DNA of 37,047 bases, from the NCBI GenBank assembly GCA_944332155.1, contig CALVJM010000003.1, positions 1 through 37,047 on the forward strand, in the 5' to 3' direction. The notes beneath the pieces were generated by a model. That model was given only the letters and a program-made list of their open reading frames with translations. It was not told the DNA's origin and searched no databases. Positions 1 through 37,047 of this stretch are shown piece after piece. Within the stretch, counting starts at the first letter, position 1, and the number at the start of each line of letters is the position of its first letter. This DNA is from an uncultured Bacilli bacterium. Its GTDB lineage: Bacteria; Bacillota_I; Bacilli_A; RF39; UBA660. The position numbers were made by a program, and so were the translations under genes.

Positions 1-2
1 AA

Positions 3-78
3 ATTACACAAGGTGCAAAAAACGCGTTTTCCTTTATAAAATAAGGGTTTACGCGTTTTTGCTGTAAAACTCAAGATA
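3..78. repeat. 76-bp palindromic repeat, left copy
   Basis: This segment matches the reverse complement of 36971-37046 without gaps at 71 of 76 positions by eye. It is itself an imperfect palindrome: AAAAACGCG on the left pairs with CGCGTTTTT on the right, and an inner CCTTTAT/ATAAGGG stem closes on an AAA loop. No coding sequence is seen. The combination ACGCGT next to A or T runs is rare in the rest of the window. It looks like a dispersed intergenic repeat, and a contig end at such a repeat is the simplest reason for its position. Confidence 0.85.
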
Positions 79-208
79 TAATGAATTTCGCATGTTTCTT
101 AAAAATATGAAATAAAAAATGTCAACTAGAAGAAAAAATGTTTTATATTTTTCATGAAAGACATTTCTTTCACTGTAACAATATGATATGATAACTAAAG
201 GTGATTCT

Positions 209-2563
209 ATGAAATGGTTAGAAAATATACCCCAAGATGCAATTGTGATTATTCCATCGTCATTAAAGAAAAAAATCATTTATGAGATGAATCAAATGTT
301 AAATCATTCATATAAAATTATGACAATGCAGGAAGTAGAAAGTTTACTATCTTTTACTTTTACCAAAGATGCTTTATATTTCTTAGCTACCACTTGTCAT
401 CTGTCAATTCCTATTGCTAAGATGTATATGGATAACATGAAATATATGAAGCAAGAAAAAGTTAAAACACCTAAATTAGAGAAGATACAAATATACTTTG
501 AAGTATTAAAACAATATAACAAGCTTCGTTATTCACATTACGGACCATTACTTTTTAAAGGACGTTCTATTTATATTGCTGGTTTTGACTTTTTTACCCT
601 TTTAGAAAACTACTATATTGAAGAATTAAAACAATTAGGTGATGTACATATTATTACCCCTGCAAGTGATTCACAACACTCTAGTATACAAGTTTATGAG
701 TTTTCTCATATTCAAGAAGAAGTGGAATATGTAGCTAGTTTACTTGCTAAAAAAATAGAAGAAGGAGTAGCTTGTGAACATCTTTATTTAATAGGTGTAT
801 CTGATGAATATAAATCATATATAGAAAGAATTTTTTCTTTTTATCAATTACCTTTTCCTGATATTCAAAAACAAACCCTTTATACAACACGGATTGGAAA
901 AGAATTCTTATCACATATAAAAAAATATTCTCCTGAAGAGACTATTGCTTTGTTACAAAAAGAGTATAGTACATTAAATGAACGAATGATAATACAAGAA
1001 TGTGTTCGTATTTTAAATCAATATGCATGGTATGATGGTAATCTTTTGGATTTGTATGATTATATCTTAGAAGATGTAAAAGAAAAAACAATTTCTATTG
1101 ATGCTAAAAAAGCAGTTATCTCATTTGATTCTTCAATTTTACATACATGGTTTAGTGAAGATGATTATGTATATATATTAGGTGCGAACCAGGGCTCATT
1201 ACCACCTATTGTTAAAGATGAATCTTATATTACAGATGATTGTTGTAAAGAAACATATAAAGAAGATAGTGTGTGTACTAATAAAATGAATCGTGAAGGA
1301 ACGAAACAGAGCTTATTACGCATCCCTAATTTGTATATGAGTTATACATTGTCTAATGATAACGGTGTTTGTTATCCATCTGCTTTATTACAAGAACTAC
1401 CAGTTCAAATAGTAAAACCAACCTGGGATTGGAAACATAATTATGGTGGTGATTATAATAAAATTAAAATGGCCAGTCAATTAGATCAATTGCGTAATTA
1501 TAATGAATATACACCATCATTAACGCTACTTACATCAACTTATGATGTACATGATTATTTAAGTTATCACCATGAATTCACACCAGTCGCCAATTTTCAC
1601 TATCACCCTGTCTTGTCTTATACCAGTTTAAGTAGTTATATGGAATGTGCATTTAAGTATTATTTAACATATATTTTAAAATTAAATGAATTTGAAGAGT
1701 CATTCTCTCAAAAAGTAGGAAATATATATCATTATATCTTATCCTTATGGACAAAACCAAAAGAAAAATTAGAAGCGATTCTGCAAGAACAAGTAAAAGA
1801 AGCTTCTTTTGAAATTGCAGAAAAGGTTTGGTGGAATCCTTTAGAACAACATTTATGGGATATTATTGATGTTTTAAAAGAACAACAATTATGTACTGAC
1901 TTTACAAGTGAAGAACACGAAAAAGAAGTCGTAGTTGAATTGTCAGAAAAAATTAAAGTTAAAGGTATTATTGATAAAATTATATCTTATCAAAAAGATG
2001 GTATTACTTATCACGCTCTAGTAGATTATAAAACAGGAAATACTGATATATCATTAAAACATTTAAAATATGGATTTAGTATGCAGTTGCCATTTTATCT
2101 ATTCTTATTAATGCATACAAAAAAGCAAGATCACGAACAAGTTGTAGGTTTTTATTTACAAAAGTGTTTACAATATAATTTACATACTAAACACGGGGAA
2201 AGTCTAGAAAAACAAAAAAAGGATAGTTTAAAGTTAGAAGGATATTCACTTAATGAAGAAGCTATACTTTCTCACTTGGATAAGACTTATGAAAATAGTG
2301 AATTGATTAAAGGTTTAAAAACTACTAAGAGTGGTTTTAGTAGTTTTGCAAAACTGGTAACTAAACAACAGCTTTTAGAAATTAATCAACAAATGGAACA
2401 ACATATCTTAGATGCGTGGCATAAAATCAATCAAGGAGATTTTAAAATTAATCCTAAAGTACTGGAGAATAAAAATAGGAGTTGTACTTATTGTCCGTTT
2501 CAAGATATTTGCTTTAAAACGAATAATGATACGGTGTATTTAGGAGGTGAGAATGATGGGTAG
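209..2563 (+). CDS. addB: AddB-like subunit of ATP-dependent helicase/nuclease (short form)
   Basis: This is the AddB subunit of the AddAB complex, which resects double-strand breaks for RecA-dependent repair. The start at 209 is chosen over the in-frame ATG at 188 because AAAGGTGA lies just upstream. The C-terminal half carries a PD-(D/E)XK nuclease: GIID with Asp589, then DYKTG with Asp606 and Lys608. Four cysteines match the AddB iron-sulfur staple: Cys480 in MECAFKYY, then Cys759, Cys762 and Cys768 in CTYCPFQDIC. At 784 residues it is much shorter than Bacillus AddB (about 1,160), and no Walker A motif is visible in the N-terminal half, so that half is probably structural. It overlaps addA by 8 bp, which suggests one operon and coupled translation. 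Confidence 0.88.
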   Translation: MKWLENIPQDAIVIIPSSLKKKIIYEMNQMLNHSYKIMTMQEVESLLSFTFTKDALYFLATTCHLSIPIAKMYMDNMKYMKQEKVKTPKLEKIQIYFEVLKQYNKLRYSHYGPLLFKGRSIYIAGFDFFTLLENYYIEELKQLGDVHIITPASDSQHSSIQVYEFSHIQEEVEYVASLLAKKIEEGVACEHLYLIGVSDEYKSYIERIFSFYQLPFPDIQKQTLYTTRIGKEFLSHIKKYSPEETIALLQKEYSTLNERMIIQECVRILNQYAWYDGNLLDLYDYILEDVKEKTISIDAKKAVISFDSSILHTWFSEDDYVYILGANQGSLPPIVKDESYITDDCCKETYKEDSVCTNKMNREGTKQSLLRIPNLYMSYTLSNDNGVCYPSALLQELPVQIVKPTWDWKHNYGGDYNKIKMASQLDQLRNYNEYTPSLTLLTSTYDVHDYLSYHHEFTPVANFHYHPVLSYTSLSSYMECAFKYYLTYILKLNEFEESFSQKVGNIYHYILSLWTKPKEKLEAILQEQVKEASFEIAEKVWWNPLEQHLWDIIDVLKEQQLCTDFTSEEHEKEVVVELSEKIKVKGIIDKIISYQKDGITYHALVDYKTGNTDISLKHLKYGFSMQLPFYLFLLMHTKKQDHEQVVGFYLQKCLQYNLHTKHGESLEKQKKDSLKLEGYSLNEEAILSHLDKTYENSELIKGLKTTKSGFSSFAKLVTKQQLLEINQQMEQHILDAWHKINQGDFKINPKVLENKNRSCTYCPFQDICFKTNNDTVYLGGENDG

Positions 2564-5500
2564 ACAATGGACCAAAGAACAACAAGATGCTATTTCCAAA
2601 AGTGGAACGAATATGATTATTAGTGCAGGTGCAGGTAGTGGAAAAACAGCTGTCTTAACGGAACGAGTAATTGAAAAACTTCGTCATGGCGTCCATATAC
2701 GTAGTCTACTGATTTTAACCTTCACTAATGCTGCTGCTAGTGAGATGAAAGAACGTATTCGAAGCGCACTAAATAAAGAACCAGAATTGAAAACAGAATT
2801 AGACCAATTAGACTCCGCATATATTACAACTTTTGATAGTTACGCACTATCACTAGTAAAGAAGTATCATTATTTGTTAGATTTACCTAAAGAAATTAAA
2901 ATTACTTCAAGTAGTATCGTTTCTATGAAAAGGAAAGAACTTTTAGATAACATTATCAATGAGTTATATGAACAGAATAATTCTTTATTTCTTGAATGTA
3001 TACAATCATTCTGCCTTAAAAGTGACCAAAGTATTCGCCAAGCTATTTTAAACTATGATGATAAATTAAACTTACGCACTGATAAACAAGAGTATTTAAA
3101 TAAATATCTTGATACTTATTATAAAGAAGAATATTTACAATTGTTTGTTGAAGAATATCAAAACTTATTAAAAGAACAAATCACTTATCTAAATAATTTA
3201 TTATCACAACTAGAACTTGTAAGTGATGGTGATTATTATTATGCAGTGGTGGATGCCTTACAACCATTATTAGATGCGAAAAAATATCAAGATTTTTTAG
3301 TTGTTCATCAAATCAAATTAAAAAATGCTCCTAAAGGTAGTAGTGAAGAATTGAAAAAGCTAAAACAAAATATTGGTGAAATTCTTAAAAGTATTAAAGA
3401 ATTAACTATTTACGAAAATGAAGAAGAAATGTATCAAGAAGTGATGGCAACTAAAAATACAGTAACGCTCTTTATTCAAATTCTATTACGTTTAGATCAA
3501 GAAATGCAGGCATGGAAGAAACAAGAAAATTCATATGAATTTCATGATATTTCTCGTATGAGTTTAGACCTATTAAAAAAACATCCGGAAGTATGTCAAG
3601 AACTAAAACAAAGTTTTAGTGAAATTTTAGTAGATGAATATCAAGATACGAATGATATCCAAGAAGAATTTATTTCTTATATTTCCAATCATAATGTTTA
3701 TATGGTGGGTGATATAAAACAATCTATTTATCAATTCCGTAATGCCAATCCATATATTTTTAAAAGTAAATACGATCAATATAAACAAGAAATAGATGGT
3801 ATTAAAATAGATTTAATTAAAAACTTTCGTTCTCGAAAAGAAGTTCTTGACGATATTAATGTTTTGTTTGATCCATGGATGGATGATGAAATAGGGGGAG
3901 CAAATTACAAACAAGAACATCAAATGGTTGCTGGAAACAAAATGTATGATAATGAGGGTAAAACCGGAGAGAATTATCATATGGACATTTTAAACTATAC
4001 ATATGAAAAAGAAAGTCCATTTTCCCGAAGAGAAATAGAAATCTTTGCGATTGCCCGTGACATAAAAGAAAAAATAGAACACCAATATCCTATTTTTGAT
4101 ATGAGTAAAGGAGTTACCAGACCAGCTGTATATAAAGACTTTACTATTCTTTTACAAACTGGTAGTGATTATGATTTATACAAAAAAATATTTTTATATT
4201 TCAATATTCCTTTACAAGTATATCAAGACGAATCTATTAAAAGCTCATACGATGTTCATCTCGTAAAAAATATTTTTATTCTTTTAGATTCATTAAACAA
4301 AAAAAGCTTTGATCGTACTTTCGTTCATGCCTTTATGAGTGTTGGTCGAAGTTTTCTAATGGAATATCGTGATGATCAATTATATCATATTATTAATGAA
4401 AAAACTTATAAAGAAACAACATTATATAAAAAGATTGAGAATATATTACCAACTTTAACAACATCTTCTTTACCACAAGTATTAGCTCAAATTATTGAAG
4501 AGTTTGATATTTATCGTAAACTAGTAAAAGTAGGTGATATTAATCATACTTTAGCTCGCCTTGATTATTTATCGCATGTAGCTAATGAAGCTTCTGAACT
4601 AGGTTTTGATATACCAGAATTTATCAATTATTTAGAAGAAGTATTAAACGGTCAAGAAGATATTAAAATGAAAGGAATTTTAGATCAAAGTAACACTGTA
4701 AAATTAATGAATATTCATAAATCTAAAGGATTAGAATTTCCTATTTGTTATTTCGCATCTTTGGATCGTAAGTTTAATATTGATGATGTTAAAGGAGATT
4801 TCTTATACGATAAGAAGTATGGCTTTATCCTTCCTTACTATAAAGATGGTTTAAAAGAAACAATGATAAAAACATTATATAAACAAAACTACTTAAAAGA
4901 AACCATTAGTGAGAAAATACGATTATTTTATGTAGCTTTAACGAGAGCTAAAGAAAAAATGATTTTTGTTACAGATTTATCATTAAAAGAAGATACTGGT
5001 CCAGACATAGTACCAGTTTTAGATCGTCTTCATTATCGTAGTTTAAATGATATGTTATGTTCAATTAAAGAACGATTAACCTCATATATTAAACCACTAT
5101 CCCTTTCTTCATTAAACTTATCGAAAGATTATATGTTAGAGCTAAAAATTGATTTAGAAAAGAAATTAAAAACAACTACTGAAACCATTATTGAACATCA
5201 TCTTCCATCAATAGAAGAAGAGATTAAAGAGATTCATTTTTCTAAAGATAATTATCAGTTGTTGGAAGAAGATATTGATGATATATTACAATTAGGTGAA
5301 GAAGCTCATCTATTGTTGGAAATCATTGACTTTAAAAATCCAGATCTTTCTTTTATTGAAAGTGACTTCTTGAAAGAACGCATCCAAACTTTTCTAAAAC
5401 AACCATTACTACAGAAAATAACAGATGGGATTATTTACAAAGAATATCCATTTGTTATAGAAGATCGCAAGACTAGTGCTCATGGTATTATTGATTTATT

Positions 5501-5672
5501 TATTGTTTATAACGATCACATAGATGTAATTGATTATAAACTAAAGAATATAGATGATCCTGCATATATAAAGCAAGTAGAAGGATATAAAAATTATTTA
5601 TCTAACCAGTATAACCTTCCAGTGCATGGTTATTTATATTCATTATTTGACGGAAAACTAAAACAAGTTTAA
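2556..5672 (+). CDS. addA: AddA: ATP-dependent helicase/nuclease subunit A
   Basis: This is the UvrD-family motor and nuclease of AddAB, acting on broken DNA ends. Motifs run in order: Walker A AGAGSGKT (Lys30), motif II VDEYQDTN (Asp360, Glu361), motif III VGDIKQSIYQFRNANP, motif V MNIHKSKGLEF, motif VI RLFYVALTRAKEKM, and a C-terminal PD-(D/E)XK nuclease with HGIIDLF (Asp980) and DYK (Asp993, Lys995). The length of 1,038 residues is a little below that of Bacillus AddA (about 1,230). The ATG at 2556 is chosen because AGGAGG lies 8 bases upstream; the ATG at 2553 and GTG at 2547 are alternatives. It overlaps the end of addB. Confidence 0.95.
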   Translation: MGRQWTKEQQDAISKSGTNMIISAGAGSGKTAVLTERVIEKLRHGVHIRSLLILTFTNAAASEMKERIRSALNKEPELKTELDQLDSAYITTFDSYALSLVKKYHYLLDLPKEIKITSSSIVSMKRKELLDNIINELYEQNNSLFLECIQSFCLKSDQSIRQAILNYDDKLNLRTDKQEYLNKYLDTYYKEEYLQLFVEEYQNLLKEQITYLNNLLSQLELVSDGDYYYAVVDALQPLLDAKKYQDFLVVHQIKLKNAPKGSSEELKKLKQNIGEILKSIKELTIYENEEEMYQEVMATKNTVTLFIQILLRLDQEMQAWKKQENSYEFHDISRMSLDLLKKHPEVCQELKQSFSEILVDEYQDTNDIQEEFISYISNHNVYMVGDIKQSIYQFRNANPYIFKSKYDQYKQEIDGIKIDLIKNFRSRKEVLDDINVLFDPWMDDEIGGANYKQEHQMVAGNKMYDNEGKTGENYHMDILNYTYEKESPFSRREIEIFAIARDIKEKIEHQYPIFDMSKGVTRPAVYKDFTILLQTGSDYDLYKKIFLYFNIPLQVYQDESIKSSYDVHLVKNIFILLDSLNKKSFDRTFVHAFMSVGRSFLMEYRDDQLYHIINEKTYKETTLYKKIENILPTLTTSSLPQVLAQIIEEFDIYRKLVKVGDINHTLARLDYLSHVANEASELGFDIPEFINYLEEVLNGQEDIKMKGILDQSNTVKLMNIHKSKGLEFPICYFASLDRKFNIDDVKGDFLYDKKYGFILPYYKDGLKETMIKTLYKQNYLKETISEKIRLFYVALTRAKEKMIFVTDLSLKEDTGPDIVPVLDRLHYRSLNDMLCSIKERLTSYIKPLSLSSLNLSKDYMLELKIDLEKKLKTTTETIIEHHLPSIEEEIKEIHFSKDNYQLLEEDIDDILQLGEEAHLLLEIIDFKNPDLSFIESDFLKERIQTFLKQPLLQKITDGIIYKEYPFVIEDRKTSAHGIIDLFIVYNDHIDVIDYKLKNIDDPAYIKQVEGYKNYLSNQYNLPVHGYLYSLFDGKLKQV

Positions 5673-5675
5673 TAA

Positions 5676-5704
5676 AAAGTTAAAAATGTTTCATTTTTAG
5701 CTTT
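5676..5704 (+). terminator. Hairpin after addA, weak terminator
   Basis: AAAGTTAAAAATG pairs with CATTTTTAGCTTT around a TTT loop, just after the addA stop. The trailing CCTTTTGG is only modestly T-rich, so termination may be partial. Confidence 0.45.
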
Positions 5705-5718
5705 CCTTTTGGTATAAT
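5690..5718 (+). promoter_or_regulatory. Probable uppP promoter
   Basis: A perfect TATAAT lies at 5713-5718, with a weak -35 (TTCATT, 5690-5695) 17 bases before it. It overlaps the hairpin after addA. An AGGAGG ribosome-binding site follows at 5751. Confidence 0.5.
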
Positions 5719-5762
5719 GTATAAAGTCATGTTAATAAACATAGTCAGTTAGGAGGAAAATA

Positions 5763-6575
5763 ATGGGAATATTAGATATTATTATACTAGGAATTATACA
5801 AGGAATTGCTGAATTTTTACCAATCAGTTCCAGTGCCCATCTTATTATTTTTAGAGATGTGTTTGGTATTGGTGCGGGTATTCCTAATGATTTAGCTATG
5901 ACCCTTGATATTGCTCTACATCTAGGAACTTTATTAGCGATTGGTATTTACTTCTTTAATGATTTCATAACTATGATATGTAAAGGATTAACTAAAGGAG
6001 TAAAAGATAAAGAAGGAAAAATGTTGTGGTATTTAATTGTCGCAACCATTCCTGCTGCCATTGTAGGTGTATTGTTTGAAGAAGTTATTGAGAATGCATT
6101 ACGTAGTAACTATATTTTAATTGCTTGCGCTTTAATCTTTATGGGAATTCTTATTTATATCGTAGATAAAAAGATGAAACAAAAAGAAAGCTTAGAAGGA
6201 ATGAATATCAAACAAGCTTTCGGTATAGGATGTGCCCAAGTATTCGCACTTATCCCAGGTTTTTCAAGAAGTGGTACAACTATTACTGCTGCCCGTGCTT
6301 TTCAATTAAAAAGAGAAGATGCAGCTAAATTTTCATTTTATCTATCCGCACCTGTAGTTTGTGGTGCTGTCTTTTTAAAATTATTAGAGTCAAGTACTTG
6401 GACATTAATTTCAACTAATTTAACAGTCTTTTTAATTGGTATCTTAGTTGCCTTTTTATCAGGGTTATTTTGTATATCATTCTTATTAAAGTATTTAAAG
6501 AAACATGATTTTAAACTATTTATGTGGTATCGTATTATATTAGGAATCGTGGTTATCTTAATGACTACTTTCTAA
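5763..6575 (+). CDS. uppP: Undecaprenyl-diphosphatase UppP (BacA)
   Basis: This integral membrane phosphatase converts undecaprenyl diphosphate to undecaprenyl phosphate, recycling the lipid carrier for peptidoglycan and other wall polymers. Overproduction gives bacitracin resistance in other bacteria. Both family motifs are intact: GIAEFLPISSSAH at residues 14-26 with Glu17, and PGFSRSGTT at 165-173 with Ser168 and Arg169. The length of 270 residues and the many hydrophobic helices are normal. An AGGAGG site lies 6 bases before the ATG. It appears to be a single-gene unit with its own promoter and a hairpin downstream. Confidence 0.96.
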   Translation: MGILDIIILGIIQGIAEFLPISSSAHLIIFRDVFGIGAGIPNDLAMTLDIALHLGTLLAIGIYFFNDFITMICKGLTKGVKDKEGKMLWYLIVATIPAAIVGVLFEEVIENALRSNYILIACALIFMGILIYIVDKKMKQKESLEGMNIKQAFGIGCAQVFALIPGFSRSGTTITAARAFQLKREDAAKFSFYLSAPVVCGAVFLKLLESSTWTLISTNLTVFLIGILVAFLSGLFCISFLLKYLKKHDFKLFMWYRIILGIVVILMTTF

Positions 6576-6618
6576 TTTAATATACATCCAAGTGTGCAAA
6601 TCGCAAACATCTGTGCAT

Positions 6619-6627
6619 GGGGGGGGG
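6619..6627. repeat. G9 homopolymer tract upstream of a promoter
   Basis: Nine consecutive G residues lie 9 bases before the -35 box of the next gene. Such a run stands out in DNA of about 30% GC. Homopolymer runs slip during replication, so it is a candidate phase-variation or expression-tuning tract. Confidence 0.9.
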
Positions 6628-6658
6628 TATATGAGATTGACAATCATATACTCTTTTT
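6627..6658 (+). terminator. Hairpin with T run, overlapping a promoter
   Basis: GTATATGA (6627-6634) pairs perfectly with TCATATAC (6644-6651), followed by TCTTTTT. It can serve as the uppP terminator. Its loop contains the TTGACA -35 box of the next gene, so it could also act as an operator. Confidence 0.55.
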
Positions 6659-6666
6659 AGTATAAT
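6637..6666 (+). promoter_or_regulatory. Near-consensus sigma-A promoter for the surface protein gene
   Basis: TTGACA at 6637-6642 and TATAAT at 6661-6666 are both perfect, with an 18-base spacer. The start codon at 6716 lies 50 bases past the -10 box. It is among the best promoters in the window. Confidence 0.85.
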
Positions 6667-6715
6667 GAATAAGAAAGATAAAAAATACCATAATAGAAGT
6701 AGATGAGATGTTGGT

Positions 6716-8020
6716 ATGCGAACACGTCAAAAACAAAGAATCGTTATAGGAGTATTATGTTCAGTCATTATCGGACTTGCAGTAGGATATGCTGTATTAA
6801 GCCAACAATTGAACATTCAAGGAACAGGTAGTATTACATCTGATTTTAGTATTGTATTTACTAATATTGAAGAAATTAACCAAGTTCCAGAAAATGGAGA
6901 TTATAATGATTTTGACAATGGGGTTTTAGGCTCTATGGGGATAACAACCCATGATATAACAACCCTTCAAGCTGATGTGACCAATGACCATCAAATAGAC
7001 TTAAATGTTGACATGAAAAAACCAGGAGCTACTGGAATATACGAAATAACAGTAGAAAACACTGGTAAGTTAGATGGATATATTAGTGACATTACAGGAT
7101 TGGATGAAGCTAATGCTTCGGAACCAACAGATATTCGATTTATGTTATTTAATTTTAAAGAAAATCAAAAAATAAGAGTAGGAGAAGAAAAGAAGTTTAT
7201 ACTTATTGTATCATGGAATGAAGATGCGACAACAATTCCACAAACAAATAAGAGCTTAACCTTAGATTTAACAGTAACGCAATATTCAGAACAAGAACAA
7301 GATCGACCAGACATACCAGAACCTAGTGGTAAAACAGATTATGCTGTAGGGGATGAAGTATACTTTGATCCAGTTAAAGGCCAAAGGTGTTATAGTGATG
7401 AAGCATGGACATTAGATGATAAGAGTAGAACTTGTTACAAATGGAATGTGATAAAGGCAAGTGATTCATCAAAAGACACTGTTGAATTATTATTAGACCA
7501 TGATCTTCCAGGAGATACTGCATGGATAAGCTTAGAAGATTATAAAGAAGCAGGCGGAACAGAAGGAGTATATAATAATAACTACGGACCAATTACCGCT
7601 TTAAAACACTTAAAGAATATGACAGACAGTTGGAATGGAGTTGTAACATTAACGAGTGCCGATAATGTAACAAGACAAAATGGAAGTGGTGGCGATTATA
7701 CCATTGATTATAATGGATATAAAGCAAGACTGATTAGTGGACAAGAGATTGCTGATATTGCTGGGAATAATGAATGGACACAAGGTAGTGGCTCTATAGA
7801 AGGACTACCAACATGGGTTTATAGTAATATGGCAATGAATGGTATTTCGGATATTGATGTTTATGAACATTTTGTATATTGGACTGATTCAGCGCATACT
7901 TGGGCTAGTGGTGGTGCGTGGAGCGTGTTCGTTGGTGGAATTTTTGACAACAACGACGTGTCGAACGCAAGCGGCTATGGAGTTCGCCCCGTTGTTAGAA
8001 TTATGAAGTCTAATCTCTAG
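6716..8020 (+). CDS. Membrane-anchored surface protein, TasA/camelysin-like N-terminus, GVRPVV C-terminus
   Basis: A basic N-terminus (MRTRQKQR) is followed by a hydrophobic helix at about residues 9-28 and then SQQLNIQGTGSI. This layout resembles TasA/camelysin-type exported proteins of Bacillota. Residues 30-195 look like a beta-sandwich. A Pro-rich linker follows (about 198-206), then a C-terminal domain with two cysteines (GQRCYSDEAW, SRTCYKW) ending in YGVRPVVRI. That ending recalls C-type-lectin-like or DUF6273-like domains, but I assign no function. The last 110 bases of the gene are about 54% GC against roughly 30% elsewhere. The Shine-Dalgarno sequence is weak (GATGAG) although the promoter is strong. 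It is transcribed alone, with a clear terminator after it. Confidence 0.75.
   Translation: MRTRQKQRIVIGVLCSVIIGLAVGYAVLSQQLNIQGTGSITSDFSIVFTNIEEINQVPENGDYNDFDNGVLGSMGITTHDITTLQADVTNDHQIDLNVDMKKPGATGIYEITVENTGKLDGYISDITGLDEANASEPTDIRFMLFNFKENQKIRVGEEKKFILIVSWNEDATTIPQTNKSLTLDLTVTQYSEQEQDRPDIPEPSGKTDYAVGDEVYFDPVKGQRCYSDEAWTLDDKSRTCYKWNVIKASDSSKDTVELLLDHDLPGDTAWISLEDYKEAGGTEGVYNNNYGPITALKHLKNMTDSWNGVVTLTSADNVTRQNGSGGDYTIDYNGYKARLISGQEIADIAGNNEWTQGSGSIEGLPTWVYSNMAMNGISDIDVYEHFVYWTDSAHTWASGGAWSVFVGGIFDNNDVSNASGYGVRPVVRIMKSNL
7891..8000 (+). other. GC-rich 3' segment of the surface gene, candidate variable region
   Basis: By hand count, 59 of 110 bases are G or C. The encoded pattern is W-S-V, three residues, G, six residues, V-S, then G-Y-G-V-R-P-V-V. 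The intervening codons are rich in NNC (TTC, GAC, AAC, AAC, GAC, AAC, AGC). This composition and position resemble variable regions of diversity-generating retroelement targets. No reverse transcriptase or template repeat is present in the window. Confidence 0.45.
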
Positions 8021-8054
8021 ATGGTTATGTTTGAAAGATACGACTATTTAAATG

Positions 8055-8081
8055 GAATAAGTGAAAACTTATTCTTTTTTT
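8055..8081 (+). terminator. Rho-independent terminator
   Basis: GAATAAG (8055-8061) and CTTATTC (8068-8074) form a perfect 7-bp stem followed by seven T residues. It closes the surface protein gene. Confidence 0.9.
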
Positions 8082-8137
8082 CATAAAAAAAAGGAAATGA
8101 GTATAGATAACTCGTATATTTTAGTAGGGGGGATAAA

Positions 8138-8773
8138 ATGAGAGAAGACAAAAGGAAAGTTATTATTACAATTTTATTTAGTCTGTTATTTATTGGTACC
8201 AGTATTTATTTTTGGGTAAAACCGTCTGATGTAGTTGAAGAAACGAAAGAGAACGAAAAAAATACAGTGGTTAAAAAAGAAAAAACAAAAGATATAGAAG
8301 AAGAAACAATGATTGTTGATATTAAAGGTGAAGTAAATACCCCGGGGATTTATGAGGTGCCAGCTAATACGAGAGTTATGGATGTTATTACAAGTGCTGG
8401 AGGTTTAACAGATGAAGCCGATACGAGTGGTATTAATTTAAGTAAAATAGTTACAGATGAAATGGTTATTATTGTAGATAAAAAGGGTGAGGTAATTCAA
8501 AACAACGAAGTGACTAATGGTGCGCGTATTACTGCTAATGATGCAATATTAGATAGTAAAGGAAATAATAGTCAATCATCGGGTCCTGTTTCTATCAATC
8601 AGGCTTCTAAAGAAGCTTTAATGACATTACCAGGTATTGGTGAAACTAAAGCAACCGCTATTATTTCATATAGAGAAACACATGGAGGATTTAAAAGTTT
8701 AGAGGAATTAATGGAAGTAAATGGTATTGGAGAATCAACTTTTAATAAAATTAAAGCAAATATTACACTCTAA
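8138..8773 (+). CDS. comEA: ComEA: DNA-binding competence receptor
   Basis: ComEA is the membrane-anchored double-stranded DNA receptor for natural transformation, and passes DNA to the ComEC channel. It has one N-terminal membrane helix (about residues 7-27) and an acidic and lysine-rich stalk. An SLBB domain starts near residue 58 (VDIKGEVNTPGIYEV), and a C-terminal helix-hairpin-helix DNA-binding domain starts near 152 (SINQASKEALMTLPGIG). The length of 211 residues is normal for Bacillus-type ComEA. AGGGGGGA precedes the ATG. The 3' end overlaps the proposed comEC start, as expected of a comEA-comEC operon. Confidence 0.94.
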   Translation: MREDKRKVIITILFSLLFIGTSIYFWVKPSDVVEETKENEKNTVVKKEKTKDIEEETMIVDIKGEVNTPGIYEVPANTRVMDVITSAGGLTDEADTSGINLSKIVTDEMVIIVDKKGEVIQNNEVTNGARITANDAILDSKGNNSQSSGPVSINQASKEALMTLPGIGETKATAIISYRETHGGFKSLEELMEVNGIGESTFNKIKANITL

Positions 8774-10817
8774 TCTTTTTCTTTTTTTCTTTGTACTTAG
8801 TGTTTTATATTTAAGTTATGTGCGTATTCAATTAGGAAAACCAAGTGTTTATTCTTCAACAACAAAAGAAGTGACTGGTGTTGTGACAGGAACTAAACAA
8901 ATGAAAGATTATACGGTTCTAGAAATTAACGCTAGAGAAAAAGTACAGGCCTTTATTTCGGAATCTTATTCTATTCCAATTGGAACGAAAGTTAAAATAT
9001 CAGGAACTTTTTCTTTACCTGATGAAAATACAACGATTGGTTTGTTTAATTACCGAAACTATCTACTAAGCAAGGGTATTGTATGGAGTATAGAGGTTAA
9101 ACAAATTGATATTATTTCTAAACAAGTTTCTTGGTTTCTTTCTATAAAACATAGTTTATATCAAAAAGTATCAACCAGACAAAATGCGAAGTATTATCAA
9201 ATGTTAATATTTGGAGATTCTTCAAATATTGGTGATTCTTTTCAAGAACAAGTTCGTAAAATCGGCATAAGTCATCTATTCGCACTGTCAGGAAGTCATC
9301 TAACATTATTATCTTTTTTTCTTTTTCGTGGCATAAAAAAGATAATAAAAAGTGAGAAGAAAGTTTTTCTTCTTGTTTCGATTATTTTATTCTTTTATGT
9401 CGCACTGACAAGTTGTAGTGTTTCGTTACTACGAGCATTTGTTTTCTTTGTTGCGTTTAAGGCTAATCGTTATTTTAATTGGAAATTTAAAAATACGACT
9501 CTTTTTTTCTATATTTTTTCATTATTCTTACTATATCGTCCATGGTGGATATATGACATTGGTTTTCAATATAGTTTTTTAATTTGTTTTTACTTAATTA
9601 CTTTTTCTAACTTTTTATCTTCTAAAAATTATCTTTTATCGCTATTTAAAATCTCACTTCTTTCTTTTATAGTTAGTGCGCCTATTTCTATGTTTCATTT
9701 TTACGAACTTCATGTTCTTAGCGTTGTTTGGAATCTTATTTTTGTCCCATTTGTATCATTTTTAGTATTTCCAATTTGTTTTTTGAGCTTTTTATGTCCT
9801 TTATTTGATTCTTTATTTTCACTTTTAATTTGCTTACTAGAAACGGGGGTTGAAGGGGCTAGTTCGGTTCCGTTTGGAGATCTTCTTTGGTGTCGTCTTC
9901 CTATTCTTTGGTATGTATTATTAGAAGTTTCTATTTATTTAAGTTTTCAAGGAATTATTAGGAAAAATTATTTCTATTTAAAGATATTTATTCTGTTGTG
10001 TTCTGTTCATTTTTTTATTCCTTATTTTCGTACAAGCATGATACTCACATTTTTTGATGTTGGACAAGGAGATTGTTCCATTGTTGTTTTGCCACATCAA
10101 GAAGCGGTAATTATGATTGATACAGGAGTATCTATAGATGGAAAAAGAATGAGACGAGAAGTGATACCTTATTTAAAGAGTTTAGGTTGTTCTAAAATAG
10201 ATTATTTAATTTTATCTCATGGTGATAGCGATCACTTAGGAGATAGTATTAATTTAGTTAATCATTTTAAAGTAAGGCATGTTTTATTTAATAATGATGA
10301 TTATAATGATTTAGAATTAGAACTTATAAAAGTGCTTGATAATAAAAATATCGAACATAGTAAAGAAATAGAATCAATAAATATAGGTAAATATCAATTA
10401 TCTTTCTTACAACATCAAATGTATGGAAATGAAAATGACAATTCTAATGTTGTTTATTTTGATTATGAAGGTATCAAGATGTTATTTATGGGTGATGCTG
10501 GAGTAGAAGTTGAAAAAGACATTATGGAGAATTATTATCTTAATAATATAGATATCTTAAAAGTAGGACATCATGGAAGTAAGACAAGTTCAAATAAAGA
10601 ATTTATTGATAGTATCAACCCAAAATATGCGATAATTTCAGTTGGTAAAAATAATAGATATGGACATCCTAATAAAGATGTGTTAGATAATTTAGAAAAC
10701 TCTCAAATATATAGAACTGATCAAGAGGGGAGTATTATCTTTCAATTTAAAAATAATAAGTTAAAAGGTATATTACAAAAATTATTTATATGCATATACT
10801 ATTTATGGAAGATATAA
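8721..10817 (+). CDS. comEC: ComEC: DNA uptake channel with metallo-beta-lactamase domain
   Basis: ComEC is the membrane channel that takes up single-stranded DNA during transformation. The N-terminus has a membrane segment and an OB-like region. A multi-pass Competence domain follows with the hallmark HLFALSGSHLTLL, then a C-terminal metallo-beta-lactamase-like domain. That domain has DVGQGD (Asp446), SHGDSDHLGD (His500, Asp502, Asp504, His505), MGDAG and VGHHGSKTSS (His617, His618). The acidic and histidine residues are kept, so the putative nuclease may be active. The start at 8721 overlaps comEA by 53 bp and has only a weak GGAAGTAA site, so the exact start is uncertain. The length of 698 residues is normal. 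Confidence 0.93.
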   Translation: MVLENQLLIKLKQILHSNLFLFFFVLSVLYLSYVRIQLGKPSVYSSTTKEVTGVVTGTKQMKDYTVLEINAREKVQAFISESYSIPIGTKVKISGTFSLPDENTTIGLFNYRNYLLSKGIVWSIEVKQIDIISKQVSWFLSIKHSLYQKVSTRQNAKYYQMLIFGDSSNIGDSFQEQVRKIGISHLFALSGSHLTLLSFFLFRGIKKIIKSEKKVFLLVSIILFFYVALTSCSVSLLRAFVFFVAFKANRYFNWKFKNTTLFFYIFSLFLLYRPWWIYDIGFQYSFLICFYLITFSNFLSSKNYLLSLFKISLLSFIVSAPISMFHFYELHVLSVVWNLIFVPFVSFLVFPICFLSFLCPLFDSLFSLLICLLETGVEGASSVPFGDLLWCRLPILWYVLLEVSIYLSFQGIIRKNYFYLKIFILLCSVHFFIPYFRTSMILTFFDVGQGDCSIVVLPHQEAVIMIDTGVSIDGKRMRREVIPYLKSLGCSKIDYLILSHGDSDHLGDSINLVNHFKVRHVLFNNDDYNDLELELIKVLDNKNIEHSKEIESINIGKYQLSFLQHQMYGNENDNSNVVYFDYEGIKMLFMGDAGVEVEKDIMENYYLNNIDILKVGHHGSKTSSNKEFIDSINPKYAIISVGKNNRYGHPNKDVLDNLENSQIYRTDQEGSIIFQFKNNKLKGILQKLFICIYYLWKI

Positions 10818-11044
10818 AAAATGAGAGTTTAATGAATATTTTTTGGCATTTGTGGATATATTAAAAGTGGATATGAAAGGGATAGAAACATGTTTTCTTG
10901 TGTCCGCTAAAGCAATTTAGCGTTTATATAGATAGAGCCTTTGGGCTCTTTTTTGCTAAAATTTAAAAATTTTTAAAAAAATTGACGTAAAAAAAAGGAA
11001 ATCAGAAAGTTTTGTTGTATATTATAAGTAGGGAGTATGATAAT
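10818..11044 (+). other. Intergenic region with three successive hairpins before dnaG
   Basis: This stretch has no gene. It holds an AGAAA/TTTTCT hairpin at 10884-10898, a perfect CGCTAAA-GCAA-TTTAGCG hairpin at 10905-10922, and the terminator at 10934-10954. It could be the structured 3' end of the comEC transcript or a small RNA. I do not recognise a riboswitch class. No convincing promoter for dnaG was found. Confidence 0.5.
10934..10954 (+). terminator. Rho-independent terminator after comEC
   Basis: AGAGCC (10934-10939) pairs with GGCTCT (10944-10949) around TTTG and runs into a six-T tract. It separates the comEA-comEC unit from the dnaG operon. Confidence 0.9.
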
Positions 11045-12814
11045 ATGCCGTTAATCAACACTGAAACAATTAATGAGATACGTAGAAATGTTGATATTGT
11101 AGACGTCATTTCGGGATATTTGCCATTGACTCAAAAAGGGAAAAACTTTTTTGGTGTTTGTCCTTTTCACGATGATACTAACCCAAGTATGAGTGTATCA
11201 AGGGAAAAACAAATTTATACCTGTTTTTCTTGTGGAGCAACTGGTAATGTATTCCGTTTTGTTATGGATTATGAAAACATTTCATTTCTAGAAGCGGTTA
11301 AAATTGTTGCCGATCATGCTGGAATTGATATTCAAATTGATACTCGTATGTCAAAATCATCAACTACTCATTTAAAACCGTTATATGATATGTATGAGTT
11401 AAGTCAAAAACTATATCAAAACAATATTAATACGTCACAAGGGATTGAAGCTCGTGCCTATTTAAAAAAAAGATCCATTGATGAAGAGATAATCAAAGAG
11501 TTTGGTATTGGTCTTGCTCTTCATCAAAGAGATATCTTAACTAAATTATTTACATCAAAAAAATATAGTTATGAAGATATGGTTAAAAGTGGATTGATTT
11601 TAAAGAATGACTATGGATATTTAGATATGTATCAAGATCGTATTATGTTTCCTTTATGGGATATAAAGGGACAAATTGTTGGTTATAGTGGTCGATTATA
11701 TAAAACGGAAGGCAACTTTAAATACATTAATACGCGTGAAACAGAAATTTTTAAGAAGGGTGAACTTTTATATAATTATCATCGCGCGAAAGATGAAGCA
11801 AGAAGACAGAATACAGTCCTCATTATGGAAGGCTTTATGGATGTAATTCGGGCCTATACTATTGGCGTAAAAAACGTAGTTGCAACTATGGGGACGGCTG
11901 TAACCAAAGAACACATTATTCTATTAAAACGAATGGCTAAGAATATTCTTTTAGTTTTTGATGGTGATGCAGCAGGGGCAAAAGCTACCTATGCATGCGC
12001 TAATGAATTATTAAAAGTAGGGATTACTCCTAAAATTGTTCGTTTAGAAGAAGATTTAGATCCTGATGATTATATAAGAAAATATGGAAAAGAACGTTTT
12101 ATTAGTAAGATTGAACATCCTATTAACGTGATGGATTTTAAAATATCTTATCTAAAACAACAACGTGATTTAACAAGTAATGAAGATATGGCTAAGTATA
12201 TTCAAGATGTATTGCAAGAATTATTAGCTATTAATGATGATGTTTTGATGGAACTAACGATTAAAAAGATGAGTGAGGAATCAAAACTAAGCGAAGAATT
12301 TTTAAGACGAAAATTGGAAGAGATGACCGAAAAAAAACAGCAACAAGATATAAAAGAGGTTAAGAATATAGATTCAAATCATAAAAAAAGTGAACAATTG
12401 AGCAATAAGTATACACAAGCGGAACAAAATTTGGTATACTACATGCTGAAGTCACCCGAGGTTATCAAAATGTATGATCGTAAAATGACATACATGCCAA
12501 CCGAAAAGTATCGTCTTTTAGCACGTGATATTAGTTATTTTTATAAACAATATCACTTAATTAATGAAGCTGATTTCATTACGTTTTTAGGGGGTAATAA
12601 ACAAAAACAAGCGACTTTAGGTGAAATTTTATCTTTACCATTAAAAGAAGAATATACTTTAGATGAAATTGAGGATTATATTAGGGCGATTAGACAGTAT
12701 AATGTTCGTTATGAACAACAACGTTTGAAAAGAGAAATGCAGAAAATCACTGATCCTATTGAAAAAGCTAAAATCGCACAACGAATTATAGAGTTAAAAG
12801 TAAAAGGAGAATAG
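11045..12814 (+). CDS. dnaG: DNA primase DnaG
   Basis: DnaG makes the RNA primers for chromosome replication and works with the DnaB helicase. The N-terminal CHC2 zinc finger is complete (Cys39, His42, Cys60, Cys63). The TOPRIM catalytic core shows MEGFMDV with Glu262 and DGDAAG with Asp306 and Asp308. A helicase-interacting C-terminal region of about 160 residues follows. The ATG at 11045 is chosen because GGGAG lies 9 bases upstream; an upstream in-frame TTG at 11012 lacks a site and adds unconserved residues. The length of 589 residues is typical. It sits 3 bases before rpoD in the conserved dnaG-sigA order. Confidence 0.97.
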   Translation: MPLINTETINEIRRNVDIVDVISGYLPLTQKGKNFFGVCPFHDDTNPSMSVSREKQIYTCFSCGATGNVFRFVMDYENISFLEAVKIVADHAGIDIQIDTRMSKSSTTHLKPLYDMYELSQKLYQNNINTSQGIEARAYLKKRSIDEEIIKEFGIGLALHQRDILTKLFTSKKYSYEDMVKSGLILKNDYGYLDMYQDRIMFPLWDIKGQIVGYSGRLYKTEGNFKYINTRETEIFKKGELLYNYHRAKDEARRQNTVLIMEGFMDVIRAYTIGVKNVVATMGTAVTKEHIILLKRMAKNILLVFDGDAAGAKATYACANELLKVGITPKIVRLEEDLDPDDYIRKYGKERFISKIEHPINVMDFKISYLKQQRDLTSNEDMAKYIQDVLQELLAINDDVLMELTIKKMSEESKLSEEFLRRKLEEMTEKKQQQDIKEVKNIDSNHKKSEQLSNKYTQAEQNLVYYMLKSPEVIKMYDRKMTYMPTEKYRLLARDISYFYKQYHLINEADFITFLGGNKQKQATLGEILSLPLKEEYTLDEIEDYIRAIRQYNVRYEQQRLKREMQKITDPIEKAKIAQRIIELKVKGE

Positions 12815-12817
12815 TAT

Positions 12818-13915
12818 ATGTTACACGAAATTAAAACATTTGACGAAAGAAAGAAAGATTTATTAAAGTTAGGAAAAGAAAAAGGTTATATTACATATGA
12901 ACAATTAGCTAATGCTTTAAAAGGTTTAGAGTTAGATGCTGATAGTTTGGATGAATTGTATAATCTATTTAGTGAAAATCATATTGCAGTTGTTACAGAA
13001 GACGAAGCTGGTACTTCTGGTGGTACGAATAAAAGTCAAGAAACAGAAGTATTATTAGATGATCATGATTTGACCAAAGATTTAACGATTAATGATCCAG
13101 TTCGTATGTACTTAAAAGAGATTGGTCAGATTAAGTTATTAACGATGGAAGAAGAGTTAGAATTAGCAGATCGTATTGCGGCCGGAGATGAAATGGCTAA
13201 AGCTACACTTGCTGAAGCTAATCTACGTTTAGTAGTTAGTATTGCCAAACGTTATGTAGGGCGTGGGATGTTATTTTTGGATTTAATTCAAGAAGGAAAT
13301 ATTGGTTTAATGAAAGCAGTTGAAAAATTTGATGTAACTAAAGGATATAAATTTTCAACTTATGCTACTTGGTGGATTCGTCAAGCTATTACACGTGCCA
13401 TTGCTGATCAAGCACGTACGATTCGTGTTCCTGTTCATATGGTTGAAACAATCAATAAATTAACACGTGTACATCGCCAATTGACATTGGAATTAAATCG
13501 TGAACCAACGGAAGAAGAATTAGCTAAAAAAATGAATACTTCTGTAGATAAAATACGTGATATTTATAAAATTAGTCAAGAACCAGTTAGTTTAGAAACA
13601 CCAATTGGTGAAGAAGATGATTCTCATTTAGGAGATTTTGTTCCTGATGAACGTAATATGAGTCCAGAAGAATATGCGACGAATGAAATGTTAAAAGATG
13701 AAATATCTGAAATTCTATTAACACTTACCGAACGAGAAGAAAAGGTAATTCGTTTACGCTTTGGGTTAGAAGATGGAAAATCTCGTACTTTGGAAGAAGT
13801 GGGAAAAATGTTTAATGTTACTCGTGAACGTATTCGTCAAATTGAAGCAAAAGCACTTCGTAAACTACGCCATCCATCTCGTTCAAGAAAATTAAAAGAT
13901 TATATGGGTGACTAA
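12818..13915 (+). CDS. rpoD: Primary sigma factor RpoD (SigA)
   Basis: This is the housekeeping sigma-70 factor that directs RNA polymerase to TTGACA/TATAAT promoters. A short region 1.1 is followed by region 1.2 ([17 protein letters not shown]). Region 2 carries the core-binding and -10 recognition helices ([35 protein letters not shown]). Region 3 ([13 protein letters not shown]) and region 4 with the -35-binding helix ([20 protein letters not shown]) complete it. The length of 365 residues is close to that of Bacillus SigA. AAAGGAGAATAGT before the ATG is a good site. It is transcribed with dnaG, followed 5 bases later by trmK. Confidence 0.98.
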
Positions 13916-13920
13916 TTTAT

Positions 13921-14586
13921 ATGAAGTTATCAAAACGTTTAGAGGCAATTGCCTCTTTTGTTTCTTCTGATGGAGCAATTATTGATGTTGGATGTAACCA
14001 TGCTCATATTCCCATTTATTTTGCTTCAAAAGAACCAGAAAGAATAATTATTGCTAGTGATTGTAAACTTGAATCGTTAAATAATGCCTTTAAAGATGCC
14101 AAAAAATATAAAGTGAAGGAAAAAATTCAATTTATAGTTACCGATGGTTTAAATGGTATAAAAATTCATCCCGAAGATACAATCATTATTGCAGGTTTAG
14201 GAACTCGAACAATCAAGAAAATATTAACTCCTGAAGTTTTAAATCAAGGTAATCACTTTATTCTTCAAAGTAATAATTATTTATATGAACTACGTTTATA
14301 TATGATGCAAAACCAATTTTTATTAAAGGATGAATCGGTAGTTTGGGAAGGTAATAAAGTATATATAGTTATGAATTGGGTTAAGGTAAATAAACCGGTA
14401 TCTTATAGCTCATTTGAACTACAATATGGTCCATGTATTCTACATGATAAAAACAGAGAATATATGATGGAACAATATAATATTCTTATGCAACAGCTTA
14501 ATAATGTAAAAGGTTCTAATCATCCTGAAGTTGAAAGATTGTATTTAAAAAAAATAGAGAAAATAAAAAAATTAGAATGGTTCTAA
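13921..14586 (+). CDS. trmK: TrmK: tRNA adenine(22)-N1 methyltransferase
   Basis: TrmK uses S-adenosylmethionine to methylate N1 of adenine 22 in the tRNA D loop. The class I methyltransferase motif I is visible as IDVGCNHAHIPIYF (about residues 21-34), and IIAGLGTRTI matches the family's later catalytic-face motif, which is GMGG-like in relatives. The length of 221 residues is normal (Bacillus TrmK is about 235). It starts 5 bases after rpoD, matching the sigA-yqfN order of Bacillus. The Shine-Dalgarno is weak (GGGTGA inside the rpoD end), so it probably relies on readthrough from rpoD. Confidence 0.93.
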   Translation: MKLSKRLEAIASFVSSDGAIIDVGCNHAHIPIYFASKEPERIIIASDCKLESLNNAFKDAKKYKVKEKIQFIVTDGLNGIKIHPEDTIIIAGLGTRTIKKILTPEVLNQGNHFILQSNNYLYELRLYMMQNQFLLKDESVVWEGNKVYIVMNWVKVNKPVSYSSFELQYGPCILHDKNREYMMEQYNILMQQLNNVKGSNHPEVERLYLKKIEKIKKLEWF

Positions 14587-14591
14587 TTTTT

Positions 14592-14963
14592 TTATTGAAA
14601 GAATGTTGGGCCTGAATTCGGTACTATATAATTAGTATTATTAGTGGTATGTGTATCTTTAGTTTCAGAAATCGTATTGGATGGAGTTTTAGTTGGTGTA
14701 GTAGTTGGAGTAGGGCTGTCTACTTTTTTGAATTCATTCATGACACGAAACATCGTTTTCGCATTTTGTAACATAGGACTTGCCTGTCTTACAAGAGGAA
14801 TTGCTTGATTAATAATACCTAGCGTTCTTTGCGTATTATTTAAAAGACTTGACCAGTTAAATCCATTAGCTAATCTTGAGAACAATCCTCGAGAAGCCGA
14901 TGGTGTTGAATAAAGGCCGTTCATTGGATTCATCATATAATAATAGGGATTATAATAGTTCAT
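14592..14963 (-). CDS. yqfQ: YqfQ/VrrA-like protein
   Basis: This 123-residue protein starts MNYYNPYYYMM and carries a central helical block (SSLLNNTQRTLGIINQAI, then PLVRQASPMLQNAKTMFRVM). That block matches the YqfQ-like family of Bacilli. The tail is low-complexity Thr/Pro (TPTTTPTKTPSNT). The ATG at 14963 is chosen because AAGGAG lies 7 bases upstream; an adjacent ATG at 14966 is possible. In Bacillus, yqfQ also lies beside the trmK/sigA cluster, which supports the call. It is convergent with trmK, 5 bases from its end. YqfQ is poorly understood, so I do not assign a role. Confidence 0.72.
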   Translation of the reverse strand: MNYYNPYYYMMNPMNGLYSTPSASRGLFSRLANGFNWSSLLNNTQRTLGIINQAIPLVRQASPMLQNAKTMFRVMNEFKKVDSPTPTTTPTKTPSNTISETKDTHTTNNTNYIVPNSGPTFFQ

Positions 14964-15073
14964 CATAAAACTCCTTTCTAAAATATTATATGTTTTTCCC
15001 AAAAAATGTTTTATATTTTCTAAATTTATGTTATAATTTTAAGGTAAAAGAATAAGAGAATGGTGGTGTTTTT

Positions 15074-17170
15074 ATGTATAAACCGATCTATGTGAAACCG
15101 TTTATTGTCGTATATCACATGGTAGCTTTTATCATTCAAATGATAATAAAGTTATTTAAATACAGTTTCCAAGGTCTCGGTATTAGCGCCAAGTTTCTAT
15201 TTCGTATTGGTATCTTTGTAGGAAATATTTTTACAAAAGTATTTATGTTTTTTATTCAAGGATTTAAATATTTTATATCTGGTGTAACGGTTAGTGCATT
15301 ATTTTTATATAAAGTGTTAACAACTATTGTTTTAGCAATAGTAAAAGTATTCACTTATATAGGAAACAAAGTAATAAAAGGAATAATGATTTGTGCTAAC
15401 TGGTTATATAATGTATTATCTTATTTCTTGTTGTTAGAATATCATGGTTTTGCATTTTGTTGGCGACGCATTAAACATTTTGGTGCGATGGTATGGTTAG
15501 GAATTGATGTCGTTTGTTATTATATAATGCGTGGCTTTCAAGTTGTATATGATTTTCTTCTATCTAATATACACAAATATCAAGCTTATCGTAAGCGACA
15601 ACGAGAAATTGCTCATCAACGTCATGTAGAGGCCAAAGTCAAAAAAGAGCAAGCACGTGAAGCGAAAGTGCGCAAAAAAATAGAAGAAAAAGCTCGTCGT
15701 AATGATTTATATCTTGATCATTCTGTCGAGTTAAATAAAAAACCAAGCATAGGGGATCGTATTAATCAAGTTTTAGTCATGATTACTAGTATTCCACATA
15801 ATATTAGTAATTTATTTAGTAAAACATCAGTCAATAAAGCGTTAAAGAAGAAGAATGAGAAAAAACGTGATTTTGATAAAGAAGTTTTAGATTTAGATCT
15901 TGAGGAAGAAGAAAAGAGAAAGAAGAAAAAAGATAAACCAGGACGTATTTTATATGAATATGTTGCAAAAGATAAAAATGGTAAAACGGTAAAGGGATAC
16001 TTTGAAGCATTCAATAAAATTGAGGTAAAATCTTTCTTGATTAATGAAGGATTAGAAGTATATAGTATTCGTACTAATCGTTGGATTACCATTTTTCATA
16101 AAGATACTGCAAGTGGAAAAGTTAAAATGAAGACCAAAGATTTAGTTTTCTTTTTAACCCAATTATCTACCTATATAAAAGCAGGTATTACGCTTGCTGA
16201 ATCTTTGGAAATTTTATCACGTCAGTTTAAAAATAAACATTATCAACGTATTTTAAAATCATTAGTCTATGACTTAAACTTAGGAGTAAGTTTTAGTGAG
16301 GCATTGGAAAAACAAGGGGAAGCTTTTCCAAGATTATTAATTAATATGATTCGTGCGAGTGAGTTATCCGGTTCATTACCAGAAGTTCTTGATGACCAAG
16401 CAAATTATTTTGATGAAATGGAACAAACGCGTAAACAAATGATTACAGCGATGATGTATCCAAGTATTGTCTTTGTAATTGCGATAGGTGTATTAACCTT
16501 TGTTATGTTATTTGTAGTACCTCAATTCGTCGAGATTTTTGAAAGTATGGATGGTTCTCAGATTCCAGCAATCACGTTATTTATTATGGATATGAGTGAA
16601 TTTGTAAAGGCATATCTTGTTTGGATTATTATTGGATTTGTTATCTTTTGCCTTATATTCCGCTATCTATATAAAAACGTTACTTTATTTAGAAGATGGG
16701 TTCAAATAGTGATTATGCATATGCCAGTTTTTGGTAATGTTATCATTTATAACGAAGTAACTACGTTTACTAAAACGTTTAGTTCATTAATGAGTCATAA
16801 TGTATTTATAACAGATACTATGAATATTTTAAAGAAGATTACAAATAATGAAATTTATAAGGAATTAATTAATAAAACGATTGATAATTTAAGTACTGGA
16901 GAAAGAATTTCTACTGCCTTCAAAGATCATTGGGCATTTCCAGTACCAGCTTATGAAATGTTAGTTACTGGTGAACGTACTGGAGAATTACCAGAAATGA
17001 TGGGAAAAGTATCTTTATATTATCAAGATTTACATAAAAATGCAGTAGCACGTATTAAAACATTTGTAGAACCTATTTTAATTATTATGCTGACTGCCAT
17101 GGTTGGTGTTATCGTTTTAGCTATTATAGTACCAATGTTTCAAATGTATGATTCTATACAATCAATGTAG
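15074..17170 (+). CDS. pilC: PilC/ComGB-type pilus platform protein with a long extra N-terminal membrane region
   Basis: The C-terminal 400 residues form a typical GspF/PilC/ComGB inner-membrane platform of type II secretion, type IV pilus and competence systems. An entry domain (ILYEYVAKDKNGKTVKGYFE) starts near residue 291. Two T2SSF domains follow with FLTQLSTYIKAGITLAESLE and FTKTFSSLMSHNVFITDTM, plus three membrane helices. The first 290 residues are unusual. About 165 residues of aromatic-rich hydrophobic segments precede a basic, probably coiled-coil stretch (about 185-225) and a Lys/Glu-rich linker. Family members are normally about 340-410 residues, against 698 here. A TATAAT lies at 15032-15037. 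The prepilin peptidase gene follows after 14 bases. Confidence 0.9.
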   Translation: MYKPIYVKPFIVVYHMVAFIIQMIIKLFKYSFQGLGISAKFLFRIGIFVGNIFTKVFMFFIQGFKYFISGVTVSALFLYKVLTTIVLAIVKVFTYIGNKVIKGIMICANWLYNVLSYFLLLEYHGFAFCWRRIKHFGAMVWLGIDVVCYYIMRGFQVVYDFLLSNIHKYQAYRKRQREIAHQRHVEAKVKKEQAREAKVRKKIEEKARRNDLYLDHSVELNKKPSIGDRINQVLVMITSIPHNISNLFSKTSVNKALKKKNEKKRDFDKEVLDLDLEEEEKRKKKKDKPGRILYEYVAKDKNGKTVKGYFEAFNKIEVKSFLINEGLEVYSIRTNRWITIFHKDTASGKVKMKTKDLVFFLTQLSTYIKAGITLAESLEILSRQFKNKHYQRILKSLVYDLNLGVSFSEALEKQGEAFPRLLINMIRASELSGSLPEVLDDQANYFDEMEQTRKQMITAMMYPSIVFVIAIGVLTFVMLFVVPQFVEIFESMDGSQIPAITLFIMDMSEFVKAYLVWIIIGFVIFCLIFRYLYKNVTLFRRWVQIVIMHMPVFGNVIIYNEVTTFTKTFSSLMSHNVFITDTMNILKKITNNEIYKELINKTIDNLSTGERISTAFKDHWAFPVPAYEMLVTGERTGELPEMMGKVSLYYQDLHKNAVARIKTFVEPILIIMLTAMVGVIVLAIIVPMFQMYDSIQSM

Positions 17171-17184
17171 TGGGAGAGGATATT

Positions 17185-17949
17185 ATGGAAATGTATTATA
17201 CAATTATTATTTTTATGTTTGGAACTTTATTTGGGTCCTTCTTCAATGTTGTTGGATATCGACTTCCAAAAGGAGAGTCCATCGTATTTCCGGCCTCTCA
17301 CTGTCCTAATTGTAATCATAAGTTAAAAGGATGGGAGTTGATTCCTATCCTTTCTTTTTTATGTTTAGGCGGTAAATGTAGTAAGTGTAAACAAAAAATT
17401 TCATGGATTTATCCAATGTTTGAATTCCTTACAGGATGTTTATTCGCACTTAGCTATATTTTGTATGGCTTCAGTATTGATTTTATTATCGCACTTATTA
17501 TAGTTTCGAGTTTATTAATTATTATTGTTAGTGATTTACGTTATTATATAATTCCAGATGAAGTTTTGTTAATAGGAAGTATTTTGTTACTTTTAGCTTA
17601 TTGTGTCAAAGGAGGATGGACTTTAGCACTGTCTGCTTTAATTAATGGAGCCATTTCATTTGCGATTATGTTTGCGATAAAATGTTTAGGAGACTTCTTA
17701 TTTAAGAAAGAATCAATGGGTGGAGGAGATATTAAACTATTATTCTTTTTTGGAATGATTTTTGGTTGGCCTCTTTCCATATTAAGTATTTTCTTAGCTT
17801 CTTTTATAGGGCTACCTATTTCTCTTTACATTCTATATAAAAAGAATACTCACGTAATTCCTTTTGGACCATTTCTTAGTATGGCAACACTAATTATATT
17901 TTTCTCTAATATTCAAATTGATATGATTATTCAGTGGTTAACTTTTTAA
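17185..17949 (+). CDS. pilD: Prepilin peptidase (PilD/ComC)
   Basis: This membrane aspartyl protease removes prepilin leader peptides and methylates the new N-terminus. The N-terminal methyltransferase-type domain has the zinc cysteines CPNC (40, 43) and CSKC (65, 68). The catalytic aspartates are Asp117 in SDLRYYIIPDE and Asp182 in the GxGD motif (GGGD). The length of 254 residues and about seven membrane helices are normal. The ATG at 17185 is chosen because GGGAGAGG lies just upstream; a GTG at 17170 overlapping the pilC stop is less likely. It should process the two prepilins at 21035 and 21598. Confidence 0.95.
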   Translation: MEMYYTIIIFMFGTLFGSFFNVVGYRLPKGESIVFPASHCPNCNHKLKGWELIPILSFLCLGGKCSKCKQKISWIYPMFEFLTGCLFALSYILYGFSIDFIIALIIVSSLLIIIVSDLRYYIIPDEVLLIGSILLLLAYCVKGGWTLALSALINGAISFAIMFAIKCLGDFLFKKESMGGGDIKLLFFFGMIFGWPLSILSIFLASFIGLPISLYILYKKNTHVIPFGPFLSMATLIIFFSNIQIDMIIQWLTF

Positions 17950-17970
17950 GTAGTGAAAACTACTTTTTTT
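17948..17970 (+). terminator. Rho-independent terminator after pilD
   Basis: AAGTAG (17948-17953) pairs with CTACTT (17960-17965) around TGAAAA and runs into T7. The left arm overlaps the pilD stop codon. It ends the pilC-pilD transcript. Confidence 0.9.
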
Positions 17971-18270
17971 GTTATAAAAAAAGAAACTATAAAGAAAAAC
18001 TTCGTTAATGGTCTTTTATTTTTATAAAGATTGTGTTAAACAAAATAACTGATAAAAATTTATAAAAATATAAGCCAGTAATTATAAGAAAAAACGAAAA
18101 TAAATAATTTATATAATTGCATAAAGATTAACTTATACCGTGTATAACAGAAGCTTTATAAAAAATAATGTATAATATTTATAGCGAGTAAACATTCTCG
18201 ACTAATGTTATCATTACTCGCTTTTAATGTGTAAAAGTGGTATAATTATATTATCGGGGGATGTAATGAA
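17971..18270. other. AT-rich intergenic stretch at the edge of a scar
   Basis: No gene is seen in these 300 bases. The stretch contains a TATAAT at 18171-18176 just before a large hairpin, and a second TATAAT at 18241-18246 before a short open frame. It begins a region of gene remnants that extends to about 19605. Confidence 0.6.
18183..18225 (+). ncRNA. Possible tiny structured RNA or terminator hairpin
   Basis: AGCGAGTAA (18183-18191) pairs with TTACTCGCT (18214-18222), with an inner AACATT/AATGTT stem and a TTTT tail. A TATAAT ends 7 bases before the hairpin, so transcription would begin almost at its first base. The product is unknown; it could be a terminator or a mobile-element end structure. 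Confidence 0.35.
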
Positions 18271-18357
18271 ATGATAACAATAAATAAAAATATTCAAATA
18301 CACGGTTCATTAGATTATCAAACGCCAGTGCAATATTGTTTACAATTGTCCTTATAA
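18271..18357 (+). pseudogene. 28-codon open frame, probable truncated gene start
   Basis: A TATAAT at 18241-18246 and a GGGGG site 10 bases upstream precede an ATG with a 28-residue frame ending in QYCLQLSL. The good initiation signals and abrupt stop, followed by a MurD fragment, suggest the 5' end of a gene cut by rearrangement. The family is not recognised. A cysteine-rich NCPYKNCLKKC frame overlaps in another phase, which may reflect a frameshift. Confidence 0.35.
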
Positions 18358-18397
18358 AAATTGTCTAAAAAAGTGTTGACAATCCACAGCTTTATGT

Positions 18398-18907
18398 GTG
18401 TGTGATATATTGTCTCTTGATAAGGATAAAGTCAAACTTTTGATAGATAATTTTAAACCGTTAGAACATAGGATGGAATTAGTTGGTGAATATGAAAAAA
18501 TAACTTTTTATAATGATTCAATTGCTACTATTCCAGAAGCTACCATAAATTGTGTTAAGGCTATTCCTAATTGTAAAACACTTATAATCGGAGGATTAAA
18601 TAGAGGTATTGATTTAAGCTTATTAACTAATTTTTTAATGGAAGATAATAGTTTGGAAAATATAATATGTCTTAAGGATACTGGTTATATGATAGCAGAT
18701 GAATTAGAGAGGGAAGGATGTAAAAAAAGACTTTTAAAGGCTTTAGATATGGAAGATGCAGTTAATCTTGCTTATAAGTATACCAAAGAAAATTATACTT
18801 GTATCTTTTCTCCTGCAGCAGCAAGTTATAATGTTTATAAAAACTTTGAAGAAAGAGGTAAACATTATAAAGAACTCATTAGAAAAAACGGAAAAGCTAG
18901 TAACTAG
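18398..18907 (+). pseudogene. C-terminal fragment of MurD (Mur ligase domain 3)
   Basis: The 169-residue frame matches only the C-terminal Mur ligase domain of UDP-N-acetylmuramoyl-alanine D-glutamate ligase. It shows HRMELVGEYEKITFYNDSIA and TIPEAT near residues 24-48, then IIGGLNRGID and IFSPAAASYNVYKNFEERG. The YNDSIATIPEAT variant is of the kind I associate with Clostridia-type MurD rather than the common NDSKATN form. The ATP-binding central domain is missing (a full protein is about 450 residues), and an in-frame TGA lies at 18377, so no catalytic enzyme can be made. It may still be translated from GTG 18398. A terminator at its end is intact. It is probably a transferred or duplicated remnant. 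Confidence 0.85.
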
Positions 18908-18915
18908 CTTTTTTT
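18892..18915 (+). terminator. Rho-independent terminator after the MurD fragment
   Basis: AAAAGCTAG pairs with CTAGCTTTT around a TAA loop, with further T residues to 18915. The stop codon of the fragment lies inside the hairpin. Confidence 0.85.
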
Positions 18916-18968
18916 AATTGATTATAATAGTTAATTGTATTATCGCATCTTAACAAATTAAAAGAAAC

Positions 18969-19271
18969 GATGTATCTGGATTAATCTTGCATAGCAATCA
19001 AGAAATTCAGGATACATCTTATGAATACAAAGCAATTTGTGAATCTAATGGTATTACTATTTCTATGGCAAGAAAAGGTACACCAATAGATGACTTACTA
19101 ATTGAGAGATGGTACTCTCTTCTTAAAAAGGAAACTTTGTATAACAATCAAATCACATCTTTAGAAAATTACATAGAGTTAGTTAAAAAATGTATTGAAT
19201 TTTATAATACGACTGGAATTAAAGAAAAGAAAGTTAATAAAAAGAGAAGATTCAAGAAATTTGATAAGTAA
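18969..19271 (+). pseudogene. Decayed IS3-family transposase (OrfB) C-terminal fragment
   Basis: The frame reads DVSGLILHSNQEIQDTS and continues through SMARKGTPIDDLLIERWYSL to a final EFYNTTG. This is the C-terminal third of an IS3/IS150-type rve integrase domain. The second catalytic Asp of the usual HSDQG motif is Asn here (HSNQ), while the final Glu (IERW) remains. The N-terminal part, OrfA and flanking element ends are absent, so it cannot transpose. It marks past insertion activity between the two halves of the pilus locus. Confidence 0.85.
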
Positions 19272-19419
19272 AGATGAATTAATATATAAATTAAAAGTAA
19301 TAATAAAGTATTTAATGGATAACGGTGGATGCGATTATGAATTATATAATCATTTATATCCAGATATAGGAGAACCAGATTCAAACATTGTAGAATATGC
19401 AGAAGATGTTTTTAGATGA
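19261..19419 (+). pseudogene. Short remnant frame, unknown family
   Basis: The frame overlaps the end of the IS3 fragment in another phase and encodes KDELIYKLKVIIKYLMDNGG followed by a run with LYPDIGEPDSN and EYAEDVFR. The balanced composition looks like a real protein tail rather than chance translation. A TTG at 19261 is the only nearby start. I do not recognise the family. It may be the surviving 3' end of a gene joined to the transposase remnant. Confidence 0.35.
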
Positions 19420-19484
19420 TTAATTTATTAATTGATAACAAATAAGGATAACCTTTATTTGAATAAATATTATAATTATATAAT

Positions 19485-19531
19485 AAAAATCAAGGCTCTA
19501 GATGAACTTACTTCGTTCGTCCTTGATTTTT
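19485..19531. repeat. 11-bp inverted repeat, possible bidirectional terminator
   Basis: AAAAATCAAGG (19485-19495) pairs perfectly with CCTTGATTTTT (19521-19531) around a 25-base loop. It lies between remnants on the left and the end of pilB on the right and could terminate either strand. It may have come in with a lost insertion element. Confidence 0.55.
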
Positions 19532-19605
19532 AAACCCAGTTTTTATGATGTTTACCAAACGGGATTCACATCAATTTTTCTAGGGGGTGTCAACACTCTG
19601 AGAAA

Positions 19606-20928
19606 CTACAAAGTTTCTATAACTTGATTAGTTTGTGTTTGGTCGGTAGCATCATTTGTTGTTTCATTAGGAGCTGCATTTTCATATGCCATGTTAGCAT
19701 TCATAATAGCTGCCTTTAAGTCAGAATTTTCTTCAACATGTTCATCATCATCCAATTCAATGATTTTTAATATCTCCTCAAAAGTAGTCAATCCTTTTAA
19801 TACTTTTTGAAGACCATCTTGTAGCATTGTTGTTACGTGAGATGTATAAACAAGGGCACGAAGTGCTTCTTTTTTAAGTCCATTACTAATCGCATCACGG
19901 ATATCTTGATTGATAAGTAAAACTTCATGAATAGCAATACGTCCTTTAAATCCATTTGAACATTCATCACAACCATCGACTGTAGGTAATTCAGTAATAT
20001 CTACCCCTAGAATAGCTTTAAATAATTTTTTCTCATAATCATTGGCAGGGCGCATACGCATACAATTTGGACAGATACGTCGAGCTAATTTTTGTGAAAC
20101 GATTCCCGTTAAAGAACTTGCTAATAAATATCGTTCTACATCCATGTCTAATAAACGTTCAATCGTAGTTAATGAGTTATTAGTATGTAGTGTAGATAAA
20201 ACTAAGTGCCCTGTAATAGAGGCACGAACAGCGATTTGTGCTGTTTCTGAGTCACGAATCTCTCCAATCATAATGATATTTGGGTCCTGACGTAGGATAG
20301 AACGTAAGGCACTCGCAAAGGTTAAACCAATCTCGCTATTAGTTTGAACTTGATTAATACCTTCAATACTCATTTCAATAGGGTCCTCAACAGTAATAAT
20401 ATTAGTTTCCTCTTTGTTTAAACGTTGTAACATAGAATAAACAGTCGTTGATTTACCACTACCAGTTGCTCCAGTGATTAAGATGATTCCATTTGGTACG
20501 GCAATCATTTTAAGTATTTTTTGATAATTAGGATCACTAAATCCAAGTGATTCAATACCTTCTAGACTTCGTTTATAATCTAAGATACGAATAACCATTT
20601 TTTCTCCCTCTAAAAGGGGTAGAACAGAAACACGAAGGTCTAGAGGCATACCATTAATGATTCCTTTGATTGCTCCATCTTGTGGTAATCTTGTTTCGGT
20701 AATATTCATACTAGCTAATATTTTTAAACGTGTAATTAAATTACGTTGAATATCTTTTGGAACTTCAGCATAATCTACTAAATCACCATCAATACGAATA
20801 CGTATTAACATAAAATCTTCATGTGGGTCAAAGTGAATATCACTCGCACCACGTTTAGCAGAGTCAGATAAAATATCATTTGCGATTTCTACCGGTGGTG
20901 TTCTCACAAAATCATATTTTTTAAGCAT
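19606..20928 (-). CDS. pilB: PilB/GspE/ComGA-type pilus assembly ATPase
   Basis: This is the hexameric secretion ATPase that powers pseudopilus or type IV pilus extension with the PilC platform. Motifs include Walker A GATGSGKST (about residues 153-161), the Asp box VEDPIE, Walker B IIMIGEIRDSETAQ and the His box SITGHLVLSTLHTN. The zinc-binding cysteines CPNC and CDEC also follow. At 440 residues it is longer than ComGA (about 355) but lacks the large N1 domain of full PilB (about 560). The ATG at 20928 is chosen because AAGGGG lies about 9 bases upstream; an ATG at 20937 sits too close to it. The tail is Asn/Thr/Glu-rich. The gene faces away from the prepilin genes and is cut off from pilC-pilD by the scar. 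Confidence 0.93.
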   Translation of the reverse strand: MLKKYDFVRTPPVEIANDILSDSAKRGASDIHFDPHEDFMLIRIRIDGDLVDYAEVPKDIQRNLITRLKILASMNITETRLPQDGAIKGIINGMPLDLRVSVLPLLEGEKMVIRILDYKRSLEGIESLGFSDPNYQKILKMIAVPNGIILITGATGSGKSTTVYSMLQRLNKEETNIITVEDPIEMSIEGINQVQTNSEIGLTFASALRSILRQDPNIIMIGEIRDSETAQIAVRASITGHLVLSTLHTNNSLTTIERLLDMDVERYLLASSLTGIVSQKLARRICPNCMRMRPANDYEKKLFKAILGVDITELPTVDGCDECSNGFKGRIAIHEVLLINQDIRDAISNGLKKEALRALVYTSHVTTMLQDGLQKVLKGLTTFEEILKIIELDDDEHVEENSDLKAAIMNANMAYENAAPNETTNDATDQTQTNQVIETL

Positions 20929-21034
20929 AAATTTCATCCCCTTATTCTTTTATTGATTATTTATACTAGCTTTTATAACTATTTTATTATATAATATATT
21001 TAGAATAATTACAAGATAGGGGCGATGATTTTTT

Positions 21035-21598
21035 ATGAAAAAAAAGAATAATAAAGGATTTTTGTTGGTAGAAACCCTTATTGTTTCTACCTTTGCGGCT
21101 AGTACAATGATTTTTATCTTTATTCAGTTTCGCCGTATCACAGCCGAGTATGATCGCTCTTTTAGTTATAATACAGTTGAGGGTGTTTATGCGACGAACG
21201 AAATTAATAAATACATATTGCAAAATGGATTCGAAAGAATAGTAGAATATATGAGTGGACGTACTGTAGATGGTGTCACTTCTGATCCAATGCCATATGT
21301 TATTTTATATGATGGTAGTAATTGTTCTAATGTATATTTGTATGAGACCGATTATTGTAATCATTTAATGCAAGAGTTAAATGTAAAACAAGTATTAGTT
21401 ACGTATGCGGATTTAACTACTTATCATTTTCAAGAACAGATTGACGATTATGATGAATTTGATAATGATTTAAAACGTTTTATTAAGTATATCAAGTATG
21501 ATGAAGGAGATACTGAAGTTAATAAAAGACGAACGATTGTCATCTTTAATGATAATACTTATGCGACTTTAAAGTTATATCGAAAAGAGGGAATATAA
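21035..21598 (+). CDS. Type IV prepilin-like protein (minor pseudopilin)
   Basis: The N-terminus has the class III prepilin signal: basic MKKKNNKG, then FLLVE with cleavage expected after Gly8 and Glu at +5, then a hydrophobic helix. The rest (187 residues in all) is a soluble domain with two cysteines close together (SNCSNV, DYCNHL). It is probably a minor pseudopilin in the position of ComGD to ComGG. AGGGGCGATG precedes the ATG. The stop overlaps the next start (TAATG), indicating translational coupling. The sequence is too divergent to assign a specific ComG subunit. Confidence 0.8.
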   Translation: MKKKNNKGFLLVETLIVSTFAASTMIFIFIQFRRITAEYDRSFSYNTVEGVYATNEINKYILQNGFERIVEYMSGRTVDGVTSDPMPYVILYDGSNCSNVYLYETDYCNHLMQELNVKQVLVTYADLTTYHFQEQIDDYDEFDNDLKRFIKYIKYDEGDTEVNKRRTIVIFNDNTYATLKLYRKEGI

Positions 21599-23211
21599 TG
21601 AATAAAAAGGGATTTACTGTTGTAGAATTAATTGTTTCGTTCGCTCTAGTAATGATTGTTGTCGTCATTCTAGTTCAGATTGTTACCATTGTAAAAACAC
21701 TATATTTAAACGCTGGAATTAAAACCGAATTACTACATAAACAAGCTATTATGAATCGTAAAATTAGTCAACGCTTTAATCAAAAAGATATTAAAGCTGC
21801 TGTACGATGCGGGGCTGGATGTCTAACTTTTATTTATGAAGATGATACATCATCAAATCTTCTTATTAATAAAGAAACAGGTTTTTTCTCATTTATTGAT
21901 AATGATAATGGAACCATTAACTATACCACTAAATTATTAACCGGAAGTACCTTTGGTGATATTGATATATCAAATGAAACTATTGTTGGTGTATCAGATG
22001 GAAAAGATAACTCCCTTTTAAAGATTAAAGTTCCAGTAAAACATACTTTAGTAGAGGGTGATTTTGGTATTAATCTTGTTTATCAATACGACTCTCGTAT
22101 TACCGCAATCGCCGATATTGTTTTTGATGATCAAGCTACAAATGAAGGAGGAACTATTATTTTAAAGGGTTCTTCAGATTTAACTTGGAATAAAAACTTA
22201 CCATTTACTGATCCTGGTTATTATGTCATTGATGAGAGAGGTAATATATGTACTCCCAGTGCCGTTGAATCGTGTGGCGTTGTTGTCACCGGAACTGTAG
22301 GTAATGAAGTAAATCAAACATATAATTTAACTTATACATTCAGTAAAGATGGAAGAGAGCTAGATCAAAAAGTAAGACGAGTGCTTATTATAGATGATTC
22401 TTATGTATATGATTATACTGGTGATCTTCAAATGTTTACAGCGCCACAAGATGGTGTTTATAAAGTAGAGTTATGGGGAGCTCAAGGAGGAACAACTAAT
22501 AGTAGTTATCCTGGAGGTAATGGATCTTATACTGTAGGTGAAATTAGTTTAACCAAAAACGAAAAATTGTTTGTATATGTTGGAGAACAACCTAAATCTA
22601 ATATCGGAGGATATAATGGTGGTGGAAATGCGGATGTAGGTTTTGCCGGAGGAGGCGGATCTACCGATGTTCGTCTAACAAGTGGAAACTGGAAAGATAC
22701 TACCAGTTTACGTAGTCGTATTATGGTCGCAGCCGCAGGAAGTGGAGGATATTACTATACTAAATATCCATATGCTGGAAGTCCTGGAGGAACAATTAAT
22801 GGTATTAGTAAAGCAGCCACTAGTACTTGTCAGCCTTTAGGTGGAACCCAAACAGCTGGCGGAACTTGTGATGACCATAGTGAAGTTAGTGGTGGCTTCG
22901 GTTTTGGTGGAAACGGTGATACCGGAGGCGGAAGTGGTTATTATGGTGGAGCTGGTCGATATAGTACAACCATTTCTGAAGCAGTTGGTGGAAGTGGTTC
23001 TAGTTTTATATCTGGTTATGAAGGATGTAATGCTGTTACTGAAAGTGGAACAGCTAGTGGAACACCTACACACTATTCAGGAAAAGTATTTACCAATAGT
23101 CAAATGATTGCAGGTAATAGTGGAATGCCCAATCCTCGTGGTTCTGGAACTATAACCGGAAATAGTGGTAATGGATATGCTAGAATTACATTGATTAGTG
23201 TTACGTCATAA
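21598..23211 (+). CDS. Large prepilin-like protein with Ig-like and ALK-type glycine-rich domains
   Basis: A prepilin signal (MNKKG, then FTVVE, Glu at +5) and a membrane helix are followed by a pilin-type head to about residue 175. A bacterial Ig-like segment comes next, recalling DUF5011-type repeats (LPFTDPGYYVIDERGN, then VVVTGTVGNEVNQTYNLTYT). A glycine-rich domain follows from about residue 268 to the end (VYKVELWGAQGG, FAGGGGSTDVRL, GSGSSFISGYEGC). That pattern resembles the glycine-rich domain of ALK/LTK-like proteins. At 537 residues it is several times longer than a normal minor pilin, which suggests a tip or adhesive subunit. It overlaps the previous gene and ends tail-to-tail with ylbJ. 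Confidence 0.82.
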   Translation: MNKKGFTVVELIVSFALVMIVVVILVQIVTIVKTLYLNAGIKTELLHKQAIMNRKISQRFNQKDIKAAVRCGAGCLTFIYEDDTSSNLLINKETGFFSFIDNDNGTINYTTKLLTGSTFGDIDISNETIVGVSDGKDNSLLKIKVPVKHTLVEGDFGINLVYQYDSRITAIADIVFDDQATNEGGTIILKGSSDLTWNKNLPFTDPGYYVIDERGNICTPSAVESCGVVVTGTVGNEVNQTYNLTYTFSKDGRELDQKVRRVLIIDDSYVYDYTGDLQMFTAPQDGVYKVELWGAQGGTTNSSYPGGNGSYTVGEISLTKNEKLFVYVGEQPKSNIGGYNGGGNADVGFAGGGGSTDVRLTSGNWKDTTSLRSRIMVAAAGSGGYYYTKYPYAGSPGGTINGISKAATSTCQPLGGTQTAGGTCDDHSEVSGGFGFGGNGDTGGGSGYYGGAGRYSTTISEAVGGSGSSFISGYEGCNAVTESGTASGTPTHYSGKVFTNSQMIAGNSGMPNPRGSGTITGNSGNGYARITLISVTS

Positions 23212-24186
23212 TAAACTAATCCAGAAATCAAAACTAAAGAAAACTAAAATAGACGCAATAGCTGCATGTAATAAGCGAGCAGTAAAAAAAGGCAAGTATC
23301 TAATTTTAGTATCACTTAAAATACCAATCATTTGGACATGAACACTAAAACCACCAAAAGATAATATCATGGTAGATAAAGTTGCTTTAAATTTTAAAGG
23401 GATTTGTAACAAACTAATATATTTTAATCCTTGTGTCATTTCAAACATGCCATTCAAAATACTTTGATGGTAAGAATTTAAATGAATATTTTGATCAATA
23501 ATAGTTGTAACAATTAAGAAGAAGGTTACAACCCCTAATACCAATAATAATGTATCAATAGTGGATGTCAAAGAATTTGTAATAATTTGCCCAAATGACA
23601 AAGAATTATGAATTCTTTTTTCATGCATCGCTAATACAGCCTTTTTAAGACTAGCTTTCGTTCTAGATTCTTTACTAGGCACATAATTACGAACTAATAA
23701 ACCAATAATAAGATTAGTCAAATAATGACCAATTAGAATTAAAAGTCCGACTTCTTTATTATTAAGAAATAAAATAGATACTGTTCCTAAAATAAATAAA
23801 GGATTAGAAAAATGAGTAAACATTAATATTTTAGAGGCTTCGGCCTCATTTAATATTCCTTTTTGATATAGTTCTCGCGTGTATTTCGCATTACTAGGAA
23901 AACCTGATAATAAGCTCATAATTAAAATAAACGCACATTCTCCTTTACAACGAAATAGTACCTGCATTACTGGTTTCATAAGTTCACCAATAAATTCAAG
24001 AAAACCATATTGGATTAATAAACTTGATAGTACAAAAAAAGGAAATAGGGAGGGAAAGATGTTTTTCTGCCAAACACTTAATGAAAAAAGGACGGCATTT
24101 AGGATTTTTTCAGAATGAATTAAAAGTTGGCTTCCCATGAATAGAAGTAAAACGATAATACTAATACTTGTTAGAATTTTTTTCAT
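23206..24186 (-). CDS. ylbJ: YlbJ: sporulation integral membrane protein
   Basis: YlbJ is a multi-pass membrane protein with a Gate (nucleoside-recognition-like) domain, needed for heat-resistant spores in Bacillus; its substrate is unknown. The sequence is hydrophobic throughout, with the conserved-looking stretches WQKNIFPSLFPFFVLSSLL and LLSGFPSNAKYTRELY, and ends in a transmembrane segment. The ATG at 24186 is chosen because AAAGGAGG lies just upstream; the longer frame to 24273 runs into the divergent ylbL start. The product is 326 residues, somewhat shorter than Bacillus YlbJ (about 400). Pairing with YlbL matches the Bacillus ylbJ-ylbK-ylbL cluster. Its stop overlaps the end of the convergent pilin gene by 6 bases, with no terminator. 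Confidence 0.88.
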   Translation of the reverse strand: MKKILTSISIIVLLLFMGSQLLIHSEKILNAVLFSLSVWQKNIFPSLFPFFVLSSLLIQYGFLEFIGELMKPVMQVLFRCKGECAFILIMSLLSGFPSNAKYTRELYQKGILNEAEASKILMFTHFSNPLFILGTVSILFLNNKEVGLLILIGHYLTNLIIGLLVRNYVPSKESRTKASLKKAVLAMHEKRIHNSLSFGQIITNSLTSTIDTLLLVLGVVTFFLIVTTIIDQNIHLNSYHQSILNGMFEMTQGLKYISLLQIPLKFKATLSTMILSFGGFSVHVQMIGILSDTKIRYLPFFTARLLHAAIASILVFFSFDFWISLL

Positions 24187-24235
24187 AAAGCCTCCTTTTT
24201 TGTGATAGAATAGAAACATAGAAGGGTTGTGAATC

Positions 24236-25246
24236 ATGTCTAATAAAAGATATGCGAAAATAAAAGAATTCATTAGAAAAAATTATAAATTCATTCTTTT
24301 TATCGTAGCTTGTCAAATCTTCTTTCTGTTTCCTTTACCTTATGTGATTGATGCACCTGGTGGTTTATTACCAGTCTCTGATCGCGTTCAAGTGAAAGGT
24401 GGGACTTCTAGCCAAGGAAGTTTTAATTTAAGTTACGTAAAAGAATTAAAAGCTAATATAAGTACTTATTTAGTTTCACTAATCAATAAAGATTGGGATT
24501 TAATTAAACAAGAAGAAGTGAAATATGATCACGAAACAATGCAAGATGCTGAGATTCGTTCTAAATTATTATTGAAACAAGGTCAACAAAATGCGACGAT
24601 AGTAGCTTATACAAAAGCCTCTAAAGACATTAAAATTACACAAACTAACTTTTATGTTGGATATATTGATAGTTCTGTTCGATCAGAGTTAGAGGTAGGT
24701 GATGAATTAGTCAAAATCAATCATAAGAACGTGACAGAATATAATCAAATCACAAAAGTAGTTAGTGATGCCTCTATTGGTGATGTCATTACACTTACGA
24801 TAAAAAGAGAAAAAAAAGAATTAGATATTGAAATACCTGTTATTGAACTTGAAGGTGAAAAAAGATTAGGTATATTATTAATTCCTATTTATCAATTAGA
24901 CACAAAGCCTACTGTAAAATTTACTTATCATGATTCCGAATCTGGTTCCTCAGGAGGTTTAATGACCGCACTTGAAATATATGATAAGTTAATACCAGAA
25001 GATTTAACAAAAGGAAAAACAATCGTTGGAACTGGGACCATTGATGTAGACGGTACAGTTGGTGAAATCTCTGGTGTTCAATATAAATTAAAAGGGGCGG
25101 TTAAAGAAAAAGCAGATCTCTTCTTTGTTCCAGACGGTGAAAATTATGAAGAAGCACAAAAAGTAAAAAAAGAAAAGAATTATAAAATTACATTAGTGCC
25201 TGTTAAAACTTTTGATGATGCGATTGCTTATTTAAAAAACATGTAA
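24236..25246 (+). CDS. ylbL: YlbL/SepM-like PDZ-Lon protease
   Basis: This is a membrane-anchored serine protease with an N-terminal helix (about residues 17-38). An extracellular segment, a PDZ domain (about 125-200, YVGYIDSSVRSELEVGDEL) and a C-terminal Lon-type protease domain follow. The catalytic Ser/Lys dyad is visible: Ser239 in SGSSGGLM and Lys284 in GVQYKLKGAV. In Streptococcus SepM trims a competence peptide, and in Bacillus YlbL helps remove a DNA-damage division inhibitor. The role here is inferred from family only. The length of 336 residues is normal. It is divergent from ylbJ, sharing a 49-base gap, and followed by a strong hairpin terminator. Confidence 0.92.
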   Translation: MSNKRYAKIKEFIRKNYKFILFIVACQIFFLFPLPYVIDAPGGLLPVSDRVQVKGGTSSQGSFNLSYVKELKANISTYLVSLINKDWDLIKQEEVKYDHETMQDAEIRSKLLLKQGQQNATIVAYTKASKDIKITQTNFYVGYIDSSVRSELEVGDELVKINHKNVTEYNQITKVVSDASIGDVITLTIKREKKELDIEIPVIELEGEKRLGILLIPIYQLDTKPTVKFTYHDSESGSSGGLMTALEIYDKLIPEDLTKGKTIVGTGTIDVDGTVGEISGVQYKLKGAVKEKADLFFVPDGENYEEAQKVKKEKNYKITLVPVKTFDDAIAYLKNM

Positions 25247-25261
25247 TTAATATTTATTATG

Positions 25262-25295
25262 AAAAAACTTAAATTTTAATAGTTTAAGTTTTTTT
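25262..25295. terminator. Rho-independent terminator after ylbL
   Basis: AAAAAACTTAAA pairs with TTTAAGTTTTTT around a TTTTAATAG loop, giving a long A/T stem with T runs on both strands. Confidence 0.8.
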
Positions 25296-25339
25296 GCGCA
25301 AATAAGTGAAATCATGCATATACTTAAATAGGTGATACT

Positions 25340-25831
25340 ATGGAGGATTTAAAAAAAAGAAATCAAGACTTATACGCCTTAATTCAATTGCTTGCTACTT
25401 ATGGTCCATCTACCATGAATGAGAAAGAACTAATTGAAGTAACCAAAGCATTTCATCGTTGTCACAAAAGATTTCAGATTAAACCATCATTTCAAGCGGT
25501 AACGCATTTAATGTTTGGCGTAAGCAGTAGTGAAGCACTTCATGAGAGTTTAATGCGTGGTGATGGTGATATATTAAGTTTAATGAACACATCTACTTTA
25601 ATTGGTACCTCTTTTTTAGAAGGATATTTTCTAAAAAGTTATATAGAATATCGTAAATCTTTAAAAGAAGAACTGCAATGGATTCGTAAGTTTAAACAAA
25701 GCCGTATTCGTACGAGAGAAGCTTATGCAGAATTAAAACAACAATTACTAAAATATCAACAAGAATATGATGAAAATCTAAAAACATTAGAATCAGAGAA
25801 AGAAAAAAGTTTAAAATTAATTCACAAATAA
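25340..25831 (+). CDS. Hypothetical protein with C-terminal coiled coil
   Basis: This is a 163-residue soluble protein with no signal peptide or membrane segment. The N-terminal 100 residues are mixed helix with a Gly-rich turn (FGVSSSEALHESLMRGDGD). The last 55 residues are highly charged and heptad-like (EELQWIRKFKQSRIRTREAY), probably a coiled coil. AGGTGATACT precedes the ATG, a good site of the same kind as addB and nusB. I do not recognise the family. It lies between ylbL and mutS with its own likely transcription unit. Confidence 0.7.
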   Translation: MEDLKKRNQDLYALIQLLATYGPSTMNEKELIEVTKAFHRCHKRFQIKPSFQAVTHLMFGVSSSEALHESLMRGDGDILSLMNTSTLIGTSFLEGYFLKSYIEYRKSLKEELQWIRKFKQSRIRTREAYAELKQQLLKYQQEYDENLKTLESEKEKSLKLIHK

Positions 25832-25888
25832 TACTTCATTTAATAGTCATAAAGAGTAAAAAACTGTTTACAAAAAGCATTTTATAAC

Positions 25889-25917
25889 GTGACTTATTAT
25901 CTAATTTTTGTTAAAAT
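25889..25917 (+). promoter_or_regulatory. Probable mutS promoter
   Basis: GTGACT (25889-25894) and TAAAAT (25912-25917) are separated by 17 bases, and the mutS start follows 21 bases later. Confidence 0.55.
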
Positions 25918-25937
25918 ATTTATAGGTGAGAAGTAAT

Positions 25938-28487
25938 ATGAACCGAAAAGATGTAGATATTAATAAAGTAACGCCAATGATGCGACAATATTTAGAGATT
26001 AAGAATAAAAACGAGGATATTATTCTCTTTTTCCGTTTAGGTGATTTTTACGAAATGTTTTTCGAAGATGCGATTAATGTTTCTCGTGAATTAGAATTAA
26101 CACTGACTGGGAAGAATGCCGGATTGGACGAAAGAATTCCAATGTGTGGAATACCGCATCATGCGGCCAATATATACATTGAAAAGTTAGTAGATCGTGG
26201 ATATAAAATTGGTATTTGTGAACAATTGGAAGATCCTCGAACAACCAAAGGAATTGTCAAACGTGATATTATTCAAGTCATCTCTAAAGGAACATTGATT
26301 GATAGTGATGCATTAAATGAGAAAGAAAACAATTATATTGGAAATATAGTTGATTTTAGTCACGCCTATGGTGTTAGCTATACGGATATTTCTACTGGTG
26401 AGATTACCGTTTTCCTAAGTGAACACAATATATCTAAAGTTGTGAGTGAGATTGTTAGTTTAGGGATCAAAGAAGTAATTATGACCTCAAAAGTTGATAA
26501 AAATATTTATAATATGCTGAAGAATCAGTTTAAACTAACTGTTTCGGTAAGCGATGAAATTGACAGTATTAAAGAATATGAATATATCTATTCAGATATT
26601 GGGGATGCACGTTATATTGAGACGATTAAACATTTATTAACTTATATTAATAATACGCAAAAAAGAAATTTATCACATTTTCAAAAAGCCATCATTCGTG
26701 AACAAAAAGCGTATTTAAAAATGGATGTTCATACCAAACGTAATTTGGAATTGACGGAAACATTACGTTTAAAACAACGTAACTATTCTTTAATTTGGTT
26801 ATTGGATAAAACCAAGACTGCTATGGGATCTCGTCGTTTAAAGAACTTTATCGAGAATCCACTTATTAATCCAGTGGAAATTAATAAACGATATGATATG
26901 GTAGAAACATTATTAAATGAATTCATCAAAAAAGAAGAACTACAAAATGATTTATTTGAAGTATATGATTTAGAGCGTTTGAGTGGGCGTATTGCCTTTG
27001 GAAATGCGAATGCAAGAGATTTAATTCAATTAAAAAACTCTTTAAAAGTTTTACCTCATATTAAAGAATTATTAGATAGTATTCATTTTTATAAAGAAAT
27101 CGAAACATTAGATGACTTGTATCAATTATTAGAAGAAAGTATATATGAAAATCCACCAATATCAGTAAAAGAAGGATATTTAATTAAAGAAGGATATAAT
27201 AGTGAGTTAGATGAATTAAAACGTCTACGTAAAGGTGGAAAAGAATTTGTTGCTCAATTTGAAGCTACCGAACGTGAAAAAACGGGAATTAAAAATTTAA
27301 AAGTAGGATATAATCGTGTGTTTGGATATTATATTGAAGTTTCTAAAGGACAAACAAGTTTGGTCAAAGAAGAATACGGATATGAACGTAAACAAACACT
27401 TAGTAATTGTGAACGTTATATAAGTCCAATTTTGAAAGAAAAAGAAGCTTTAATTTTAAATGCTGAGGAGCGAATTGTCGATTTAGAATATGAGTTATTT
27501 ACTGGTATTCGAGAACAAATTAAAGAATATATTCCAAGATTACAGGAAGTTGCTAAAGTAATTAGTGAGATTGACGTGTTACAGTCTTTCGCCACTGTTA
27601 CTGAAGAAAATAATTATGTGAGACCAACTATTGTTGAAGAACGCACATTAAAAATACTAGATGATCGTCATCCGGTTGTTGAAAAAGTTATTGATGGAGA
27701 GTTTGTACCTAATGATATTGTTATGGATCATAATACTAATATCTTATTAATTACAGGGCCTAATATGGCCGGTAAATCTACTTATATGAGACAAGTAGCT
27801 ATTACTGTTATTATGGCTCAAATGGGATGTTTTGTGCCTGCTAGAGAAGCAATACTACCAATATTTGATCACATCTTTACTCGTATTGGCGCAAGTGATG
27901 ATTTAGTAAGTGGTGAATCTACTTTCATGGTAGAAATGATGGAAGCTAATTATGCGATTAGTAATGCGACCGAAAAAAGTCTAATTTTATTTGATGAATT
28001 AGGTCGTGGAACTGCAACATTTGATGGTATGGCATTAGCCCAGTCTATTATCGAGTATATCCATAACAAGATAAAAGCTAAAACATTCTTTTCGACACAT
28101 TATCACGAACTAACTGATTTAGAAACAACCTTAACTGGTGTTAAGAATATTCATGTATCGGCTTTAGAAGAAAATGGAAATATTATCTTTTTACATAAAA
28201 TTAAAGAGGGTAGTGTTGATAAGAGTTATGGTATTCATGTTGCTAAATTAGCTAACATGCCAGATGCATTAATTAAACGTGCGAGTGAAATATTAGAAGT
28301 GTATGAAAATAAAGAATTTAAACGTGATATTAAAATTCAAGAAGCACTACCACTAGATGAACTTATGAATCAAGAATCATCTAAAATAGAAAAAGAGATA
28401 GAGCAAATAAATCCTCTTGAAATGACTCCTATGGATGCATTAAATAAACTGTTTGAATTAAAAGAAATGTTAAAAGATAAGCATTAA
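25938..28487 (+). CDS. mutS: DNA mismatch repair protein MutS
   Basis: MutS recognises base mismatches and small loops and recruits MutL. The mismatch-contacting F-x-E motif is intact (Phe37, Glu39 in DFYEMF). The connector, lever and clamp regions follow, then the ABC ATPase with GPNMAGKST (Lys613) and DELGRGTATFDG. A C-terminal HTH dimer interface and a short tail complete it. The length of 849 residues is normal. The ATG at 25938 is preceded 8 bases earlier by AGGTGA; the GTG at 25926 overlaps that site and is unlikely. MutL is not adjacent, unlike the common mutS-mutL pairing. Confidence 0.98.
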   Translation: MNRKDVDINKVTPMMRQYLEIKNKNEDIILFFRLGDFYEMFFEDAINVSRELELTLTGKNAGLDERIPMCGIPHHAANIYIEKLVDRGYKIGICEQLEDPRTTKGIVKRDIIQVISKGTLIDSDALNEKENNYIGNIVDFSHAYGVSYTDISTGEITVFLSEHNISKVVSEIVSLGIKEVIMTSKVDKNIYNMLKNQFKLTVSVSDEIDSIKEYEYIYSDIGDARYIETIKHLLTYINNTQKRNLSHFQKAIIREQKAYLKMDVHTKRNLELTETLRLKQRNYSLIWLLDKTKTAMGSRRLKNFIENPLINPVEINKRYDMVETLLNEFIKKEELQNDLFEVYDLERLSGRIAFGNANARDLIQLKNSLKVLPHIKELLDSIHFYKEIETLDDLYQLLEESIYENPPISVKEGYLIKEGYNSELDELKRLRKGGKEFVAQFEATEREKTGIKNLKVGYNRVFGYYIEVSKGQTSLVKEEYGYERKQTLSNCERYISPILKEKEALILNAEERIVDLEYELFTGIREQIKEYIPRLQEVAKVISEIDVLQSFATVTEENNYVRPTIVEERTLKILDDRHPVVEKVIDGEFVPNDIVMDHNTNILLITGPNMAGKSTYMRQVAITVIMAQMGCFVPAREAILPIFDHIFTRIGASDDLVSGESTFMVEMMEANYAISNATEKSLILFDELGRGTATFDGMALAQSIIEYIHNKIKAKTFFSTHYHELTDLETTLTGVKNIHVSALEENGNIIFLHKIKEGSVDKSYGIHVAKLANMPDALIKRASEILEVYENKEFKRDIKIQEALPLDELMNQESSKIEKEIEQINPLEMTPMDALNKLFELKEMLKDKH

Positions 28488-28514
28488 AAATTATGTGAAA
28501 CACTTTTAAAAAGA

Positions 28515-28543
28515 TTGATAAATATTGTAAAATGACTTATACT
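28515..28543 (+). promoter_or_regulatory. Promoter for the membrane protein gene at 28562
   Basis: TTGATA (28515-28520) and TATACT (28538-28543) are spaced by 17 bases, followed by an AAGGAGG site. Confidence 0.6.
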
Positions 28544-28561
28544 ATAATAAGGAGGAACAAT

Positions 28562-28954
28562 ATGGAATTATTAAAAAGAAAAAATTGGTGGATATGGTTA
28601 ATTTTCTTTTTATTAGGAAATAGTTTAATCGGAATTATCTTATCTGCTTTATTAAATACATATCGTCGTGATGCATGGTATGCGAATGTTATTTATTGGG
28701 TGTTAGGAACCATATGCTGTTTTTTCCCACTTCCTATTATGTTTAGTGTTTTTGTAATCCAAAGTTTATGTATGGCGGCAGCTAAATTAGGAGTTCCTGG
28801 AGAAGAAATTTACAATGCACCTTATAGTTGGATTTTATGTCTTATTGTTCCAATTTTAGGATGGACTTTATTTATAATTATGCTTCTATATCTAAACATT
28901 TGGTGTATTATCAGCATTTATCAAGGTAAAGGAGAAAAATTTATAAAAGAATAG
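28562..28954 (+). CDS. Hypothetical small multi-pass membrane protein
   Basis: This 130-residue protein begins MELLKRKNWWIW and has three hydrophobic segments (about residues 9-30, 42-70 and 88-118). Short charged turns and a basic tail (GKGEKF) separate them. The ATG at 28562 is chosen because AAGGAGG lies just upstream; the longer frame to 28532 reads through the promoter. I see no family-diagnostic motif. It stands alone between mutS and the LexA-box promoter, with a clear terminator overlapping its stop codon. Confidence 0.75.
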   Translation: MELLKRKNWWIWLIFFLLGNSLIGIILSALLNTYRRDAWYANVIYWVLGTICCFFPLPIMFSVFVIQSLCMAAAKLGVPGEEIYNAPYSWILCLIVPILGWTLFIIMLLYLNIWCIISIYQGKGEKFIKE

Positions 28955-28971
28955 TGTAAACTATTTTTTTT
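28950..28971 (+). terminator. Rho-independent terminator
   Basis: AATAG (28950-28954) pairs with CTATT (28961-28965) around TGTAAA, followed by six T residues. The stop codon of the membrane protein lies in the left arm. Confidence 0.8.
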
Positions 28972-28980
28972 ATATTCTTG

Positions 28981-29009
28981 TTGACGAACACCTGTTCGTG
29001 TGATAAAAT
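28981..29009 (+). promoter_or_regulatory. Promoter with a perfect LexA (SOS) box ahead of nusB-xseA-xseB
   Basis: TTGACG (28981-28986) and TAAAAT (29004-29009) have a 17-base spacer. CGAAC-ACCT-GTTCG at 28985-28998 matches the Bacillota LexA consensus CGAAC-N4-GTTCG exactly and covers the -35 edge and spacer, where a bound repressor would block polymerase. The next start codon is nusB at 29086. A second TATAAT at 29064-29069 may give basal expression. Confidence 0.75.
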
Positions 29010-29085
29010 ATAGTTGGACACTGATAGTAAAACAAATCTATTTCTTTTTTGATAAACTTTTGATATAATGAATTTAGGTGATTTT

Positions 29086-29496
29086 ATGGAACAATTAAAT
29101 CGAACAGAATTACGAAAAAAAATTATGACAATTCTTTATCAAATCAATGTTTATAAAAAAAATAAGATGAATTATGATGTTGAAGATGTAATGAAAGAAG
29201 TTCTTCCAATTGATAATGAATTTGTTAAAGAAATTGTTTTTGGTGTTATAACTTATCAAAATGAAATTGATACATTAGCTAATAAATATATGAAAGAATG
29301 GACAATTGATCGTTTAGGTAATACTGATCAAGCAATATTACGTATGGGTATTTACGAATTAGTTTATACCGATACACCTGATATTGTATGTATTAATGAA
29401 GCTATTGAACTTGCGAAAGACTATAGTGATGATGATGTTCGCAAAATGATTAACAGTGTTTTAGATCGTGTATATCATGAGAAAATAGGTGAGTAA
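29086..29496 (+). CDS. nusB: Transcription antitermination factor NusB
   Basis: NusB binds boxA RNA with S10 (NusE) and promotes antitermination of rRNA operons. The 136-residue all-helical protein shows the family's conserved second half: RLGNTDQAILRMGIYELVY, then INEAIELAKDYSDDD and NSVLDRVY. The ATG at 29086 is chosen because AGGTGA lies just upstream; an ATG at 29068 overlaps a TATAAT. The nusB stop is one base before the xseA start, so the two are one operon, as is common in Bacillota. Confidence 0.94.
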   Translation: MEQLNRTELRKKIMTILYQINVYKKNKMNYDVEDVMKEVLPIDNEFVKEIVFGVITYQNEIDTLANKYMKEWTIDRLGNTDQAILRMGIYELVYTDTPDIVCINEAIELAKDYSDDDVRKMINSVLDRVYHEKIGE

Positions 29497-29497
29497 A

Positions 29498-30856
29498 ATG
29501 AATGAAGATAAATATCTTAGTATTGGAGCACTAACAAGATATTTAAAAGCTAAATTTGATGGTGACGCTAATTTACGAACCGTCTTTTTAAAAGGGGAAA
29601 TTTCCAATTTTAAAGCCCATACTTCGGGACATTTTTATTTTTCTTTAAAGGACGAAACTAGTAAGATTAACGCTATTATGTTTGCTTCGAAAGCACGTCT
29701 TATCAATTTTACACCTATGGATGGTTCTAAAGTATTAGTTACTGGACGAGTAAGTGTATATGAAGCTACTGGAAGTTATCAGATTTATGTAGATGAAATG
29801 ATGGAAGATGGAGTTGGTAACTTATATATTGCTTTTGAAAAATTGAAAAAAGAATTAGCTAAAGAAGGTTTGTTTGATGCCAAGTATAAGAAACCAATCC
29901 CTAAAATTCCCGAAAAGATTGGAATTATTACCGCATCTACCGGTGCGGCCATTAGAGATATTATATCGACTATAAGAAGACGCTTTCCGTATGCAGAAAC
30001 CTATCTTTTTCCTTGTTTAGTACAAGGAGAATTTGCGAAAGATGATATCGTAAAAAAAATAAAACAGGCCAGTGATTATGATATTGATGTTTTAATTGTT
30101 GGTCGTGGTGGTGGATCTATCGAAGATATGTGGCCTTTTAACGAAGAAATAGTGGCTCGTGCAATCTTTGATTGTCCTATTCCCGTTATTAGTGCAGTAG
30201 GGCATGAAATTGATTTTACTATTGCCGATTTCGTTGCCGATTTACGTGCCCCAACACCAACAGGAGCCGCCGAAATGGCTGTTCCCAATATGAATGATTT
30301 AATCACACACTTACAACAATTACAAATTCGTTTAAATGAAGCTGTAAATAACCATATAAACAAATATCAAATGCAGTTAAATCACTTGAAGGATTCTTAT
30401 GTTTTAAAAAATCCTATGATTATGTTTGATAACAAAAAACAACGTCTTATGCTGTTAGAAGAACGAATTAATGAGAATTTAAAAAGAAAAGTAGAATATG
30501 AGCGCTTACATTTAGATCACTTAAAAAAATCTTATATATTTAAAAATCCAGAAGTTTTGTTTGAACCAGCTTTAAATCAATTAAAGGTATTTCAAGAAAC
30601 TTTGCAAAGGCAAATTACATCACATATAAAAAATAGAAATCAATATTTACAATATCAAATCGAAAAATTAGAAGTAGTTAATCCTTTACATATATTAAAT
30701 AAAGGATATAATGTAGCATATCAAAACGGATGTTTAATTAAAAGTGTAGAACAGATAAAAGATAAAGATTTATCACTGCACTTTCAAGATGGAGTTATTT
30801 ATGCAACAGTTGATAAGATAGAGAAGGAGAAAAGAGAATGGCAAAGCAAGAAGTAA
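29498..30856 (+). CDS. xseA: Exodeoxyribonuclease VII large subunit XseA
   Basis: XseA is the catalytic subunit of exonuclease VII, which degrades single-stranded DNA in both directions during mismatch repair and damage processing. It has an N-terminal OB fold (VFLKGEISNFKAHTSGHFYF). A catalytic core follows with ITASTGAAIRDIISTIRRRF, VGRGGGSIEDMWPFNEE and SAVGHEIDFTIADFVADLRA. A coiled-coil C-terminal region contains two similar motifs (YVLKNPMIMF and YIFKNPEVLF), normal for the family. At 452 residues the length is normal. The ATG at 29498 follows TAGGTGAG; the GTG at 29489 overlaps that site. Confidence 0.97.
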   Translation: MNEDKYLSIGALTRYLKAKFDGDANLRTVFLKGEISNFKAHTSGHFYFSLKDETSKINAIMFASKARLINFTPMDGSKVLVTGRVSVYEATGSYQIYVDEMMEDGVGNLYIAFEKLKKELAKEGLFDAKYKKPIPKIPEKIGIITASTGAAIRDIISTIRRRFPYAETYLFPCLVQGEFAKDDIVKKIKQASDYDIDVLIVGRGGGSIEDMWPFNEEIVARAIFDCPIPVISAVGHEIDFTIADFVADLRAPTPTGAAEMAVPNMNDLITHLQQLQIRLNEAVNNHINKYQMQLNHLKDSYVLKNPMIMFDNKKQRLMLLEERINENLKRKVEYERLHLDHLKKSYIFKNPEVLFEPALNQLKVFQETLQRQITSHIKNRNQYLQYQIEKLEVVNPLHILNKGYNVAYQNGCLIKSVEQIKDKDLSLHFQDGVIYATVDKIEKEKREWQSKK

Positions 30857-31071
30857 AATTTGAAGATAAAATGAAAGAATTAGAAAATATTATTTCGGAA
30901 TTAGAAAATGGAGAAATTGATTTAGATCAATCTATAGAAAAATACACTCGTGCAATGAAATTAGTAAAAGAATGTAACGAAAAACTGAAAAGTGTTGAAG
31001 AACAAGTAAGTAAGATGGTTACGGAAGATGGAACTATTGAAGATTTTGAAATGGAGAATAGTCAACAATAG
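30838..31071 (+). CDS. xseB: Exodeoxyribonuclease VII small subunit XseB
   Basis: XseB is the helical small subunit that binds several copies per XseA and is needed for activity. The 77-residue protein shows the family core: FEDKMKELENIISELENGEI, then DLDQSIEKYTRAMKLV. It overlaps xseA by 19 bases, and a GGAGAAAAG site lies within xseA, so translation is coupled. It ends the nusB-xseA-xseB unit before a strong terminator. The usual neighbour ispA is not here. Confidence 0.95.
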   Translation: MAKQEVKFEDKMKELENIISELENGEIDLDQSIEKYTRAMKLVKECNEKLKSVEEQVSKMVTEDGTIEDFEMENSQQ

Positions 31072-31092
31072 TATTTTGAATTAATTATAGAC

Positions 31093-31121
31093 AAAAGTTC
31101 TGTGAATCACAGAACTTTTTT
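31093..31121. terminator. Bidirectional rho-independent terminator
   Basis: AAAAGTTCTGTG (31093-31104) pairs perfectly with CACAGAACTTTT (31108-31119) around AAT, with T or A runs on each side. It serves xseB on the plus strand and spoIVB on the minus strand. Confidence 0.93.
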
Positions 31122-31137
31122 ATCAAATAATTTCGGA

Positions 31138-32133
31138 TTAGTTTTCGGCTTCTTCTAACATGTTAGTGATAAAGATCCCGTATCCACGTGTCGGATGATC
31201 TATTACCACATGAGTAATACATCCAATAAAGTTGTCTCCTTGCAAAATTGGGGATCCACTCATGCCGGCTACAATTCCGCCAGTTTTTTGTAATAAACGA
31301 TCATCAGTAATTTCAAATAATATATTTTTGGTCTTATCATTTTCATTGATCTTTAAAATATTAATTTCAAATTCTTCTGCCGTATTTCCACTAATAACGG
31401 TACGAATGACAGCTTTTCCAAGTTTAATGGAGGATGGAACAGCAACTTTATATTGTTTTTTATCGGAAATGGTGGAAGAATAGGTACCAAAAATGCCACT
31501 TTCTGTATTTTCTTTGACAGAACCATAAACGTTATTATAATTATATTGTGCGTTTTTTTCTCCTGGTGTTCCGTCCGAGCTCGGAACTATATCAGTTACG
31601 GTTGATTCAAAGATCTTACCATCTTTAATTTCTAAGATTTGACCAGTGGACTTTTCAATAATTTCATGGCCTAATGCACCAAATAATTTAGTATTGGGAT
31701 CAATGAAACTAAGTGTACCAATACCAGTAATACGATCTTTTACATAAAGGCCAGTCTTATAAACATTATCTTGATCCTGATAAAGTTTTAAAGTGGTTTT
31801 ATTCGTACTATTACCACGTTTATAAGTAATTTCAATATTTCCTTTTTCTTTATGTTTATCAATCGCTTGAACCATTTCATCAATCGTTGCCACTGAAATA
31901 TTATTGATTGCCGTAATCTTATCACCCACTTTTAATCCAGCTTCTTCGGCAGGACTTTGGGAATCGACTTTATAAGTCCCAACAATCATTACACCTTTTG
32001 CTTCCAACTCAATTCCAATATTTTCACCACCAGGGATAATATAATCGGAATAAGCATGGACAGTTATTGGCATAATAAGTAATAGAAGAAGAAAAAGAAG
32101 TGTTTTTTGCCATTTAAATTTTTTAAAAAACAT
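31138..32133 (-). CDS. spoIVB: SpoIVB: sporulation serine peptidase (S55)
   Basis: SpoIVB is secreted from the forespore and triggers pro-sigma-K processing in the mother cell in spore-formers. A signal/anchor helix (about residues 8-27) is followed by a PDZ domain (about 45-110, QSPAEEAGLKVGDKIT). The S55 peptidase domain comes next, with FGALGHE carrying the catalytic His and GIVAGMSGSP carrying the Ser (Ser292-Ser294 region). At 331 residues it is shorter than Bacillus SpoIVB (426). The ATG at 32133 lies 6 bases after AAGGAG. It is followed by the shared terminator, with a possible sigma-G-type promoter upstream. Confidence 0.93.
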   Translation of the reverse strand: MFFKKFKWQKTLLFLLLLLIMPITVHAYSDYIIPGGENIGIELEAKGVMIVGTYKVDSQSPAEEAGLKVGDKITAINNISVATIDEMVQAIDKHKEKGNIEITYKRGNSTNKTTLKLYQDQDNVYKTGLYVKDRITGIGTLSFIDPNTKLFGALGHEIIEKSTGQILEIKDGKIFESTVTDIVPSSDGTPGEKNAQYNYNNVYGSVKENTESGIFGTYSSTISDKKQYKVAVPSSIKLGKAVIRTVISGNTAEEFEINILKINENDKTKNILFEITDDRLLQKTGGIVAGMSGSPILQGDNFIGCITHVVIDHPTRGYGIFITNMLEEAEN

Positions 32134-32164
32134 CAAATTCTCCTTTCATCACAGACTACATTAT

Positions 32165-32194
32165 TATTATGGTAAGAAGCATTCATTTTATCAC
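32165..32194 (-). promoter_or_regulatory. Candidate sporulation (sigma-G/F type) promoter for spoIVB
   Basis: On the minus strand GTGATA lies 17 bases before CATAATA, close to the sigma-G pattern TGNATA-N17-CATANTA. Its -10 box ends about 31 bases before the spoIVB start. In Bacillus spoIVB is transcribed by sigma-G, so the placement fits. Confidence 0.35.
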
Positions 32195-32298
32195 AGCAAA
32201 AAACTTCCAATCATACCTTTTATTGAATAATCAAGCATTTTACTAGACTAGAAAAAATTGACAAACTTTGTTATAATATCTAGTTAGGAAGTGATAAA

Positions 32299-32718
32299 AT
32301 GAAAAAAAATATCAAAAAAGAAGAAGGAAAAAAATTGATTCAAAAAGAAGTTAGTGAATTTAAAAAATTTATTGATCGTGGAAATGTAGTAGATTTATCA
32401 ATCGGTGTATTAATGGGAACCGCATTCAGTAAAATCGTAAGTTCTGTAGTTGATGATGTACTGATGCCAATTATTGGTATTTTTATAGGTGGTATTGATT
32501 TTTCGAATGTATTAATTAGAGTAGGGGATGCTCAAATTAAAGTTGGTAACTTTATTCAAAGTATTGTTGATTTCTTAATAGTCGCGTTATGTGTTTTTAT
32601 ATTTGTTAAAATACTTTCACACTTTTCTAAAAAACACGAAGAAGTAAAAGATACAAAACCAGATGAAGTACTATTGTTAGAAGAAATACGTGATTTATTA
32701 AAAGAAAAAAATGAGTAG
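32299..32718 (+). CDS. mscL: Large-conductance mechanosensitive channel MscL
   Basis: MscL opens under membrane tension to relieve osmotic downshock. The protein has the family signature FKKFIDRGNVVDLSIGVLMG with the first pore helix, then DDVLMPIIGIFIGGIDFSNV, a second helix (VDFLIVALCVFIFVK) and a charged C-terminal bundle. The 139 residues include about 15 extra Lys/Glu-rich residues at the N-terminus. AGGAAGTGA precedes the ATG and TATAAT lies at 32272-32277. It is a single-gene unit that converges with the small gene at 32728. Confidence 0.97.
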   Translation: MKKNIKKEEGKKLIQKEVSEFKKFIDRGNVVDLSIGVLMGTAFSKIVSSVVDDVLMPIIGIFIGGIDFSNVLIRVGDAQIKVGNFIQSIVDFLIVALCVFIFVKILSHFSKKHEEVKDTKPDEVLLLEEIRDLLKEKNE

Positions 32719-32729
32719 AAAACTCATTT
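32705..32729 (-). terminator. Terminator for the small minus-strand gene
   Basis: AAATGAGT and ACTCATTT pair around AGAAA. Read on the minus strand the stem runs into a six-T tract, so it mainly serves the gene at 32728-32847, and the hairpin overlaps the mscL 3' end. Confidence 0.65.
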
Positions 32730-32847
32730 AATAATAAGCGACAACTTGTCCTACAACCATAGCTATTACCAATATAAGGCAAAAAATAGCTACCCATTGA
32801 TTTAAATTTAGTTTTAAAAACGTTTTCTTTTTCTTTTGTTTTGCCAT
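32728..32847 (-). CDS. 39-residue single-pass membrane protein (DUF4044-like)
   Basis: The frame encodes a Lys-rich N-terminus (MAKQKKKKTFLKLNLNQW) followed by one membrane helix ending VVGQVVAYY. This layout resembles the very small DUF4044-type proteins of Bacillota. A GAGGTG site lies 7 bases before the ATG, and a terminator follows the stop. The frame is too short for usual gene callers. It could equally be an unassigned small membrane protein, and its function is unknown. Confidence 0.65.
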   Translation of the reverse strand: MAKQKKKKTFLKLNLNQWVAIFCLILVIAMVVGQVVAYY

Positions 32848-32937
32848 ATCTTAACACCTCATTTAATATTATAAACTATTTTTTTAAAAAAAGGAATATT
32901 TTTTTATAGTTCTAATACACTTAAGTAGAGGTGAATT

Positions 32938-33564
32938 ATGAACAAGATAATGGACAAACTAAACAAAAGAGTAACAATTAATCGCAAATTATTTATCTTT
33001 TTATTTCTACTATTTATTATTGGACTACTTGTAGGTTCTCTATTTACTACCATTTTAAAAGATAGTGATCAAACACTAGTAAAAGACTCTCTCAATAACT
33101 TTTTAACATCTATTAATAAGAATCAGCTTAAAGTAGAAACAACGTTCCTACCAGCTTTATTTAGTCAAATTGTATATGTTTTAAGTGTATGGTTATTAGG
33201 TGTCTCTATATTAGGATTACCAATTGTCATTATTTTATACTTTTCCAAATCTTTTACTTTAGGTTTTTCAATAGGTAGTTTATTATATCACTATCACACT
33301 AAAGGAATACTTTTATCTATCGCTTATATTTTTCCTCATCAAATTATTAATTTTTTTATCTATACTATTTTAACTATATATTCTCTTAGTTTATCTTTAA
33401 AACTATTAGATTCCTTAATACATAAAAAAAGATTAGATTTTCGTTTTATTTTAAATAAATATTTATTTATTCTTATACTATCTCTTGTAGGTGTAATTAT
33501 AACTAGCTCACTAGAAATATTTGTAATGCCTAAATTAATTTCTTATATTTTAAAAATTTTTTAA
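32938..33564 (+). CDS. spoIIM: SpoIIM: stage II sporulation protein M
   Basis: SpoIIM is a membrane component of the SpoIID-SpoIIM-SpoIIP machine that drives septal membrane migration and engulfment. The 208-residue protein has about five helices. Family-like features are the first helix ending in GLLVGSLF, the loop LVKDSLNNFLTSINKNQ, and the core GLPIVIILYFSKSFTLGFSI and AYIFPHQIINF. AGAGGTGA precedes the ATG. SpoIID and SpoIIP are not in the window. It is separate from spoIVB, as in Bacillus where sporulation genes are scattered. Confidence 0.9.
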   Translation: MNKIMDKLNKRVTINRKLFIFLFLLFIIGLLVGSLFTTILKDSDQTLVKDSLNNFLTSINKNQLKVETTFLPALFSQIVYVLSVWLLGVSILGLPIVIILYFSKSFTLGFSIGSLLYHYHTKGILLSIAYIFPHQIINFFIYTILTIYSLSLSLKLLDSLIHKKRLDFRFILNKYLFILILSLVGVIITSSLEIFVMPKLISYILKIF

Positions 33565-33587
33565 CAACAGCTATTAGTTGTTTTTTT
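33563..33587 (+). terminator. Rho-independent terminator after spoIIM
   Basis: AACAAC pairs with GTTGTT around AGCTATTA, followed by T residues to 33587. It overlaps the -35 region of the next promoter. Confidence 0.75.
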
Positions 33588-33631
33588 CTAACTCTTATAG
33601 TATAATGTGTTTGATTGAAAGGAGGAATAAT

Positions 33632-34738
33632 GTGAAAACAGTCGTCTTGGGAATGAGTGGAGGAGTAGATAGTAGTGTAGCTGCAATTCTATTAAAAAAT
33701 CAAGGATATAAAGTAATTGGTCTTTTTATGCGTAATTGGGATAGTATGTTAAATAATGATATATTAGGAAACCCTGATTTAGAAAATCATTCTATTTGCC
33801 CTCAAGAAGAAGATTATAATGACGCTAAAGCTGTATGCGAAAAGTTAGGTATTCCTCTTCATCGCGTAGATTTTGTAAAAGAATATTGGGATTATGTATT
33901 TACTTATTTTTTAGATGAATTAAAAAAAGGACGTACACCTAATCCCGATTTAATGTGTAATAAATATATTAAATTCGATATGTTTGTTAAAGAAGCAAAA
34001 AAGTTAGGGGCAGATTATATTGCGACTGGTCATTATGCTCAAATGGAAAATGGTAAGCTTTTACGAGCTGTTGACCACAATAAAGATCAAACTTACTTTT
34101 TAGCTCAATTATCTAAAGAACAATTACAAAATGTATTATTTCCAATTGGTAAGTTAGAAAAACCAGAAGTGCGTAAAATCGCCGAAGAATATGGATTAAT
34201 CACAGCCCGTAAAAAAGATTCTACTGGTATTTGTTTTATTGGAGAACGTAATTTTACTAAATTTTTAGAAAATTATTTACCAAATATGCCAGGTGATATA
34301 GTAGATATCGATTCTAAAGAAGTAGTTGGAAAACATATTGGGTTAATGTATTATACTATCGGTCAAAGAAGAGGACTTCATATTGGTGGTTCAAAGGAAA
34401 GAATGTTTGTTGTTGGAAAAGATTTAAATAAAAATATCTTATATATTTCCTATGGTAATACAGATTATTTAATAAGTGATTCTTGTATTATAGATACGGT
34501 TGTATTTAACTGTGATGAACGTCCAACCAATTGTACAGCTAAATTTCGTTATCGCCAACCAGATAATGAAGTTGAATTAAAATACTTAGATAATGGTGAA
34601 ATATTAGTACAATACCCACAAGGAGTAAAATCAGTTACCCCTGGACAAGCTTGTGTCCTTTATATGAAAGATCAATGTATTGGAAGTGGAATAATTAAAG
34701 AAGTACATAAAAATCAAAAGAAGTTATGGTATTTATAG
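33632..34738 (+). CDS. mnmA: tRNA-specific 2-thiouridylase MnmA (TrmU)
   Basis: MnmA thiolates uridine 34 of Lys, Glu and Gln tRNAs, using sulfur relayed from a cysteine desulfurase. The PP-loop GMSGGVDSS (about residues 7-15) binds ATP. The two catalytic cysteines are Cys109 (LMCNKY) and Cys201 (TGICFIG), and GQRRGLHIGG is also present. The start is GTG at 33632, because AAAGGAGG lies 6 bases upstream; the longer frame from 33578 reads through a terminator and promoter. The product is 368 residues, as usual. TATAAT at 33601-33606 is a probable promoter. The next gene overlaps its Shine-Dalgarno with the mnmA stop. Confidence 0.96.
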   Translation: MKTVVLGMSGGVDSSVAAILLKNQGYKVIGLFMRNWDSMLNNDILGNPDLENHSICPQEEDYNDAKAVCEKLGIPLHRVDFVKEYWDYVFTYFLDELKKGRTPNPDLMCNKYIKFDMFVKEAKKLGADYIATGHYAQMENGKLLRAVDHNKDQTYFLAQLSKEQLQNVLFPIGKLEKPEVRKIAEEYGLITARKKDSTGICFIGERNFTKFLENYLPNMPGDIVDIDSKEVVGKHIGLMYYTIGQRRGLHIGGSKERMFVVGKDLNKNILYISYGNTDYLISDSCIIDTVVFNCDERPTNCTAKFRYRQPDNEVELKYLDNGEILVQYPQGVKSVTPGQACVLYMKDQCIGSGIIKEVHKNQKKLWYL

Positions 34739-34746
34739 GAGGATTT

Positions 34747-35607
34747 ATGAAAAAATTAGGAATTTTTCTTTTAAGTTTAGTTATATTCTGTAGTTCTATT
34801 GTTTTATGTGTTAGCTTTTCCATCCAAGAAATTACTTCTCGTGTTGTTACTAATGTAGTTTTAGATCAAATAAATGTTCGTGAAATAACTAATATAGTAC
34901 AAGATATCGCTCCAGAAGTGAGTGATGAACAATTAACAATATTAGAAGAAAAGATTATTCAAAGCGAAGAGTTAAATGATTTATCTACTTCATATTTAAA
35001 TGAATTTGCTAACTCAATTCAACAAAATAAAGAATTGGATCAAGAAAAATTAAAAGAACAACTAGGAACATTCTTTGATAATAATATAGATACAGTCACT
35101 AAAGAATTAAACACGACTTTAACACCCGAAGAAGAACAAAAATTACGTGATACAATTACATCTCATAGTGAAGAACTATCACAAAAAGTTGAACAAGTAA
35201 TTACCGAAAAAACAGTTTCTTTACCAAAAGAACAACAAACAATGTTAAATTTATATGCAAGTATGAACACATTGGGAATGAAACTAGCAATGGGAATTGT
35301 TATTGTTTTATCAATTATATTTATTATGGTAATATCAAAATCATTTTATCATTGGTTACGTCCTGTAGGAATTGCGGGTACACTAGCAGGAACAATTGTA
35401 TTATTCTTATTTCCTATGTTTATTCAGTTAATAGAAGAAATTTTATCTACCGATTTACTAGGAAAAAATGTTGCGATTCCTGTACAGACCTTAAAGTTAA
35501 GTGGAACAATATTATTAATAACTAGTATTGTAATGATTGCTTTATATTATATAATTAAACTATTCCAAAAAAAGAATATTACCACTCGTAATAGTCAACA
35601 AATTTAA
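34747..35607 (+). CDS. Hypothetical membrane protein with extracellular helical domain
   Basis: This 286-residue protein has an N-terminal signal/anchor helix (about residues 4-22). A long charged, mostly helical region follows (about 25-175, including TVTKELNTTLTPEEEQKLRD), then three membrane helices to the end. The region between is rich in Glu, Asn and Gln with coiled-coil character, probably outside the cell. The ATG at 34747 follows TAGGAGG, which overlaps the mnmA stop, so it is likely co-transcribed with mnmA. No family is recognised. A terminator lies directly after it. Confidence 0.72.
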   Translation: MKKLGIFLLSLVIFCSSIVLCVSFSIQEITSRVVTNVVLDQINVREITNIVQDIAPEVSDEQLTILEEKIIQSEELNDLSTSYLNEFANSIQQNKELDQEKLKEQLGTFFDNNIDTVTKELNTTLTPEEEQKLRDTITSHSEELSQKVEQVITEKTVSLPKEQQTMLNLYASMNTLGMKLAMGIVIVLSIIFIMVISKSFYHWLRPVGIAGTLAGTIVLFLFPMFIQLIEEILSTDLLGKNVAIPVQTLKLSGTILLITSIVMIALYYIIKLFQKKNITTRNSQQI

Positions 35608-35634
35608 AACTATGGATTCCATTCATAGTTTTTT
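35608..35634 (+). terminator. Rho-independent terminator
   Basis: AACTATG (35608-35614) pairs with CATAGTT (35624-35630) around a 9-base loop, with trailing T residues. Confidence 0.8.
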
Positions 35635-35651
35635 ATTATACTTTTTGTTTA

Positions 35652-35682
35652 CACTTGACATTTGACAATGAAGTGGTAAAAT
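35652..35682 (+). promoter_or_regulatory. Promoter with a palindromic operator for the HTH gene
   Basis: TTGACA (35655-35660) and TAAAAT (35677-35682) are separated by 16 bases. CACTT (35652-35656) and AAGTG (35671-35675) form an inverted pair, with CATT/AATG nested one base off centre. Such a repeat over the -35 and spacer is where an autoregulatory repressor would bind. Confidence 0.6.
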
Positions 35683-35700
35683 GTTAATAGGAGGGTAGTT

Positions 35701-36486
35701 ATGGAAAGACTAAACGAAATATTACACGAGCTTGGAATATCAAAGGTAAAACTAGCTAAATATCTAGGTGTTTCAAGACAGATGATTTACAATTATTTAG
35801 AATTAGATGATATAAATAAATGGCCTAAAGACAAGAAAGTTTTATTATTAAATTTGTTAGGAATTAAATCTGGAGATGAATTAAAAAAAATTAAAGTAGA
35901 TACAGATTATATTCTTAGTGTTGAAACACGCATTAACGCTTTATTTGAAAATAATGAAAAGATGAATGCGATTAATGAGACTAACGCAATATATAATGGT
36001 TTATCAAAACAAAATAAAGAAGTAATGCATGATATTATAGAATTGATGAAAGAAAAGTTAGAAGACGACAAAGATCATCAAGCTTACTATATATTTAAAT
36101 ATTTATATCATTTCTTACAAGCAATGGACACAAACAAAGAATTAAAATATATATTAGGCTATGTATCTAAAGCAGCTGGTTTTGTTAAACCTGAAGAATT
36201 TGTCTTTGAAAAAGAAGAACAGTTCTTATTTGAAAGTATCTTCTATACCGCAATGGTATTGTATGAAAGTGGTGCTCCAAGCAAAACAAAGATTGCAGAA
36301 GCCCATAAACGTTTCGAAAATAAAATTGAACACAAACGTGAAGAGAAAATGAGTCGTACATTAGAATTAAATACATATAAAATACAAGCATTAAAAGAAT
36401 TAGGATATACTGAAATTAATGAAAAAAATGCATCTGAAGTATTAGAAAAAATTGCTGAAATTCAATCACGTAAAGTGACAAATTAA
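35701..36486 (+). CDS. HTH (XRE-like) DNA-binding protein
   Basis: The N-terminal 60 residues form a helix-turn-helix: LHELGISKVKLAKYLGVSRQ, then MIYNYLELDD, with the second helix at about 16-34. The remaining 200 residues are helical and charged, with no recognised domain (HDIIELMKEKLEDDKD, FKYLYHFLQAMDTNKEL). The 261-residue length is long for a simple repressor, so the C-terminal part may bind a ligand or partner. AGGAGGG precedes the ATG. The inverted repeat in its promoter suggests autoregulation. It ends with a clear terminator, then 440 bases without a gene. Confidence 0.72.
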   Translation: MERLNEILHELGISKVKLAKYLGVSRQMIYNYLELDDINKWPKDKKVLLLNLLGIKSGDELKKIKVDTDYILSVETRINALFENNEKMNAINETNAIYNGLSKQNKEVMHDIIELMKEKLEDDKDHQAYYIFKYLYHFLQAMDTNKELKYILGYVSKAAGFVKPEEFVFEKEEQFLFESIFYTAMVLYESGAPSKTKIAEAHKRFENKIEHKREEKMSRTLELNTYKIQALKELGYTEINEKNASEVLEKIAEIQSRKVTN

Positions 36487-36499
36487 GAGTAGGGAAGAG

Positions 36500-36526
36500 G
36501 AGAGTTGAAATAAGAACTCTCTTTTT
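36500..36526 (+). terminator. Rho-independent terminator after the HTH gene
   Basis: GAGAGTT (36500-36506) pairs with AACTCTC (36515-36521) around GAAATAAG and runs into T5. Confidence 0.88.
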
Positions 36527-36530
36527 CTTT

Positions 36531-36970
36531 TTTAGAATTTACCATCTAGTCTATTTACATGCTTATTATCATTTATGTAAAATATTATATACTCATATAA
36601 TTAAAATAATCAATGGTATAATAGATAATCCCAGTGAAAATATGATTTATTTAAGTATCATTAATTTAAATCTAAAATGACACATTACAAAAATTTATAT
36701 CTACTACCCCTATTTTTTATTCCCCTTCCCCTACTTGTTTTTAATAGAGTAGGATAGACAAATAGATTACAGTTCATTAGAGTCATATTCGTCTTACATT
36801 ATTAAATATAACATATTCTTTTATTAGAATATATTTTAATACACTTACGTAATGAATAGTCCTAAATAAAAATCCATAATGCTTTAACTAATTTATTTAA
36901 CTGTATAAATTTGTATAATATAAAAAAAATATTTTAATTATTGTATAATAATCAAAAAGATATGGTATAT
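36531..36970. other. AT-rich non-coding stretch
   Basis: No gene is seen on either strand. A TATAAT at 36617-36622 has no good -35, and CCTACT/AGAGTAGG makes a small hairpin near 36730-36753. The DNA is almost entirely A and T before the terminal repeat. Confidence 0.6.
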
Positions 36971-37046
36971 TATCTTGAGTTTTACAGCAAAAACGCGTAA
37001 TCCCTTATTTTATAAAGAAAAACGCGTTTTTCGTATCTTGTGTAAT
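36971..37046. repeat. 76-bp palindromic repeat, right copy (inverted)
   Basis: This is the reverse complement of 3-78 with five mismatches. Three lie in the outer flank, at the 11th, 13th and 15th bases from the right-hand edge, and two in the middle. Both ACGCG cores and the CTTTATAAAATAAGGG centre are identical. It ends one base before the window edge. Confidence 0.85.
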
Positions 37047-37047
37047 A

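Follow-up and report, generated by a model that had tools for sequence, protein, structure and literature searches.

The variable region (VR) of diversity-generating retroelement (DGR) targets usually lies at the C terminus (PMC8144416), and cellular targets on membrane-anchored proteins combine a VR at the extreme C terminus with an N-terminal anchor, a conserved scaffold, and a predicted surface location (PMC8144416). The surface-protein gene described here shares these four features but differs in that no template pairs with its VR and in that its C-terminal domain is DUF6273-like, with a weakly supported C-type-lectin nature. A second parallel is provided by the left-over remote targets of Treponema denticola (isolate SP32 and DGR-less isolates; PMC4891356), whose VRs, like ours, mismatch the current template of the genome. 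These targets sit in genomes from which one DGR type has disappeared or in which a different type is present, and the extra targets match a template type that the isolate no longer has (PMC4891356). There, however, the missing template has been identified in other isolates, and most of its differences from the left-over VR are at adenines (PMC4891356), whereas for our gene the only known template with the same scaffold comes from another species, and the non-A positions have drifted. DGR searches usually seek template/target pairs, often near the reverse transcriptase (RT), and targets without a template are easily missed; our literature search on RF39 together with DGRs found no report. We consider it likely that the region from 7891 to 8000 is the VR of a former DGR target whose template has been lost or replaced.

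Layout and composition of the surface-protein gene

The window, that is, the whole stretch of 37,047 nucleotides analyzed here, is contig C3 of genome G000 (1.2 Mb in 111 contigs, 93% complete), the nearest named relative of which is Candidatus Pelethosoma merdigallinarum (Mycoplasmatota). We compared it with two genomes of the same genus, G001 and G002, and also used G010, taking one genome per species. The gene is flanked by a BacA-type gene on one side and a ComEA/ComEC-like pair on the other, and its product consists of an N-terminal membrane anchor or signal segment (a hydrophobic N terminus, as judged by eye), a middle part, and a C-terminal DUF6273-like domain that ends in the VR (Table 1).

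Table 1. Features of the surface-protein gene and its flanks, in window coordinates
Feature	Position	Strand	Basis
G9 tract	6619..6627	+	directly 5' of promoter; common to paralogues
Inverted repeat TATATGA-n9-TCATATA, operator-like, covering the -35 element	6628..6650	+	sequence; paralogues
Sigma-70-type promoter TTGACA-n18-TATAAT	6637..6666	+	sequence
Surface-protein gene, 434 aa	6716..8020	+	ORF and translation; homologues in own genome and relatives
C-terminal domain, DUF6273/DUF1566-like fold	7301..8017	+	structure prediction; BFVD and PDB matches
VR, variable codons interleaved with fixed scaffold codons (AW.V...G......V)	7895..7978	+	codon alignment of paralogues and relatives; position-specific divergence
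Fixed 3' scaffold GVRPVV	7979..7996	+	kept in paralogues; up to GVRP in relatives' templates
Hairpin GAATAAGT-GAAA-ACTTATTC, then T run	8055..8081	+	inverted-repeat scan

In some DGRs, target recognition requires the IMH together with a downstream hairpin. An IMH-like 3' boundary would lie at the GVRPVV segment, and a hairpin with a GAAA loop (8055 to 8074) is found about 60 bp further downstream. We considered this hairpin as a DGR recognition element, but the T run that comes after it makes it read as an intrinsic terminator.

The 3' end of the gene had been picked out in a sequence-only reading as GC rich (about 54%), and the composition bears this out: the segment from 7891 to 8000 has 53.6% GC and 20% A, against a mean of 29.3% GC (standard deviation, 5.6) over all 110-bp segments of the 37 kb, and only 14 of 36,937 overlapping segments reach 53.6% or more. 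It belongs to a GC cluster (7871 to 8017) that peaks at 55.5%, the highest value in the window, while the part of the gene upstream of this tail has 34% GC and 39% A. The fixed residues named in the same reading (AW-S-V, G, V-S, and G-Y-G-V-R-P-V-V) are present in the translation as claimed. Its description of the intervening residues as coded largely by NNC codons was right about the enrichment, with third-position C rising threefold in the C-terminal codons (9% to 26%) and A at the same position dropping from 43% to 12%, but “largely” was an overstatement; T is the commonest third base there (40%), and NNY fits better.

Divergence among paralogues

The scaffold AW.V...G......V......GVRPVV is common to the paralogues and to the homologues in relatives. 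Among the paralogues of G000, whose whole proteins are about 82% identical, most residues between the scaffold positions differ, and the variable codons of the VR differ between nearly all copies. First and second codon positions diverge about five times more in the VR than upstream. For the window gene this amounts to 26/56 positions in the VR versus 37/396 upstream when compared with the paralogue on contig C98 (P = 1e-10) and to 31/54 versus 39/396 when compared with that on C57 (P = 1e-14). The comparison of C98 with C57 gave 28/54 versus 36/406, and that of two G001 copies (C26 and C4) gave 24/56 versus 34/402. The replacement excess of the window gene is confined to the C-terminal region with its fixed scaffold, so that the excess of nonsynonymous change anticipated for the variable codons is strong at positions 1 and 2 in the comparison of paralogues.

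Third positions behave differently from what fresh copies of one template would show, since these should agree at third positions (C or T in AAY) whatever their flanks do. Two VR modules within one G001 protein obey this rule, with 19 of 48 first and second positions differing but only 1 of 24 third positions, and hence look like fresh copies of one template. The protein in question (contig C7, L061) is at least 881 residues long and has the two DGR-type VR modules one after the other, in tandem, although G001 yielded a single RT, which is broken by 6 stops. In G000, the window gene differs from C98 at 8/28 third positions in the VR versus 47/198 in the rest of the gene and from C57 at 12/27 versus 40/198, while C98 and C57 differ at 13/27 in the VR, at least the upstream level. 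Because VR third positions thus differ as much as or more than those upstream, it is probable that no common template has overwritten the VRs of this family in G000 since the copies diverged. Further copies of the family are pseudogenes or remnants (C30, C38, C46, and C55). Taken together, third-position drift, pseudogene and remnant copies, and the broken RT of G001 favor an orphaned target.

Such a third-position clock separates freshly written copies, as in the G001 modules, from frozen ones, as in the window gene, and would make DGR gain and loss testable in small-genome gut bacteria. The window gene also suggests a signature by which orphaned targets might be recognized: a GC-rich, A-poor C-terminal patch, a GVRP scaffold, and an excess of change at the first two codon positions while the third is unremarkable.

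DGRs in the same genome and in relatives

The sequence-only reading had noted that the window holds neither an RT nor a template repeat and had predicted an RT elsewhere in the genome. Both points held up: a DNA search gave no second copy in the window, and the only RT in the assembly (PF00078/RVT_1 profile search, over the Pfam cut-off) lies on contig C96, next to an Avd gene and a template (TR). This RT carries the motifs IGNETSQ and YMDD; SQ in motif 4 has been described as nearly confined to DGR RTs, and YxDD has also been described for them (PMC3521204). In tblastn, its matches, none of which reaches 60% identity, include records of Bordetella and other phages. Contig C96 starts inside a target gene and is ordered as target-gene end (RPVINL..TMQDPYVIE), TR, MutS-I-like open reading frame (ORF), Avd, membrane-type ORF, and RT. 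The Avd, the only one in the G000 assembly, scores 40.2 against a cut-off of 40 with PF22296 (bAvd; annotated ORF) and matches NF033474 (DivGenRetAVD) with an E value of 4e-11, below the cut-off of that profile. The small ORF between TR and Avd resembles MutS domain I (L008 511-939; Pfam MutS_I, E value of 1e-7). At the equivalent place, the DGR of G002 has an ORF that is about as long and begins similarly (L086 3409-3810).

Searching the genome at the DNA level with the C96 TR retrieved targets on contigs C5 and C13. Over 105 bp, 15 of the 26 adenines of the TR but 2 of its 79 non-A positions are changed in C5; the corresponding figures for C13 are 13/26 and 7/79. Because the changes concentrate at TR adenines, the C96 element is a DGR whose targets, changed specifically at adenines, lie elsewhere in the genome. 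It has in common with the window gene the genome, a scaffold ending in GVRP, and a location of its targets away from the RT; it differs in its template type, EFNVSSAGELTNTNVNDGNGVRP, and in its target family, which ends in ...TGTGTMQDPYVIE. The end of contig C46 (L012 4480-4798) holds a surface-protein gene reduced by deletion to a remnant, with a 5' leader fused to a 3' tail, and it shares its last approximately 80 bases with the end of C96 (L008 3019-3105).

A template with the scaffold of the window family is found in the congener G002, in a cassette ordered as target, TR, MutS-I-like-sized ORF, Avd, and RT. This TR reads ASNAWNVNNDGNANNNSVSNANGVRP, and the target beside it has an N-terminal anchor of the same kind as the window gene. 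The two are not a clean pair, as they show many non-A differences, with no match within 8 non-A differences. G010 holds another template with the same scaffold, NNAWNVNYNGNLNNNNVDNTNNGVRP. Templates in this group are A rich (25 to 37% A in the stretches compared) and lower in GC than their targets, which are A poor; the C96 TR stretch, for example, has 51% GC and its VR on C5 60%. A GC-rich, A-poor tail is thus explained by templates with A-rich AAY codons, the adenines of which are randomized in the targets.

Origin of the variable region

If the window VR had been written recently, a near-identical second copy of the segment from 7891 to 8000 that differs only at adenines might be expected, but no such copy was found in the assembly. 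A DNA search of G000 with the window VR returned the paralogues on C98 and C57 and the pseudogene on C30 but no template, and a genus search with the template pattern TGGAAY-GTN-AAY gave no match in G000 or G001 and two exact matches in G002, one being its DGR template (C77) and the other lying on C16. An A-tolerant scan of selected loci for a template of the window VR detected nothing beyond the pseudogene on C30 and A-rich stretches of low complexity. A template with 15 to 20 changed adenines per 100 bp would resemble the C5 and C13 pairs and be easily found by DNA search, so its absence can be taken as firm for the 93%-complete assembly, though not for the organism. One candidate came from G001, downstream of the target gene on C26, but this stretch includes a target gene's coding tail and was read as a truncated target. 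The truncated 3' end (L084 830-1190) follows a complete target gene, and by eye about 28 bases at its VR start differ from the neighbor only where the truncated copy has A, as expected of a nearly unmutated copy.

From the pattern of divergence, and not from a template pair, we infer past DGR action on the window gene. A template RNA with a scaffold approximating ..NAWNVNNNGN(L/A)NNNNVSNAN..GVRP.. would have been reverse transcribed with errors at adenines, and the mutated copy pasted over the 3' end of genes of the surface-protein family, randomizing AAY codons on a fixed fold. After such retrohoming, the template of the window family would have been lost from the species or replaced by the different C96 template, which serves other genes, and the window VR would since have accumulated ordinary mutations and may in addition have exchanged sequence with paralogues through gene conversion. 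The protein would be held in the membrane by its N terminus, with the DUF6273-like domain and the VR loops facing outward to bind a ligand at the cell surface; the scaffold strands would maintain the fold, with the binding face made up of what were once AAY codons.

Strong selection for diversity in a surface loop could also raise divergence at positions 1 and 2, and it is conceivable that such selection, together with conversion among paralogues, made the gene end diverse without its ever having been a DGR target. We regard this as rather unlikely. The lack of a template in the assembly would fit, as would the last 62 bp of the gene, which are 92% identical to the C30 pseudogene while the first half of the VR is strongly different, a mosaic of the kind that conversion would make; the gene conversion proposed in the sequence-only reading may therefore still have contributed to the 3' end. 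However, at every scaffold residue the gene agrees with DGR templates and targets within the genus and family, and DGRs are present in the same genome and genus. Selection alone, moreover, does not account for a GC-rich, A-poor patch within an AT-rich gene, whereas an A-randomized AAY template would lead one to expect it.

It is likewise unlikely, in our estimation, that the VR is still being rewritten, be it by a second DGR or by a second template working in trans with the C96 RT, and that this component is missing from the assembly. Template/target repeats do break assemblies, this one is incomplete and in many contigs with C96 beginning within a target gene, and one RT can serve several targets, as seen for C5 and C13. 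Yet the assembly has a single RT and a single Avd, and the VR third positions, which would have been reset had one template overwritten the region recently, have drifted at least as far as the rest of the gene. The window copy also carries changes that adenine mutation does not explain, one example being TTT in place of the TTG of most copies.

Diversification of the window gene in trans by the C96 element, with the template it has now, is highly improbable: in spite of the shared genome, the same general scaffold, and the remote action on C5 and C13, alignment of this TR with the window VR needs gaps and leaves 21 of 66 aligned non-A positions different (about one-third, far from the proportions in the two real targets), which rules it out as the template and speaks against the action in trans that had been suggested, at least for this TR.

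Predicted fold of the C-terminal domain

Searches of the full window protein against Pfam and NCBIfam gave nothing useful; by sequence, DUF6273 was recognized in only 2 of 10 family members, and profile searching against the sequences of solved structures produced a single match, with an E value of 0.47. The structure model of residues 196 to 434 is confident, with a pLDDT of 88. Among its best matches in BFVD, which holds viral structures, DUF6273 is the commonest named kind, with DUF1566 phage proteins further down. The best PDB match is 9qa6, an IgA peptidase of Thomasclavelia ramosa (E value of 1.2e-3; TMq of 0.50). C-type lectins among solved structures match only at E values above 2, lectins and EgtB together falling in a range of about 1 to 5. 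A lectin-like fold of the domain is plausible.

Shared promoter block

It is tempting to speculate that surface variation in gut Mycoplasmatota has two layers, in which a promoter with a G9 tract and inverted repeat would switch dispersed surface proteins while DGRs with swapped templates would rewrite their C-terminal loops, orphaned targets, still functional, then forming a frozen repertoire exchanged by gene conversion; we consider this scheme improbable as it stands. Apart from the G9 tract upstream of the window gene, no run of G in the window reaches 7 bases. The block of G tract, promoter, and inverted repeat also occurs 5' of the paralogues on C98 and C57 (both G9) and C30 (G7), and G001 has seven such sites, each by its coordinates 5' of a gene with the same type of anchor. 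The sequence would allow for possible expression switching by G-tract length, and the tract is 9 bases long at nearly all sites. An ORF on C16 of G002 (L095 2-1159), close to the end of a DGR-type target, resembles by eye a type I signal peptidase.
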